A DNA stretch of 64,000 nucleotides from a gamma proteobacterium symbiont of Stewartia floridana (GTDB lineage Bacteria > Pseudomonadota > Gammaproteobacteria > Chromatiales > Chromatiaceae). Where the stretch lies: contig NAUB01000027.1 of assembly GCA_003676145.1 (NCBI GenBank), positions 62,001 through 126,000 of the forward strand, read 5' to 3'. The notes beneath the pieces were generated by a model, which was not told the origin of the DNA, searched no databases, and saw nothing but the letters and a program-made list of their open reading frames with translations. A program made the translations under genes and the position numbers. Shown piece by piece: positions 1 through 64,000 of this stretch (position 1 is the first letter of the stretch; each line of letters begins with the position of its first letter).

Positions 1-3
1 AAA

Positions 4-40
4 CAGGCATAATAGTCTTCAAATAGTCTCACTATGCCTG
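4..40. terminator. Inverted repeat downstream of the adhesin gene
   Basis: An 8-bp perfect stem (CAGGCATA at 4-11, TATGCCTG at 33-40) encloses a 21-nt loop in which AATAGTCT occurs twice. It lies about 200 bp past the adhesin stop codon on the minus strand. There is no clear T-tract, so it could be a weak terminator or mRNA-end hairpin; this is an inference. Apart from it, nothing was recognised in 1-243. Confidence 0.3.
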
Positions 41-243
41 CTGTATTACCGGTACAGTAAAACCTCTCTATCTCTGTCTAATCAGATATAACGGATCTCC
101 AGATCATTGATGTTTTGCCTCTACCGTCTGGATCAGATCCGATCAGAACTTATGCCTGTTTTGTTCGCTTCCAACACCTTTCGATATACAGACAATCTTA
201 CAGATCAAAATAACTACCGAGACACGAAATCTGAGGAGCCTGT

Positions 244-3200
244 TTACCACTCAATACGCTCTACACCTTCAATCGTCAATTCAGAACCATCAGAAAAAGT
301 GATCTGACTGCTTGTTTCGGGATTCACGGAAAGTGCATTATCAGCGATATCATACTGTACCTGCTCACCATCTACTGAAATCGCCCATGGGTTGGAAGGA
401 TCCGCATTGGGGTCCGCATCCGGATTCAACTGCACCACATCCGTCCACCCTTCGCCTCTACCTTCATCAAAATAGTTTGCCCCATCAAATGGATTATTCG
501 CTTCATCCTCTGTGACTTCATGATCCAGATCTTGACTGTCATCAAAATCCCTTAAATCCGACAGCTCAGAAGACGCTTCACTGAACTCATACTCTGAGTC
601 CGTAGAAAGGCCTGAGTCATCATCCAACTCATCCCTGTGGTCCAGATCTTCCGAATCTTCCAGAAGGTCACTATCATCATCCCTGTACCCCAGATCCTCC
701 GAATCCTCCATGAGGTCGCTATCATCATCAGAAGTTGAGTAATTCTCCTCTTCGACTGACATGGCTTCCTGCACATCGGCGACATTGATCGCAATGGTCT
801 CTGTGAATGTATTACCGGTGGAATCTGTCACTCTAATCGATATCTGATGTGCACTACGATCCTCATAATCGATATCAGCACCATGGGTAACAACCAATTG
901 ATCACCAACAATTTCAAAATGTCCTGAATCATCCCGGATCAGATCGTAGCTAAACTGATCACCACTATCCTCATCGATTGCTGAGAGGGTTGCGACTACG
1001 GTTCCACTTGCAGAACCCTCTTCTACCACCCCACCCTGAACCTGGATGTCGGTCGGTGAAGAGTGGGACTCTTCATTCTCCTCGCGAAATCTATGGCCCC
1101 GTTGTGGATGCCGTTCGCCATGCTCGCTATTGCGGGGATGCTCATCCCATTCATCACGATGACCCCAACCTCTATGGTGTTCTCGGTCGTCATGCTCACC
1201 TCGTCCACGATGCTCTTCACGGTCATCCCGGCCACCACGACCTTGATGCTCTTCGCGGTCGTCCCGTCCGCCGCGACCTCGATGCTCTTCACGGTCGTCC
1301 CGTCCGCCGCGACCTCGATGTTCTTCGCGGTCATCCCGTCCGCCGCGACCTCGATGTTCTTCTCGATCTTCCCGGTCACCTCGTCCGCGATGCTCTTCAC
1401 GGTCGTCCCGTCCGCCGCGACCCCGATGTTCTTCGCGGTCGTCCCGTCCGCCGCGACCCCGATGTTCTTCTCGGTCATCCCGGTCACCTCGTCCACGATG
1501 TTCTTCTCGATCATCCCGTCCGCCGCGACCTCGATGCTCTTCACGGTCGTCCCGTCCACCGCGACCTCGATATTCTTCTCGATCATCCCGGTCACCTCGT
1601 CCTCGATGCTCTTCACGGTCGTCACGTCCACCGCGACCTCGATGCTCTTCGCGGTCTTCCCGTTCGCCTCGTCCTCGATGCTCTTCACGGTCGTCCCGGT
1701 CACCTCGCCCTCGATGTTCTTCGCGGTCGTCCCGGTCACCACGGCCTTGATCTTCTTCACCGTCATCCCGATCACCACGACCTTGATGTTCTTGCCCGCC
1801 CTCTTCTCCTCTGCCTTGGTTTTCATCATCTTTATCTGGATCACTAACTTCATGACCTCCAGATGAATCCGTATCACTATCGATGCCTTCTACATTTATG
1901 GTCAAAATGGTTTCAGCTTTCCCTCCCTGGTCATCTTCCACCACCACAGGCACTTCGATCGTCGCGCTTTCACCCCTATCCAGCCCTTCATATCCACTGG
2001 CATCAAAGCTATAGGAACCATCCGCATTAAGCGTCAGTCCTTCGATGTCCGCATTCGTAGAGAAAGACAAAGAGGATCCAATTGGTAAATCGATATCAGT
2101 TGCCTCCAGCTGCCCCCGAATGATCTCTCCCTCTTCTACTACGATTTCTTCTGCTACCACCGATGGTAAATCGTTGGTTCCTGTCACTGTAATCGTAAGG
2201 GTCGTCTCTGCTGTACCGCCATGATCATCCGTCACCACCACAGGCACTTCAAGGGTTTCTGTCTCACCTGCACCGAGTGATTGATAGGAGGAAGCATCAA
2301 AGCTGAATGAGCCATCCTCATATAAAGTCAGACCCTCAACTTCTGATGAGGTGGAGAAAGAGAGAGATGCACCTTCGGCCAGATCAACATCACCAGCTTT
2401 CAGCTGCCCTTTTACAAAGGCACCCTCTTCAACAGCAGTCTGCTGCGCTTCGGCGACCGGCGCATCATTGGTACCCGTAACGGTAATCGTCAGTGTGGTT
2501 TCTGCTGTTGCACCCTGGTCATCTGTGACCGATACCGGTACTTCAATGGATTGAGTCTCGCCAGCACTGAGAGATTGATAAGAAGAAGCGTCAAAGCTGT
2601 AGGATCCATCCTCATGTAAGGTCAGGCCTTCAACTTCTGATGAGGTGGAGAAAGAGAGAGATGCACCTTCGGCCAGATCGACATCACCAGCTTTCAGCTG
2701 CCCTTTTACAAAGGCACCCTCTTCAACAGCAGTCTGCTGCGCTTTGGCGACCGGCGCATCATTGGTTCCTGTGACGGTAATCGTCAGTGTGGTTTCAGCA
2801 GCAGCGCCCTGATCATCCGTCACGACCACAGGTACTTCAAAAGTTGCTGTCTCACCCTCACCAAGTGAATGATAGGATGAGGCATCGAAACTGTAGGAAC
2901 CATCCTGATATAACGTCAGTCCCTCAACTTCTGATGAGGTGGAGAAAGAGAGAGATGAACCTTCGGCCAGATCGACATCACCAGCTTCGAGCTGCCCCTT
3001 GACAAAGGCGCCCTCATCCAAAGCCACCTGTTCTGCCTCGGCTACTGGAGCATCATTGGTTCCTGTGACGGTAATCGTCAGTGTGGTTTCTGCTGTTGCA
3101 CCCTGGTCATCTGTGACCGATACAGGCACTTCAATGGTTTCTGCCTCACCCGCGCTGAGTGACTGATAAGAGGAAGCATCGAAACTGTAGGAACCATCCT

Positions 3201-6200
3201 CATTTAAGGTCAATCCTTCAACTTCCGATGAGGTGGAGAAGGATAGAGTTGAACCTTCGGCCAGATCAACATCATCAGCTTTCAGCTGTCCTTTTACAAA
3301 GGCACCCTCTTCAACAGAAGTCTGCTGCGCTTCGGTGACCGGTGCATCATTAGTTCCTGTGACGGTAATCGTCAGTGTGGTTTCAGCAGCAGCGCCCTGA
3401 TCATCCGTCACGACCACAGGTACTTCGAAATTTGCTGTCTCACCCTCACCAAGTGATTGATAGGATGAGGTATCGAAACTGTAGGAACCATCCTCATTTA
3501 AGGTCAGTCCTTCGATTTCTGACACAGTCGAGAAGGATAGAGTTGAACCTTCGGCCAGATCAGCATCACCAGCTTCGAGCTGTCCCTTGATAAAGGCACC
3601 CTCATCCACAGTCACCTGTTCAGCCTCAGCAACCGGTGCATCATTGGTTCCTGTGACGGTAATTGTCAGCGTAGTTTCATCAGGAACACCTTGATCATCA
3701 GTGACCGTTATCGGTACTTCAATAGTTTGAACCTCACCTGCGCCGAGCGATTGAAACGAGGAAGCATCGAAACTGTAAGAGCCATCTTCATTTAAGGTCA
3801 GCCCTTCGACTTCTGACACAGTGGTAAAACTGAGTGAAGCTCCCTCAGCCAGGTCAACATCACCAGCTTGTAGTTGACCTGTTAGCAATCCGCCCTCGTC
3901 TACTGTGACTTCTTGAGCTTCAGCTATAGGTACATCGTTAGTTCCCGTGACGGTAATCGTCAGCGTCGTTTCAGCAGTAGCACCTTGATCGTCAGTGACT
4001 GTTACTGGTACTTCTATGGATTGTGTCTCGCCTTCACCCAATGACTGATAAGAGGAAGCATCGAAACTATAGGAACCATCCTCATTTAAGGTCAGTCCTT
4101 CGATTTCTGACACAGTCGAGAAGGATAGAGTTGAACCTTCGGCCAGATCGACATCATCAGCTTTCAGCTGCCCTTTTACAAAGGCACCCTCTTCAACAGC
4201 AGTCTGTTGCGCATCGACACCCGGCGCATCATTGGTTCCTGTGACGGTAATCGTTAGTGTGGTTTCAGCAGCAGCGCCCTGATCATCCGTCACGACCACA
4301 GGCACTTCAAAAGTTGCTGTCTCACCCTCACCAAGTGATTGATAGGATGAGGCATCGAAACTGTAGGAACCATCCTGATATAACGTCAGACCCTCAACTT
4401 CTGATGAGGTGGAGAAAGAGAGATCTGTACTCTGGGCCAGATCAATATCACTTGCTTGCAACTGGCCGGTTAACAAACCACCCTCTTCCGCTGAGATCTC
4501 TTGGGCCTCTGCAACTGGATTGTCATTGGTACCCGTGACCGTAATCATCAGGGTTGTTTCAGCAGTAGCACCTTGATCGTCAGTGACCGTTACCGGTACT
4601 TCAATGGATTCAGTCTCGCCTTCACCCAATGACTGATAAGAGGAAGCATCGAAACTGTAAGAGCCATCTTCATCTAAGGTCAGCCCTTCGACTTCTGACA
4701 CAGTGGTAAAACTGAGCGAAGCCCCCTCAGCCAGGTCAACATCACTCGCTTGTAACTGGCCGGTTACCAAACCACCCTCTTCCGCTGAGATCTGCTGGAT
4801 CTCTGCAACTGGATTATCATTGGTACCCGTGACTGTAATTGTCAGTGTGGTCTCTGCAGCTGCGCCCTGATCATCTGAGACCGATACCGGCACTTCAATG
4901 GATCGAGTCTCGCCAGCACTGAGCGATTGATAAGAGGAAGCATCAAAACTGTACGAGCCATCCTCATTTAAAGTCAGCCCCTCAACTTCCGATGTAGTAG
5001 AGAACGAGAGCGCTGAGCCTTCGGCCAGATCAACATCGCCTGCTTCCAGTTGACCACTGATAAAGTTACCCTCATCTACAGCCACCTCTTCTGCCTCGGC
5101 AACCGGCGCATCATTGGTACCTGTAACGGTAATCGTCAGCGTGGTTTCTGCAGTAGAACCTTGATCATCAGAGACGACCACTGGTACATCGAGAGTTTCT
5201 GTCTCTCCCGCGCCAAGTGATTGATAGGATGAGGCATCGAAAGTGTAGGAACCATCATCATTTATAATCAGCCCTTCAACTTCTGATGAAGTAGAGAAAG
5301 AGAGCGCTGAGCCTTCCGCCAGATCTATATCGCCAGCTTTCAACTGCCCTTTTACTAACTCACCTTCCTCTACAGAAGTCTGTTGAGCTTCAGCAACCGG
5401 CACATCATTGGTCCCCGTGACTGTAATTGTCAGCGTGGTTTCTGCAGTAGCACCCTGATCATCCGTCACGACCACAGGCACCTCGAAAGTTGCTGTCTCA
5501 CCCTCACCAAGTGATTGATAGGAGGATGCATCGAAAGCGTAAGAACCATCCTCAGTTAAGGTCAGTCCTTCTATTTCTGACGCAGTCGAGAAGGATAGAG
5601 ATGAACCTTCAGCCAGATCAACATCACCAGCGTTCAGCTGCCCTTTTACAAAGACTCCCTCTTCAACAGTGGTCTGTTGCGCATCGGCAACTGGCGCATC
5701 ATTGGTACCCGTGACGGTAATCGTCAGTGTGGTATCAGCGGTAGCACCTTGATCGTCAGTAACAGCTACTGGCACTTCAATGGATTGAGCCTCGCCTTCA
5801 CCCAATGACTGATAAGAGGAAGCATCAAAGCTGTATGAACCATCCTCATTTAAAGTCAGACCTTCAACTTCTGATGAGGTGGAGAAAGAGAGAGATGAAC
5901 CGTCAGCCAGATCAACATCGCCCGCTTCCAGTTGACCACTGATAAAGTTACCCTCGTCTACAGCCACCTGTTCTGCCTCGGCAACCGGCGCATCGTTGGT
6001 ACCCGTGACCGAAATCGTCAGCGTGGTTTCTGCAGTTGCGCCCTGATCATCCGCAACGACTACAGGCACTTCGAAAATTGCTGTCTCACCCTCACCAAGT
6101 GATTGATAGGATGAGGCATCAAAAGTGTAAGAACCATCCTCATTTAAGCTCAGCCCTTCTATTTCTGATACAGTCGAGAAGGATAGAGTTGAACCTTCGG

Positions 6201-9200
6201 CGAGATCAACATCATCACCTTCGAGCTGTCCCTTTACTAAGGCACCCTCATCCACAGTCACCTGTTCTGCCTCAGTAACCGGTGCATCATTGGTACCCGT
6301 GACAGTTATCGTCAGCGTAGTTTCAGCAGTAGCACCCTGATCATCCGTGACCGTTACCGGTACTTCAATGATTTCAGTCTCGCCTTCACCCAACGACTGA
6401 TAAGAGGAAGCATCAAAGCTGTAAGAACCATCTTCGTTTAACGTCAGACCGTCAACTTCTGATGAGCTGGAGAAAGAGAGCGCCGAGCCTTCGGCCAGAT
6501 CAATATCGCCTGCTTCCAGTTGACCATTGACAAAGTTACCTTCATCTACAGCCGCCTGTTCTGCCTCGGCAACCGGTGCATCATTGGTGCCAGTGACTGT
6601 AATTGTCAACGTGGTTTCTGCTGTAGCACCCTGATCATCCGTGACCGTTACCGGTACTTCAATGATTTCAGTCTCGCCTTCACCCAATGACCGATAAGAG
6701 GAGGCTTCAAAACTGTAAGAACCATCCTCATTTAACGTCAGACCCTCAACTTCCGATGTGGAGGAGAAAGAGAGTAATGAGCCTTCCGCCAGATCCACAT
6801 CACCAGCTTTCAGCTGCCCCTTTACTGACACACCCTCTTCTACAGATGCCTGTTGCGCTTCGGCAACCGGTGCATCATTGGTACCCGTGACGGTAATCAT
6901 CAGCGTGGTTTCCGCTGTAGCACCCTGATCATCAGTCACCACCACGGGCACTTCGAGGAATTCTGTCTCACCCTCACCAAGTGATTGATAAGTGGAAGCA
7001 TCAAAGCTGTACGAGCCATCCTCATTTAAAGTCAGGCCTTCAACTTCTGATGAAGTGGTAAAGCTGAGTGTTGCCCCATCCACCAGATCTACGTCACTTG
7101 CCTGTAACTCACCAGTTATTAACCCACTCTCGTCTACTGAGACCTCATGGGCCTCTGCAATCGGGTTGTCGTTGGTGCCAATGACTGTTATTGTCAGCGT
7201 AGTTTCAGCCGTGCCACCCTGGTCATCAGTGACAGTTACTGGCACTTCAACAGTTTGAGACTCTCCTTCACCCAGTGATTGATATGCTGAGGTATCGAAA
7301 CTATAAGTGCCATCCTCATTTAACGTCAGACCCTCAATTTCCGATGTAGTGGAGAAAGAGAGCGTAGAGCCTTCCGCCAGATCCACATCACCGGCTTTCA
7401 ACTGCCCTTTTACTAGTTCACCCTCGTCTACAGATGTCTGTTGCGCTTCAGCAACCGGCGCATCATTAGTCCCTGTAACGGTAATCGTCAGTGTAGTTTC
7501 TGCCGTAGCACCCCGATCATCAGTCACCACCACAGGCACTTCGAGGAATTCTCTCTCACCCGCACCGAGTGATTGATAAGACGAAGCATCAAAGCTGTAC
7601 GAGCCATCCTCATTTAAAGTCAGGCCATCAACTTCTGATGAGGTGGTAAAACTGAGTGTCGTCCCATCCGCCAGATCTACGTCACTTGCCTGTAACCGGC
7701 CGATTAACAAACCACCCTCTTCCGCTGAGATCTGATGGGCCTCTGCGACTGGATTATCATTGGTACCCGTGACTGTTATAGTCAGCGTGGTTTCAGTGGT
7801 AGCACCTTGATCATCAGTAACCGTTACTGGCACTTCAATGAACTGAGTCTCGCCTTCGCCAAGTGATTGGTAAGAGTAAGCATCAAAGCTGTAGGATCCA
7901 TCCTCATTTAAGGTCAGCCCTTCAACTTCAGATAGAGTGGTAAAACTGAGTGAAGCCCCCTCAGCCAGGTCAACATCACTCGCTTGTATCTGGCCGGTTA
8001 ACAAACCACCCTCTTCCGCTGAGACCTGATGGGCCTCTGCGACTGGATTGTCATTGGTACCCGTGACCGTTATAGTCAGCGTGGTTTCTGCAGTAGCACC
8101 TTGATCATCAGTGACCGTTACCGGTACTTCAATGGTTTGAGTCTCGCCTTCGCCAAGTGATTGGTAAGAGGACGCAGCAAAGCTGTAGGAACCATCCTCA
8201 TTTAAAGTCAGGCCATCAACTTCTGATGAAGTGGTAAAACTGAGTGTCGCCCCATCTGCCAGATCAACATCATTGGCATGTAACTGGCCAATAACCAACC
8301 CACCTTCGTCCGCCGAGACCACATGCGCCTCTGCAACCGGGTTATCGTTTGTGCCAGTGACTGTAATCGTCAGTATGGTTTCCGCAGAAGCACCCCGGTC
8401 ATCCGTTACGGCCACAGGTACCTCAAGGGTTTCTGTCTCACCCGCACCGAGTGATTGATAAGAGGAAGCATCAAAGCTGTAAGAGCCATCCTCATTTAAA
8501 GTCAGGCCATCAACTTCTGATAAAACAGTAAAACTTAAAGCCGCGCCTTCAACCAGATCTACATCACTTGCCTGCAACTGACCGGTTACCAAACCACTCT
8601 CGTCTACTGAGACCTCATGAGCCTCTGCAACCGGTTTATCATTGGTTCCCGTGACGGTTATAGTCAGTGTGGTTTCCGCAACTGCGCCCTGGTCATCTGT
8701 GACCATTACTGCTACTTCTATGGTTTGAGTCTCTCCTTCGCCCAATGATTGATATACTGAGGCATCGAAACTGTAGGAACCATCTTCATTCAAGGTCAAC
8801 CCATCGACCTCTGATGCAGTAGTAAAACTGAGTACCGCACCTTCCGCCAGATCAACATCGCTTGCTTGAAGTTGACCGGTTAATAATTCGCCTTCTTCAA
8901 TTGTACTCCCTTGCGCTACAGCAACCGGGCCATCATTGGTACCGGTAATTGTTATGGATAGGGTTGTATGTGCAGTGGCGCCGTGTTCGTCGGTTACCGT
9001 GATCGGTATTTCGAGAATCTGGCGCTCTCCTTCTCCAAGGCCATTATAGTTTTCCGCGCTAAAGCTGTAGTGACCATCCAGACTCAGAACAAATCCATCC
9101 GGGAGGTGATTTCCATCAGATACGGCAAATGAGAGAACTGAATTGTCATCCACATCCGTTGCGAAGATTTCACCTTCGACCGTTGACGACCCCTCCGTCG

Positions 9201-10371
9201 CCTCAGCACTCTGCTCCGCCGCCACGATGGGCAGGTCATTGCTTCCATGAATAACCACCTGAATCTCGGTAGTCGTCACCTCACCCTGATCCGTGATAAT
9301 TTGCACCGGCACAACCAACGTCTGACTATCACCCACACCAAGATGTTGATAGGCCTCATGGGTAACATCCAGGTCGTAACTACCATCCTCATGCAGCACA
9401 AAACCAGCCGGAGCCTCTGTTTCGTCAAGTAGTGAAAAGGTTAAACTCTCTTCAGGTTCCTGCTCTTCATGGCTCGGTGAAGAGCCATCTTCGCTTATAG
9501 GATCTGCCTGCTCCTCTGGCACACCCAATACGATAACTGCTTCTTCAGCGTCTAGATCCACATTGATGACAACCGTTTCCTGATGGGTATTCCCCGATTC
9601 GTCGGTTATCTGAAAAGTCAGGCTGTGGGATGAGGATTGGGTTGTGTCTATATTGACACCTGGTTTGATTAATATCTGATTATTCACCAGCTCAAAATAA
9701 TCCCTACCTGAGCCAATCAACTCGTAGTTGTAACTCTGCTCAGTATGAGGGTTTGCCACCACTAAGTTAGCAACCACCAACTCTTGATCACCACCATCGA
9801 TTGACGACGCTTCCAATGGTTCGCCTGGTAGTGATTCCTGAACTGTGGAATCGAGCTTATCCACACCATAGTCTGGTTCGGGTTGTTCAATACCCAATGA
9901 AAAGGTATCTGGCGCGCTTTCGGTGGATGGGTCTACTGAAGGGACTGTTTCTTGTTGTGGTTGATTGTGAAGACCATGAACTTGTTGTGATCGGCTGTCA
10001 CCGGCAAAAACTGACGGAGTCGCCGCCACATCATCACTATTAGCGGTGGGGGCGGAGTTGGGTACTCTACTCTCTCTCGCCAGCGATTGATTACCATTCT
10101 CATTTGAATCCTGTTCAGCACCAACAGACGGATCTAATTTCACCGACGCAGTATCCGCTGCATCTTCAGCCTCTCTATGCAGTTTGTCGTCGGCTTTTTC
10201 AGCCATTGCCACATCAGCCTGGGCTACCTCATAATGATCGCTGCCCAGTACATCATCCGCCTCCAGGTCTTTACGAGAACCATCTTTCGCAATATCCCGC
10301 TCAAACAGCTCCTTTGTCGCCTTTTCCCGCTCTTCCAGTGAACCCCTGTTTTCACTGTTTTTATCAGCCAT
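244..10371 (-). CDS. Giant VCBS/cadherin-like repeat adhesin, probable type I secretion substrate
   Basis: A 3375-residue acidic protein with no Sec signal peptide. The first ~200 residues are charged and disordered. A cadherin-like segment follows (about residues 200-275). Next come about 25 tandem VCBS-type repeats of ~97 residues, each carrying a GTND or GSND motif and a LTLNEDGSYSFDASSYQSL-like core. Then there is an array of about 17 copies of a 12-residue Arg/Asp/Glu unit of the type RGRGDRDDREEH (coded around 1170-1800), another cadherin-like domain (coded around 780-1050), Asp/Ser-rich linkers, and a C-terminus ending in DGSELTIEGVERIEW. Such proteins form long Ca-stiffened fibres for surface or cell attachment, and the uncleaved C-terminus is the usual export signal. 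Classical GGxGxD RTX nonapeptides and an obvious LapA-type retention domain were not seen. GAGG lies 5 nt before the ATG. It faces a T1SS operon. The exact function is inferred. Confidence 0.9.
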   Translation of the reverse strand: MADKNSENRGSLEEREKATKELFERDIAKDGSRKDLEADDVLGSDHYEVAQADVAMAEKADDKLHREAEDAADTASVKLDPSVGAEQDSNENGNQSLARESRVPNSAPTANSDDVAATPSVFAGDSRSQQVHGLHNQPQQETVPSVDPSTESAPDTFSLGIEQPEPDYGVDKLDSTVQESLPGEPLEASSIDGGDQELVVANLVVANPHTEQSYNYELIGSGRDYFELVNNQILIKPGVNIDTTQSSSHSLTFQITDESGNTHQETVVINVDLDAEEAVIVLGVPEEQADPISEDGSSPSHEEQEPEESLTFSLLDETEAPAGFVLHEDGSYDLDVTHEAYQHLGVGDSQTLVVPVQIITDQGEVTTTEIQVVIHGSNDLPIVAAEQSAEATEGSSTVEGEIFATDVDDNSVLSFAVSDGNHLPDGFVLSLDGHYSFSAENYNGLGEGERQILEIPITVTDEHGATAHTTLSITITGTNDGPVAVAQGSTIEEGELLTGQLQASDVDLAEGAVLSFTTASEVDGLTLNEDGSYSFDASVYQSLGEGETQTIEVAVMVTDDQGAVAETTLTITVTGTNDKPVAEAHEVSVDESGLVTGQLQASDVDLVEGAALSFTVLSEVDGLTLNEDGSYSFDASSYQSLGAGETETLEVPVAVTDDRGASAETILTITVTGTNDNPVAEAHVVSADEGGLVIGQLHANDVDLADGATLSFTTSSEVDGLTLNEDGSYSFAASSYQSLGEGETQTIEVPVTVTDDQGATAETTLTITVTGTNDNPVAEAHQVSAEEGGLLTGQIQASDVDLAEGASLSFTTLSEVEGLTLNEDGSYSFDAYSYQSLGEGETQFIEVPVTVTDDQGATTETTLTITVTGTNDNPVAEAHQISAEEGGLLIGRLQASDVDLADGTTLSFTTSSEVDGLTLNEDGSYSFDASSYQSLGAGEREFLEVPVVVTDDRGATAETTLTITVTGTNDAPVAEAQQTSVDEGELVKGQLKAGDVDLAEGSTLSFSTTSEIEGLTLNEDGTYSFDTSAYQSLGEGESQTVEVPVTVTDDQGGTAETTLTITVIGTNDNPIAEAHEVSVDESGLITGELQASDVDLVDGATLSFTTSSEVEGLTLNEDGSYSFDASTYQSLGEGETEFLEVPVVVTDDQGATAETTLMITVTGTNDAPVAEAQQASVEEGVSVKGQLKAGDVDLAEGSLLSFSSTSEVEGLTLNEDGSYSFEASSYRSLGEGETEIIEVPVTVTDDQGATAETTLTITVTGTNDAPVAEAEQAAVDEGNFVNGQLEAGDIDLAEGSALSFSSSSEVDGLTLNEDGSYSFDASSYQSLGEGETEIIEVPVTVTDDQGATAETTLTITVTGTNDAPVTEAEQVTVDEGALVKGQLEGDDVDLAEGSTLSFSTVSEIEGLSLNEDGSYTFDASSYQSLGEGETAIFEVPVVVADDQGATAETTLTISVTGTNDAPVAEAEQVAVDEGNFISGQLEAGDVDLADGSSLSFSTSSEVEGLTLNEDGSYSFDASSYQSLGEGEAQSIEVPVAVTDDQGATADTTLTITVTGTNDAPVADAQQTTVEEGVFVKGQLNAGDVDLAEGSSLSFSTASEIEGLTLTEDGSYAFDASSYQSLGEGETATFEVPVVVTDDQGATAETTLTITVTGTNDVPVAEAQQTSVEEGELVKGQLKAGDIDLAEGSALSFSTSSEVEGLIINDDGSYTFDASSYQSLGAGETETLDVPVVVSDDQGSTAETTLTITVTGTNDAPVAEAEEVAVDEGNFISGQLEAGDVDLAEGSALSFSTTSEVEGLTLNEDGSYSFDASSYQSLSAGETRSIEVPVSVSDDQGAAAETTLTITVTGTNDNPVAEIQQISAEEGGLVTGQLQASDVDLAEGASLSFTTVSEVEGLTLDEDGSYSFDASSYQSLGEGETESIEVPVTVTDDQGATAETTLMITVTGTNDNPVAEAQEISAEEGGLLTGQLQASDIDLAQSTDLSFSTSSEVEGLTLYQDGSYSFDASSYQSLGEGETATFEVPVVVTDDQGAAAETTLTITVTGTNDAPGVDAQQTAVEEGAFVKGQLKADDVDLAEGSTLSFSTVSEIEGLTLNEDGSYSFDASSYQSLGEGETQSIEVPVTVTDDQGATAETTLTITVTGTNDVPIAEAQEVTVDEGGLLTGQLQAGDVDLAEGASLSFTTVSEVEGLTLNEDGSYSFDASSFQSLGAGEVQTIEVPITVTDDQGVPDETTLTITVTGTNDAPVAEAEQVTVDEGAFIKGQLEAGDADLAEGSTLSFSTVSEIEGLTLNEDGSYSFDTSSYQSLGEGETANFEVPVVVTDDQGAAAETTLTITVTGTNDAPVTEAQQTSVEEGAFVKGQLKADDVDLAEGSTLSFSTSSEVEGLTLNEDGSYSFDASSYQSLSAGEAETIEVPVSVTDDQGATAETTLTITVTGTNDAPVAEAEQVALDEGAFVKGQLEAGDVDLAEGSSLSFSTSSEVEGLTLYQDGSYSFDASSYHSLGEGETATFEVPVVVTDDQGAAAETTLTITVTGTNDAPVAKAQQTAVEEGAFVKGQLKAGDVDLAEGASLSFSTSSEVEGLTLHEDGSYSFDASSYQSLSAGETQSIEVPVSVTDDQGATAETTLTITVTGTNDAPVAEAQQTAVEEGAFVKGQLKAGDVDLAEGASLSFSTSSEVEGLTLYEDGSFSFDASSYQSLGAGETETLEVPVVVTDDHGGTAETTLTITVTGTNDLPSVVAEEIVVEEGEIIRGQLEATDIDLPIGSSLSFSTNADIEGLTLNADGSYSFDASGYEGLDRGESATIEVPVVVEDDQGGKAETILTINVEGIDSDTDSSGGHEVSDPDKDDENQGRGEEGGQEHQGRGDRDDGEEDQGRGDRDDREEHRGRGDRDDREEHRGRGEREDREEHRGRGGRDDREEHRGRGDRDDREEYRGRGGRDDREEHRGRGGRDDREEHRGRGDRDDREEHRGRGGRDDREEHRGRGGRDDREEHRGRGDREDREEHRGRGGRDDREEHRGRGGRDDREEHRGRGGRDDREEHQGRGGRDDREEHRGRGEHDDREHHRGWGHRDEWDEHPRNSEHGERHPQRGHRFREENEESHSSPTDIQVQGGVVEEGSASGTVVATLSAIDEDSGDQFSYDLIRDDSGHFEIVGDQLVVTHGADIDYEDRSAHQISIRVTDSTGNTFTETIAINVADVQEAMSVEEENYSTSDDDSDLMEDSEDLGYRDDDSDLLEDSEDLDHRDELDDDSGLSTDSEYEFSEASSELSDLRDFDDSQDLDHEVTEDEANNPFDGANYFDEGRGEGWTDVVQLNPDADPNADPSNPWAISVDGEQVQYDIADNALSVNPETSSQITFSDGSELTIEGVERIEW
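1170..1800 (-). repeat. 36-bp tandem repeat array inside the adhesin gene
   Basis: About 17 head-to-tail copies of a 36-bp unit encode the 12-residue charged motif. Copies differ at a few positions (RGD, RGGRD and RGERED variants), and phase is kept throughout. The unit has no stops on either strand, which creates long spurious plus-strand frames. Tandem DNA of this kind can change copy number by slippage; variability here is an inference. Confidence 0.9.
2150..9240 (-). repeat. ~290-bp tandem repeats encoding VCBS domains
   Basis: About 25 direct repeats of roughly 290-297 bp, each encoding one VCBS-like domain. Neighbouring copies are often nearly identical over 100 bp or more (compare 2341-2440 with 2641-2740), which suggests recent duplication or gene conversion. 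The outermost N-terminal copies (8900-9240) are more divergent. Confidence 0.9.
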
Positions 10372-10407
10372 GGTGCCTCTCTGGTAAGGAATTAATTTCC
10401 CGACGCC

Positions 10408-10436
10408 GAATGTTTCTTGTTTATAAAGCTTGTCAA
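10408..10436 (-). promoter_or_regulatory. Possible promoter of the adhesin gene
   Basis: A perfect TTGACA -35 hexamer is read on the minus strand at 10436-10431. The -10 at the expected distance (ACATTC or AACATT) is poor. The 216-bp gap between the divergent adhesin and secretion genes must hold both promoters. No good candidate was seen for the plus-strand operon. Confidence 0.3.
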
Positions 10437-10587
10437 CAGGTTATCGGCAAGCAACTGAAAAACCTTGTGCCAGCAGCTGTGCTCTATTAAATAAATTCCT
10501 GAAGCAGTCGATATCAGTAGTATCGCTCCTGACTAAACTCAACCAATACCCGGTTGTATGGCTGAACTGCCTTGATAATTTAAAAAT

Positions 10588-12261
10588 ATGACTAGTACAT
10601 CCGGTTTCACAATTCCGCGCGGTTGGCGAAGACCCGATGTGTTGCTGGCATCACTGGGTATCAACACCCTTGCCCTCGCCATGCCCATGGTGGTTCTGCA
10701 AGTCTATGACCGCATCATCCCCCATCAGGCGATGGGAACGTTCATGGCGTTGATGATCGGAATGCTGGGGGTGGTGATATTAGAATCGATGTTGAGAATT
10801 TTCAGGTCAGCAATACTTGCCTGGAGCGGCGCACGCTTTGAGCACAGGGAGAGCATGGACGCCATGCACCAGGTGCTGCATACCGACACCCTCGCCTTCA
10901 ATCGGGAGACCAGCGGAGACTATCTCACCCGTCTGCAGTCAGTCGAAGAGATCAATCAATTCTATTCCGGCCAATCCATGCTGCTGCTGATGGACTTCCC
11001 GTTTGTGATTCTCTTTTTGTCATTAATCTGGTTTATCAGTGGCGAACTGGTACAGATTCCACTCTTGCTGCTCGCCATTTTCGCGGCGGTTTCCATTGTG
11101 CTGGGACGTCAACTGCATAACGCCCTGAAGGCGAGAAATATCACCGATTCACGCAGACAGAACTTTCTAATCGAAGTTTTGAGCGGTATCCATACGGTGA
11201 AATCCATGGCCATGGAGGCATTGATGCTGCGGCGATATGAGCGACTGCAGGCGCAATCAGCTGAGAGCATCCGAAAACTGGCGCATATCAACAGCGTGGT
11301 GCAGGGTTTTGGCAGCACTTTTTCACAAGTCGCCATGGTCAGTTTCGTCAGTTTTGGCAGTCTGTCTGTGATTTCCGGGGATTTGACTGTCGGTGCACTC
11401 GCTGCCGGAACCATGCTCACGGGTCGGGTACTGCAACCCGGTCTGAAAGCGATGGGACTGTGGACCCAGTTTCAGAGTGTTCGCCTCTCTCTAGATCGAC
11501 GCCAGGAAATTGATCAGATGCCGACTGAGATATCCGGTGAGTACGACGGGCCGAAGCCGCTGCGAGGTGATATCAAAGTAGACAGCATCCACTTCCGTTA
11601 CCCGGGGCAGGAGCAGTGGTTACTGGAAGATCTGTCACTCCAGGTTCCAGCGGGGGGATCCGTCGGAATTACCGGTAACAATGGGACAGGAAAAAGCACC
11701 CTGATATCGATCATGACCGGATTCATGCACCCTCAACAGGGGGAGGTTCTACTGGACGGCCGCAACATCAAGGCCTATCGACAGGAGTTTCTGCGCCAAC
11801 AGATAGGCTTCATGCCTCAACACGGCATGCTCTATGAAGGCACGATCCTGGAGAACATGACCCTGTTTCGTGAAGGGGAAGCCATTGATCAGGCGATGGA
11901 GCTTTCCAGAGAACTGGGATTGGGCGAGATCATCGCACGCATGCCTGATGGGCTGGACACCCAGATCGGCGGTTCCGCTGTGAACTCCCTGTCAGAGGGC
12001 GTCAGGCAGAAGATCGTCATGGTGCGCTCACTGATCGGTCATCCCAATATCATTCTGTTCGATGACGCGAATGCCAACTTCGATATCAAGAATGATGCAA
12101 AACTGATGGCATTGATTAAAAAGATGAAGGGCAGCCGTACCCTGGTTATCGTTTCACACCGCCCCTCATTCCTGCGTATCTGTGACAAACAGTTTGAACT
12201 GCGCGATGGCCAGCTTCATGAGCAGCAGCAGCGCAAACTTAAAATGGTATTCAAAAAATGA
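10588..12261 (+). CDS. Type I secretion ABC exporter subunit 1, deviant Walker B
   Basis: A 557-residue fusion of an ABC exporter membrane domain (about residues 15-300) and an ATPase domain. It has Walker A GNNGTGKST (~363-371), a Q-loop in MPQHG, signature LSEG (~468) and H-loop SHRPS (~519). Walker B reads ILFDDANAN (~488), with Asp where the catalytic Glu normally stands. There is no N-terminal C39-like peptidase domain. Its stop overlaps the next gene's ATG by 4 bp (ATGA), so the pair is probably made together and works as a heterodimer. No convincing ribosome-binding site precedes the ATG, but the first membrane helix starts shortly after it, so a later start is unlikely. Likely role: inner-membrane motor exporting the divergent adhesin, acting with the HlyD-type protein and a TolC encoded elsewhere. 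Confidence 0.87.
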   Translation: MTSTSGFTIPRGWRRPDVLLASLGINTLALAMPMVVLQVYDRIIPHQAMGTFMALMIGMLGVVILESMLRIFRSAILAWSGARFEHRESMDAMHQVLHTDTLAFNRETSGDYLTRLQSVEEINQFYSGQSMLLLMDFPFVILFLSLIWFISGELVQIPLLLLAIFAAVSIVLGRQLHNALKARNITDSRRQNFLIEVLSGIHTVKSMAMEALMLRRYERLQAQSAESIRKLAHINSVVQGFGSTFSQVAMVSFVSFGSLSVISGDLTVGALAAGTMLTGRVLQPGLKAMGLWTQFQSVRLSLDRRQEIDQMPTEISGEYDGPKPLRGDIKVDSIHFRYPGQEQWLLEDLSLQVPAGGSVGITGNNGTGKSTLISIMTGFMHPQQGEVLLDGRNIKAYRQEFLRQQIGFMPQHGMLYEGTILENMTLFREGEAIDQAMELSRELGLGEIIARMPDGLDTQIGGSAVNSLSEGVRQKIVMVRSLIGHPNIILFDDANANFDIKNDAKLMALIKKMKGSRTLVIVSHRPSFLRICDKQFELRDGQLHEQQQRKLKMVFKK

Positions 12262-14417
12262 GCGGCGCAAAGCAAAAGCCGATTCTCAGTGAAATACTGG
12301 CGGATGCGCTCAGACATAACCGGCTGGATGATATTCATCTCGATTCCCCGTTTGCCGCCAGTCTGATGCCTCTGCTGAAAGCCTTGGGCTGGCACCACTA
12401 TGCACGTGAGCTGATCGAGGCACTCCCCCACTTCACAGATACCATCGACCTGGTCGATCTGCGCAACATTCTGGTCAACCTCGGCTATGAAAGCAGTGTT
12501 GAGAAAATCAATCTTCGGGATATCCGGGAGGAGCTCTACCCCTGTCTGTTTTTAGGTCGCAAAGGGGAAATTCTGGTCCTTGAAGAGCGTAAAAACGACA
12601 CCATCAGTTTCTACGATGCCAATAGCGGTGAACATAAAACACTTCCGGTAAAATCCCTCAAGGGTACGGCCTACTACTTCACCGACACTCACACTACCCA
12701 CGGGTTTGTTGAGACTGAATCGAGACAAGCCTGGTTTGCACGGTTGATGCGACGCTTTCAGGGACTGACCTGGCATCTGCTTTCAATGAGTTTTTTGATC
12801 AATCTGGTTGCACTGGCTGTGCCGCTGTTCATCATGTTGGTCTACGACAAGGTAATCGGGGCAAAATCGGTGGATGCCCTGCCCTGGATGGTAGCCGGGA
12901 TCGGCTCTGCACTACTCGCCGATATGGCATTGCGCTATCTGCGTGCTCGCGTGATCGGAAATATTGCCGGTCGTCTAGACTATTTGATCGGTGTCGAAAC
13001 CTTCAAACAGATTCTGCACCTGCCGCCACTGTTCACTGAACGCTCAACCATGGCCGCTCAACTCTCCAGGCTGAAACAGTTCGACTCTGTTCGGGACTTT
13101 TTCACCGGCCCGAATGCGACGCTGATCCTGGAACTGCCGTTTGTACTGATGTTTGTCATTGTGATTGGCTTCATTGCCGGACCGGTTGCACTCGTACCGG
13201 TTGTGATGCTGATGATCTACGCCGCCTTTGGTGCACTCTGGTTACCCGCAAGCGCTCACCGGGTTACCCATGCATCCGCATCCCGTACGGATAAACAGCG
13301 CATGCAGATTCAGACATTGAACGGGCGCTACGAGATCAAAGGCGTTGGTGGAGAGACCACCTGGTGGGAACGCTATCGTGAGTTTTCCGGTGAAGCGGTG
13401 ACGGCCAATTACCGCACCACTGTATCGAATGCGGTCATCACCTCATTTGCACAAGGGGCAATGAGTCTGTCGGGTGTTGCCGTGCTTGCCATCGGTACCT
13501 ACATGGTGATCGCAGGTTCCATGAGTATCGGAGCACTGATCGCCACCATGGCATTGATCTGGCGGGTTCTGGCACCGCTACAGAGCGCCTTTCTCAGTTT
13601 CAGCCGCTTCGAACAGGTCTCCAAAACCATACAGCAGATCAATCAGTTGATGAAACTCGATGTGGAGCGACATAGCGGCCGATCAGCGCTGATGCTTACC
13701 GAGCTAAAGGGACGTATCAATATCGATCGGGTCAGTTTTCGCTATGGACCGAATTACGACCCGGCACTGCTTGGAATTTCCATCCACGTTGAGCCAGGAG
13801 AGATGCTTGCGATCATGGGTGAAACCGGGTCCGGTAAATCCACATTGACCAAACTCATCGCGGGCATGTACAGACCACAAGCCGGCTCCCTCTCGATCGA
13901 TGAATTTGACATCAGGCAACTCAATGCCATGGACCTGCGTCGTGCCATTGCGTATGTACCGCAGAACCCCCATTTTTTCCACGGCACGGTTGCACAGAAC
14001 CTGAGGCTCAACAATGTCCTGGCCACCGATGATGAACTGCGACAGGCCTGTTCACAGGCAGGCATTCTCGAAGAGATCGAACGGCTGCCAAAGGGATTCG
14101 ACACCCGTATCGGTGACAACACAACAGAGCATTTACCACCAGGCCTGACCCGGGGACTGTCAATGGCAAGGGCTTTCTTGCGTCCCGCCCCGATTATTCT
14201 ACTCGATGAGCCAGGTGCCTCTCTGGATATCGAGAGTGATGAGCGCTTTATGCAACAGATTAAAAAACTCAAGGGTACAAAGACCATCATCATGGTCACC
14301 CACAGACCCAGCCACGTAAGACTGGCTGACAAAGTCATAGTACTGAATCAAGGCTCTGAGGTATTTGCCGGTGATCCGGACAAAGCGATCCAACTGGTTT
14401 TGGAGAGTGTGGCATGA
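12258..14417 (+). CDS. Type I secretion ABC exporter subunit 2, deviant signature motif
   Basis: A 719-residue ABC exporter. Residues ~1-150 resemble a non-catalytic C39-like (CLD) domain as found in adhesin/RTX exporters. The membrane domain spans ~165-460. The ATPase domain has Walker A GETGSGKST (~521), Q-loop VPQNP, Walker B IILLDEPG with the catalytic Glu (~646) and H-loop THRPS. The signature reads LPPG (~626) instead of LSGG. Combined with subunit 1 (normal signature, deviant Walker B), a heterodimer would have one complete and one degenerate ATP site. It overlaps both neighbours by 4 bp (ATGA), indicating translational coupling. Substrate assignment to the adhesin is by position. Confidence 0.88.
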   Translation: MSGAKQKPILSEILADALRHNRLDDIHLDSPFAASLMPLLKALGWHHYARELIEALPHFTDTIDLVDLRNILVNLGYESSVEKINLRDIREELYPCLFLGRKGEILVLEERKNDTISFYDANSGEHKTLPVKSLKGTAYYFTDTHTTHGFVETESRQAWFARLMRRFQGLTWHLLSMSFLINLVALAVPLFIMLVYDKVIGAKSVDALPWMVAGIGSALLADMALRYLRARVIGNIAGRLDYLIGVETFKQILHLPPLFTERSTMAAQLSRLKQFDSVRDFFTGPNATLILELPFVLMFVIVIGFIAGPVALVPVVMLMIYAAFGALWLPASAHRVTHASASRTDKQRMQIQTLNGRYEIKGVGGETTWWERYREFSGEAVTANYRTTVSNAVITSFAQGAMSLSGVAVLAIGTYMVIAGSMSIGALIATMALIWRVLAPLQSAFLSFSRFEQVSKTIQQINQLMKLDVERHSGRSALMLTELKGRINIDRVSFRYGPNYDPALLGISIHVEPGEMLAIMGETGSGKSTLTKLIAGMYRPQAGSLSIDEFDIRQLNAMDLRRAIAYVPQNPHFFHGTVAQNLRLNNVLATDDELRQACSQAGILEEIERLPKGFDTRIGDNTTEHLPPGLTRGLSMARAFLRPAPIILLDEPGASLDIESDERFMQQIKKLKGTKTIIMVTHRPSHVRLADKVIVLNQGSEVFAGDPDKAIQLVLESVA

Positions 14418-15769
14418 AAGAAGACAGCATCGTTTTTGCTCAGGAGAGTACGGCTGGATTACCCAGAGCAAGAGCACACTACCTGGCGCAGGCCATCCGG
14501 CTTGAAGAGGTGACCCCCTCCCGCACACTGAGTGCCGCAATCGTTGTCAGTATCTTTCTGTTTGTCTCTCTGCTCTTCTGGGGAGCACAGACCAGGATCA
14601 GTGAAGTCGCCATCGCCGACGGTGAGGTGATCCCCTCAGATCTGATCATCAACATTCAACATCTTGAAGGGGGTATTGTCAGACAACTGCATGTTCGTAA
14701 TGGGGACCAGGTGGAACAAGGTGATACGCTGGTCAACTTCTCTCCATCATCATCTCAATCGGAACTGCAGCAGATGCTGACCCGCAAAGCCAGTTTGCAA
14801 CTGCAGGGAGAGCGGCTGCAGGCGTTGGTGGAAAATCGTGGTCCGGACTTCAGCAGCTTGCAGAGCGAACACCCGGATCTTGCAGCCAAGCAGAAGACCA
14901 TATACCTGGCACAGGTGAATGGCCTGGAGAGCGAACTCGCAGTCATCGAAAGCCAGATCAGCCAACGAAAAAATGAACTGACCCGTCAACGGAACCAGGT
15001 CAAAGCCCTGCGAAAAGAGTTGACCATCTACAAGGAGCAGGTCTCGATCAGACAATCCCTGGCGGAGAAAGGGACGGTTTCGCGTACAGAACTGCTGAGT
15101 GCACGTTCGCGCCTGGCAGAGGCTGAAAGTGAACTGAGAAAAACGGTGGATGGCATTGCCGTTGCCAAGACAGAGCTGGAAGAGAGCAAACAGCGCAAGT
15201 TGGAGCTTTTCAGCAGACACAACAAAGAGATCGAACTGGAAGCCGGTAGCGTTGCCTCGGAGCTGGCAGAAGTGGAAGGCACCCTGATCCGTTTACGAGA
15301 CCGTTTTGATCGACTGCAGGTAAAGGCGCCGATTGACGGTATTGTCAAAGGGCTGATGATCAACAGTAACAACGCCGTGGTTGCACCCGGTGAAGTGATC
15401 ATGCAGTTGGTGCCGGTTGAAGACGAACTGATTGTTGAGGCGAAAATCCTCCCCCAGGATATCGGACACGTGCATATCGATCAGCCTGCGGAATTAAAAT
15501 TCACCAGTTACGATTCATCCCGCTTCGGCAGTCTGCAGGGCAAGGTGCACAAGATTTCCGCCTCCACCTACCTGGATCAGGAACAGAACCCCTACTATCG
15601 GGCTGAAGTCATTCTCGATCGGAACTATCTGGGCAACAACCCGGATCAGTTGAAGATTCTGCCAGGCATGACCGTCACAGCAGAGATTCGCACCGGAGAA
15701 AAAACCATTCTGGACTACCTGATGAGGCCGGTCAGCCGAGGTATGGATAGCGCCTTCAGAGAGCGTTGA
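14414..15769 (+). CDS. HlyD-family membrane fusion (adaptor) protein of type I secretion
   Basis: A 451-residue periplasmic adaptor. It has a short cytoplasmic N-terminus, one membrane helix at residues ~39-57, a lipoyl/beta-barrel part starting at IADGEVIPSD and continuing through QHLEGGIVRQLHV, a long alpha-helical hairpin (~105-280, heptad-rich), and the returning barrel (VKAPIDGIVKGL). This is the usual order for HlyD/LapC-type proteins, which link the ABC motor to TolC. It begins in a 4-bp overlap with the second ABC gene and closes the operon. No outer-membrane TolC gene follows. Confidence 0.92.
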   Translation: MKEDSIVFAQESTAGLPRARAHYLAQAIRLEEVTPSRTLSAAIVVSIFLFVSLLFWGAQTRISEVAIADGEVIPSDLIINIQHLEGGIVRQLHVRNGDQVEQGDTLVNFSPSSSQSELQQMLTRKASLQLQGERLQALVENRGPDFSSLQSEHPDLAAKQKTIYLAQVNGLESELAVIESQISQRKNELTRQRNQVKALRKELTIYKEQVSIRQSLAEKGTVSRTELLSARSRLAEAESELRKTVDGIAVAKTELEESKQRKLELFSRHNKEIELEAGSVASELAEVEGTLIRLRDRFDRLQVKAPIDGIVKGLMINSNNAVVAPGEVIMQLVPVEDELIVEAKILPQDIGHVHIDQPAELKFTSYDSSRFGSLQGKVHKISASTYLDQEQNPYYRAEVILDRNYLGNNPDQLKILPGMTVTAEIRTGEKTILDYLMRPVSRGMDSAFRER

Positions 15770-16024
15770 TCGATCCAAATCCGTTGCCAACGAATGGTTT
15801 GGGTTTCTCAATGGAAATTGAGCAACCACGGTTTGGGGTGCATCGGCCACCCGGGCGAATACCCGACTCCCAAAAAAGCCAAAGGGTCTCCTGCAATAAG
15901 CGCAACCGATCGGTTTGAAGACTACGACTATTAAGCAACTTTCAAATAAGAACGCCATTCGTTTTTCACATCGATCTGTTAAGATGAGCAGAGACTAGGG
16001 ACTGTTAATCAAGGAGACTAGAAA

Positions 16025-16525
16025 ATGAAAAGGATTTCCCGGCTATTGCTATTGGCCACTCTCTGTACCACGTATCTATCCCCCGCTTTCGCACAACAGA
16101 TCAATCAACCCTCACTGGAAAGTCTGAAGACAACCCTGAAAACAGCTTCAAATGATGGCCTGACACTGTTGAGTCACTCAAAATCCTGCTTTGACAAAGT
16201 CAACAACGAAGCGAGCTTCAATCAGTGTGTATCAGCCATACCTGAAAAACTGCAACCCGATATATTGAAGCTGTTCGCTTCGTCTACGAATCTTCTCAAC
16301 TTGAGATCGGAATCTGACAAGCGCCTCTCATATTCACAAAGCAACAATCAGAAGATCGTGGACTATCTGGAATCTGCCATTAACAGCATCTCCACGATGC
16401 TGACCTGTATCGACCACAGCATCGACTCGAATCAGTTGCTGCGTTGTATCGACCGGAAACAGCCCGCAAGAAGTGCCCAACAGACCAGCAATCGAGCATC
16501 CGGCAGCCTGAGTGAAGATTGGTGA
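16025..16525 (+). CDS. Small secreted protein of unknown function with duplicated CX12C
   Basis: A 166-residue protein with a clear Sec signal peptide (MKRISRLLLLA..., cleavage likely after AFA, about residue 23). The mature part is helical and polar. It carries two similar cysteine pairs, each Cys-12 residues-Cys, which suggests an internal duplication with two disulfide-pinned helices. An AAGGAG-type ribosome site precedes the ATG. No family was recognised. It stands alone between the secretion operon and a SulP gene; the tail after the CX12C region is Ser/Gln-rich. Confidence 0.75.
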   Translation: MKRISRLLLLATLCTTYLSPAFAQQINQPSLESLKTTLKTASNDGLTLLSHSKSCFDKVNNEASFNQCVSAIPEKLQPDILKLFASSTNLLNLRSESDKRLSYSQSNNQKIVDYLESAINSISTMLTCIDHSIDSNQLLRCIDRKQPARSAQQTSNRASGSLSEDW

Positions 16526-16937
16526 CAGCCGCTCACAGAACAGATAGCGCCCCAGGCTGAGTTCGATACCCGACCGGATGGATCAAAAATCCAGATGCAA
16601 TCAAGCCGCAAAGCGGATCATTTGCATCTGGGGCTGATTCGAATCGGTCTGTCCGGATCAAGCCGTCGTGTAACGCTCCAACCAGTTCTTTGATCAGACC
16701 TCGGAACAGCCGCTTTACTGAGCTTGGCGTTGATTATCCGGTCTGTAGAGAACCAATACTCACCGCACTGGAATTGCCAAGACTCGATCAATGGCTCAGG
16801 CAAAATTTCAGGCTGGCCATCCTCAAGCAGAGAAAACCAGGGGGCGAAAGACGAAAATATCGACAGTTTGAGGTTACCTACATTAGTTTTTCCTGATATA
16901 CTTCTGCGCTTTTTGCCGACCCCCCAAGAGAAATCCC
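16526..16937. other. Intergenic region with a nested hairpin and a promoter
   Basis: No gene was seen. A long hairpin (10-bp stem CCAGATGCAA at 16591-16600 with TTGCATCTGG at 16622-16631) contains a second small stem (CCGC/GCGG, 16606-16616). Without a T-tract it looks more like a structured repeat than a standard terminator. A plausible sigma70 promoter for the SulP gene has an extended -10, TGATATACT (TATACT 16897-16902), and a weak -35 TTACCT at 16874, spacing 17. Confidence 0.45.
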
Positions 16938-18494
16938 ATGTTTCAACTGACCTGCCCGGGAAAACAGTGTGTTAAGAATGATGTGCTGTCGGGCCTGACC
17001 GTAGCCCTAGCCCTTGTCCCGGAAGCGGTGGCCTTTGCATTCGTCGCCGGCGTGACTCCCCTGACAGGCCTCTACGCTGCGTTCATGATGGGTATCATCA
17101 CCGCCATCATCGGCGGCCGTCCCGGCATGATCTCGGGTGCTACCGGAGCCATGGCGGTGGTTATGGTTGCACTGGTCGCTGAGCATGGTGTGGAGTATCT
17201 GTTTGCGGCGGTTCTGCTTGCCGGTCTGATTCAGGTTGGCGCGGGCATACTCCGGCTCGGCAAGTTCATCCGTATGGTGCCCCACCCGGTGATGCTTGGA
17301 TTTGTCAACGGACTGGCAATCGTGATCTTTCTCGCCCAGTTAAAACAGTTTCAAGTCCCTGATTTAGATGGGAATATGGTATGGCTCTCAGGAGCATCCC
17401 TGTGGACCATGCTGGGCCTGATCGGGCTCACCATGGCGATCATTCACTATCTACCGAAACTGACCTCCGCAATTCCTGCTTCTCTGGTTGCGATTGTCAC
17501 AATCACTCTGCTGGCAACCCTGTTCGACCTCGATGCAAGGACGGTTCAGGATGTTCTGCAGGACCTGTCCGGAGATCCGAACGCCACCATCGCGGGAGGA
17601 CTCCCCTCTTTCCATATCCCGATGGTCCCTCTGACCCTTGAGACCCTGCATATCATTCTGCCCTATTCGGTCATTCTCGCCGGGGTCGGCCTGATCGAGT
17701 CCCTGCTGACCATGACGCTGATCGATGAACTGACAGAGACCAGGGGACGGGGTAACAGGGAGTGTATCGGCCAGGGTATCGGCAATACGGTTAACGGGCT
17801 GTTCGGTGGCATGGGCGGCTGCGCCATGATCGGTCAGAGTATGATCAACATCAATTCCGGAGGACGTGGACGACTCTCCGGAATTTCCGCCGCACTTTTC
17901 CTGCTGCTGTTCATCCTGGTGGGTTCCAGCCTGATCGAAGAGATCCCGATTGCAGCGCTCGTGGGCGTCATGTTTATCGTCGTCTTAGGCACCTTTGAGT
18001 GGGCCAGCTTCAGGCTGCTGGGCAGAATACCCATCGCTGATACCTTTGTTGGCATACTGGTCGCTGTAGTCACAGTACTGACCGATCTGGCCATTGCCGT
18101 GGTGGTCGGTGTGATTGTTTCTGCCTTGGTATTTGCCTGGCAGCATGCCAAGCAGATGATTGCCGAGATCAGGGTTGATGAGTATGGCATCAAATACTAT
18201 CACCTGAAGGGTCCGCTGTTTTTCGGCTCAGTACAGAACTTCGCAGACCTGTTTGATCCGAAAAACGATCCTCAGGAGGTTATCGTGGACTTTGCTGATG
18301 CCCGGGTTTTCGACCACTCAGGCCTTGAAGCCATTGATAGCCTTGCAGAGCGCTACATGCGCGAACAGAAGACTCTGCACATCCGCCATCTCAGCCAGGA
18401 GTGTCAGAATTTGCTGGTGAAGGCCGGGGACCTGGTAGAGGTCAATATGATGGAGGATCCTGTCTATAGAGTGGCCGATGATCGACTGGGTTGA
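16938..18494 (+). CDS. SulP-family anion transporter with STAS domain
   Basis: A 518-residue inner-membrane transporter. The N-terminal ~390 residues form the SulP membrane domain ([24 protein letters not shown] near the start; [20 protein letters not shown] typical of the second half). A cytoplasmic STAS domain fills ~405-510. SulP proteins move sulfate, bicarbonate or other anions, usually coupled to Na+ or H+; the substrate cannot be read from sequence. Length is typical. It sits alone after a likely promoter. A bicarbonate role would suit an autotroph, but this is only an inference. Confidence 0.88.
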
Positions 18495-18767
18495 TATCGA
18501 CGCCACCCAAGCCACTGGCAGATTCCCACGCGCCGAGTATGGTTTTTTTGTTTATTATCTGATAGTTACGCTAAATTTGGGCACACTTCATTATTAATTA
18601 ATATCGACTACTATTTGGTTATAGCCAGTACGGGTCAAAAGGAGTCGCAGGAGATATAAAAAAAATCCTGCTTATACATTAAGTTACCTGTATTCCGGCC
18701 GCTAACCATAGACTAGAATGTCTATTCTGGTTGTAGCGAGCCACCATCGGACTTATTGATTGCTCCC

Positions 18768-19646
18768 ATGGAAAATTTAGTCGAAACAAACCATCTTGTT
18801 CGTTTTGCGCGACAAGCGATCGTTGTCCTATTGCTTGTTTTTTGTGAGTTTCTCAATTCTGCCTGGGCCGATCCCCTGGTCGTTGGCGTTTTTCCCAGAC
18901 GGGATGCTGCCGTCACAGCAAAATTGTTTCGCCCCCTTGCACAACATCTGGAAAAGCAGCTTGATCGAAAGGTAAAACTGGAACTCTCCCCTACTTTTGA
19001 AGTTTTTCTGAAGCGCCTGAAAGAGAGGCGATACGATCTTGTGCATCTCAACCAGTTTGAGTACATCAATGCCAATAAAGAGCTGGATTATATTGTCATC
19101 GCACAGAATGAAGAGTTTGGTGAGCGCACCATTCGTGGCGCGCTATTTGTCAGAAAGGACTCAGGAATCAATGATACCAGTCAGTTGAAGGATAAGAAGA
19201 TCCTCTTTGGTGGTGGACCGAGAGCCATGATGAGTTATATCGTGCCTACCTATCTGTTAAGGCAGAGAGGACTGATGGAAGGCGACTATACAGAGACCTA
19301 TGCCTCCAATCCACCAAACGCGGTCTTGGCAACATTTCAAAAACAGGCTGATGCCGGTGGAGCAGGTGAAGTAGTAGCCCGCTTGCCACTAGTCAAAAAG
19401 AAGATCGATGTTAGTGAAATGACAACACTTGCCGTCAGCGAACCCCTTCCACATCTTCCTTGGGCGGTCAAACAGGAGATGGATGAAGATCTCAGGGGTA
19501 AAATTACTGATTTACTTCTGGGGCTGAAAAACAGTCCTGAAGGTAAAAAAATTCTTAAGTCTGCACGCCTAAGTGCAATTAACCCTGCATCAGATGCAGA
19601 GTACGACTCACACCGTGTGATTATTGATTTTGTCTATGCCAATTGA
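18768..19646 (+). CDS. PhnD-like periplasmic substrate-binding protein
   Basis: A 292-residue secreted binding protein of the phosphate/phosphite/phosphonate (PhnD) type. The start chosen is the ATG at 18768; an in-frame TTG lies 12 nt upstream. A signal peptide is evident (hydrophobic VVLLLVFCEFLNSAWA, then DPLVVGVFPRRDAAV). The fold markers LVHLNQFEYI and GGGPRAMMSYIVP fit type-2 periplasmic binding proteins. No ABC transporter genes follow; the next gene is a membrane GGDEF/EAL protein that it overlaps by 11 bp. This suggests it presents a ligand to that sensor rather than feeding an importer. The ligand is unknown. Confidence 0.82.
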   Translation: MENLVETNHLVRFARQAIVVLLLVFCEFLNSAWADPLVVGVFPRRDAAVTAKLFRPLAQHLEKQLDRKVKLELSPTFEVFLKRLKERRYDLVHLNQFEYINANKELDYIVIAQNEEFGERTIRGALFVRKDSGINDTSQLKDKKILFGGGPRAMMSYIVPTYLLRQRGLMEGDYTETYASNPPNAVLATFQKQADAGGAGEVVARLPLVKKKIDVSEMTTLAVSEPLPHLPWAVKQEMDEDLRGKITDLLLGLKNSPEGKKILKSARLSAINPASDAEYDSHRVIIDFVYAN

Positions 19647-22140
19647 TGTAAACAGCGAAGACTCCGAATCTGCAACCCCTAATTTCAATGGAAGGTTACG
19701 TCTAAGATTTTTGAGTTGGATTAGTATTATTCTGGTAATTACGCTCGGTGGAGCGACATACTATATCTACAACACTCAGCAAACTCACCTTGAATACAGC
19801 CTGAAAAATAAAGCTTATGCTATGGGGCAGTTTATTGCCCTGATCAGCCCAGACGCCATTTACAGTTATGATGTAACAACCCTGGACAGCTTCGTAGAAC
19901 AGATCTCGAATGATGTCGATATACGATACGCGCAGATCGTAACCCCCGAAAACGTACCGATTACCACTTATCTACCTGAAGATATCGACCCGAACACGAT
20001 TGCAAAATGGATATCAGACAATCCAGGCTTCGTTGAGTTTAAAAGCAGCCGAGACACCAGATCGATTGCCTTGAAATTCCCAATCAATGATGGCGAAATC
20101 AACCTTGGTTGGTTGGTCATTGGCCTGAACACCGCCAGGATAGAGTACATCACACAAACCGCGACGGTATTTCTGATTGAAATATATACAATCATTGTAC
20201 TGATTTTAGGCGCTGTGATTTTTATCGTTTTTAAGATGCAGGTTCTTAATCCTGTGAACGCCTTGACAACAGGCGCTACACGCGTGGCCGATGGACAACT
20301 TGACCAGGATGTTCCGATCATTTCACATGACGAACTCGGTCGATTAGCTCACAGTTTTAACATGATGCAACGCGAAATCAAGAACGACAGGGAGATCTTG
20401 ATTGGTTTCAACAAACAACTGGAAGAGGAAATAGAGTATCGGCATAGAGCTTCAGAAGAGTTAAAAAAGCTCTCCATGGCAGTTGAGCAAAGTCCTGCAT
20501 CCGTTGTTATCACCGACACCACAGGATTGGTCGAGTATGTAAACCCCAAGTTTTCCGAAATTAGCGGTTATTCTGCCAAGGAAGTTATTGGCAATCCGTC
20601 AAAACGTCTTGGCGCGGATATAAAAGACAGCGCTCTACTGAAAGACATCTGGAATAGCCTCGAAAAGGGTAAAATATGGAAAGGCGAATTTTCCACCAAG
20701 AGAAAGAATGGTACGGTATATTGGGAATCTGCAGTTATCGCCCCCATACGTGATAACAACAATATCACCACACACTATCTGACTGTTAAAGAGGATATCA
20801 CCCAGAGAAAAGCCATCGAAGACAAGCTCTTGGAACAGGCCACTCACGACCAACTCACTAAGCTACCCAACAGATTTCTTGCCTTTGACCGGCTTGAACA
20901 ATTGATTCAACATGCGGATAGAAACAAGAGCCATATCGCTGTCATCTATATCGATCTAGACAACTTCAAAAACGTTAATGATTCGTTGGGCCACTCTGTT
21001 GGCGACGAATTATTGATTCTGATATCCAAGCGTATTAGCGATCAACTAAGAAAACAGGATACCCTGGCCAGACTGGGTGGTGATGAGTTTTTAGCACTTA
21101 TCCCGGATTTACATGACCTTTCGACCGATCTGGAAAAAGTCGTTACCAGACTGCTATCAACAACAGAATCTCCTGTCGAACTACACAACCATCAGTTAAA
21201 CATATCCTCCAGTCTGGGCATCGCTGTCTACCCTGAGGACGGGACAACGGTATCCTCCTTGATGAGTAATGCTGATATAGCAATGTATGACGCCAAACAC
21301 GCAGGCAGGAATACCTTCCGATTTTTCACAAATGAGCTGAACAACAAGATCAGTGAGAAAATGGCGCTTGAGACCGAACTGAGTCATGCACTGGAGTTGA
21401 ATGAGCTATATCCCGTATATCAGCCAATTCTCGACATCTCGAATCATGAACTGGTTGGAGCTGAAGTTCTTCTTCGCTGGAATAACCCCCAACTTGGAAT
21501 AGTGCCACCATCTGAGTTCATACCAATTGCAGAACAATCCGGCTTGATCCGACCTATCACTGATTGGCTTTTTCAGAGAATACTTGAAGATGTCACTGCC
21601 TGGAACAACAGGCCTGATAATTTCTGGCTTTCTGTGAATGTACCACCCAATTACTTTTGTGATACATCCTTCAGCAAAGCGATCACCCGCATCAACCATC
21701 AAGCGGAAGAAGCCGGGGTCAGGCTCTGTATAGAGATTACAGAAAATCTCTTGTTACAGGGTGATAGCAACGTACTGGATACGTTTGAACACCTAAGCAC
21801 ATTAGGCATAGAGTCCGCTATAGATGACTTCGGCACCGGTTACTCATCACTTGCCTACATCAAGAAATTTCCTCTGAATCATTTGAAAATCGATAGATCC
21901 TTTGTTGAAGGCCTACCTCATGATGAGGATGATCGTGCGCTGACCGAAATCATAGTCCTGATGAGCAAAAAGTTTGGCATTTCAGTTATCGCTGAAGGTG
22001 TTGAAAATGAGGAACAGGCGGACTTCTTACACTCTCTTGACATTAAATATGCGCAAGGTTTCTTATACGCAAAACCGATGGTCTCCGAGAGCTTTGACAA
22101 CTATCTGGTTGAAAGTGACAGCACCGAACTTACAACTTGA
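19636..22140 (+). CDS. Membrane HAMP-PAS-GGDEF-EAL c-di-GMP protein
   Basis: An 834-residue inner-membrane signalling protein, using the ATG at 19636 inside the end of the upstream gene rather than an upstream TTG. Order: membrane helix (~26-46), periplasmic domain of ~130 residues, second helix (~180-203), HAMP (~204-260), PAS (~280-395, with PYW-like TVYWESAVIAPIRD), GGDEF domain with intact GGDEF (~481), and EAL domain with EVL in place of EAL (~610) plus intact DDFGTGYSSLAYIKKFP. Both c-di-GMP synthesis and hydrolysis remain possible. Overlap with the PhnD-like gene suggests that protein supplies its periplasmic ligand signal. Confidence 0.9.
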   Translation: MPIDVNSEDSESATPNFNGRLRLRFLSWISIILVITLGGATYYIYNTQQTHLEYSLKNKAYAMGQFIALISPDAIYSYDVTTLDSFVEQISNDVDIRYAQIVTPENVPITTYLPEDIDPNTIAKWISDNPGFVEFKSSRDTRSIALKFPINDGEINLGWLVIGLNTARIEYITQTATVFLIEIYTIIVLILGAVIFIVFKMQVLNPVNALTTGATRVADGQLDQDVPIISHDELGRLAHSFNMMQREIKNDREILIGFNKQLEEEIEYRHRASEELKKLSMAVEQSPASVVITDTTGLVEYVNPKFSEISGYSAKEVIGNPSKRLGADIKDSALLKDIWNSLEKGKIWKGEFSTKRKNGTVYWESAVIAPIRDNNNITTHYLTVKEDITQRKAIEDKLLEQATHDQLTKLPNRFLAFDRLEQLIQHADRNKSHIAVIYIDLDNFKNVNDSLGHSVGDELLILISKRISDQLRKQDTLARLGGDEFLALIPDLHDLSTDLEKVVTRLLSTTESPVELHNHQLNISSSLGIAVYPEDGTTVSSLMSNADIAMYDAKHAGRNTFRFFTNELNNKISEKMALETELSHALELNELYPVYQPILDISNHELVGAEVLLRWNNPQLGIVPPSEFIPIAEQSGLIRPITDWLFQRILEDVTAWNNRPDNFWLSVNVPPNYFCDTSFSKAITRINHQAEEAGVRLCIEITENLLLQGDSNVLDTFEHLSTLGIESAIDDFGTGYSSLAYIKKFPLNHLKIDRSFVEGLPHDEDDRALTEIIVLMSKKFGISVIAEGVENEEQADFLHSLDIKYAQGFLYAKPMVSESFDNYLVESDSTELTT

Positions 22141-22187
22141 AGATCAATAATCTGCCCGTCAACGCAACTGATTGCTACGGCAGTATA

Positions 22188-22943
22188 TTATGCTGGTTGG
22201 TAGTTCAGTGTATCCATCAGATCTATCATGAATTCCATCTCTTCATCAGGCACATTCTCCCAATGATTAAATCCCATGGAGTCCATCACACCAGCGCCTT
22301 TACTATTACCCTTCATTGACAAAAGGTGCCGAGACAGAAGATCCCGATGTTCTTTCAACTGCGGCCCTACCAAAAGTGTGTGGTGCATTACATTGATCTG
22401 ACTTCTTACCAATACTCTGAGCTTCTGTTTTGTTAATCGAGAAAGTGATTGGTAAGCCTCGACCAGAAAAAAACCAATGTCAGCTTTACCATTGATCAAT
22501 GTTTTGGCAACCAGTGGATAACTACCCATGATTAGCCTTTGTTTGCCGGAATTATGAATCTCAGCCGGCTCCAACATAATATCGCAGATAAGATTGACAT
22601 CAGGGTCTTCAGTAAGCGCAATCACTGTATCCATACCTAATGTTTCAATATCTTCAATACTACTTGATTGATTTACCGCAATTATCGCCTCATCTGAAGT
22701 CTGCCCGGGCCTAGCCACAGGAATAAAACCTTTATCCCTAACCAACATCGAGGCGTCATATGGATTGGCATAGATTAAATCTATTTGATCGTCTCCTATG
22801 GCCTTACGTTGTTGTTTAAAGTTATCGTAGAGTTCAAGGTGTATAGGCAGCTGAAGACTCTTTTGTAACCAAGTATTAAAGATATACCATCCACCTATAT
22901 GATCTGGTGTAAAATCTGGACTTACCGTCATTCTATACGACAT
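22188..22943 (-). CDS. PhnD-like binding-protein domain without signal peptide
   Basis: A 251-residue protein resembling PhnD-type binding proteins (DLIYANPYDASMLVRDKGF, ADIGFFLVEAYQ). It starts directly at the mature fold (MSYRMTVSPDF) with no export signal, so it is probably cytoplasmic. It is the last gene of an eight-gene minus-strand operon, 12 bp after the PAS gene. It could be a small-molecule sensor feeding the operon's GTPase module. An alternative is a signal lost secondarily; no upstream in-frame start adding a hydrophobic segment was found. Confidence 0.75.
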   Translation of the reverse strand: MSYRMTVSPDFTPDHIGGWYIFNTWLQKSLQLPIHLELYDNFKQQRKAIGDDQIDLIYANPYDASMLVRDKGFIPVARPGQTSDEAIIAVNQSSSIEDIETLGMDTVIALTEDPDVNLICDIMLEPAEIHNSGKQRLIMGSYPLVAKTLINGKADIGFFLVEAYQSLSRLTKQKLRVLVRSQINVMHHTLLVGPQLKEHRDLLSRHLLSMKGNSKGAGVMDSMGFNHWENVPDEEMEFMIDLMDTLNYQPA

Positions 22944-22955
22944 AGCTTTTAACCG

Positions 22956-23429
22956 TTAAAAAAGTGTTGGATAAGTTTCAATACACTCTTCCACCTTACG
23001 CCGAGCCGGCTTTCGTCTTACTGAAGTAAAACCGGTTATTCTTCCTTCCCTTACGTTTGGTATTACCACTGCAAGCACCCAATAGTACCCACCATCTTTG
23101 CGTAAATTTTTGACATACCCATGCCACTTATCACCCTTTTCAATGGTATCCCACAGCCCCTTGAAGGCAGCTGATGGCATATCCGGATGTCTTAAGATAT
23201 AGTGCGGTTGACCAACAAGTTCCTCCTCACTGTAACCTGACATTTCGACAAACGACTGGTTTACATGAGTGATAATGCCTGCCGCATCGGTACGGGAGAC
23301 GATTAATCTACCATCTTGAAATGGCGTTTCTTTTTCTGTTACAAGTACTTTACGTCGACTGCCATCATTGAAGATAAGGATTTTCTCTATGTAATTACCA
23401 TTAATATCTTCAGGTTCCATATCTTGCAT
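22956..23429 (-). CDS. Single-domain PAS protein of the Aer type
   Basis: A 157-residue protein using the ATG at 23429, preceded by GAGG at 8 nt; a GTG 45 nt upstream is less likely. One PAS domain closely follows the Aer redox sensor pattern: SRTDAAGIITHVNQSFVEM, then GQPHYILRHPDMP, then YVKNLRKDGGYYWVLAVV. Aer PAS domains bind FAD and report redox state or electron flow, so FAD binding is likely here, though unproven. There is no membrane, HAMP or methyl-accepting part, so the signal must pass to a partner, probably within this operon. Confidence 0.85.
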   Translation of the reverse strand: MQDMEPEDINGNYIEKILIFNDGSRRKVLVTEKETPFQDGRLIVSRTDAAGIITHVNQSFVEMSGYSEEELVGQPHYILRHPDMPSAAFKGLWDTIEKGDKWHGYVKNLRKDGGYYWVLAVVIPNVREGRITGFTSVRRKPARRKVEECIETYPTLF

Positions 23430-23546
23430 TATCAAATGCCTCAAACAAAAAGAGAGCCCAACAACAGTAACCACTAACTACACTGTAGTTTTTCGGCTGC
23501 AGTCGCGTCCATGCCACCGCATCAATGTGATACACGCAAAGTCTTA

Positions 23547-23909
23547 TCAAATTACTTTAGATATTGCTTCAGCCGCTCTTTTTATATCCAAAAACACCAA
23601 ACCGAGTTTTGCTGTTGATTTCGCTTGAACAGAGACTACCGCCTCTTCGCCTGCATGAGTCATGACCACATAGCCCTGACTTCCTTTTATAAGCACCATC
23701 TCCAAACTCCCTCGTGTCAATTCAGAAGCTGTCCTATCACCCAGGGATAACATTGCCGCACTCATCGCACCGACACGGTCCTCATCCAAATTGGCAGGCA
23801 ACAATGACGCCATGATCAAACCATCCGTTGATATTACCGCAGAGGCTTCAATATCAGCTGAACTCCCGTTTAAATCACTTAGAATCGATGCGAGCATATC
23901 TTCGCGCAT
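23547..23909 (-). CDS. Roadblock/LC7-domain protein (MglB-like)
   Basis: A 120-residue protein made of one Roadblock/LC7 domain (ASAVISTDGLIMASLLP, then SLGDRTASELTRGSLEMVLIKGSQGYVVM). The ATG has GGAG upstream. In bacteria such proteins act as partners or GTPase-activating factors of MglA-type small GTPases, and one is encoded three genes upstream. Length is typical. It lies 42 bp after the protoglobin gene. Confidence 0.88.
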   Translation of the reverse strand: MREDMLASILSDLNGSSADIEASAVISTDGLIMASLLPANLDEDRVGAMSAAMLSLGDRTASELTRGSLEMVLIKGSQGYVVMTHAGEEAVVSVQAKSTAKLGLVFLDIKRAAEAISKVI

Positions 23910-23951
23910 TTTTCTACTCCTTTAATAAAACTCATTAACTTATTCCAATAA

Positions 23952-24515
23952 CTACTCTTTGTAAGCACTTGCAAGATTGTCGAAAAGTGTGCGACTCATG
24001 CCAGTTATTTTCAAAAACTTTTCCAACTCTTCAGCCAACCTGGAGGATTCATAGGATTGCTGCATGACCATCAAGGTAAAACCCAGAATTGAGTTCACTG
24101 CGCTAACCGACTCGATCAGTTTTTCCGGTTCATCTTTAAATATCGTACCGAGCAACTGATGCAGTCGGGTTGTTATCAGAGCCATTGACCCCGCCATGAA
24201 CTCCACTGGCAATTCCGCCTTCACATGCACATCACCGACTCGATACATCGCTTTCACATAGTCCAATTCGAAAGGCCCACTAAAAACAGATTCCATCCAT
24301 CTGTTATGGGTCTCTTTCAAAGCATCAAGCCTATCAATGAGAAACGGTTCTGCCTTTGGTATATCCAGCAGTACCGTATAGAAGCTGTCTGTTACCTCTG
24401 CCATATGGGGCTTTACACGTTCATAAAGCCCCTGCAGTGTGTTCTCCATATCCTCAGTTACACCTGAGAACTGCTTGGCATATTGCAATAACTGTTCATA
24501 TTCACGATCATCCAT
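23952..24515 (-). CDS. Protoglobin-like haem sensor
   Basis: A 187-residue all-helical protein resembling protoglobins and the N-terminal part of globin-coupled sensors: LKETHNRWMESVF followed by LDYVKAMYRVGDVHVKAELP. His97 in GDVHVK lies where the proximal haem ligand of protoglobins is found, so O2, CO or NO sensing is plausible. There is no fused output domain, and the C-terminal ~40 residues form one more helix. It overlaps the preceding gene by 8 bp and sits between two Roadblock-type genes, so it probably signals through them. Confidence 0.8.
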   Translation of the reverse strand: MDDREYEQLLQYAKQFSGVTEDMENTLQGLYERVKPHMAEVTDSFYTVLLDIPKAEPFLIDRLDALKETHNRWMESVFSGPFELDYVKAMYRVGDVHVKAELPVEFMAGSMALITTRLHQLLGTIFKDEPEKLIESVSAVNSILGFTLMVMQQSYESSRLAEELEKFLKITGMSRTLFDNLASAYKE

Positions 24516-25170
24516 TAGATGAACTGCCCCTTATATTAAACGTTTCGGAATAACGTAGTAACAAAACCCATATCAGATCCCTGAAAGAAGGCTGATTCAG
24601 TGTTGGTCTACCCTGGATAATAAGTACAAATCGCTGTTTACCGATGTAGATTGGCCAAAATCCCAGCTGACTGTTACCCGCTGCATCGGAAAGCGCCCAG
24701 GCCTGAACATCGAGAGACAGATTGTTTTTTAACAACAGTCGATGCCGGTCATAGAGCGAGCCAAGGTCCGCACTGACAGCCGAAAGCGCCTCAGCTGCTT
24801 CGTGAGGGAAGCTACTGGTACTAAGATAGAAACCTTGATCATCCGCAAGTAGCGCTTTACCCTCAACCGATACCTTGGCCAATAGATCTGGTAACACATC
24901 TTCAAGAGAGCCTTCAGGTGCAGTCAATTGAGTTTCATTGCCGGAAAGCAGTGACATATCCTGTAACCGTTTGATCAAACTCATGGTGTCCGTTTCTGAC
25001 TCACCACTCCAATGGGATATTCGAGTGACGTCTGATGACGGCAAACTGTTTTCACTCATCACTCCGATCAGGACACGTCTGGCTGGTTCATCGTGGCTTG
25101 AACTGACTGCATAATAGGCACCTGCTGGTGTTGGCTCCAGGTATATTCCAGTTCTAAGATTGAGATTCAT
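24508..25170 (-). CDS. Roadblock-like protein of unknown function
   Basis: A 220-residue cytoplasmic protein. Its C-terminal half (KALLADDQGFYLSTSSFP ... LGFWPIYIGKQRFVLIIQG) resembles a diverged Roadblock/LC7 fold. Its N-terminal half is unrecognised, and DVTRISHWSGESETDTMSLI is its most distinctive stretch. It starts 1 bp after the GTPase stop and overlaps the protoglobin start by 8 bp, so tight coupling with both is expected. Probable role: GTPase partner or adaptor. The Roadblock assignment is tentative. Confidence 0.7.
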   Translation of the reverse strand: MNLNLRTGIYLEPTPAGAYYAVSSSHDEPARRVLIGVMSENSLPSSDVTRISHWSGESETDTMSLIKRLQDMSLLSGNETQLTAPEGSLEDVLPDLLAKVSVEGKALLADDQGFYLSTSSFPHEAAEALSAVSADLGSLYDRHRLLLKNNLSLDVQAWALSDAAGNSQLGFWPIYIGKQRFVLIIQGRPTLNQPSFRDLIWVLLLRYSETFNIRGSSSNG

Positions 25171-25171
25171 A

Positions 25172-25711
25172 CTATTCTGCTACAGTTGGATCAATTGTGT
25201 AGAGCAGAGACTGAACTAACATTGACATATCTTCTTTTTCCCTTGCATCGACTTCCATTATGGGAAGCACAGGCCACCCCATGGCGGTAATTTCACGATG
25301 ATAGTCATCGATTTCCGGATGAGATTTTTCATCCATTCGGGTTATCCCGATAGAGATCGCTGTCCTGTGAATAAAGCTCTTGAATGCATCAAGAAAGAAA
25401 TAGAGATCCTGAAAAGGCTCCTTTCTGGAGTTATCGATCAGTAGAACCAACCCAAGGCCACCTTGCGTCAGAACTTCCCACATAAAATTGAATCGTTCCT
25501 GGCCCGGCGTGCCATAAAGGTGGACCCGTTCTGATTCATTGATACGCATCAACCCGTAGTCCATCGCAACAGTGGTCTGCTGCTTTAGGTCTTTTGTCAT
25601 ATCGGAAGCCATTTCATCCGTTGTGATAGGTACAATATCCGATAACACACTGATCGCTGTGGTTTTACCGGCGCCAACAGGTCCAGTGAATATTATTTTA
25701 TGCTCTGACAT
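25172..25711 (-). CDS. MglA-like / Ras-type small GTPase
   Basis: A 179-residue P-loop NTPase with GPVGAGKTT (residues 10-18), a switch-I region around TTVAMDYG and switch II GTPGQERF. The base-specificity motif reads TRMD in place of NKxD, common in this bacterial family but making guanine preference less certain. Relatives accompany Roadblock proteins in polarity or signalling modules (MglA-MglB; the Streptomyces Cvn conservons). GGAG precedes the ATG. It lies 26 bp after the receiver-like gene, and a Roadblock-like partner begins 1 bp after its stop. Confidence 0.88.
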   Translation of the reverse strand: MSEHKIIFTGPVGAGKTTAISVLSDIVPITTDEMASDMTKDLKQQTTVAMDYGLMRINESERVHLYGTPGQERFNFMWEVLTQGGLGLVLLIDNSRKEPFQDLYFFLDAFKSFIHRTAISIGITRMDEKSHPEIDDYHREITAMGWPVLPIMEVDAREKEDMSMLVQSLLYTIDPTVAE

Positions 25712-25737
25712 TCGTTCTCCAGTACCACTTGAAGTAA

Positions 25738-26940
25738 TTACATCGATTGTAAACGTCTCAAAATACGCCTCAGAAATCCTGTCTTGACCACACCTGTGGA
25801 TAACTGATCTGTCTGATTACTATGTTGCTGATAAGAACTGTGAAACTGAATCAAACCCATCGCGTGACAGGCGCTGAAGAAAGCATAAACATAGCCAGTC
25901 TCGATACGCAGGAACTCTACAGTTTTTGCCAGTGAAATCGGATTTTTACTCCATAACGCTGCAATCCTGATGAACTCCGGTATTGCCATCATGCGGGTCA
26001 AATTTGGCCATTGACGGATACCGATATTCACATCTTCAACAGTACCAATTGGCAGTCTGCCCCTGGAACTCCACAGAGAGACCTTCCACAGTAAGGCATC
26101 CAATGATTGCGGATTGGTATCACAACTCAGCAACAACTGCGACTCGCTGTAGTCGGAACTGACCACTTTCACCTGATCTGTATTCAACTTAAGTAAACAA
26201 CGGGGTTTGAGTTTCGAATCACTGATTGCGTTCAGGCATTGATTCGCGTTGGGAAGTATTGTGATGCTCTTTCCATCCTGAAAGACCAGATGTGCAGGTT
26301 TTCTGTTTGATCTGGATATTTCAATCGCATTCTTCAGGATTACCTGAAAGTTACTCTCATGATTGTAAAAAACTGATTTTTTGCCGATTACAGGCTGATC
26401 ATTCTCTTTCCGGTTACTCTTTCCACAGGTGCTCTCGATAAACCGTGCCTGCGATGCTGCAGAAGGCACTGACAAGCGCCTTTTATTTTCACCCGATGAT
26501 TGATATTGCCATTCAGATGCAAGCCCCTGCTGTTTAGCTGGCTTCGTTGTCGGAGAGACACGGATAATGCGCTCTGCTTCCGGCTTTGATTTCTCTATCC
26601 TAATGCAATCTTGAAGTATCTCGCTGCGACAGACATCGATGGTCTGTTTCAATAGCTCGGTCCGTAATGGTTTGCGTAGAACTCGCACACCATCGATTGA
26701 CATATCATGCACAGACAGAACAATCAGGGGTCGATCATTATATTCACTCTGTTGCTTCTCCAATAAACGATTACCCTCGATACCATCGAGATCCAGTATG
26801 CAGAGTTTTGCAAGATGATCCGGAACCACAATACACTGAGTCGACCAGTACCTCTTGAGGAACATCTCCATCATAGGCTGATCTTTACCATTCAATCCCA
26901 GCAGGGCTATGCCCATCGGTTCATGATTTGCAAACAGCAT
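25738..26940 (-). CDS. Receiver-like protein with C-terminal helical domain
   Basis: A 400-residue protein. Residues ~1-105 look like a degenerate response-regulator receiver: the paired N-terminal acids are missing, but Asp in LCILDLDG (D50/D52) and a Lys-Pro in VLRKPLR remain. A low-complexity linker (~110-200) follows. The C-terminal ~150 residues (RIAALWSKNPISLAKTVEFL, then YVYAFFSACHAMGLI) look like a winged-helix-type domain. It starts 3 bp after the preceding stop. Likely an adaptor or regulator of the GTPase module. Function is unknown. Confidence 0.7.
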   Translation of the reverse strand: MLFANHEPMGIALLGLNGKDQPMMEMFLKRYWSTQCIVVPDHLAKLCILDLDGIEGNRLLEKQQSEYNDRPLIVLSVHDMSIDGVRVLRKPLRTELLKQTIDVCRSEILQDCIRIEKSKPEAERIIRVSPTTKPAKQQGLASEWQYQSSGENKRRLSVPSAASQARFIESTCGKSNRKENDQPVIGKKSVFYNHESNFQVILKNAIEISRSNRKPAHLVFQDGKSITILPNANQCLNAISDSKLKPRCLLKLNTDQVKVVSSDYSESQLLLSCDTNPQSLDALLWKVSLWSSRGRLPIGTVEDVNIGIRQWPNLTRMMAIPEFIRIAALWSKNPISLAKTVEFLRIETGYVYAFFSACHAMGLIQFHSSYQQHSNQTDQLSTGVVKTGFLRRILRRLQSM

Positions 26941-26943
26941 TTA

Positions 26944-27639
26944 TCATCCTTGAGATTCTAGATATTTTCGGGTCTTCGTCCATGCAGACTCTGCTACCTT
27001 GATCTGCTCACCTAAGCGATCCTGCATCTTTAACAGATCACTGAGGGAGTGTGTGTGCTGGTAGATTTCCAGTAAACCAAAATGTAAGCTCATACGGTCA
27101 GGTGATACCAAGAGTGCATTTTCAAGTATCTCCTGCGCAACAGATATATCACCAAAAGTCAACTCTTCCTGAGCCAACGCTAGTGGATCCACACCACTAC
27201 CTGCTTGCTCATCAGATTTAGTATCCACATCTATCAGTGTCAAACCACCATCAAAAAAGTTCGCCAATACAGAATGTTGGCTGATCGGATAGGGTTGATT
27301 TTTCTGCAGTCCCTGTTTCAGATTTTTGACAAACAGCTCAAAGATCTCTTTATCCAGGATTGTTTTTGCTTTTTTTAACAGCCCTTTGCGTAAGGATTCT
27401 CCTCTATCTCCTAACACCAGGAACAGATCCAGCATGGCACCGTAGAGCTCCTCCGTCTGTCGTAATTCCAGATGAAGATAGACTCTTCTTACATGATTCA
27501 GTAGATTTTCAGGTTCACGCGCGGAACGGTAAGCTAAGTGATTTGCCCATAACCGAGGCTCCACTTCTTTAGGTGATTTAAGCCCTTGATGCGTGGGTTC
27601 ATGGAATGTTAGCTGAGATGATTGATGAGGTGATTTCAA
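26944..27639 (-). CDS. First gene of the GTPase operon, TPR/FimV-C-like protein
   Basis: A 231-residue cytoplasmic protein. The C-terminal segment (LALAQEELTFGDISVAQEIL and following helices) resembles the TPR-like C-terminal repeat of FimV-type proteins. Residues ~30-120 are helical and unrecognised. The only available start near the N-terminus is TTG at 27639 with no good ribosome site, so the true start is uncertain; the next Met is at about residue 68. It leads an operon of eight genes with gaps of 117 bp or less. Probably a scaffold. Confidence 0.65.
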   Translation of the reverse strand: MKSPHQSSQLTFHEPTHQGLKSPKEVEPRLWANHLAYRSAREPENLLNHVRRVYLHLELRQTEELYGAMLDLFLVLGDRGESLRKGLLKKAKTILDKEIFELFVKNLKQGLQKNQPYPISQHSVLANFFDGGLTLIDVDTKSDEQAGSGVDPLALAQEELTFGDISVAQEILENALLVSPDRMSLHFGLLEIYQHTHSLSDLLKMQDRLGEQIKVAESAWTKTRKYLESQG

Positions 27640-28415
27640 TGTACAAAAGAAAAACAGGCAAATTAATTAATTCAATCCATTGATCTGTTCTATTGGAGAG
27701 AGTTAGCGAGTTATGCCTGACGAGCTTCCTGCCAAATAAACATTAATCAATTAGTCCTAGATACTTGATCCTTCAAAATATTACTAATACCCTAGTAATA
27801 AATTCCTGGCCATAAAGTATACTGCTAGATGTGTAACAAATAAAACCCCTATTTATTAAATCCCTCACAACTCTAGCAACCCAATGATTTTCGGATAATT
27901 TCTTTTTGATCTTGAGACACCGATCACCAATATTACGTTGTTCATTAAGTCAACTTCACTAGCTCCTACCCAGACTCATTAAATACTACCGACAATACAC
28001 ATTACACCAACGCCCAGATACTCATAACCACAGTGTCAAGCGTAGATCAAAGCGATCCCCAAACTCATATCAGTCGAACTTAATGAACCAGAAAAATATA
28101 TTGCGGTTAGATTTATGATAATGGCCTGTTTGACCTCCTATCGTTCAGCAACCGCTTCAATCCGTATTACTTTTTGTTTTTACAATCACGGCATATAGCA
28201 ACATTTCTTGGGTTTGGTAAAACTCAGACAAGCGCTGCTTCTCGCGACTCCTTCGTTGGTTGAAAATATCAGAAGAGTGCAATGAAAAAACTGTAAATAA
28301 TAAATTTTGTTAATTTTACAATCATTTAGGTTATCTTTATTAGGTTTCAGTGTATAAACACAGAGTCTATTAATACTAGAGCGCAACCATAAGATAACAT
28401 TAGGAGAAAACAGAC
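27640..28415. other. AT-rich intergenic region, no gene seen
   Basis: This 776-bp AT-rich gap separates the divergent GTPase operon and lipoprotein gene. Only short frames are present; an 86-residue minus frame ending at 28186 would overlap the lipoprotein start and has no recognisable content. Promoters for both neighbours must lie here. A TATACT at 27818 is the best isolated -10, without a good -35. Confidence 0.5.
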
Positions 28416-28889
28416 ATGGGAAAATACAAAATCCTATCTCTAGCAATTTGCTTTCTCAGTATAGGAGCCTGCAGTCAATCTTCAGAAGCTGACAAGAACA
28501 CCACTTCCACTCAGCAGGATTCTGAGAAATCAGTAACAGAGAAGATTGTAGAGACTAGCAAGGATACTTGGGAAAAGACCAAGCAGATGAGTAAGGATGC
28601 GACAGATGCCGTTGTCGACAGCAGTAAAAACGCCTATGAAGGGGCAAAACAGATGGGCAGTGATGCCGCAGATGCAGTGAGCGAAAAATCAAAAGAGGTC
28701 TACGACAGCACCAAACAGACTGCCTCCGAGATCGGTAGTACAGTGAAACAAGAGACGAGTGAAATGATGTCAACCGTCAGCAAGGAGAGCGGTGAAGCCT
28801 ATGAAGCGGCAAAGAATAAAACAGGTGAGCTGTACGAATCCGGTAAAGAAAAGGGAGCTGAAGTAATCGATTCCGTGAGCAATGAGTAG
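28416..28889 (+). CDS. LEA/apolipoprotein-like helical lipoprotein
   Basis: A 157-residue lipoprotein. The signal peptide ends in a lipobox (SIGAC, Cys19), then a Ser/Gln-rich linker. The rest (~40-155) consists of 11-residue-type amphipathic helical repeats rich in Lys, Glu, Ala, Ser and Thr, such as KSKEVYDSTKQTASEIG and SKESGEAYEAAKNKTGE. This resembles LEA_4 or YtxH-like proteins, often tied to desiccation or envelope stress. AGGAG lies well placed before the ATG. It stands alone. Confidence 0.75.
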   Translation: MGKYKILSLAICFLSIGACSQSSEADKNTTSTQQDSEKSVTEKIVETSKDTWEKTKQMSKDATDAVVDSSKNAYEGAKQMGSDAADAVSEKSKEVYDSTKQTASEIGSTVKQETSEMMSTVSKESGEAYEAAKNKTGELYESGKEKGAEVIDSVSNE

Positions 28890-29303
28890 GCTATTTTGAT
28901 TCAACAGATCAGTCGATCTCATACAGAATAATTTCAGCCCCATTCCCCCTGGCCCTCTCCGCTGGAGAGGGCTCCATTCTGGATCACCCTCAACATCCTG
29001 AAGGGACTGATACAGAAACATTCAGTATTTAATCTATTACTTATCTTTCTAAATTCATTACTGTCACATTGTTGTTGTATTCCGGTACCGCATTTAGATT
29101 TAGTCTAACTGGAATTGCCCCGCCAATTTGCCTTCCTGACAAATAAATCACACATAAAAAACCTACTAACCATCTCATTTCTAAGCAATAAGTGCATACG
29201 ACCACTGTTATTTATTAATTATATAGAGTATAAATAACCCACTTTTCATGTTGAAACAACTCGCTTCCAACAGGAGCGAGAGCACCAGACTCGGGTATGG
29301 TTC
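28890..29303. other. Intergenic region with a palindromic unit
   Basis: No gene was seen. A 9-bp perfect stem (GCCCTCTCC 28952-28960, GGAGAGGGC 28964-28972, 3-nt loop) resembles dispersed palindromic units and lacks a T-tract. The rest is AT-rich and would hold the promoter of the following gene. Confidence 0.5.
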
Positions 29304-31643
29304 ATGGCGATGAGTGGAGAGAACGAAAACAACCAACTACTGCACCTCTTAACTGAGAATATGCAGCAGCTGAAATCATCATGGCCGATCCTACCCTCTG
29401 GTATCTGGAATGCCTCTTCTGTGATGACGGCATTAAGGCATTTAAGTGAACTCACAAGAAAAAGTCGACAATCAGGATTGATCAGTGTCACTGACATCAC
29501 TCAAGCGATTGACAATATCATTACCAATGTTTATCAAAACGCCCAACAACCTGATCCTGTCGATATTAACAGGCTCAACCAGCTGCTCGAGGATTTGCAG
29601 CAGAAGATTCAGAGCATTCAACAGCAGAGAATCAGTGCCACTTATGAGCAGCAGAATGTTGACCTGATCTATCTTCACAATTCCAATCCCAGTGATAACC
29701 TGATCATTGAGGCTATTCAAAATAATGGATGGCAGGTCCTCAGTATCAGGACCATTGAAGAGCTGTTTGAGTCAAACAGCTTCGAACAGACCAAGGTAAT
29801 CCTCATAGACACTCAGTATCTGGAGAGTGTTGATCAGGTCAATCAAGTACTTGATCAGTTATCTGTAGAGAAGAAAAACCGACCGGAACTGATCTTTTTA
29901 ACCCCGGATTGTGATATCGAGATTCGCCTCCAGGTACTCCGGACAGGCGTTACTCAATGCTTCACTAAACCTATTAATATCAATGACTTAATATTAAGTA
30001 TCAGCAAAATAGTCTCACCGCAACATGAGCCTAGCAAACGGGTTCTGGTGGTAGAGGACGACGAGTCCCAAGCGAATTTTGCCACCGTCCTTCTTAATAA
30101 AGGCGGGTTAAAGACCCTTTCGATCACCAACCCCCTCAGTGTTCTCGATGCAGTTCAACAGTTTCAACCCGACCTGATCCTGATGGATCTCTACATGCCT
30201 GGAGCAAATGGCATTGAGCTCACCCAGGTAATTCGTGAAAAAGTTGAATTAATGCCGATTCCAATCGTCTTTTTATCCGGTGAAGATGACATGGAGAAAA
30301 AGCTCCTTGCACTTCACTCGGGCGCTGATGATTTCTTGACCAAACCTGTCAGGCCACAGCACTTGTTAGCAACGGTAAAAACCAGGATCAGTAGAGCAGA
30401 GGTGGTTTTTTGTGCTGGCAATAAAGGTTATATCGACCACACAACAGGTTTAGAGAGCCGTAAGATCTTATTACGCAGCCTTGATTGCAGCACACAGCAA
30501 ACTGCGAAAAACAACAAGACCCAGGGAATCATTTCGGTCAGATTTGCCGATCCAGATCAGCACAGACATAGTGAGATCTACACAGCTCTCCTGCTTGAAA
30601 CCGTAAAAGTAGTGAACGCGACACTTGATGCCAATGACAAAATTGCCCGCACATCGGTAACCAGCATCGGTATGTTGATAGTTCGTGAAAGCGCAGCGGC
30701 TATTGAACAATTCAGCGATACTATTTATAGACTTATCAAGGAGACTCTGAATAAATTAACAACAGAACCACACTCCGGCAAGTTTGGTATCGGTTTGGCG
30801 TATATAGACAATTCGCAGGAAGACACCGACGCCTATCTCCTCCAGGCTGAAACAGCTTCACTCAACGCCTATCGTCAACAAGTCAGTGGCTATCTTACTC
30901 ATAAGGATCAAAGCGAGGTTTTGGAAAGGGAAGAAACCTCTCCGGATCAGTTTCAACAACAACAGTTCAATAACGCCCTTGTAACCAATCTTATCGAATT
31001 CAAGGAGCAAGCCTTCAGCGCCACCAACCAGAGTGGCAATCAGATCATTGAACTGAGCCCAAGACCAGCACCGGCAACCGATATTATTCTGATCTCAGAC
31101 AGCATTTTTCTAACCGCGGAGCAATATCAACTCAGCGACAAACTTGACCAGTATATCTGCCAATATGGCTTGAACTTCTTGGGTAAAAATGCGTTGAGCG
31201 GATCAGCAAAAAAGATATTACTACCAATCTCAGCCCAAGCGATTCACAACGATACTTTTATCGATTTCATCAAATCAGAATTACGTCGATTGCAGTTGGT
31301 TGGTACCGGCTTGATCATGGAGTTCAATCTACCGTCTCTCGCAAAGGACCTTAAAAAGGCCCGTCACCTGCTCGGTGAACTGTCATCTTTAGGCATCGAT
31401 ACGCTACTCGGTAATTTTGCTTGTAACGATACTGCCTATAAGGTGCTTGCCTATCTGAATGCTGATGGCGTGCGTCCCCATTTCACACTACTGAAGGCCG
31501 ATTTTGAAGAGATCAATGATATTGCAACTCAGATTCACTCACTAAACGCAAAAATCATTTTACCGCGGGTTGATAATTTCGACCAAGTCAGTCTGTACTG
31601 GTCGGAAGCTGCAGACTATGTTCAATCAAGTTATGACTTTTAG
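29304..31643 (+). CDS. Double-receiver protein with degenerate GGDEF- and EAL-like halves
   Basis: A 779-residue cytoplasmic protein. Residues ~1-110 are helical and Gln-rich. Receiver 1 (~118-235) is partly degenerate, with a candidate Asp in ILIDTQYL. Receiver 2 (~248-365) is complete (VVEDDES, LMDLYMPG, FLSGEDD, TKPVRP). A GGDEF-like region (~375-520) has lost the GGDEF motif. The C-terminal EAL-like region (~590-779) has neither EAL nor DDFGTG (it reads LLGNFACND). It is therefore probably a non-catalytic, FimX-like effector driven by phosphorylation. The ATG at 29304 has a second Met two codons later and a weak ribosome site. The degenerate-domain calls rest on overall pattern. Confidence 0.78.
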   Translation: MAMSGENENNQLLHLLTENMQQLKSSWPILPSGIWNASSVMTALRHLSELTRKSRQSGLISVTDITQAIDNIITNVYQNAQQPDPVDINRLNQLLEDLQQKIQSIQQQRISATYEQQNVDLIYLHNSNPSDNLIIEAIQNNGWQVLSIRTIEELFESNSFEQTKVILIDTQYLESVDQVNQVLDQLSVEKKNRPELIFLTPDCDIEIRLQVLRTGVTQCFTKPININDLILSISKIVSPQHEPSKRVLVVEDDESQANFATVLLNKGGLKTLSITNPLSVLDAVQQFQPDLILMDLYMPGANGIELTQVIREKVELMPIPIVFLSGEDDMEKKLLALHSGADDFLTKPVRPQHLLATVKTRISRAEVVFCAGNKGYIDHTTGLESRKILLRSLDCSTQQTAKNNKTQGIISVRFADPDQHRHSEIYTALLLETVKVVNATLDANDKIARTSVTSIGMLIVRESAAAIEQFSDTIYRLIKETLNKLTTEPHSGKFGIGLAYIDNSQEDTDAYLLQAETASLNAYRQQVSGYLTHKDQSEVLEREETSPDQFQQQQFNNALVTNLIEFKEQAFSATNQSGNQIIELSPRPAPATDIILISDSIFLTAEQYQLSDKLDQYICQYGLNFLGKNALSGSAKKILLPISAQAIHNDTFIDFIKSELRRLQLVGTGLIMEFNLPSLAKDLKKARHLLGELSSLGIDTLLGNFACNDTAYKVLAYLNADGVRPHFTLLKADFEEINDIATQIHSLNAKIILPRVDNFDQVSLYWSEAADYVQSSYDF

Positions 31644-31711
31644 CGCCGGATAAGGACTGGCACGGCTACGGATTTCGCTGAATTCTGGTTCAATGGAGAT
31701 TGATTTTTCAG

Positions 31712-32566
31712 ATGATTGACTGGTTGATACGTTTATTCTTCGATAATTACCCCTATTCATTGAAGAAACTCTTTAAACTTAGATCCTGGTTACCACTCCT
31801 CCTGCTGCCTCTATCTACAGCAGGCCCGGTTCAATCTGAGCAACTGCCAATCGAAAATCTGTTACAACGCAGCTATCTCGATGACTACTACAGCAATGTG
31901 GTATATGGCTACCGAATTGTCACGGAAACGGAAAAATATGGCGCTCGTTATACCGGTAATAGCCTGCGTTGCTCAAACTGTCACTTGAATGCTGGCCGTA
32001 AGGAGTATGGACTGCCGCTCAATGTGGCCGGAATGTATCCCAAATGGCGAAGTAAAAACGGTCGACGTAATGGCATTGGCTTACGCATCCGAGAGTGCTT
32101 CGTCTACAGTATGAATGGCATTATGCCCCCTGAAGACGCTCCAGAGGTGATGGCGGTAGCTGCCTATATCTCATATCTGTCACACGGAGAGACAATCGGC
32201 GAAGCCCCTGCAGGCCGTGGGGTCCCAACACTACCTGACACCGGTTACGATCCAAACCCGGCGTCAGGCAAAGCCATCTATGATCAGAAGTGCGCTGCCT
32301 GCCATGGTCCCAACGGCCAAGGGATCGCACACATGCCTCCACTATGGGGCATGAATGCCTATAACGAGGGAGCCGGTATGGCAGGAGTACATCGAGCTGC
32401 CGGATTCATCTGGGCAAATATGCCTCTTGGGCAGGAACGTACTCTAAGCCATCAACAGGCGTTGGATGTCGCGGCTTATATCAACATGCAGATTCGGCCT
32501 GGTGACCCCAGGGAATACAAACTTTTAAAACTATTCGAGACAATTTCTTGGTTTTTCGATCGATGA
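31712..32566 (+). CDS. tsdA: TsdA-like dihaem cytochrome c (thiosulfate dehydrogenase candidate)
   Basis: A 284-residue periplasmic cytochrome with a signal segment (WLPLLLLPLSTAGPVQS) and two c-haem sites, CSNCH (~87) and CAACH (~194). The first domain matches the TsdA pattern: haem-binding GNSLRCSNCHLNAG, then YPKWRS, then RIRECFVYSMNG, where Cys ~129 corresponds to the unusual Cys axial ligand of TsdA. TsdA joins two thiosulfates into tetrathionate and passes electrons on. The chosen start is the ATG at 31712; a TTG lies 12 nt upstream. A SulP transporter follows 61 bp later. Another cytochrome of the same superfamily remains possible. Confidence 0.78.
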   Translation: MIDWLIRLFFDNYPYSLKKLFKLRSWLPLLLLPLSTAGPVQSEQLPIENLLQRSYLDDYYSNVVYGYRIVTETEKYGARYTGNSLRCSNCHLNAGRKEYGLPLNVAGMYPKWRSKNGRRNGIGLRIRECFVYSMNGIMPPEDAPEVMAVAAYISYLSHGETIGEAPAGRGVPTLPDTGYDPNPASGKAIYDQKCAACHGPNGQGIAHMPPLWGMNAYNEGAGMAGVHRAAGFIWANMPLGQERTLSHQQALDVAAYINMQIRPGDPREYKLLKLFETISWFFDR

Positions 32567-32627
32567 ATAGGTGCCATGGAGGGTATAGACATTTGAGGTT
32601 GGCCAGAGGGCCAATAGTCATATTGCC

Positions 32628-34214
32628 ATGGCACTAAATCTGCTAGCGGACATATCGCCATGGCGCCCCAGTCACTCTCCCGGCTTAAATATCAGAAGTG
32701 AGCTGTTTGCAGCCCTGATCGGCGCCATTCTGGTTATTCCTCAAGGGATCACTTTTGCCTATCTCGCCGGACTTCCTCCTGAATACGGAATCTATACAGC
32801 GATTTTTGTCACGCTCTTTGCCAGCCTGTTTGGTACCAGTTCCATGCTGGGAGGACCCAACACAGCCGTTGCGATTCTGATCGGGATTGCAGTCGCTCCC
32901 TTTGCCGGGCGGGGAAGTCCACTCTATATTGAGTATGTTTTATTGCTCAGTTTCATGGTTGGTTTGATACAGCTTACGATCTGGTTGTTACGGGGTGGTC
33001 GGTTTTTCATGTATCTGAGTCCTGCTGCAATCACAGGCATCACCACAGGAGTGGGATTCATACTGATACTCTCATCACTCGATGGCATCTTTGGCCTCTC
33101 CTCTTCCGATACCCATTTTTTTTACCATAAACTCTATTTTTTGTTTGATGATGCTGAGAACTTAGTCAATCCTTTCAGCTTTACCGTCGGAGCAATTACG
33201 GTAGTCGCCGGCATGATCGCCCGTCACTATATCACCCGCTATGCAATCCTCATCGCCATTACTGTTGGTTATCTCTGTGGCTTGATATTAATGTCCTTCC
33301 ATTCCCAAGTGGAGATGGAACTTGAATTACTGGGACATTTACCGATCAACCCATTACCTGTTTCACATCCCCCTATGGGGACAGACTATCTGATTACCGG
33401 CCTGGCCATGTTACCTGATGCACTGATTATCGCACTGATCGGATTGGCTCAGTCGATGGTAATCGTTAAACAGCTTCGCAACGATACGGACCAACCAATC
33501 CAACCGGATAAAGAGGTGTTTGCTCAAGGCATAGCGAATCTCATGGCCCCGTTTTTTTCCAGCTTCGCCGGATCAGGAAGTTTCAATCGTACCCAGGTGA
33601 ACCAGTCAATGCATGCAGAGACACCTCTAACCGGCATAGTCTCAGCTGGTATCGTACTGGTTTTGATCTTGCTGCTTGGCCCCGTGCTTACCTATCTGCC
33701 AATGCCAGCCATCTCCGGAACTTTGATGCTGGTTGGTATTGGTATGATCAAGACAGATGAGATCAAGCGTTTGTTCAACTGGCGGGGAGAATTGGCTGTC
33801 TTCACTACAACCCTATTCTGTATCGTATTTCTAGGTCTACAAACCGGCTTGGTAGTCGCTCTGATATTGTCAGTTCTGTTATTTGTTATCTCTGCTTCCA
33901 GTCTTGAACTGATTGTTGAACGGGAGGCGGTTTCGGTCAAAATCCGTGTAGAAGGCCACCTGTTCTATGCTTCGATCGATCAACTTAGTCAGATACTGAA
34001 AAAACACCGCCGGGAAAATGTGATTCTTGACCTGAGTGTTGTCACCTACCTTGATCTTTCAGCTACCGAAGCGATTGCCAAGGAATTAGCAAAACGAAAT
34101 AATGAGAGCACCTTCTTCGCAGTCAAGTTGAGTTCAGAAAGACTACAAAACCAGTTTGAAGCCAGGATGGCAGGCCAGCCAGTTCAGTTTATTCAGTACA
34201 ATCATACCTATTAA
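32628..34214 (+). CDS. SulP-family anion transporter with STAS domain
   Basis: A 528-residue transporter, distinct from the one at 16938. The SulP membrane domain covers ~20-430 (VIPQGITFAYLAGLPPEYGIYTA at the start, FAGSGSFNRTQVNQSM mid-protein). The STAS domain covers ~435-525. Its place 61 bp after the TsdA-like gene suggests a shared transcript and a sulfur-oxyanion substrate such as sulfate, but the substrate cannot be fixed from sequence. Confidence 0.87.
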   Translation: MALNLLADISPWRPSHSPGLNIRSELFAALIGAILVIPQGITFAYLAGLPPEYGIYTAIFVTLFASLFGTSSMLGGPNTAVAILIGIAVAPFAGRGSPLYIEYVLLLSFMVGLIQLTIWLLRGGRFFMYLSPAAITGITTGVGFILILSSLDGIFGLSSSDTHFFYHKLYFLFDDAENLVNPFSFTVGAITVVAGMIARHYITRYAILIAITVGYLCGLILMSFHSQVEMELELLGHLPINPLPVSHPPMGTDYLITGLAMLPDALIIALIGLAQSMVIVKQLRNDTDQPIQPDKEVFAQGIANLMAPFFSSFAGSGSFNRTQVNQSMHAETPLTGIVSAGIVLVLILLLGPVLTYLPMPAISGTLMLVGIGMIKTDEIKRLFNWRGELAVFTTTLFCIVFLGLQTGLVVALILSVLLFVISASSLELIVEREAVSVKIRVEGHLFYASIDQLSQILKKHRRENVILDLSVVTYLDLSATEAIAKELAKRNNESTFFAVKLSSERLQNQFEARMAGQPVQFIQYNHTY

Positions 34215-35097
34215 CCCGGCGAATCAGTAAGTTGTGTTCTGCAACCCTGCTTAATAGGTAAGTAATCACCGAAGTTACTATTTTTTATGTTTCGTTTTTC
34301 TGGTTGAGCTCAAGAAAATGATAGATCACCAGGACGACCGGTATCCACACAGAATCGCCATATTATCTTTCAGTCTGTTAATGAATGACGCTTAGTATGA
34401 AGCAAGATGACGAAGCCTGGAACAAGCATGCTGTGATTAATATTCTGTTTTTAGTTAAGCTACTGTGAACTGACCCATCATGCCCATATCTTCGTGTTCG
34501 AGAATATGGCAATGGTACATATAGGGATAGTCATCGGTGGCAGGATAGTCAAAGCGCACAACCAATCAGAAACCGTCGTCTTGAAATACGATTCAACACT
34601 TTCATTTAATAATTGATCTCCAAAACCATAACCTAGCCTGTGATCAACTTGGAGCACCTGATAATCATCAGTAATATATTCTGAGTATCATGCAGATGAA
34701 CCATTAAGATCGGGAGACTCACAAATTCAACTGTGCACTTACTACTCCCAGCTGGTTGTTCTCCACAAATACCTCAAATAGAAACAGAGCGATCTAACCT
34801 TATTTAAATCGTCTTCGTAAAATTATGCAGCTGTGGTCTATTGAGGTGAAAGAGATCCTGCTGATTTGGATCAAACGATATAAAAAGCTATTCACTAAGC
34901 TAAATGCCTGTCAGGTAAAGATTGATTTTTAAAGCGACAACACACTTTTGAGTACGTAATTATTCACCTTCCGTTACCTGCCAACCTAATCTACAGTATA
35001 GATTATGCTTTTGAACATAGCTCAATTGAGGAGGGGGAGTTAAGAGTGCTTTAGGCCCAGCTTTGGTCAATTCTTTATAATTCCCACACAACTTATA
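34215..35097. other. Gap holding a gene remnant
   Basis: Other than the multicopper-oxidase remnant (34455-34770), this 883-bp stretch holds no intact gene. A short stem AGTAA/TTACT at 34261-34279 followed by a T-run (34280-34287) is a weak terminator candidate for the SulP gene. The part from 34800 to 35097 is AT-rich and probably contains the promoter of the next lipoprotein gene. Confidence 0.5.
34455..34770 (-). pseudogene. Decayed multicopper oxidase, C-terminal fragment
   Basis: Read on the minus strand, the last ~35 codons (from about 34560 to the TAA at 34455-34457) give VRFDYPATDDYPYMYHC, then HILEHEDMGMMGQFTVA and stop. This is the C-terminal type-1/type-2/3 copper site of multicopper oxidases (HCHxxxHxxxGMM). 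Further upstream, similarity continues only by changing frame: YFKTTV and YQVLQ in one frame, PILMVHLHDTQ in another (family pattern HPxHxHGxQFQVL). In the terminal frame an in-frame TGA breaks the sequence. Several frameshifts and a missing N-terminus mark it as a dead remnant. Such oxidases handle copper or metals. Confidence 0.75.
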
Positions 35098-37368
35098 ATG
35101 TCTAATATAAAAGTACTCTACTTCCTAACGCTTCTGTTTTCCCTTGCGTTGCTGGCTGGATGCAATCATTCCGATTCAGAGGATAACGAATCCAGCACAA
35201 CAATATCGGGCAGTCTGATTACCGATGATGATTCAGATGAGTCGTCCACCGCCTGTCCCAGTAGCGCTGTCAAGGTTTTGGCATTGCGTGATGCCGAAAC
35301 CGTTTCGCAAGCCGACATAACTCAGGCTTGTGAGTTTTCGCTTGATATTCCTGCAGAGACACCGGTTTCTCTTAAATTTGTCGATGCTTCAGGAGAGGAT
35401 GTTGGTGTACTGATCTATGACAACCCTCGAATCGGCCAGGGGGGAAGCCTGGAGGAGTTCATCGACCGGTTCCAACTGCCACAGGGCGCAAATGAAGATA
35501 TTGGCAATGTCCTTCTGTTACCTGAGCAGGTAATCGCACTTCTTCAACGAAATCCATTGCGCTATCAGGACAGTGATGGAGATGGCGTGGTTGATGCGAT
35601 GGATGCAGATTTCAACTTGACTGACCTGCTCTCCAACCAGGATGTTGATAACGACAGCATCAATAATGAAGATGATAACTGCCCATATGAATTCAACCCA
35701 AACCAGGAAGATACAAATCAGGATGGTACGGGGGATGCGTGTTCCACTCCATCTGATCAGCCGCTGTATGGCCAGTTGACTCTGAGTCTGGTTAAAAAAC
35801 TCGCCACAGAGGAAGAGGTTCAGGCGATCATGGATGACCCTGCCCTACTCGATTCGACGCTGTTGGATGTGTCAGAAGATGATCCCAATACGATTGTATT
35901 TGGCCCCATCCCACAAAAAGGTAATTGGATTGTCACGAACGACCAGAAGGTTATGGTTGACCCTGACGGTTACTTTACCTTGGAGCCGATAGCAGACCCG
36001 GGCTCAGGTATGGCGATTGTGGTTAGAGAAGTCACAGATGATAAGCCGCTATTTACCTTTCCTCTGCACAAGTTGAGCACCGATGCATCGAACCCGGCGG
36101 TTATCGATATAAAGGGTACGTTCCCAAGGCCATGTGGCATGGATGGGGGTGTCTGTCATAATCCAGCCGTCGCTGCGAAAGGCGGTGCAGTACATCACAT
36201 CAATCATGGGATTGTCCATTTACCACCGATACGGCCGTTCGAAGAGCAGGGAGATGAGGGTGTCGAAGGAAATTGCAAAGAGGACTACAACATGTATCCC
36301 TGCTGCCTGGACTACGACGGTCCTTTGGCAGGCCCTGACGCCGAACCGCAAACCGATTCGGTAACAGAAGTCCAAGTCTACCTCGGCTCCACCTGCCATG
36401 AATCGGTACTGCACAACTGTTGCACGAATGAGCGTGGAGACTTTGCCTATCGCGCGGTCGAGATCTTACGAATATTCTCTGACAGTATCGATGAGTTGTA
36501 TGAGCCAATCGGCTGTCACGACAACCATAAAAAAAGAAACTGTCAATGGATTGATTACGACACCGACCACCGGGGTCTTTATCTGTCTGAAACTTCTCCA
36601 AGCATCATTCAACGCTCTGCTCGATATCAGGAGAACACACGTCCGCAAACAGGCCCCCTCTTTATCGAAAATATCGTTGTTGGCTGCGGCGAAGAGAAAA
36701 CACTCCATATGTACAACAACACCTGCAGAAACGAAACGGTCATCCACTTTGAACGGAATATCGGCGGCTCAGCAAAACTCAATGGGGACGGAGTTGAAAA
36801 TGAGCGTGAAATTCCCGCGAACGAACGCGCCAACCCGTTGGTTGTGAAACATTACAAAGATGGTGTAGACAATTTTATCTTTCAGCGGTCCATAACCTAC
36901 ACAGCACCATCAGAGGCAGGCATTGCTGATGCTATTTCCGTGCAGGCTGGTGGTATTCATCGACGTGTCAATATCGAAGTGGTTTGTGACAACACAGTAG
37001 TAGAAGAGCCCCCACCGGAAGAGGAAGAGGAGGTCACGGAACCACCACCGACAACCAACCCTGAAATTGACGTGGTCGAACAGACTGCTTTCCTGTTCGA
37101 TCACTACATCGGCAGGTCACCCTGCCCTCAGGAGATTGGCCAGCTCAATATAGGCAACAGTGGCGATGGCACTTTGAGGTGGCGGATTGAGCACAATATC
37201 CCGTGGCTGGATGCGGTACCTGCAAGTGGCATAGCACCGTCCACCGTATCACTTCGGTTCAACTGCAATGTGAGCGGTCCTGGCAATCTGAGTGGAAACT
37301 TTTCGATCGTATCGGATAACGCAATAAACAGTCCGTTATCAATTCCTGTGGGTGGTACGGTTCACTGA
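35098..37368 (+). CDS. Large lipoprotein with calcium-binding (TSP3-like) repeats
   Basis: A 756-residue exported protein with lipobox LLAGC (Cys22) and an acidic Ser/Asp linker. It carries thrombospondin-type-3-like Ca sites (DSDGDGVVDAMD, and DNDSINNEDDNCPYEFNPNQ followed by a matching DxNQDGTGDAC-type end) at ~155-220, a Cys-rich middle (~340-580) with many CC and CxC-like pairs, an acidic Pro/Glu linker (PPPEEEEEVTEPPP), and a C-terminal Ig/BACON-like domain (~650-756) ending PLSIPVGGTVH. Probably a surface-exposed structural or binding protein. No enzymatic motif was recognised. It stands alone. Confidence 0.75.
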   Translation: MSNIKVLYFLTLLFSLALLAGCNHSDSEDNESSTTISGSLITDDDSDESSTACPSSAVKVLALRDAETVSQADITQACEFSLDIPAETPVSLKFVDASGEDVGVLIYDNPRIGQGGSLEEFIDRFQLPQGANEDIGNVLLLPEQVIALLQRNPLRYQDSDGDGVVDAMDADFNLTDLLSNQDVDNDSINNEDDNCPYEFNPNQEDTNQDGTGDACSTPSDQPLYGQLTLSLVKKLATEEEVQAIMDDPALLDSTLLDVSEDDPNTIVFGPIPQKGNWIVTNDQKVMVDPDGYFTLEPIADPGSGMAIVVREVTDDKPLFTFPLHKLSTDASNPAVIDIKGTFPRPCGMDGGVCHNPAVAAKGGAVHHINHGIVHLPPIRPFEEQGDEGVEGNCKEDYNMYPCCLDYDGPLAGPDAEPQTDSVTEVQVYLGSTCHESVLHNCCTNERGDFAYRAVEILRIFSDSIDELYEPIGCHDNHKKRNCQWIDYDTDHRGLYLSETSPSIIQRSARYQENTRPQTGPLFIENIVVGCGEEKTLHMYNNTCRNETVIHFERNIGGSAKLNGDGVENEREIPANERANPLVVKHYKDGVDNFIFQRSITYTAPSEAGIADAISVQAGGIHRRVNIEVVCDNTVVEEPPPEEEEEVTEPPPTTNPEIDVVEQTAFLFDHYIGRSPCPQEIGQLNIGNSGDGTLRWRIEHNIPWLDAVPASGIAPSTVSLRFNCNVSGPGNLSGNFSIVSDNAINSPLSIPVGGTVH

Positions 37369-37677
37369 CATGCAACGTTAGGCGAACAAAACGGATTTTT
37401 ATATTTGACCATCAACGCCTGGATCTGAAGTAATCGGCTTTACACTGAGTCGTTATTAGGGAATTTGAAAAATGTTATTTCCCGACAGTCTGTGTGCTGG
37501 TGAAACAAGAGAACAAAGACCGTCATAGTCAGGTTGGCGTCTATCTGCACTGCATCCCGGAATAGCTACCAGCCGAAAATACCCGCTGAAAAAACAAATC
37601 ACGGTTGTTATTTTGACTGAAAAGAAAAAGGCCCAAAACACCGCTATCACTAGAGTATTTTAGGCCTTTCCGATTGT
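37369..37677. other. Intergenic region, no gene seen
   Basis: It lies between the convergent lipoprotein gene and tRNA-fMet. It contains the tRNA terminator (37624-37670) but no open frame with recognisable content. The rimP-nusA-infB genes, which follow this tRNA in many relatives, are absent. Confidence 0.5.
37624..37670 (-). terminator. Rho-independent terminator after tRNA-fMet
   Basis: Read on the minus strand, AAAGGCC with a following A-rich stretch pairs with a T-rich stretch and GGCCTTT, and the stem runs directly into a T-tract. It starts 8 nt past the tRNA 3' end. Confidence 0.75.
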
Positions 37678-37754
<77 letters not shown>

Positions 37755-37865
37755 TCAAGGTGGGGAATACTACCTGTGATGGACCTGGATGACAAGCCCT
37801 TTATAAAAAAATTTTAAAAGATTTGAAACATTAGATTAGACAGCCCGGAGAGGCAGAAAATTCAA

Positions 37866-37963
37866 CACTTTTTCAGACTGAAAAAGTGGAAAAAAATGCC
37901 TAAAACAGATCGATCTGTAAGGGATTTGCGAGGTGATCCGGGATGAATCGACCCGATTCATCC
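37866..37963. other. Two perfect hairpins between nuoN and tRNA-fMet
   Basis: Hairpin A: CACTTTTTCAG (37866-37876) and CTGAAAAAGTG (37878-37888), 11 bp. Hairpin B: GGATGAATCG (37941-37950) and CGATTCATCC (37954-37963), 10 bp, extended outward by AGGTG/CACCT. They lie just past the nuoN stop and may end or process the nuo transcript before the tRNA. Confidence 0.5.
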
Positions 37964-37989
37964 TCGAACCACCTGGCCTGACGCCGGGG

Positions 37990-39438
37990 TCAGCTGCCTA
38001 TCGCGGCTGCGCAGAGAGAGAGCAGTCCTGCGGGGAAAAGCCCCAGCACCAGCATGGAGAGACCGTTGATGGATAGCATCACCTGAGTGTCCACTCCGAT
38101 GGAGAGCGGTGTCTCATCTTCAGGCTGATCGAAATAGATCAGCTTGACCACACGGATGTAGTAGAAGGCGCCGATGATCGAAAAGGCCACACCGACCAGA
38201 GCCAGCCAGGTCAGGTCCACCGAAATGACCGCATCGAGAACGAACAGTTTGGCGAAAAAACCCACCGTGGGGGGTACACCGGCCATGGAGAACATCAACA
38301 GCAGCATCATTCCGGCAAACCAGGGATTACGCTGATTCAGACCCTTCATGTCATCCAGGTTCTCCGCCTCGAAGCCTTTGCGGCTGAGGGCGATGATGAT
38401 ACCGAAGGCACCCGCCGACATCAGTGCATAGACCAGAGTGTAGAACATGGCTGCGGTATAGCCCTCTTTGGTCCCAGCCAGGATGCCCAGCATGATGAAG
38501 CCCACATGAGAGATGGTTGAGTAGGCCAGCATACGTTTGATGTTGGTCTGTGCGATGGCGATCAGATTACCCACACCCATGGAGAGCACGGCCAGGATGA
38601 TCAGCATCCCCTGCCAGCCCTGCCAGCCACCGTTCAGCTCAGCCAGACCATCCACCAGCAGGCGCATGGCGAGGGCGAAGGCGGCGATTTTCGGGGCACT
38701 GGCAAGAAAGGCCACTACAGCGGTCGGTGCACCATGATAGACATCGGGCACCCACATATGAAAAGGTACCGCGCCCAGTTTGAAGGCCAGACCGATCACC
38801 AGAAACACAATACCGAAGATCATCACGATCTGGTTCATGTCCCCCTTGCTCACAACCTGTGCCAGTTCATCGAACTGGATTGTGCCGGTGGTGCCATAGA
38901 TCATTGAGATGCCGTAGAGCAGCATACCTGAGGCCAGGGCACCCAGGACAAAGTACTTCATACCGGCCTCAGCACCCTGAGGTGAATCGCGATTGAAGGC
39001 AACCAGGGCATACAGACAGAGGGCCAACAGTTCCAAGCCAAGATAGATGGTGAGAAAACTGTTGGCAGAGATCATCACCGTCATGCCCAGAACCGCAAAC
39101 AGGCCGAGGGTGTAGAACTCGCCCTTGAACAGGTCCCGTTGGATCAGATAATCCTTGGCGTAGAGAAAGGTGATAAAGGTTACCAGCAGCACACCGACCT
39201 TCAGCAGGTCACTCATGGGATCCCGGATGTAGCTGCCATCGAACAGAATCTGAGTCTCGGAACCGGCCACGGCCAGGGTGACCGCCACGGTGACCAGCAG
39301 ACCCACCTGGGTAATCACATAGCTTGCGATTCGCTGCTCTTCACGGATGAAAAGATCGACCAGCAGAACCAAACAGGCCAGGGTCAGCAAGGAAATTTCC
39401 GGTAAGACCGGGATCAGTTGTGTTGCATCGAATTGCAT
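37990..39438 (-). CDS. nuoN: NADH-quinone oxidoreductase subunit N
   Basis: A 482-residue antiporter-like membrane subunit of complex I and one of three homologous proton-pumping modules (with L and M). About 14 membrane helices are visible. The conserved Lys-containing segments include LGAVPFHMWVPDVYHGAPT and AFLASAPKIAAFA. Last gene of the nuo operon, starting 30 bp after nuoM. The ATG is clear. Length matches the family. Confidence 0.97.
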   Translation of the reverse strand: MQFDATQLIPVLPEISLLTLACLVLLVDLFIREEQRIASYVITQVGLLVTVAVTLAVAGSETQILFDGSYIRDPMSDLLKVGVLLVTFITFLYAKDYLIQRDLFKGEFYTLGLFAVLGMTVMISANSFLTIYLGLELLALCLYALVAFNRDSPQGAEAGMKYFVLGALASGMLLYGISMIYGTTGTIQFDELAQVVSKGDMNQIVMIFGIVFLVIGLAFKLGAVPFHMWVPDVYHGAPTAVVAFLASAPKIAAFALAMRLLVDGLAELNGGWQGWQGMLIILAVLSMGVGNLIAIAQTNIKRMLAYSTISHVGFIMLGILAGTKEGYTAAMFYTLVYALMSAGAFGIIIALSRKGFEAENLDDMKGLNQRNPWFAGMMLLLMFSMAGVPPTVGFFAKLFVLDAVISVDLTWLALVGVAFSIIGAFYYIRVVKLIYFDQPEDETPLSIGVDTQVMLSINGLSMLVLGLFPAGLLSLCAAAIGS

Positions 39439-39468
39439 GATTTCGCTACCGAGTCAGGCTCCGTCAGG

Positions 39469-40983
39469 TTATAACTTTGATACAGCGATATGCTGCAGCA
39501 GGTTGTTGACAGAGGCGTCCATCACTTCAACCAGGGGTGCGGGCCACAGGCCCAGCAACAGCACCGCTGCCGCCAGGGTGCCCAGGACAATGAATTCACG
39601 TCGGTTCATATCCTCGAGTGAGGCCACACCATCGGAAGTGACATCACCGAAGACCACCCGCTTGACCATCCATAGGGTATAGGCGGCGCCGATAATCAGG
39701 GTGGTTGCCGCCAGGAATGCGTACCAGAAATCGGCCTGGAAACTGGCCAGGATGACCATGAACTCACCGACGAAACCGGAGGTGCCTGGCAGGCCCGCAT
39801 TGGCCATGGCAAAGAAGACCATGAAGGCGGCAAATACCGGCATGGTGTTCACCACCCCGCCGTAATCTTTGATCTCCCGACTGTGCAGACGATCGTAGAG
39901 CACGCCGACGCAGAGGAACATGGCGGCTGAGATGAAGCCATGGGATACCATCTGTACCATGCCTCCCTCGATGCCGAGTACCGCACCACTGATATCATCA
40001 CTGTTCTGGCTGATGATAAAGACGATGAAGAAGCCGAGGGTGACAAAACCCATATGGGCGATCGACGAGTAGGCGATGAGCTTTTTCATATCCTGCTGGA
40101 TCAGCGCTACAAAACCGATATAGACCACAGCGATCAGCGACATGCCGATGATCAGCCAGTCCAGGGTATGGCTGGCATCCGGGGTGATCGGCAGGCTGAA
40201 ACGGAGAAAACCGTAGCCACCGATCTTCAGCATGATCGCCGCCAGGATGACCGATCCACCGGTGGGTGCCTCCACATGTGCGTCAGGCAGCCAGGTATGC
40301 ACTGGCCACATGGGCACTTTCACCGCAAACGCGAGCAGGAAGGCGATGAAGATCAGGATCTGTTCGGTCAGTCCCAGCTTGAGGGTATGGAAACCGAGGA
40401 TATCGAAACTGCCGGACTGGAAGTACATGTAGATCAGAGCGACCAGCATGAACACCGAACCGAAAAAGGTATAGAGGAAGAACTTGATGGTGGCGTAGAC
40501 CCGGTTCGGTCCACCCCAGACCCCGATGATCAGGAACATGGGGATCAGCATCGCTTCCCAGAAGACGTAGAAGAGCATCGCGTCCAGTGCAGAGAAGACA
40601 CCGACCATTACCCCTTCCATGATCAGAAAGGCGGCCATGTATTGGGAGGGGCGATACTGGATCACTTCCCAACCGGCGATAACCACCAGCGGAGTGATAA
40701 AAGTGGTGAGGATGATCAGTGGCATGGAGATGCCATCCACACCCATGTAGTACTCGATATCGAAACCGGGGACCCAGGGTACCCGCTCGACAAACTGCAT
40801 ATCCGCTGTGGCGCTGTCGAATGCAAACCAGAGAGGCAGGCTGACGATAAAGGTCAGAATGGCGATGGTCAGGGCGGTCCACTTGGTGGCATTCGCTTCC
40901 CGGTCGCCACTGGCAAGTACCATGAAGCCACCCACGATGGGCAGCCAGACCGTAAGACTTAGGATGGGCCAATCGGCAATCAT
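39469..40983 (-). CDS. nuoM: NADH-quinone oxidoreductase subunit M
   Basis: A 504-residue antiporter-like complex I subunit in the inner membrane. Family markers include GVDGISMPLIILTTFI, WEAMLIPMFLIIGVWGG, and KVPMWPVHTWLPDAHVEAPT with its proton-path Lys and His. Start set at the ATG 40983, with AAGGA 8 nt upstream; a TTG two codons earlier is less likely. It lies 12 bp after nuoL. Confidence 0.97.
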   Translation of the reverse strand: MIADWPILSLTVWLPIVGGFMVLASGDREANATKWTALTIAILTFIVSLPLWFAFDSATADMQFVERVPWVPGFDIEYYMGVDGISMPLIILTTFITPLVVIAGWEVIQYRPSQYMAAFLIMEGVMVGVFSALDAMLFYVFWEAMLIPMFLIIGVWGGPNRVYATIKFFLYTFFGSVFMLVALIYMYFQSGSFDILGFHTLKLGLTEQILIFIAFLLAFAVKVPMWPVHTWLPDAHVEAPTGGSVILAAIMLKIGGYGFLRFSLPITPDASHTLDWLIIGMSLIAVVYIGFVALIQQDMKKLIAYSSIAHMGFVTLGFFIVFIISQNSDDISGAVLGIEGGMVQMVSHGFISAAMFLCVGVLYDRLHSREIKDYGGVVNTMPVFAAFMVFFAMANAGLPGTSGFVGEFMVILASFQADFWYAFLAATTLIIGAAYTLWMVKRVVFGDVTSDGVASLEDMNRREFIVLGTLAAAVLLLGLWPAPLVEVMDASVNNLLQHIAVSKL

Positions 40984-40995
40984 GCTCAACGTCCT

Positions 40996-42984
40996 TTATA
41001 GATATACAAACCAGGTCAGCAACAGCAGCAGACCCAGGATCATGGCAATAGCGTAGTGATAGAGGTAACCGGTCTGGACATGGCGTACGATCGAAGCCAG
41101 CCAACCTACGGTATGGGCGGAGCCGTTTACCGCCAATCCGTCGATCAGGCCCCGGTCACCGACCAGCCAGAGGAATTTGCCAATACCCCGGCTGCCTGCA
41201 GCAAACACGGCTTGGTAGACCTCATCGAACCAATATTTCTTATCCAGCACCGTATGCAGCGGCGCCAGGGTGTTTTTGATCTTCTCCGCCAGGGCGGGAT
41301 TGATCATATAGAGATAGAAGGCCAGAGCCAGTCCGCCCATCGCCAGATAGAAGGCGACGCTTGCAAAGGTATGGCCAAGCATACCGTCACCACTGTGGAC
41401 CATCGCCTGGACAGCCGCCAGGGTATCGTGCTCGGGCAGTACGTAGAGGGCATCCTTGAACCAGTCGCCGAACAGCATCGCATCGATCGTCAGATAACCG
41501 AGGAACACCGACGGGATGGCCAGCAGGATCAACGGCACGGTCACCACCTTGGGTGATTCGTGGAGATGATCCTTGGCATGTTCATCGCGCGGGCCTTCAC
41601 CGTGGAACACCAGGAAGAACATACGGAAACTGTAGAGGGCGGTGACAAACACACCCGCCAGCACCAGCCAATAGGCATAGCCGGAACCGGCAATGGTTGA
41701 GTGGTGCACCGCCTCGATAATCGCATCCTTGGAGAAGAAACCGGAGAAGCCGGGAAAACCGATCAGCGCCAGGGAGCCGAGCAATGAGGTCCAGTAGGTG
41801 ATCGGCATGTATTTACGCACCCCACCCATGTTGCGGATATCCTGATCATGGTGCATGCCGATGATGACCGAACCGGCGGCAAGGAACAGCAGCGCCTTGA
41901 AGAAGGCGTGGGTCATCAGATGGAAGATGCCGGCCGCATAGGCGGAGGCGCCCAAAGCCACCATCATGTAACCCAGCTGAGAGAGGGTCGAGTAGGCTAC
42001 TACCCGCTTGATGTCGTTCTGCACGATGCCGATCAGACCGGTGAAGAAAGCGGTGGTGGCACCGATCACCAGGATGAAGCTGAGGGCCATCTCGGAGAGC
42101 TCATACAGCGGTGACATACGCGCCACCATAAAGATACCGGCGGTGACCATGGTGGCCGCGTGGATCAGTGCTGAAATCGGGGTTGGGCCTTCCATGGAAT
42201 CGGGCAGCCAGACATGCAGCGGTACCTGAGCCGATTTACCCATCGCACCGATAAACAACAGGATGCCGATCACGGTCATCAGCGACCAGCTGCTGTCGCC
42301 CCAGATCTGGATCTGAGTATCGGCCAGTCCCGGCGCCGCCGCAAACACCTCGGCATAATCGAGGCTGTTGGTGTACATGACAATCGCGGCAATACCCAGG
42401 ATGAAACCGAAGTCACCCACCCGGTTGACCAGAAAGGCCTTCAGATTGGCGAAGATCGCTGTGGGTCTGACCGACCAGAAACCGATCAGAAGATAGGAGA
42501 CCAGACCAACCGCCTCCCAGCCGAAAAACAGCTGCATGAAGTTGTTGGACATCACCAACATCAACATGGAGAAGGTAAACAGGGAGATGTAACTGAAGAA
42601 ACGCTGATAACTGTTTTTACCGGCCAGGCTGGTCTTCGGCCAGTTGTGCTCATCATCCGCCATATAGCCGATGGTGTAGATGTGTACGCAGAAGGAGACA
42701 AAGGTGACCACGGTGATCATCACCGCTGTCAGGTGGTCGACCAGAAAGCCCACCTCCATATTCAGACCGCCACTCACCATCCAGGTGTAGACTGTGCCGT
42801 TGAAGGTCTCCAGGCCATCATACATAAAGCCTTTCATTACATAGAGCGAGAGCAAGGCGGAGATGCCGACCCCGGTACTGGTGACCCAGTGCGACCCTTT
42901 GCGCCCCAGCGTAGTGCCAAAGAAACCGGCCAATATCGCGCCGACCAGAGGCGCCAATACGATTGTCAGATAGATATTTTCCAT
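40996..42984 (-). CDS. nuoL: NADH-quinone oxidoreductase subunit L
   Basis: A 662-residue, largest antiporter-like subunit of complex I. It has about 16 membrane helices and the long C-terminal lateral helix region. Conserved segments: DHLTAVMITVVTFVSF, FFGWEAVGLVSYLLIGFW, KSAQVPLHVWLPDSMEGPTP and ALIHAATMVTAGIFMV. Its start is separated from nuoK by an unusual 341-bp repeat-filled gap, while all other nuo junctions are tight. Confidence 0.97.
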   Translation of the reverse strand: MENIYLTIVLAPLVGAILAGFFGTTLGRKGSHWVTSTGVGISALLSLYVMKGFMYDGLETFNGTVYTWMVSGGLNMEVGFLVDHLTAVMITVVTFVSFCVHIYTIGYMADDEHNWPKTSLAGKNSYQRFFSYISLFTFSMLMLVMSNNFMQLFFGWEAVGLVSYLLIGFWSVRPTAIFANLKAFLVNRVGDFGFILGIAAIVMYTNSLDYAEVFAAAPGLADTQIQIWGDSSWSLMTVIGILLFIGAMGKSAQVPLHVWLPDSMEGPTPISALIHAATMVTAGIFMVARMSPLYELSEMALSFILVIGATTAFFTGLIGIVQNDIKRVVAYSTLSQLGYMMVALGASAYAAGIFHLMTHAFFKALLFLAAGSVIIGMHHDQDIRNMGGVRKYMPITYWTSLLGSLALIGFPGFSGFFSKDAIIEAVHHSTIAGSGYAYWLVLAGVFVTALYSFRMFFLVFHGEGPRDEHAKDHLHESPKVVTVPLILLAIPSVFLGYLTIDAMLFGDWFKDALYVLPEHDTLAAVQAMVHSGDGMLGHTFASVAFYLAMGGLALAFYLYMINPALAEKIKNTLAPLHTVLDKKYWFDEVYQAVFAAGSRGIGKFLWLVGDRGLIDGLAVNGSAHTVGWLASIVRHVQTGYLYHYAIAMILGLLLLLTWFVYL

Positions 42985-43325
42985 AAACCGTTTCTTCTTA
43001 AATTAGGTCCGCTAATGAACGCTAATGAACGCAAATGTTGTTATGCGTAAGCAGTCCACACACCGACTCACTTTACCTATGTTTCTATTCAGTTCATCCA
43101 GCCCGCAAAGCCTTTCCAATAAGCACAAACCAATTTGCGTTCATTAGCGTTCATTTGCGGACTTCTTCTAAAAGTCAGCTGTAACGATTCAGGAGGCCCT
43201 GTTTTTCAGGGCCATCTGAATCGTTACACCCCAGCTTTTGGGGTTTCCAAAGGGGAGAAGTCTCACTCTCCCCTTTGGTCAGCCCTAAAAATCGCACTTT
43301 TTAGGGCTGATCTAAATAGTTACCA
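42985..43325. repeat. Palindrome cluster inside the nuo operon
   Basis: Non-coding. Two 30-bp arms (43007-43036 and 43133-43162) form an inverted repeat with 29 of 30 positions matching; they belong to the GCAAATGAACGC repeat family. Beyond them, four hairpins stand side by side: GTAACGATTCAG...CTGAATCGTTAC (43181-43227, with inner GCCCTG/CAGGGC), ACCCC/GGGGT (43228-43244), CCAAAGGGGAGA/TCTCCCCTTTGG (43247-43278) and CAGCCCTAAAAA/TTTTTAGGGCTG (43280-43309). All arms are perfect. The nuoK stop lies 16 bp past the last one. Confidence 0.92.
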
Positions 43326-43631
43326 TCAGCCCTTCAAGGCATCCATATCCTCAACGTTGATACTGCGTTTACTGCGGAACAGCACCACCAGTATCGCCAA
43401 ACCAATCGCCGCTTCAGCGGCTGCTACCGTGAGGATAAAGAATACGAATACCTGCCCCGCCGTATCCTGCAGAAAATGGGAAAAGGCAACAAAGTTGATA
43501 TTCACCGCCAACAGCATCAACTCCACACACATCAACAATACGATGACGTTCTTACGGTTGATGAAGATTCCCGCCACGCTGATCGCGAAGAGGATGGCGC
43601 CAAGAATCAGATAGTCTGAAAGTGCAATCAT
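43326..43631 (-). CDS. nuoK: NADH-quinone oxidoreductase subunit K
   Basis: A 101-residue three-helix membrane subunit. The two functional glutamates sit in the usual helices: Glu37 ([14 protein letters not shown]) and Glu73 ([11 protein letters not shown]). Length is typical. It begins 4 bp after nuoJ and is followed by the repeat cluster before nuoL. Confidence 0.97.
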
Positions 43632-43635
43632 GTCG

Positions 43636-44241
43636 TTACCCTTTTTCCGCGTCCATGGAGACCATGCGGATACGATCGTCCCCCTTCTTGATCACAACCT
43701 GTTTAGACGGATCGATAAATTTCGTATCTTCACGTCGCCGCATGGTCAAGCCAATCGCTGCGATGATCGCCACCAGCAGGATCACCGCCGCGATCTCGAA
43801 GGGATACATATAGACGGTGTAGAGCACGCTACCCAGCTCTTCGGTATTGCTGTAATCGGCAGCATGCCTGGCCGGTGCGGCATATTTCTCCAGGCCGAAG
43901 TTATCCGGCCCGACGATCAGAATCAGCTCGGCGGCCATGGCAATCGCCATCACTATTCCAAGGGGTAGCATCTTTATGAATCCAGCCCTTAGCACCGCGA
44001 TATCGATATCCAGCATCATCAGCACGAACAGGAACAGCACCATCACGGCACCCACGTAGACCAGCACCAGCACAATGGCCAGGAACTCCGCTTCCGCCAA
44101 TAACCAGATACCGCTGCTGGCAAAGAAGGCGAGGATCAGAAACAGCGCCGAATGCACCGGGTTGCGTCGCGTCACCACCATCACAGCCGCCGCCAGAACG
44201 ACCGCTGCCAGTACATAAAAAATCAGCTTTTCAAGTGTCAT
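43636..44241 (-). CDS. nuoJ: NADH-quinone oxidoreductase subunit J
   Basis: A 201-residue membrane subunit with five predicted helices. Family marker [20 protein letters not shown], then [20 protein letters not shown] including the helix-3 pi-bulge region. A charged tail ([14 protein letters not shown]) ends the protein. It lies 36 bp after nuoI. Confidence 0.97.
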
Positions 44242-44277
44242 ATACGGATTCCCGTTATCTCCAAGGTTGCCTGAGGG

Positions 44278-44766
44278 TCAGCGAACTTTCGCCTGGGCTT
44301 CGATATCCGCCGCCAGTTGCGCTTCGCATTTATCACCCACTGCCAACAACTTCTCCTTGGTCATGATGTTCTCACCGCGATTCTCGAAGTGGTATTCGTA
44401 GATTCGCGTCTCAACGATGGCATCGACCGGACAGGCCTCCTGGCAATAGCCGCAGTAGATGCACTTGAACAGATCGATATCGTAGCGGGTGGTCCGCCGG
44501 GAGCCATCCTCCCTGGGTTCCGCTTCGATGGTGATCGCCAGAGCCGGACAGGTCGCCTCGCAGAGTTTACAGGCGATACAGCGCTCCTCACCGTTGGGAT
44601 AGCGACGCAAGGCGTGCAATCCACGGAAGCGGGGGGAGACCGGCGCTTTCTCTTCCGGATACATGATGGTGAACTTCTTACGGAACAGGTAACGCCCTGT
44701 CACACTCAGTCCACGGAACAGCTCCAGCAGAAAAAGGCTCTTGAAATAGTTTTTAAACACGTTCAT
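44278..44766 (-). CDS. nuoI: NADH-quinone oxidoreductase subunit I (2x 4Fe-4S)
   Basis: A 162-residue ferredoxin-like subunit with two 4Fe-4S motifs, [12 protein letters not shown] and [12 protein letters not shown], giving clusters N6a and N6b between NuoG and NuoB. Start set at the ATG 44766 ([10 protein letters not shown]). A GTG 21 nt upstream would overlap nuoH. Length fits the family. Confidence 0.96.
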
Positions 44767-44774
44767 AGAAGACC

Positions 44775-45830
44775 TCAGTCGAACCACCAGGGTACTTGAT
44801 AGACCACTGCCAGGCCGACCACTGCAATCCAGACAATGGTAATCGGAATGAACACCTTCCAGCCAAGCCGCATGATCTGGTCATAGCGGTAGCGGGGAAA
44901 GGTGGCACGCAGCCAGAGAAAAAGAAACATGAAGAACCCGGTCTTGATCACCAGCCAGAAGAATCCGGGCACCCAATCGAACAGAGGTCCAAGTACCGGC
45001 CAACCCTGAAACGGGGAGAGCCAGCCACCGAAAAACATCACCGCTGTCAGCGCGGAGATCAGAATCATGTTGGCGTATTCCGCCAGAAAGTAGACCGCAA
45101 AGGCCATACCGGAGTATTCCACATGGAAACCGGCGACGATCTCGGATTCACCTTCCGCCACGTCGAACGGGGCGCGGTTGGTCTCCGCCACACCGGAGAT
45201 CACATACACGGCGAACAGCGGCAGCAGCGGTAGCCAGAACCAGGAGAAGAGCCCACCCTCCTGAGCGCGAATGATCTCACCCAGATTGAGGCTGCCGGCG
45301 GCCACCAGAACCCCGACCAGGGCGAATCCCATGGCGATCTCGTAGGCGACGATCTGTGCGGCGGAACGCATGGTGCCGAGGAAAGCGTATTTCGAGTTCG
45401 AGGCCCAACCCCCGATGATCACCCCATACACCCCCACCGAGGTCAGCGCCAGGATATAGAGCAGACCCGCATTGATATCCGCCAGCACCAGCTTCTCATC
45501 GAAGGGAAACACCGCCCAGGCAGCGAGTGCCGGACCGAGAGTGATGGCCGGCGCCATCAGAAACAGCAGTTTGTTGGCATTGGCCGGGATGACGATCTCT
45601 TTGAACATCAACTTCAAGGCGTCCGCGATGGGCTGCAGCCAACCCTTGGGCCCTACCCGGTTGGGACCGACGCGCACCTGCATGTAACCGATGATCTTGC
45701 GTTCCGCGTAGGTGTAGTAGGCCACCAGCAACATCATTGGCAACACAATCGCCACGATCTTGATCATGGTCCAGATCAGGTATTGAAGTTCGTAGGGTAG
45801 TGCTTCCCAGAGACTGATAAGGAATTCCAT
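44775..45830 (-). CDS. nuoH: NADH-quinone oxidoreductase subunit H
   Basis: A 351-residue membrane subunit at the quinone site. Markers: [21 protein letters not shown] and the acidic loop [20 protein letters not shown], both diagnostic. It starts 3 bp after nuoG. Eight membrane helices. Confidence 0.97.
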
Positions 45831-45833
45831 CGG

Positions 45834-48191
45834 TTATGCCTTCTCCACGGTCACTTCGCCAAACGGCTGGCCCAGTGTCGATGTGCGCGCCAGGCTGGTG
45901 GATATCCAGACACACCCCTGGGGAATGCGCTCATCCAGCTGCAGGGGCAGATCGATCTGATTGCCGTTCTGTTTTACCAATGCCGTATCGCTGCCATCGA
46001 GCCCCAGACGGGCCGCCTCTTCCGGATGCAGACGGATGGTATCCGAGCCCGCATCCTGGGTCTGCTGCAAGGCCGTGGCGCGACGCACCAGCGGATCACA
46101 GGCATAGAGTGGTGTATCCCCGCCTCTCAGTAGTCCATCGGCACTCAACTGCGGCTCGAGATTCTGAGGTGCTGCCTGCTTGTTATCGAGTGTTGCGGAT
46201 TCACACAACTGGTGAATCTCATCATGAATCTGTTGTGAATCGGTGTAATCGAAACCAGCTTGATCCGTCAGATTGCCGAGCACCCGCAGAATCTTCCAAC
46301 CCGGACGACTCTCTCCCTGGGGCCTGACCACACCGCGACTCTGTTGCCAGCGCCCTTCCGCGTTGACGTAGGTTCCTGAGGTTTCGGTAAAGATCGCCAT
46401 CGGCAGCAGGATGTCGGCACACTCCTCCAGTTCGGGACTGCGGAAAGCGCTGATCGCCACCACCAGATCGGCGCTCTGCAAGGCACTCATCGACAGAGAG
46501 CCATTCCAGAAGTCGCGACCGGGCTCAACACCCAGCAGCAGATAACCTTTGCGTGGCATCTTCAGCATCTGAAGGGTATCCAGCCCAGCATGATCTGCAA
46601 CACTACCGCCAGCCTGGAGGTGCGGCACAGCGCCAGCGAGCTGGGCACCAACCGAGTTGGCCGATGCTGGCAGAATTGAGAGTTGCGCGCCGGTCGCTTC
46701 AGCCAGTGCGGCAGCAATCGTATGCAACAGTGCGTAGTCCGGATGGGCCTGAGCCATCGCGCCGAGCATCACCAGAGCACCATCGGCAGCCTTCAGATTG
46801 GCGGCTGTCTGTTTCGCCGATTCATCCGCTTGTGCGGCATTCAGCAGAGATGCGGCACCGCCCGAAGCTTTGACACCGGCCGCTTTGGCAACCGCCGCCA
46901 GTCGACCAGCCATCTCGCCCGGTGTACAGATATCCTGCTCACCGCTGTGGTTCAGATCGATCTGGATCGGATTCAGGTAGTGAAGCTTGGCCCCGTTCAG
47001 GGCAGCCTTGCGCAGGCGATGCGCCAGAATCGGCTGCTCCTTACGGATGTTGCCGCCGACCACGAAGACGGTCTGCATCTGATCCATATCGCTGAGCGTG
47101 CTGCCCAGCCAGTGCACGCTGTTTTGGGTCGCATCCATTCGGAAGTCACCCTGACGCAGACGGCTGTCGATATTGTTGCAACCCAGTCCGCGCATCAGTT
47201 TCTGCGCGAGATAGAGCTCTTCAAGGGTTGAGGTCGGAGAGATCAGGGTTCCGATCTGATCGCCATCGCCAATCTCTTTGAGGCTGGCCGCCGCCATTTC
47301 CAGAGCCATCTCCCAGCTGACCTCTTTCCATTCACCACCCTTTTTCACCATCGGTGAGGTGAGCCGGTCACTGCTGTAGAGTCCTTCGTAACTGAAGCGG
47401 TCGCGATCGGAGATCCAGGTCTCGTTGATCGATTCGTTGTCCTTGGGGTGTACCCGCATCACTTTGTTACCGCGCAGATGCAGATTTAGATTGGAGCCCA
47501 GACTGTCGTGCGGCGCAATCGCCTCCACCTGAGTCAGCTCCCAGGCACGGGCATTGAAACGGAAAGGCTTCGAGGTCAACGCACCCACCGGGCAGAGGTC
47601 GATGATGTTGCCCGACATTTCGGAATCGACACTCTTTTCGATGTAGGTGCCGATCACCATATGTTCACCACGTCCGGTGGCACCCATCTCACGGATACCG
47701 GCGATCTCTTCGCCGAACCTGACGCAACGGGTACAGTGGATACAGCGGGTCATATCGGTGGCAATCAAGGGCCCGATATTCTTGTCGGCAACGACCCGTT
47801 TACCCTCACTGTAGCGGGAGACATCCCGCCCGTAACCAATCGCCACATCCTGCAGTTCACACTCGCCACCCTGATCACAGATCGGACAGTCGAGCGGGTG
47901 ATTGATCAGCAGGAACTCCATGGTGCCTTTCTGTGCAGCCAGGGCTTTTGGAGAGCGGGTGTAAACCTTCATGCCTTCCGTCACCGGGGTGGCACAGGCC
48001 GGAAGCGGTTTCGGCACCTTCTCCACTTCAACCAGGCACATACGGCAGTTGGCTGCGATGGATAATTTTTTGTGATAACAGAAGCGCGGTATGTTGATAC
48101 CGGCTGCATCCGTGGCTTCAATGAGCATGCTGCCGGCTTCTGCCTGCAGTTCCTGCCCGTTTACTTCAAAGGTGACTAACTTATCTGTCAT
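45834..48191 (-). CDS. nuoG: NADH-quinone oxidoreductase subunit G
   Basis: A 785-residue Fe-S subunit. The N-terminus carries the 2Fe-2S set (CYHKKLSIAANCRMC), the His-containing 4Fe-4S set (CPICDQGGECELQD) and CIHCTRCVRF. The remainder is a molybdopterin-oxidoreductase-like domain without a visible cofactor role. Length is somewhat below the E. coli protein but usual for this group. It begins 18 bp after nuoF. Confidence 0.96.
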   Translation of the reverse strand: MTDKLVTFEVNGQELQAEAGSMLIEATDAAGINIPRFCYHKKLSIAANCRMCLVEVEKVPKPLPACATPVTEGMKVYTRSPKALAAQKGTMEFLLINHPLDCPICDQGGECELQDVAIGYGRDVSRYSEGKRVVADKNIGPLIATDMTRCIHCTRCVRFGEEIAGIREMGATGRGEHMVIGTYIEKSVDSEMSGNIIDLCPVGALTSKPFRFNARAWELTQVEAIAPHDSLGSNLNLHLRGNKVMRVHPKDNESINETWISDRDRFSYEGLYSSDRLTSPMVKKGGEWKEVSWEMALEMAAASLKEIGDGDQIGTLISPTSTLEELYLAQKLMRGLGCNNIDSRLRQGDFRMDATQNSVHWLGSTLSDMDQMQTVFVVGGNIRKEQPILAHRLRKAALNGAKLHYLNPIQIDLNHSGEQDICTPGEMAGRLAAVAKAAGVKASGGAASLLNAAQADESAKQTAANLKAADGALVMLGAMAQAHPDYALLHTIAAALAEATGAQLSILPASANSVGAQLAGAVPHLQAGGSVADHAGLDTLQMLKMPRKGYLLLGVEPGRDFWNGSLSMSALQSADLVVAISAFRSPELEECADILLPMAIFTETSGTYVNAEGRWQQSRGVVRPQGESRPGWKILRVLGNLTDQAGFDYTDSQQIHDEIHQLCESATLDNKQAAPQNLEPQLSADGLLRGGDTPLYACDPLVRRATALQQTQDAGSDTIRLHPEEAARLGLDGSDTALVKQNGNQIDLPLQLDERIPQGCVWISTSLARTSTLGQPFGEVTVEKA

Positions 48192-48209
48192 CGTGATTAC
48201 TGTAAGACC

Positions 48210-49484
48210 TCAGCCAGCCCCGACCATGCAGCGCTTATGGTCGATGTGATATTGAAACTCATCCCGATAGTGGCGCAGCATACCCTGTACCGGCAAAGCT
48301 GCTGCGTCTCCCAGGGCGCAGATGGTTTTGCCGCTGATCTTGTCGGCCACATCATCCAGCAGGTCCAGATCCTCCTGGCGTCCCTGACCGGTCTCGATGC
48401 GGTGCACGACCCGATAGAGCCAGCCGGTACCCTCACGGCAGGGAGTACACTGACCACAGGACTCTTCGTGGTAGAAATAGGACATGCGCTCAAGGGTCTT
48501 GACCATACAATTGGTATCGTCGAGCACGATCACCGCACCGGAACCCAGCATGGAGCCGGCGCCTGCGATGGAGTCGTAGTCCATATTCAGATCCATCATC
48601 TGTTCACCGGGTATCACCGGTGCCGATGAACCACCTGGAATCACCGCTTTGATCTTACGACCATCTTTCATTCCCCCGGCCATCTCAAGCAGCTCGGAAA
48701 AAGGTGTTCCCATCGGAATTTCGAAAACCCCCGGATTATTGATATTGCCGGAGATTGAAAACAGTTTTGAGCCACCGCTGTTCTTAACACCGATATCGGC
48801 AAACCATTCACCACCCTTCTCCAGAATCATTGGAATCGAGGCCAGACTCTCGGTGTTGTTGATGATGGTCGGGCGGCCATACAGGCCGAAGTGGGCAGGA
48901 AACGGAGGCTTGTAACGGGGCTGCCCCTTCTTGCCTTCGATCGACTCCAGCAAGGCGGTCTCTTCACCGCAGATGTAGGCACCGCCACCCAGGTGGGTAT
49001 GCAGTTCGAAATCAAATCCTGAGCCGAGCAGGTTGTCTCCAAGAAAACCGGCTTCCCGGGCCTCCTGCAGCGCCTGTTCGAAGCGCTCATAGGGTTCCCA
49101 GAACTCACCCCGGATATAGTTGTATCCACGGGTCGCGCCAATCGCATAACCGGCCAGAATCATCCCCTCGATCAGTTGATGGGGGTTATAGCGCAGGATA
49201 TCCCGATCTTTGAAAGTCCCCGGCTCACCTTCGTCCGAGTTACACACCACATACTTCTGTCCCGGCGCATTTCGCGAGATGAAACTCCACTTCAGGCCGG
49301 TCGGGAAACCTGCCCCGCCACGTCCGCGCAGTCCGGACTTTTTCACCTCTTCAATGATATCTTCAGGGGCCCGTTTCTCTGAAAGCACCTGCTTCAATAC
49401 TTCATAGCCACCGCGGCTCTGGTATTGCTCCATCAGCCAGGGGCGTTCAAGATCCAGGGTTCGCAGACAGACTTCATTGACCAT
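48210..49484 (-). CDS. nuoF: NADH-quinone oxidoreductase subunit F
   Basis: A 424-residue peripheral subunit that oxidises NADH. It has the Gly-rich NADH/FMN loop [19 protein letters not shown] region [15 protein letters not shown], and the N3 4Fe-4S motif [11 protein letters not shown] with a further Cys near the C-terminus. It starts 5 bp after nuoE. Confidence 0.97.
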
Positions 49485-49489
49485 GGCTG

Positions 49490-49993
49490 TTACTCCAGAC
49501 CTTCCAGAATCGCATCGACGATTTCCGGTGTGAGATTTTCATAATACTGTTTGCCGATCTGCATCATGGGCGCGCCGCCACAGGCCCCCAGGCACTCCAC
49601 CTCTTTCATGGAGAAGCGGCCATCCTCGGTCACCTCGCCAAAGCTGATACCGAGTTTCTTCTCAAGATGCTCGACAATCAGATCCGACTTATTGGTCATG
49701 CAGGATACGTTGGTGCAGACACAGATCTTGTGCTTGCCCACCGGCTTCAGCTCATACATGGAGTAGAAGGTCGCCACCTCATAGACAGCGATCGGCGGCA
49801 TATCCAGATAGTCGGCAACCCGGTCCATCAGTTCCGTAGTCAACCAGCCACCATTGTCATCCTGCACGATCATCAAGGCGCCCATCACGGCGGACTGTTT
49901 CCACTCAGCGGGATACTTGGCAATCCAGCGATCAATCTCCGCACAGATTTGCGGGGAGAAAAGTTCCGTTTTGTCTTTAACTGTTACTGTCAT
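49490..49993 (-). CDS. nuoE: NADH-quinone oxidoreductase subunit E
   Basis: A 167-residue thioredoxin-like subunit with the N1a 2Fe-2S ligands CTNVSC (Cx4C) and CLGAC (Cx3C). Start set at the ATG 49993; an in-frame TTG two codons earlier gives no better ribosome site. It is separated by 11 bp from nuoD. Confidence 0.95.
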
Positions 49994-50004
49994 TTTCAAT
50001 TGCT

Positions 50005-51258
50005 CTAACGGTCGATCTCACCAAATACCACATCCATGGTGCCAATCACCGCCACCACATCGGCGAGCATATGGCCGTTGACCATTTCGTCCATGGCAGC
50101 CAGGTGAGAGAAACCCGGCGCTCTGATTTTCAATCGGTAAGGCTTATTGGCGCCATCGGAGACGATGTAACAGCCAAACTCCCCTTTCGGAGCCTCAACC
50201 GCTGCGTAGACCTCACCCTCAGGTGGGCAATAGCCTTCAGTAAAGAGCTTGAAGTGGTGAATCAAGCCCTCCATGTCATCCTTCATCTCATCCCGGCTGG
50301 GTGCGGCAATCTTATGGTCGTCGAGCATCACCGGACCCGGATTGGCCCTCAGCCAATCGATACACTGCTTGATGATACGGGTCGATTCCCGCAGCTCGCC
50401 AATACGCACCAGGTAACGGTCGTAACAGTCGCCGTTCTGGCCCACCGGGATATCGAAATCCACTTTGTCATAGGCCGCATAGGACTGTTTCTTACGCAGA
50501 TCCCAGGCGATACCGGAGCCTCGCAGCATCGGGCCGGTAAAGCCAAGTTGCAGTGCCCTCTCCGGTGAAACCACACCGATTCCGACGGTACGCTGCTTCC
50601 AGATTCTGTTGTCGGTGAGCAGGGTTTCGTACTCGTCCACCAGACCGGGAAAGCGGTTTATGAAATCCTCGATGAAATCGAGCAGCGACCCCTGTCGGGT
50701 CTCATTGCGGGAAGCCACGTCACGACCGGTGACCCACTGGCTTGCCTGGTATTGAGGCATCTTTTCCGGCAGATCACGGTAGACACCGCCAGGGCGGTAG
50801 TAGGCGGCGTGCATGCGGGCGCCGGAGACGGCCTCGTAGCAGTCCATCAGATCCTCCCGTTCCCGGAAGGCGTAGAGAAATACGGTCATCGCGCCCACAT
50901 CCAGGGCGTGGGTGCCCAGCCACATCAGGTGGTTGAGGATCCGGGTGATCTCATCGAACATGGTGCGGATGTATTGCGCCCGAACCGGCACCTCCACCCC
51001 AAGCAGCTTCTCGATCGCTCGCACATAGCCGTGCTCGTTACACATCATCGACACATAGTCGAGTCGATCCATGTAGGGAATGCTTTGGTTATAGGGCTTG
51101 CTCTCAGCCAGCTTCTCGGTGGCTCGATGCAGCAGGCCAATGTGCGGGTCGGCACGCTCGATGACCTCACCGTCCATCTCCAGAACCAGTCGCAGTACAC
51201 CATGGGCTGCCGGATGCTGGGGACCGAAATTGAGGGTGTAGTTACGAATTTCAGGCAT
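50005..51258 (-). CDS. nuoD: NADH-quinone oxidoreductase subunit D
   Basis: A 417-residue 49-kDa-type subunit at the quinone site: [20 protein letters not shown] start and [12 protein letters not shown] with the conserved His/Arg residues. Start at the ATG 51258, overlapping the nuoC stop by 8 bp; an upstream in-frame extension lies within nuoC. It is separate from nuoC, unlike the fused E. coli nuoCD. Confidence 0.96.
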
Positions 51259-51970
51259 CGGCGGCATCCTGCGTTGTGTCATCTTCATTCAGATAACGGT
51301 TGTCTTCACGGGTAACCTTGGGTACCAGGGTGCGCGGATCGATGCTCACCGGTTCGTAGATCACCCGCGCCTGCTGTTCGTCGTAGCGCATCTCCACCTG
51401 ACCGATCAGCGGGAAGTCTTTCCTGAACGGATGGCCGATGAATCCGTAGTCGGTGAGGATTCTGCGCAGATCCGGGTGTCCGTCAAACAGGATGCCGTAG
51501 AGATCGAAGGCCTCTCGCTCGAACCAGTTGGCGCTGGCCCAGACGGGAACCACTGAGGCAACAATCGGTTGATCGGTGTCGACAAAGACCCGCAACCGAA
51601 GGCGGGTGTTGTTGCTGATGGAGAGCAGATGGTAGACCGCCGCAAAGCGCCGGTTCTTTTCTGGCTCATCCCCCGCCTGTTCGGCCACACCCCGGCCGAA
51701 ACCGGTATTTGGCGCACCGTCAGTCTGCCACTCGGAGCTGCCATAATCCGAGTAGTCAACGCCGCAGACGTCGATCAACTCATTGAAACCAAATTCGTCA
51801 TCGTCGTGCAAGGTGTTGGCAACTTCGATCAGCTTGTCGGTGGGCACTACCAGGGTGACCTCGCCGCAGCTTCTCTCCACCTGACAACTCAAATCGGAAA
51901 AGCGCACTTCAAGTGTCGATGCCAGTTGATCCAGCCGACCTTGCATACCGTTTTGGGAACCGCTACTCAT
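51251..51970 (-). CDS. nuoC: NADH-quinone oxidoreductase subunit C
   Basis: A 239-residue 30-kDa-type subunit, with [20 protein letters not shown] followed by [17 protein letters not shown] as family signature. An acidic tail follows ([14 protein letters not shown]). An internal stretch around residues 80-105 ([14 protein letters not shown]...) looks like an insertion relative to short homologues. It lies 15 bp after nuoB. Confidence 0.96.
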
Positions 51971-51985
51971 GATCTATCCACCACC

Positions 51986-52462
51986 TTATCGCGCTATGGT
52001 ACTGGTCCGGCGTATCTTGTCCTGCAACTGAAGCACACCGTACAGCAACGCCTCTGCTGTCGGAGGACAACCGGGGACATAGATATCCACCGGCACGACC
52101 CGATCACAGCCTCTGACCACGGCGTATGAGTAGTGATAGTAGCCACCACCATTGGCGCAGGAGCCCATGGAGATCACCCAGCGGGGTTCAGCCATCTGGT
52201 CATACACTTTACGCAGTGCCGGAGCCATCTTGTTGACCAGGGTACCGGCTACGATCATCACATCCGATTGGCGTGGGCTGGGGCGGAACACGATGCCGAA
52301 GCGATCCATGTCATAGCGGGATGCCGCGGCCTGCATCATCTCCACCGCACAACAGGCCAGACCAAAGGTCATCGGCCACATCGAGCCGGTACGCGCCCAG
52401 TTGATCAACTTGTCTGCGGAGGTGGTGATTACACCTTTCTCAAGAATGCCCTCAATGCCCAC
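51986..52462 (-). CDS. nuoB: NADH-quinone oxidoreductase subunit B
   Basis: A 158-residue subunit holding cluster N2: paired cysteines in [10 protein letters not shown], then [13 protein letters not shown] and [14 protein letters not shown]. The start is GTG at 52462 with a strong AGGAGG 8 nt upstream, which decides the start. Quinone-proximal electron exit of complex I. Confidence 0.96.
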
Positions 52463-52501
52463 TCTTAGCCTCCTGGAGGATTACAGCGCTAAAAATCTTG
52501 A

Positions 52502-52858
52502 TTACTCCCACTCCAGAGCCCCTTTCTTCCATTCGTAGATAAAACCGATTACCAGAATACCCAGGAAAACCATCATGGCGATAAAGCCCACCATGCCGAT
52601 CTGGTCGAGCACCACGGCCCAGGGGAAGAGAAATGCGATCTCGAGATCGAAGATAATGAATAGGATGGCTACCAGATAGTAGCGAACGTCGAATTTCATG
52701 CGGGAGTCCTCGAAGGCCTCGAAACCGCATTCGTAAGGAGAGTTTTTCTCGTCGTCCGGCTTACTCGTACCAAGCAGAAAGCCCAATCCGATGACAATGC
52801 CACCCAACACGAAAGCGACCGTTAGGAAAATCATGATGGGCAAATAATTTTCAAGCAT
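52502..52858 (-). CDS. nuoA: NADH-quinone oxidoreductase subunit A
   Basis: A 118-residue, three-helix membrane subunit and first gene of the operon: [20 protein letters not shown] is the diagnostic loop (including the conserved Cys), followed by [20 protein letters not shown]. The ATG is preceded by a G-run only loosely placed as a ribosome site. A good promoter lies about 70-95 bp upstream. Confidence 0.97.
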
Positions 52859-52923
52859 CAGAAAGCTGACCCCCCAGTTAATTCAATCGTTATGTTCTTA
52901 GTGAAACTTCAGGGAAGGCAGGC

Positions 52924-52953
52924 AGTCTATCCTCTGGCCCGCAACAATGTCAA
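52924..52953 (-). promoter_or_regulatory. Sigma70 promoter of the nuo operon
   Basis: On the minus strand, TTGACA (52953-52948) and TAGACT (52929-52924) are separated by 18 bp, 66 bp before the nuoA ATG and just after the secG/tRNA terminator. TTGACA is a full consensus -35; the -10 has one mismatch from TATACT. Confidence 0.65.
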
Positions 52954-53012
52954 GTGGGGCAAAAAGTAATAATTATATATAATTCAATCAGTTATAATAC
53001 TTTTACAGGCAT

Positions 53013-53049
53013 AAAAAAACGGTATCACACCAAAAAGGTGCGTACCGTT
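53013..53049 (-). terminator. Rho-independent terminator after secG and tRNA-Leu
   Basis: Minus strand: AACGGTA with CGCACC pairs with GGTGTGA and TACCGTT around a T5 loop, ending in a run of seven T. It starts 9 nt past the tRNA 3' end and separates the upstream transcript from nuo. Confidence 0.85.
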
Positions 53050-53058
53050 CTCATTGGA

Positions 53059-53143
53059 TGGTGCCGATGGCCGGATTTGAACCGGCACGGCTTGCGCCAC
53101 TACCCCCTCAAGATAGCGTGTCTACCAATTCCACCACATCGGC
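53059..53143 (-). tRNA. tRNA-Leu (GAG)
   Basis: An 85-nt class-II tRNA with long variable arm and encoded CCA. Acceptor GCCGATG pairs with CATCGGC. Anticodon GAG at 53107-53109 (loop TTGAGGG, stem CTATC/GGTAG). T-arm includes GGTTCAAATCC. It stands 21 bp past secG. Confidence 0.96.
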
Positions 53144-53164
53144 AAAAAACTGTTTCCCTGCTCC

Positions 53165-53671
53165 CTACTGTTTTCCGTCTGCTGCAGGCTGCTGTTCGGT
53201 CGCAGCCCCTTCGGACGGTTCGGCCATCGCCTCGGAAGGCATAGCATCCGCTTCAGCTGCGGATTCGCTGGCCTGCACCGGCGGCATCTCCTCAGACTGA
53301 ACTTGTGGCACGCTGTCAGCCGCAGGAACTGCTGGCAGATCACTGTTACCACCGGGCACCGCAGGCAGATCAGTCTCTGCGGCCGGCACTTCGATCACCG
53401 GTGCTGCGCCCATGTTCTCCATCAGCCCTTCGGGCTCGTTGGTCTGGGCCGCAAAATAGGCCATCACCATACTGGTAACGAAAAACAGGGTCGCCAGAAT
53501 CGCTGTCGCACGGGTCAGAAAAGAGGCCGATCCTTTGGAGCCGAATACGGTGCCTGAAGCGCCGCTGCCAAAGGCTGCGCCCATATCCGCACCTTTACCG
53601 TGTTGAATCAGAATCAACCCAACCAACCCAACGGCCAGAAAGATGTGAAACACGGTCAAAATCGTTTGCAT
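53165..53671 (-). CDS. secG: Preprotein translocase subunit SecG with long acidic tail
   Basis: A 168-residue SecG. The normal two-helix part (QTILTVFHIFLAVGLVGLIL and ATAILATLFFVTSMVMAYF) ends by ~75, and HGKGADMGAAFGSGASGTVFG is the family loop. The remaining ~90 residues form an Ala/Pro/Glu-rich acidic tail, longer than in E. coli SecG (~110 residues in all). Role: auxiliary part of the SecYEG channel. It follows tpiA by 62 bp. Confidence 0.94.
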   Translation of the reverse strand: MQTILTVFHIFLAVGLVGLILIQHGKGADMGAAFGSGASGTVFGSKGSASFLTRATAILATLFFVTSMVMAYFAAQTNEPEGLMENMGAAPVIEVPAAETDLPAVPGGNSDLPAVPAADSVPQVQSEEMPPVQASESAAEADAMPSEAMAEPSEGAATEQQPAADGKQ

Positions 53672-53733
53672 GTCTGCGTTACCTAATAGAGGGTGTCCAG
53701 TCAGTCAGACGCTGACCCACAACCCTGAAAAAA

Positions 53734-54486
53734 TTAATTTGCCGCCGTACAGATTCCCAGGAAATCTTCTGCGGCCAGTGATGCGCCACCAATCAGGCCA
53801 CCATCGATATCCGCTTTGCCAATCAGCTCTTTGGCGTTTCCAGGCTTCATCGAACCGCCATAGAGGATGCGTACACCCTCAGCCACTTCGGCGCTCTTCT
53901 CCGCCACCAGGGAGCGAATAAAGGCGTGTACCTCCTGGGCCTGCTCAGGGGTCGCGGTCTTACCGGTTCCGATCGCCCAGACCGGCTCGTAGGCGATAAC
54001 GCCATCCGCCAGTGCAGCCACACCCTCAAGCTCGATCACCGCATTCAGCTGACGTGCCACAACCTCGTTGGTGACACCGGACTCACGCTCTTCCAGAGTT
54101 TCGCCGACACACAGGATCGGTGCCAGACCGGCAGCCCGTGCAGTGGCAAACTTTTTCGCAACCAGCTCATCACTTTCGTTGTGATAGGTGCGGCGCTCGG
54201 AGTGTCCTACGATGACGTACTTACAGGCGAAGTCATTCAGCATGGAAGCCGCCACTTCGCCGGTGTAGGCACCGGATGTCTCGGTGGAGAGATCCTGACC
54301 ACCCCAGGCGATATCGGTGCCATTCAGACTCTGCTGAGCCTCAGGAATGAAAATGGCAGTGGGGCAGACCGCAACTTCAGCGTTGGTGACCGCGCCGACA
54401 CCCTCCTTGATACCATCCAATAAGCTACGAACACTCTCAAGTGAACCGTTCATTTTCCAATTTCCGGCAACCAGTGGTCTACGCAT
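53734..54486 (-). CDS. tpiA: Triosephosphate isomerase
   Basis: A 250-residue TIM barrel with all active-site motifs: GNWKMNG (Lys), VGHSERR (His) and [14 protein letters not shown] (Glu), plus phosphate loop YGGSMKPGN. It converts dihydroxyacetone phosphate and glyceraldehyde-3-phosphate in glycolysis, gluconeogenesis and the Calvin cycle. AGGAG precedes the ATG. Confidence 0.97.
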
Positions 54487-54845
54487 GCTTACACTCCTGC
54501 TATAAAAAGAAAGCGCGGTAGCTTAACGGCCAACGCGTCTGAAATCAATCTTAAGTGGGGCTTTCCTGGCGATTTTCTGCAGATTGGATCCAATTCCCGC
54601 CGGAATGACCGGCGCTTACTCAACAGAATAAACCGCAAATGAACGCCAATCACCGTGAATCCACGCTAATAGATGCTGCCAGTTGACTGTTATTCGCGGC
54701 ATTTTGCGCTGATTCGCCTCCATTGGCGGTTTATCAGCTAAAAGTGACTCAATTCCACCAGCAAAAACTGAGGTGGAATGGTTGAAACAGACACCACTGC
54801 CCCCTGGATTGCCCGAAACCGGGGCTCGCTGCCGATCAACCGGGA
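54487..54845. other. Intergenic region with inverted-repeat element
   Basis: Between glmM and tpiA. It holds an imperfect copy of the dispersed repeat with arms near 54630-54670 and 54690-54733; nothing else was recognised. The rest must contain any separate tpiA promoter, since this gap breaks an otherwise usual gene cluster. Confidence 0.6.
54630..54733. repeat. Dispersed GCAAATGAACGC inverted repeat, copy 2
   Basis: The left arm begins AAACCGCAAATGAACGCCAA and the right arm ends with its approximate complement CCTCCATTGGCGGTTTA. The arms are imperfect: about three mismatches in the first 24 pairs and worse further inward. It is the same family as 43007-43162 and 62526-62749. Confidence 0.75.
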
Positions 54846-56189
54846 TCAGCCGGCTACCAAGGCTTCAACGGTACTGGCGATCTGTGACGACAGCAGTTCG
54901 ACCTGCTCACCGTCACTGCCCTCCACCATCACACGCATCAACGGCTCGGTACCGGATGGCCTGAGCAGTACCCGACCTGAGCTGCCCATCTCCACTTCCG
55001 CTTCACGTACCGATCTTTTGACCGCATCCGACTCCATAATCTCCTGGGCACTGGCACCACCCAGATGGATGTTGGTCAGTTTTTGCGGGTATTTGCTCAT
55101 CCCGGCGCTGAGCTCCCGTAGCGAACGCCCCGTGGCATGAACTTCCGCCAGAACCTGTAGCGCTGAGACGATACCGTCTCCGGTGGTGGTGCGATCCAGG
55201 CAGATGATATGGCCAGACTGCTCACCACCGAGCACCCAGCCCTTTTTCGAGAGGCGCTCCATGATGTAGCGATCCCCCACATTGGTCCGCTCAAATACCA
55301 CGCCGTGCTCCCGCAAGGCATGCTCCAGACCGAGATTACTCATCAGGGTGCCCACAACCGCACCCTTCAGCTCGCCAACCCGCATCCGCGAGCAGGCGAT
55401 GATATAGAGAATCTCATCCCCATCCACTTCGTTGCCCTGATCATCGATCATGATCAGACGGTCGCCATCCCCGTCCAGGGCGATGCCAAGGTCGGCACCA
55501 TGTTCCAGAACTGCGGCTTTCAGATGCTCTGGATGGGTTGAGCCCACCCCGTCATTGATATTGAAGCCATTCGGCTGATTGCCGATTGCAATCACATCGG
55601 CCCCCATCTCATCGAAAACGTAGGGTGCGATGTTGTAGGCGGCTCCATTTGAGCAATCCACGACGATCTTCATACCCTTGAAGCGGGTTTTGAGTGGCAC
55701 GGTACTTTTGCAGAATTCGATATAGCGCCCCTCTGCATCCATCTTTTCCGCCCGTCCCAGATTGGCGGAATCCACGGTGGTGAGCGGCTTATCCATCTCG
55801 GCCTCGATGGCGCTCTCCACCTGGTCCGGCAGCTTGAGTCCATCTGCGGAGAAGAATTTTATGCCATTGTCGGTGTAGGCATTGTGAGAGGCACTGATGA
55901 CGATCCCCGCCTGGGCATGAAGGGTTCGGGTCAGGTAGGCCACACTGGGAGTCGGCATGGGACCGAGCAGCGTGATATTGACACCCGCCGCTGTGAGTCC
56001 TGCCTCCAGGGCCGATTCGAGCAGATAGCCGGAGATACGGGTATCCTTGCCGATCAACACCCGGCTCTTGGATTCCGTACCCAGAATCCGTCCGACAGCC
56101 CAGCCCAGCTTCAACACAAACTCAGGTGTAATCGCACCTTCGCCAAAACGGCCGCGCACACCATCGGTTCCAAAATACTTTCGACTCAC
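54846..56189 (-). CDS. glmM: Phosphoglucosamine mutase
   Basis: A 447-residue mutase turning glucosamine-6-phosphate into glucosamine-1-phosphate for peptidoglycan and LPS precursors. Motifs in order: [21 protein letters not shown] with the phosphoserine in ASHN, metal loop LDGDGDR, GEQSGH, and [15 protein letters not shown]. The start is GTG at 56189, with GAGGA 8 nt upstream. Confidence 0.97.
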
Positions 56190-56274
56190 AGATAATTCCT
56201 CAGTTTTTATCGCTTACTAACCCGGTGTCTGTTCAGTTCACTATCGGCTGCAGCGAGCCTCTCTTTATCTTTAA

Positions 56275-57132
56275 TTACCGACATTCGGGGTTAACAGCCT
56301 GAACAGCCGACACAATCTTCAAAGCGTCGACTGTAGCTTGTACATCGTGTACCCGTAATATGGCACTCCCTTTCATGGCAGCCATCACCGCAGCCGCCAG
56401 ACTGCCATACAGACGCTCTTCAACAGCACGATCTCCAAGCAGGGTGCCTATCATAGACTTTCTCGATATTCCCACCAATACCGGCACACCAAGCTGTTCG
56501 AGATCTTGCAGGTTGTCGAGTAGCGCAAGGTTATGAGACAGGGTTTTGCCAAAGCCAAACCCCGGATCGACAATCAGTCGGTGTTGCGGGATACCCGACG
56601 CCAAACAAGCGTCCAATCGCTGCTGAAGAAAAGTTTTAACATCCTCAACCACATCATCATAGTGAGGATTGCACTGCATGGTGCGGGGCTCACCCTGCAT
56701 GTGCATCAGACAGACCGGCACGGCGGCCTCGGTGGCCGCCTGCAGGGCGCCGGAATCGCGCAATGCCATGACATCATTGATCATCCCCGCACCGGCTGAG
56801 ACAGCCTCGCGCATCACCTCGGCCTTACTGGTGTCGACGGATATGGGCACTTCGATCTCACCGGCCAGCGCCTCAATCAGCGGAATCACCCGATCCATCT
56901 CCTGCTCCGCGGTTACCGGCTGAGCACCAGGCCGGGTCGACTCACCGCCAATATCGACCATCGCCGCGCCCTCCTCGATCATCTGCAAGGCATGTCGGAT
57001 GGCCGCATCCCGGGCTGTAAAGCGCCCTCCGTCGGAAAACGAATCCGGGGTCAGATTGAGTATCCCCATCACCCGAGGCTGACTCAGATCGAGGGGCTTA
57101 CCGGCGCAGTCGAGAATCTTGGGCGCAGCCAT
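56275..57132 (-). CDS. folP: Dihydropteroate synthase
   Basis: A 285-residue TIM-barrel enzyme of folate synthesis, joining p-aminobenzoate with the pterin diphosphate. Motifs: GILNLTPDSFSDGG, DIGGESTRPGA, INDVMAL, DPGFGFGKTLSHN and SRKSMIG. It precedes glmM by 85 bp, matching the usual folP-glmM order; ftsH, which usually comes before, is absent. Confidence 0.97.
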   Translation of the reverse strand: MAAPKILDCAGKPLDLSQPRVMGILNLTPDSFSDGGRFTARDAAIRHALQMIEEGAAMVDIGGESTRPGAQPVTAEQEMDRVIPLIEALAGEIEVPISVDTSKAEVMREAVSAGAGMINDVMALRDSGALQAATEAAVPVCLMHMQGEPRTMQCNPHYDDVVEDVKTFLQQRLDACLASGIPQHRLIVDPGFGFGKTLSHNLALLDNLQDLEQLGVPVLVGISRKSMIGTLLGDRAVEERLYGSLAAAVMAAMKGSAILRVHDVQATVDALKIVSAVQAVNPECR

Positions 57133-57263
57133 AGTTTTCCTTATTCAGAGCAGAACCGAAATACGAAGCTGTAAAACGATAGATTACCATCGACAGGACG
57201 TCGATTTTCCTTTAATTGCCGCACCGCACAGAGGTTGGCTTATGTCGTAGGCCATTGCAGGCC

Positions 57264-57890
57264 TCAAACATGCTCGGACATGGTTCGCGCCATGGCAATC
57301 AGCATCTGCCTCGATTTGCTGCTCATCTCTGAATAGATTGTCATGAGCTCCCGCAAATCGTCTGGAAAGGATCCGCATAAGCCATCCGACTCAATATGCT
57401 GCTCATCCAACCATTTAACCGGCCTCTGACTGGCCTTTTCGATGTTGCGCGCCAGGCGCTCGCCGATATGTTTGAAAGGGTTGTCGATATGCTCGGCCAA
57501 CTGAGTCGCCTTGAGGCGGCTGGCCAAGAGAAATTCAGCGACCGCCTCCGCTCCTTGCGTCTCTGACTGACGATAGAGGAACACCAGGTTCTGATGCCTT
57601 ACCGCCTGCAGATCCCGCTCGCCGGAACGGATCGGACCAAGCCCGAACATGATCCAGCAGGTCGATGTACCCGTGGCTTTGGCGATGATCTCAACATCAC
57701 TGGGATGGGGCATGGAGTAACCGGCCTCATACCAGGAGAGTCGGTTTACCGGCCACTTCGGCAACTTCTCCCTGAATGCCTTGGCTGTCTTGAAACCGGC
57801 CATCTTGCGAGCCTGTGCTATGCGCTTGCCAATCTTGACCGCGACCGGGTCTTTACTGCGCGACTGGCCGATTGAATTATTTTTTGTCAT
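57264..57890 (-). CDS. Lambda-type helix-turn-helix regulator
   Basis: A 208-residue protein. Residues ~15-75 form an XRE/lambda-type helix-turn-helix: IGKRIAQARKMAGFKTAKAF, then LSWYEAGYSMPHPSDVEIIA. A C-terminal helical region (~90-205) is unrecognised and has no LexA-like protease residues. Start set at ATG 57890; a TTG 21 nt upstream is possible. It is divergent from a small ORF and the boxA/rtcB locus with overlapping -10 boxes, so it probably represses itself and its neighbour. Confidence 0.78.
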   Translation of the reverse strand: MTKNNSIGQSRSKDPVAVKIGKRIAQARKMAGFKTAKAFREKLPKWPVNRLSWYEAGYSMPHPSDVEIIAKATGTSTCWIMFGLGPIRSGERDLQAVRHQNLVFLYRQSETQGAEAVAEFLLASRLKATQLAEHIDNPFKHIGERLARNIEKASQRPVKWLDEQHIESDGLCGSFPDDLRELMTIYSEMSSKSRQMLIAMARTMSEHV

Positions 57891-57891
57891 A

Positions 57892-57933
57892 TGCAAAAAA
57901 TTCTCTTGCAAAATAAAAGGTCAGCATTATACT
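57892..57933 (+). promoter_or_regulatory. Divergent promoter with overlapping -10 boxes and operator-like repeat
   Basis: Plus strand: TTGCAA (57906-57911), 16 bp, TATACT (57928-57933). Minus strand: TATAAT (57931-57926) overlaps that -10 and points to the HTH gene. An inverted repeat, TGCAA (57892-57896) and TTGCA (57906-57910), overlaps the plus -35 and is a candidate operator. The arrangement resembles phage-type repressor switches. Confidence 0.55.
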
Positions 57934-58003
57934 TGCGCACCAAGTTTTGGGAAGCGTCAAATCGACAGTCGCCTCCCCCACATGAATGAAACGGAAACTG
58001 ACT

Positions 58004-58138
58004 ATGTATTTATCGGGCTTACGCAACATCCACACACTGGCATCCCTGGAAACAGGTTCTGCTTGCGTGGCTGCGTATGCAGAAAAACTACAAAACGTCA
58101 GCCTGCTTAACAGCAGGGACATAACAGGTATGACCTGA
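58004..58138 (+). CDS. Small ORF, 44 residues, divergent from the HTH regulator
   Basis: ATG at 58004 with GGAAAC upstream; the product begins MYLSGLRNIHTLASLETG and ends at TGA 58136-58138. It follows a good promoter by about 70 bp and is followed by a stem-loop and a terminator, so it sits in a complete small transcription unit. No family was recognised, it has no helix-turn-helix, and an alternative frame in the same region is also open. Coding status is uncertain. Confidence 0.4.
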   Translation: MYLSGLRNIHTLASLETGSACVAAYAEKLQNVSLLNSRDITGMT

Positions 58139-58159
58139 CGCCTGCACCCTAAACAGACG

Positions 58160-58228
58160 GGAAGGTGTCATGAACTACTGACACCTTCCGGAACAACCCC
58201 CGGATGGTGAAAACCTCGGGGGTTTTTT
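58160..58228 (+). terminator. Perfect stem-loop followed by strong rho-independent terminator
   Basis: First, GGAAGGTGTCA (58160-58170) and TGACACCTTCC (58179-58189), an 11-bp perfect stem. Then AACCCCCG (58195-58202) and CGGGGGTT (58217-58224) followed by TTTT. The second is a classic terminator for the small plus-strand unit. The two stems together could also form the 3' end of a small RNA or an attenuator. Confidence 0.85.
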
Positions 58229-58261
58229 ATTGCCCGGGGAAAACCCGGACTGAACCCCGGA

Positions 58262-58278
58262 TGTTCTTTAACAATTTG
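58262..58278 (+). promoter_or_regulatory. boxA-like antitermination element
   Basis: TGTTCTTTAACAATTTG differs from the E. coli rRNA boxA (TGCTCTTTAACAATTTA) at two positions. boxA in RNA recruits NusB-NusE to stop Rho-dependent termination, normally on rRNA leaders or phage operons. Its place at the head of a structured, untranslated leader fits that role. A promoter directly before it is not obvious. Confidence 0.6.
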
Positions 58279-58708
58279 CAAGACCGTTTAATCCTGTCCA
58301 CTTGATGGACAGGGTATATGGCCGCTTGGGGCTTATACCAAGCAAGCCTCGTCCCCCTAGTTCTCGGTTACGGGCCGGGAATGGTCACCTGTCCGGCCAG
58401 GGACAAGAGGTAGTGCTGCTGTTCGAATCGAGTCAATTGTCGACAAGCACAGCTGTGCAGTGCCAGGGGAGAAGTACCGACGGATGCCCGAAGCACCGGT
58501 CCACTGACTATGGGTAAGCGGACCAATTCGTGTGAGGTAAAAACCTCTCACTTCAACATCAAGAAGATGATACGACGCAAACGGACAAATTGTCTGACTG
58601 TGTCACGTGGTCTCGAAGATATCCTAAAGGATAAGCAGAAGATCATTGTTTAACCGAATCATCCAGCCATTTGGCTGGTCACATAAACCAATTTAACGGG
58701 AGTCGACT
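58279..58708 (+). ncRNA. Hairpin-rich leader RNA upstream of the rtcB operon
   Basis: Short perfect stems follow one another: CCTGTCCA/TGGACAGG (58293-58313), GCTTGG/CCAAGC (58324-58343), GGCCGG/CCGGCC (58373-58398), GCACAGCTGTGC (palindrome near 58447-58458), GAGGT/ACCTC (58534-58547), TATCC/GGATA (58620-58633) and CCAGCC/GGCTGG (58663-58678). No coding frame is supported. It is likely a structured 5' leader or a processed RNA; a function connected to RNA repair is an inference. Confidence 0.5.
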
Positions 58709-58816
58709 ATGTACAAATTTTCAATCTTAATCCGCCAACCAATCTGCACCTCAGCAACCAAGGAGAGCGAACATGGAGCAGAACGACTTAAAGGAGCTGC
58801 TGGCCTGTCTGCCTAA
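58709..58816 (+). CDS. Possible 35-residue leader peptide
   Basis: ATG at 58709 preceded by GGGAG at 6 nt; begins MYKFSILIRQPICTSATKES, stop TAA at 58814-58816. It overlaps the start of the next gene in another frame, so its translation could affect that gene's expression. No similarity was recognised; chance occurrence is possible. Confidence 0.35.
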   Translation: MYKFSILIRQPICTSATKESEHGAERLKGAAGLSA

Positions 58817-59720
58817 AGAGAGAACCCTCTATCCCTACTGCCAGGATTACTACGCAGTGCAACTGCTGCAGATCGCAGCGGAGAAGCACCTGTCGATTCA
58901 AGCAATAAAGGGTTCCAGCTTTAGCCGACTGCTGAACAAGCCATCGATAACCTCACTACTCAGCAGCTGTGGCAATGGCTCTATCAGCAGCGAACTGTTG
59001 AGCAGCTATTGGCAGGAGCCCGGCACCACCTACCTGGTTACCACCGGTATCTGGGGCAGCAAATCCGACCGGTATGCACAGACCTCCAGGCCCGGTATCA
59101 ATCTGGTGCTGCGTCTTAATTTCAACCATCAGCACGACCAGATGTTTCGTCAATCGATCCACCCGGTTGAGGATGGCGTATTCAACAACTGGGGACATCC
59201 GGTACTGCAGCGGGGCGATCGCAGCTACTACCGGGAGACCCTGGCCTGGTCACGACTGGATATCGACCTTCAACTGGGCGAAGTACTGATCGAAGAGATC
59301 CAGAGCGACTGGGTCAGAGATGTCCGCTGGCTGGACAAGTGGCGTCAGTGCTGCGCAACGGATGAGCATCCCATGCATTGCTACAGCTTCAATACCACCG
59401 CTGCAATGGCTGGACGTTATCTGAATTTTGTGCAACCGCTGCTGAAGCAGTGGAATCAGGCGATGCTTGCGGCAACCATCGACTTTATCCATCGGGAACT
59501 GGGAGTGAAACGTATCTGGTTCCACAGCTGGGAAGTGGGTAACTACCTGAAGCGTATCAAAGGCAGCTATGCACCACCCAGGTCACTCTACACCAGCCTG
59601 CCAAAGCAGTTCTGTTTCGAACTGACAGATCAACTGCCGGCTCTGTTGAGTGACAAACGCACGAGCAAACGTCTACGTCGGGGAAAAATATCGCCCCGTT
59701 TTTATAAATTGGAACTATAA
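58773..59720 (+). CDS. Unrecognised protein with EIQSDW motif, in rtcB operon
   Basis: A 315-residue cytoplasmic protein with AAGGAGAG well placed before the ATG. Residues ~168-182 read GEVLIEEIQSDWVRD; a similar EIQSDW motif is, from memory, found in large multidomain phage proteins of unknown role. Another distinctive part is RIWFHSWEVGNYLKRIKGSY (~250-270). The C-terminus is basic (KRTSKRLRRGKISPRFYK), suggesting nucleic-acid contact. No catalytic family was assigned. It ends 12 bp before the rtcB start, so a part in RNA repair or in handling the leader RNA is plausible but unproven. Confidence 0.7.
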   Translation: MEQNDLKELLACLPKERTLYPYCQDYYAVQLLQIAAEKHLSIQAIKGSSFSRLLNKPSITSLLSSCGNGSISSELLSSYWQEPGTTYLVTTGIWGSKSDRYAQTSRPGINLVLRLNFNHQHDQMFRQSIHPVEDGVFNNWGHPVLQRGDRSYYRETLAWSRLDIDLQLGEVLIEEIQSDWVRDVRWLDKWRQCCATDEHPMHCYSFNTTAAMAGRYLNFVQPLLKQWNQAMLAATIDFIHRELGVKRIWFHSWEVGNYLKRIKGSYAPPRSLYTSLPKQFCFELTDQLPALLSDKRTSKRLRRGKISPRFYKLEL

Positions 59721-59732
59721 AGGAATATGACT

Positions 59733-60932
59733 ATGCCTATTCTACAAACACTCAACAAAGGAAAGGTACCGGTCCACATCTGGACCGGCGATACGGAATC
59801 CACAGCACTCAACCAGCTGGAGAATGTATCCCGTATGCCTTTCATCCATCACCACGTGGCGGCGATGCCCGACGTCCATACGGGTATCGGTGCGACTGTC
59901 GGTTCAGTGATTCCCACCAAGGGGGCAATTGTACCGGCGGCAGTCGGGGTGGATATCGGTTGCGGTATGAATGCCATCCGTTTATCCCTGACAGCAGCCG
60001 AGCTGCCGGACAGCCTGCGCATGCTGCGTAATCGTATCGAACAGGCGATTCCGGTGGGATTCGAAATGCACGATCGGGATCCGGTCAAACGCTCAACCAT
60101 TGTGCCTTTGGCAAAACGGCTGGATCAGATTCTCGATCGGCATCCGGCAATCACCAGGATGCAGCGCAAGCGTCCCTACGACATCTGGGTCCGTCAGCTG
60201 GCGACCCTGGGTGGCGGTAACCATTTCATCGAGCTCTGCCTGGATGAAAACGATGCGGTCTGGGTCATGCTGCACTCCGGTTCCCGGGGTATCGGCAATG
60301 TGATTGGCCGCTACTTCATCGAACTGGCGCGTAAGGATATGGGCGATCAGTTGGGGCGGTTACCCGATCGGGATCTGGCCTACTTCAGCGAGGGTGCGCA
60401 GCATTTCGATGACTATATCGAAGCGGTCGATTGGGCTCAGGACTACGCCATGATCAACCGCCGGGAGATGATGCAGCATATGCTGGATGTGCTGGGGAGG
60501 CACCTGCCTCACTTCACCATCACCAAAGAGGCGATCAACTGTCACCATAACTATGTGGTACGGGAGCACCACTTTGGTGCTGAGGTCTATGTCACCCGCA
60601 AAGGTGCCATACGTGCCGGTGAAGGGGAACTGGGTATCATCCCCGGTTCGATGGGCGCCAAATCCTACATCGTCCGAGGCAAGGGTAGCGAGGCGTCGTT
60701 CTGCTCCTGCTCCCATGGTGCAGGACGCCGCATGTCCCGTTCAAAGGCCAAGCGGCAGTTCAACCGGGCCGACCTGGAATCCCAGACCCAAGGCGTTGAG
60801 TGCCGCAAGGACAAAGGGGTGATCGATGAGATCCCCGCTGCCTATAAGGACATCGATCAGGTGATGGCCAACCAGAACGACCTGGTTGAAGTGGTACACA
60901 CCCTGAAGCAGGTGATGTGTGTAAAAGGTTAA
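59733..60932 (+). CDS. rtcB: RNA-splicing ligase RtcB
   Basis: A 399-residue GTP/Mn-dependent ligase joining 2',3'-cyclic-phosphate or 3'-phosphate RNA ends to 5'-OH ends. Metal and nucleotide residues are present: AAVGVDIGCGMNA (Cys), LGGGNHFIELC, LHSGSRGIGN, GSMGAKSYIVRG, and SCSHGAGRRMSR, whose His is the guanylylation site. Start set at ATG 59733, which has AAGGA at ~8 nt; an ATG 6 nt earlier is too close to it. No rtcA or sigma54 regulator rtcR is nearby; regulation instead may involve the HTH gene and boxA leader. Confidence 0.95.
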   Translation: MPILQTLNKGKVPVHIWTGDTESTALNQLENVSRMPFIHHHVAAMPDVHTGIGATVGSVIPTKGAIVPAAVGVDIGCGMNAIRLSLTAAELPDSLRMLRNRIEQAIPVGFEMHDRDPVKRSTIVPLAKRLDQILDRHPAITRMQRKRPYDIWVRQLATLGGGNHFIELCLDENDAVWVMLHSGSRGIGNVIGRYFIELARKDMGDQLGRLPDRDLAYFSEGAQHFDDYIEAVDWAQDYAMINRREMMQHMLDVLGRHLPHFTITKEAINCHHNYVVREHHFGAEVYVTRKGAIRAGEGELGIIPGSMGAKSYIVRGKGSEASFCSCSHGAGRRMSRSKAKRQFNRADLESQTQGVECRKDKGVIDEIPAAYKDIDQVMANQNDLVEVVHTLKQVMCVKG

Positions 60933-60983
60933 GTGGGCCGGGCCAAGGCCCACTTATTTTGTATTGATATTGAGGAATCAACG

Positions 60984-61166
60984 ATGAAGAAAACAGCTAA
61001 CAGATCACGCAATCTGTTGCACAACCACCCGATGCTGCGCAAAGGGGGAGTGCATGACAAATCCAATAAGGCTAAACGCCGAAAAGAGAAACAAAACCTG
61101 CGCAAGGTGTGGTTTTCTCTGAGTGCATATTGTGTACTGAGAGAAAACCACCCTGCCGGTACATAG
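60984..61166 (+). CDS. Small basic protein downstream of rtcB
   Basis: A 60-residue, highly basic protein, GAGG 8 nt before the ATG, 51 bp after rtcB. The core reads MLRKGGVHDKSNKAKRRKEK, suggesting RNA or ribosome binding. The last ~18 residues are encoded by a hairpin (stem arms 61109-61120 and 61140-61151, 12 bp, perfect), so the original C-terminus may have been replaced by an inserted palindrome. The family is not known to me with certainty. Confidence 0.65.
   Translation: MKKTANRSRNLLHNHPMLRKGGVHDKSNKAKRRKEKQNLRKVWFSLSAYCVLRENHPAGT
61109..61151. repeat. 12-bp stem hairpin at the end of the small basic gene
   Basis: GTGGTTTTCTCT (61109-61120) and AGAGAAAACCAC (61140-61151) pair perfectly around a 19-nt loop. 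No T-tract follows. It may be a mobile palindromic unit or an mRNA-stabilising hairpin. Confidence 0.75.
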
Positions 61167-61172
61167 AATTCA

Positions 61173-61201
61173 GTCCGCAAATGAACGCCGATAAACGCAA
61201 A
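61173..61201. repeat. Dispersed GCAAATGAACGC repeat, single arm (copy 3)
   Basis: GTCCGCAAATGAACGCCGAT and the following bases match one arm of the repeat seen at 43007, 54630, 62526 and 63841. No second arm was found in the next 400 bp, so this is a solo or eroded copy. Confidence 0.65.
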
Positions 61202-61284
61202 AAGAGAGTTGGGTATAGTACAAGACTCCAGGTCATCCAGGCATCTACAAATCAGTCTCGGAAGTAAATCAGTACATCTGTGTC

Positions 61285-61545
61285 TTATCAAAGCGACTCT
61301 GGTGGGGCATGGCCCCACCCTACCATTGAATTCAGGGTGTAGGGTGGGGCCATGCCCCACCAATCATGGTTTGAGTAAGCACCACTCAGGTCTGCCTTGT
61401 AAAGCTTATGAATCCCTTTTATGCCCATAGGATCAACTTTCAACCACCAAACACACTTTATATCTTCTTCCTGAATGCGACATATCGGTGGATCGATCAA
61501 AGCATCATCAAGCTGTTTCTAAAGTATCGAAATATCCATCGTTCT
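61285..61545 (-). pseudogene. Possible gene remnant cut by a palindromic repeat
   Basis: Minus-strand frame: MDISIL, then an in-frame TAG, then about 47 residues including CRIQEEDIKCVWWLKVDPMG and LYKADLSGAYSNHDWW, which look like genuine protein. The frame then runs into the 61300-61362 palindrome (GMAPPYTLNSMVGWGHAPP) and stops. No family was identified. An in-frame stop and a repeat-derived tail suggest a truncated dead gene. Confidence 0.35.
61300..61362. repeat. Perfect 24-bp inverted repeat (GGTGGGGC palindrome unit)
   Basis: Arms 61300-61323 and 61339-61362 are exact complements with a 15-nt loop. Each arm is itself a hairpin (GGTGGGGC ATG GCCCCACC type). This is a typical form of a dispersed palindromic element. 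Confidence 0.92.
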
Positions 61546-61724
61546 GAATTGATAACTTTTGTGTCTTTTACTCCGTAGAGCTACCAGTCATTCACCCCTT
61601 CACCTATGCTACAGACTGTGTCTGAGGTCGCCTGGAAAGCGTTGACCCACAACACTGAAAACAGAATAACGATTTTGTGATTGATGTTGAATCACCTATC
61701 AAAAACCCCATAAGGAGAGACCCT

Positions 61725-61928
61725 ATGTCAGTTGCAAAAGTTACCGAAATCATCACTTCATCCAGCAAGAGTTTTGATGACGCTGTCACCAAAGGAATCA
61801 AGCGTGCAAACAAGACTTTGAAAAATATCAAAGGGGCCTGGGTCAAGGATCAGCAACTGTCGGTGAGTAACGGCAAGATCACCGATTACCGGGTAACACT
61901 GAAAGTCACCTTTGTATTGAAAGACTGA
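61725..61928 (+). CDS. Dodecin (flavin-binding storage protein)
   Basis: A 67-residue protein matching bacterial dodecins over its whole length: MSVAKVTEIITSSSKSFDDA, then GAWVKDQQLSVSNGKITDYR. Dodecins form hollow 12-mers that bind flavin pairs; the Trp (~39) that stacks on the isoalloxazine is present. AAGGAGAG lies before the ATG at 61725; an upstream in-frame start is not needed. Confidence 0.94.
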   Translation: MSVAKVTEIITSSSKSFDDAVTKGIKRANKTLKNIKGAWVKDQQLSVSNGKITDYRVTLKVTFVLKD

Positions 61929-62000
61929 ATAACCGATTCAGCCGGATATTTAACGGCAGAGATTAGGCAACAACATAATTTACGATAGGAGCACGCAGCA

Positions 62001-62432
62001 ATGGGACTGTTTGATTTCGCATCCGATTTAGGTAAAAAACTGTTCGGCAAGGATGATGATCCGGCAGAGAAGATAAAGCAGCAGATAGAATCGGACAATC
62101 CGGGTATTGAGGATCTGGATGTCAGTTATGATAACGGCAAGGTGATCCTGTCAGGCAATGCGGAAACGGCTGATGCTTTGGAAAAGGGCGTCCTGATCGC
62201 CGGGAATGTTGTCGGCGTCAGTGAGGTAAGTGCTGATGGCGTGACAGCACCAGAGCAACAAGCGAAGGTGGAATACTATACGATCGTCAGTGGAGACACT
62301 CTATCGGCAATCGCCAAACGCTTCCTCGGCAATGCCTCGGCCTACCCGAAGATTTTTGAAGCAAACCGGGAAGTGATCAAAGATCCCAACCTGATCTATC
62401 CGGGACAGAAGATCCGCATCCCCCTGGACTGA
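62001..62432 (+). CDS. kbp: Kbp/YgaU-like BON-LysM protein
   Basis: A 143-residue protein with the same order as E. coli Kbp (YgaU): amphipathic N-terminus MGLFDFASDLGKKLFG, BON domain (~25-90) and LysM domain (~93-142: YYTIVSGDTLSAIAKRFLGN, then YPGQKIRIP). E. coli Kbp is a cytoplasmic potassium-binding protein; K+ binding here is by homology. There is no signal peptide. GGAG precedes the ATG. A strong terminator follows. Confidence 0.9.
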   Translation: MGLFDFASDLGKKLFGKDDDPAEKIKQQIESDNPGIEDLDVSYDNGKVILSGNAETADALEKGVLIAGNVVGVSEVSADGVTAPEQQAKVEYYTIVSGDTLSAIAKRFLGNASAYPKIFEANREVIKDPNLIYPGQKIRIPLD

Positions 62433-62469
62433 CCGTTTGATCAGATTATAAGGGATGGTCGACTCATTG

Positions 62470-62495
62470 AATCCCCGTAACAGCGGGGATTTTTT
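62470..62495 (+). terminator. Rho-independent terminator after kbp
   Basis: AATCCCCG (62470-62477) and CGGGGATT (62484-62491) with a 6-nt loop, running into T-tract to 62495. Confidence 0.88.
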
Positions 62496-62525
62496 GTATG
62501 TGGTTAAAGACATTGAGATCTCTGT

Positions 62526-62749
62526 TGGCCGCGAATGGACGCCAGTCACCGCAAAGGGTCGCAAATGGCAGTGGAGATGAAAAAGTACCAGTACCCCCCC
62601 TTACTGCACTCTACTGTCTTGCGTAAAACAAATACATCAACTGAAGCCCTGGTCAGGCGACAGTGGATGTGGGTTGACTCAGTTTCAAATCATCAGACCA
62701 ACCGGAGTATTGGCGATTATTTGCGGTGACTGGCCTCCATTCGCGGCCA
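62526..62749. repeat. Dispersed inverted repeat, copy 4 (29/30 arms)
   Basis: Arms 62526-62555 and 62720-62749, 30 bp each with one mismatch, outermost bases TGGCCGCGAATGGA. The 164-bp interior is non-coding. Same family as the copy in the nuo operon. The form is that of a small MITE-like element; no target-site duplication was seen with certainty. Confidence 0.85.
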
Positions 62750-62965
62750 AGATTGCTCTTCACTTATCGGGCGAATTTGAAAGGTGCGCCATTAACTTTC
62801 CATGCCGCCATCCCAATGGCTCCCTTAATTGACAGATTAAAGTCGAGGGATTGTCTTGTATGCGGTCAGCACACTGTAACCGCATAAAAGAATGGCCATC
62901 CATAGTAAAACTTGCGTTAATAGTGATCACTCAGAATCAACACCATTCAGTCGGTATTAGATCCT

Positions 62966-63763
62966 ATGGATGCAATGCAGCGATTACTCGAAATCATGGG
63001 CAAATTACGCGATCCGGATAAGGGTTGTCCCTGGGATCTGCGTCAGACCTACGCCACCATCGTTCCCTATACCCTCGAAGAGGCCTATGAAGTCGCCGAT
63101 ACCATTCAGCGGGGCGAGATGGATGAACTGCGGGATGAACTGGGCGACCTGTTATTCCAAATCGTCTTTTACAGCCAGATCGCCCGGGAAGAGGGCCATT
63201 TCGATTTCAATGATGTGGCAAGCGGAATTTGTGAAAAGATGATCCGGCGCCACCCCCATGTGTTTGCCGATGCGGAGTATCAGAGTGACGAACAGTTGCG
63301 CCAGGCCTGGGAACAGCAGAAGGCGGATGAACGAGCCGAGCAGAAACAATCATCAACATCGAGTCATATGGATGGGGTGGCCCATGCCCTGCCAGCCTTG
63401 ATCAGAGCAGAAAAACTGCAGAAAAGGGCTGCCCGGGTCGGCTTCGACTGGCCGGATGCACAAGGGGCATTCGATAAAGTCAGCGAGGAGTTCGAGGAAG
63501 TTCGCCATGAACTGGAAAACCTCGATCGGCAACCTCTGCAGGATGAACTGGGTGACCTGATGTTTGCCATGGTCAACGTGGTACGACTCTTGGGTATGGA
63601 CGCGGAACAGACCTTGACTCAAGCCAACATGAAGTTTGAGAGGCGCTTTCGCGCCTTGGAAGAGAAGCTGCAGCAACAGGGGATCACTGACCTGAAGACA
63701 CAAAGCCTGGAGCAACTCGATACCGTCTGGGAGCAAGTGAAACAGGCAGAGCGGGAGAAATGA
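62966..63763 (+). CDS. mazG: Nucleoside triphosphate pyrophosphohydrolase MazG
   Basis: A 265-residue, two-domain MazG that hydrolyses NTPs to NMP and PPi, a housekeeping and stress function. The first domain has CPWDLRQTYATIVPYTLEEAYEV with following DELRDELGDLLFQIVF. The second repeats the pattern as VSEEFEEVRHEL and DELGDLMFAMVNVVRL, carrying the metal-binding EExxE/D pairs. The interdomain linker (QKADERAEQKQSSTSS) is Gln/Glu-rich. Length matches the family. Confidence 0.95.
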   Translation: MDAMQRLLEIMGKLRDPDKGCPWDLRQTYATIVPYTLEEAYEVADTIQRGEMDELRDELGDLLFQIVFYSQIAREEGHFDFNDVASGICEKMIRRHPHVFADAEYQSDEQLRQAWEQQKADERAEQKQSSTSSHMDGVAHALPALIRAEKLQKRAARVGFDWPDAQGAFDKVSEEFEEVRHELENLDRQPLQDELGDLMFAMVNVVRLLGMDAEQTLTQANMKFERRFRALEEKLQQQGITDLKTQSLEQLDTVWEQVKQAEREK

Positions 63764-63840
63764 AATAGGCCGGATGGCACTTCCTTAAGCTATTTACAAC
63801 GATAACTTGGAGAAGAAGTTGGGCCAGCCTAAGAGATTAA

Positions 63841-63937
63841 CCGCGAATGAACGCCAATCACCGCGAATTTTCGCAATTGAACTCCTCTACGTGAGAGTTA
63901 TTCGCGGAATTTTGCGGTGATTGGCGTTCATTGGCGG
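63841..63937. repeat. Dispersed inverted repeat, copy 5
   Basis: Arms 63841-63864 and 63914-63937 (24 bp, one mismatch), beginning CCGCGAATGAACGCCAATCA. A second conserved block (CGCGAATT-like) lies inward on both sides. It follows mazG directly and nothing else was recognised up to the window end. Confidence 0.85.
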
Positions 63938-64000
63938 CTTGTTGCCTTCAATCAGAGCCACTCCGGTTAGGGGCCTGATAGTAATCCGGCTAAGACCGAA

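Follow-up and report, generated by a model that had tools for sequence, protein, structure and literature searches.

In the genome of a "Candidatus Thiodiazotropha" clam symbiont, a conserved operon joins one MglA-type small GTPase and two Roadblock proteins to a set of stand-alone, sensor-type proteins. Motifs and gene content place the core of this operon among the Group 3 MglA systems (one MglA : two Roadblock), and we lean towards the view that its GTPase switch is set by separate cytosolic sensor proteins and acts on type IV pili or cell polarity. A wider formulation, which is put forward tentatively, is that modular stand-alone cytosolic sensors (for flavin, ligand, haem and zinc) acting on the Roadblock pair of a Ras-like switch may be widespread in beta/gamma-proteobacteria as a means of controlling type IV pili or polarity, and would represent a general, undescribed multi-input GTPase architecture. 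Beyond Myxococcus and Streptomyces, the inputs to bacterial MglA-type GTPases are an open question; with this operon, concrete sensor candidates can be named, found in methanotrophs that can be cultured and in filamentous sulfur bacteria, and the question is reduced to simple binding and GTPase assays.

Layout and conservation of the operon

The window, a stretch of 64,000 nucleotides, carries eight open reading frames that lie head to tail between positions 22188 and 27639, all on the minus strand, and that are separated, from gene 1 to gene 8, by 3, 26, 1, -8, 42, 72 and 12 bases (Table 1). The eight-gene minus-strand operon of the original prediction is confirmed by these reading frames, and its gene order is kept far beyond the window genome; its list of domains is equally borne out by Pfam searches, PDB searches and AlphaFold models, genes 2 and 4 being devoid of a significant Pfam match. 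Scans of the locus for promoters and terminators gave signals no higher than the shuffled background.

Table 1. Genes of the operon, with positions in the window
Gene	Product	Positions	Strand	Basis
1	TPR-like protein, 231 aa, FimV-like C-terminal repeats	26944..27639	-	ORF; profile vs 4mal
2	Atypical receiver (8-117), linker and C-terminal domain with wHTH, 400 aa	25738..26940	-	AlphaFold model
3	MglA-type small GTPase with Group 3 features	25172..25711	-	Pfam; G4/G5 motifs
4	RblA, wHTH-like N-terminal domain and Roadblock domain	24508..25170	-	AlphaFold model
5	Stand-alone protoglobin, conserved C-terminal tail 160-187; optional insert	23952..24515	-	Pfam; homologue comparison
6	RblB, MglB-type Roadblock protein	23547..23909	-	Pfam; profile comparison
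7	Stand-alone Aer-type PAS domain	22956..23474	-	Pfam; PDB match 8dik
8	PBPc, signal-less PhnD-like binding protein, conserved C-terminal EFMIDLMDTL-type helix	22188..22943	-	Pfam; homologues

Related loci were drawn from three sources: the genus itself, the 80 named species nearest to the query, which are not a random sample and many of which are metagenome bins, and 40 loci of a class-wide sample. A gene-neighbourhood comparison, suggested along with the original prediction, reveals that the operon is conserved as a unit in many families, and not merely as separate genes, so that its arrangement is not due to chance. The full conserved unit, TPR–REC/wHTH–GTPase–RblA–RblB–PAS–PBPc, is found in this order in Methylococcales, Thiothrix, Sphaerotilus, Halothiobacillus and others, and among the 80 nearest loci every host that could be recognised is beta/gamma-proteobacterial. 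Among the 94 loci of the 1:2 type (those that have both Roadblock genes and are covered by sufficient sequence), the PAS and PBPc genes are both present in 68 and both missing in 25, the single partial locus having PAS with a sub-threshold PBPc; 21 loci that have no Roadblock pair carry neither gene. Where 1:2 loci extend far enough upstream, the TPR gene is present in 88/88 and the receiver gene in 87/88.

The linkage of PBPc to the operon was also followed in a sample of 370 genomes, drawn from this one class by design. Eighteen of these genomes encode PBPc proper (E < 1e-70), every time inside the operon, and 16 of the 18 copies lie within 3 kb of the GTPase gene; one of the other two is on a contig whose start falls within the operon, with the GTPase off the contig, and one (L172) belongs to an otherwise complete operon that lacks the GTPase gene. 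Four signal-less proteins more distantly related to PBPc are encoded elsewhere in GTPase-bearing genomes. The distance matrices of the seven families correlate with r of 0.75-0.94, which fits co-inheritance and is equally expected from plain vertical descent.

Other members are optional. The protoglobin gene is present in 19 of the 94 1:2 loci, where it is inserted between the two Roadblock genes or immediately ahead of the PAS gene; second-copy operons of Thiodiazotropha encode a stand-alone CZB zinc-binding domain, with no PAS or PBPc; and Halothiobacillus-type and related loci encode a second signal-less PhnD-like protein. A further guest protein of 145 aa ('MDTREI') has no family in Pfam. 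The globin, the CZB zinc domain and the second PhnD-like protein are interchangeable between lineages, and since sensors are swapped in this manner, the operon behaves as a switch with plug-in sensors. Three distinct inputs to one GTPase had been proposed for this locus; stand-alone sensor-type proteins are indeed tied to one GTPase in a conserved operon, but the three do not stand as equals, PAS and the PhnD-like protein forming a fixed pair to which the globin is an optional addition.

The GTPase core and the sensor-type proteins

Group 3 MglA proteins were defined by Wuichet and Søgaard-Andersen in 2014 as small GTPases of beta/gamma-proteobacteria that have an unusual G4 motif and a DAR motif as G5 and are accompanied by a receiver-like/wHTH protein and by one or two Roadblock partners (PMC4316618). 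The product of gene 3 is matched in the Pfam search by ATP_bind_1 (E 3e-11) and Ras (E 3e-5). Its G4 motif is T-x-M-D, without lysine, in which T124, M126 and D127 are near-invariant and position 125 is Q or R, and its G5 motif is DAR, with D155, A156 and R157 kept in 98-99 of 99 sequences. The gene lies at most four genes from MglB-type Roadblock genes, the spacing that marks Group 3.

Of the two Roadblock proteins, RblB is identified by Pfam (Robl_LC7, E 3e-13), is the most conserved member of the operon and is the sole copy in the window genome. For RblA, profile searches of the PDB yielded nothing convincing, the only match being a weak one to CvnB5, and it is the AlphaFold model (pLDDT 93) that reveals a Roadblock domain preceded by a wHTH-like N-terminus, the Roadblock domain being superimposable on 3kye with a Z of 10.5 over 109 residues at 3.2 A. 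The AlphaFold model of the gene 2 protein, for which PHROGs also held no match, displays a receiver fold (residues 8-117, Z 13.5) and a C-terminal helical wHTH region that was read off its secondary structure. In an alignment of 49 receiver sequences D52 (49/49), K90 (48/49) and P91 (49/49) are retained and the acidic pair is absent; owing to this absence, ordinary phosphorylation would be uncertain despite the presence of D52 and K90-P91.

The PAS protein of gene 7 matches PAS_3 (E 3e-18) and belongs, end to end, to the Aer FAD-PAS family, as indicated by its match, with E 8e-45 and over 126 residues, to the PAS structure of E. coli Aer (8dik). It has no membrane anchor, HAMP or signalling domain and consists of a stand-alone domain of approximately 158 aa, whose true start, on comparison with relatives, is probably near 23429-23435 rather than at the GTG at 23474. 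The stand-alone protoglobin with its His97 was correctly foreseen: gene 5 matches Protoglobin with E 1e-23, His97 is invariant in 14/14 homologues, and the FY motif of the B helix is kept. The 187-aa chain consists solely of protoglobin and a short tail and has no fused output domain, as a globin-coupled sensor would; a search of the genome for a second copy of the tail motif found none. The PBPc protein matches Phosphonate-bd (E 2e-34). In 28/28 cases its homologues start with the first strand or immediately ahead of it, indicating that there is no signal peptide. PBPc also lacks the oxyanion-binding STS loop, the YGDRASTSS segment of PtxB being aligned to a TDDP-D segment. Consequently its ligand, if any, is probably neither phosphonate nor phosphite, and PBPc may bind no ligand at all.

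Candidate mechanism and output

In the mechanism that we propose, the Aer-type PAS (responding to the redox state of FAD), the signal-less PhnD-like protein (responding to a cytosolic ligand) and, where present, the protoglobin (responding to O2, NO or CO) would each bind the RblA/RblB pair or the wHTH modules. Such binding would change GTPase-activating or exchange activity, so that several signals could set a single GTP/GDP state. Once GTP-bound, the GTPase might signal by way of the FimV-like TPR protein and of the atypical receiver/wHTH protein, and thereby influence where type IV pili are placed, how active they are, or the polarity of the cell.

Indications for this output come from the TPR protein and from the distribution of the operon. 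The gene 1 family profile matches the FimV TPR domain 4mal (E 7e-4), with generic TPRs scoring higher, and in other lineages the family has a longer form with an N-terminal hydrophobic helix. FimV_Cterm is below cut-off for the gene 1 protein and absent from the long forms, and the TPR protein is not equated with FimV here. A FimV/HubP-like gene does end the operon in the Thiothrix and Sphaerotilus types, and in those two lineages alone; these genes match FimV_core with E down to 1e-18 and FimV_Cterm down to 2e-12, and they are extra to the normal long FimV of the same genomes. PilT was detected in 72/72 GTPase-positive genomes as compared to 317/370 overall (hypergeometric P 4e-6, kinship being ignored), a P value that is optimistic since species are not independent, the choice of named loci favours near relatives of the query and PilT is common in any case. 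Flagellar FlhA was present in only 49/72 GTPase-positive genomes. Together, the PilT and FlhA counts and the FimV paralogues favour type IV pili or cell polarity as the most likely output. It is of note that the mgl operon of Snodgrassella has been assigned to Group 3, in a study that also found an orphan mglB to carry a host-adaptive mutation, and that a transposon screen cited in the same work found mglB genes to benefit gut colonisation, an effect discussed by way of type IV pili (PMC11112851).

Other outputs have to be weighed against this one. The GTPase/Roadblock/sensor complex could control the receiver-wHTH protein so that the latter binds DNA and regulates genes; a transcriptional output was suggested in 2014 from a Phyre2 prediction of receiver plus wHTH (PMC4316618), and the AlphaFold model of gene 2 backs both the receiver fold and the C-terminal helical region. 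The presumed recognition helix, however, is aromatic and hydrophobic (typically PQRYVFAFYSAAKA), with a mean of 0.86 K/R per 15 residues, and appears more like a protein-contact surface; this composition weakens the transcriptional model, and the similar wHTH of RblA bears a net negative charge, so that we regard direct gene regulation as unlikely.

An output through c-di-GMP, which had been predicted from the genes next to the operon, is a very improbable general solution. It would have the operon work with a convergent PhnD-like/GGDEF-EAL pair and an adjoining REC-REC-GGDEF-EAL protein, and c-di-GMP does act generally on pili and attachment; these genes adjoin the operon in the window and in the two genomes closest to it, but none of the other Thiodiazotropha copies has them, that of Ca. 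T. endolucinida included, and they are not conserved beside the operon elsewhere. In Xanthomonas citri, XAC2383-XAC2382 is a periplasmic receptor-cyclase pair; the convergent pair presumably resembles it, and we take it to be a neighbour of the system and not a member. An output to type IV pili and FimV has better support. It is also rather improbable that PAS, PBPc and globin are only co-transcribed with the GTPase and act elsewhere, for example in chemotaxis or transport. The globin is optional, and an Aer-type PAS is normally part of a chemoreceptor, as such loose co-regulation would allow; against it, PAS and PBPc are firmly linked both to one another and to the operon, the globin sits between the two Roadblock genes or directly after them, and no transporter or chemotaxis genes are regularly found beside the operon. 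Should the proposed control of pili or polarity by cytosolic sensors hold, attachment by pili in methanotrophs, in floc- and filament-forming bacteria and in clam symbionts would be coupled directly to the sensing of oxygen and redox state.

Relation to known GTPase systems

The locus had been thought possibly to be an undescribed sensory system, and it is not wholly so, since the core agrees with the Group 3 MglA systems described in 2014 in GTPase motifs, coupled Roadblock proteins, receiver-like/wHTH partner and beta/gamma-proteobacterial hosts (PMC4316618). The main text of that paper names no PAS, PhnD-like, globin, CZB, TPR or FimV genes as parts, whereas these are conserved or recurring in the operon (PMC4316618). 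The switch part was hence described in 2014 and the sensor part apparently was not: in the open-licence literature, from which subscription journals and the 2014 supplement may differ, we found no paper that joins stand-alone sensors to one small GTPase, nor one on Group 3 systems with these sensors in Xanthomonas, Acinetobacter, Methylococcales or Thiodiazotropha.

The MglA-MglB-RomR module of Myxococcus shares with the operon a small GTPase, a Roadblock partner and a receiver-domain protein, but its GTPase belongs to Group 1, it has no linked sensor genes and its inputs arrive through the Frz chemosensory system. A TPR partner, SgmX, is known for pili in Myxococcus (PMC7519303). The conservons (Cvn) of Streptomyces likewise unite GTPase, Roadblock and accessory input in one operon, but there the input is a membrane histidine kinase, CvnA, plus CvnC, and the Pfam search found no kinase domain among the eight operon proteins. 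The PAS domain of the Aer receptor is of the same family, end to end, as that of the operon, where it occurs freed of anchor, HAMP and signalling domain. Lastly, HGbRL of Methylacidiphilum is a globin-Roadblock fusion from a genome that also encodes an MglA-like GTPase; it differs in globin type, in being a single fused chain and in having no such operon, and as a natural fusion it makes signalling from globin to Roadblock plausible (PMC4476040).

Partial copies of the operon, and one with frames that read as broken

The genome from which the window was taken carries a second copy at the sdh locus (L027), made up of the genes for the receiver protein, the GTPase and the CZB zinc domain only; Roadblock and TPR genes are absent from this sdh-locus copy, and RblB is present once in the genome. 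A Neisseria gonorrhoeae record (L050; table) has the Group 3 core, although the frames of its TPR, receiver, and GTPase genes read as broken as recorded there.

Coordinates of operon copies and of inserted genes, each in its own locus
Feature	Locus and position	Remarks
Second copy, sdh locus	L027:6857-8993	G000 contig C1
Operon without GTPase gene	L172:7820-13064	Rest of operon complete, second PhnD-like gene included
Group 3 core, N. gonorrhoeae record	L050:6124-9560	
Operon lacking RblA/RblB pair	L158:5625-8015	
Short ORF with globin-tail match	L032, about 9113-9256; equivalents in L034, L048	Between RblA and RblB
Insert of two proteins	L127:9217-13058	Between RblA and RblB
MDTREI...CKETW protein, ~140 aa	L060:4277-4723; also L052, L057, L080	Between RblA and RblB

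Inserted proteins and a globin-tail ORF

The lineage of Ca. T. endolucinida has lost the globin, yet an intact ORF of ~40-47 aa is kept between the two Roadblock genes, and its match (L032, L034, L048) is to the conserved globin tail only (ITGMSR..L.N); this ORF could be either a remnant or a microprotein. One protein of the L127 insert is a PAS-SpoIIE phosphatase; in the other, a signal-less PhnD-like domain is fused to a STAS domain. The conserved MDTREI...CKETW protein, which belongs to no Pfam family, is in most of its four loci encoded next to a second PhnD-like gene. The L158 operon includes genes for a truncated haemoglobin with a cysteine-rich C-terminal part and for an ABC-ATPase/dual-specificity-phosphatase fusion.

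PBPc relatives and downstream genes

Distant signal-less relatives of PBPc, the PhnD-like protein of the operon, are encoded apart from the GTPase operon in four loci (L174, L175, L176, L177), being immediately preceded in L175 by the gene for a 128-aa protein. Directly downstream of the operon, Methyloprofundus-type genomes (L055, L056, L059, L070, L097) carry a 5'-nucleotidase gene, and in Methylomonas (L102, L058, L061, L067) a class I adenylate cyclase gene lies at most ~0.7 kb downstream.
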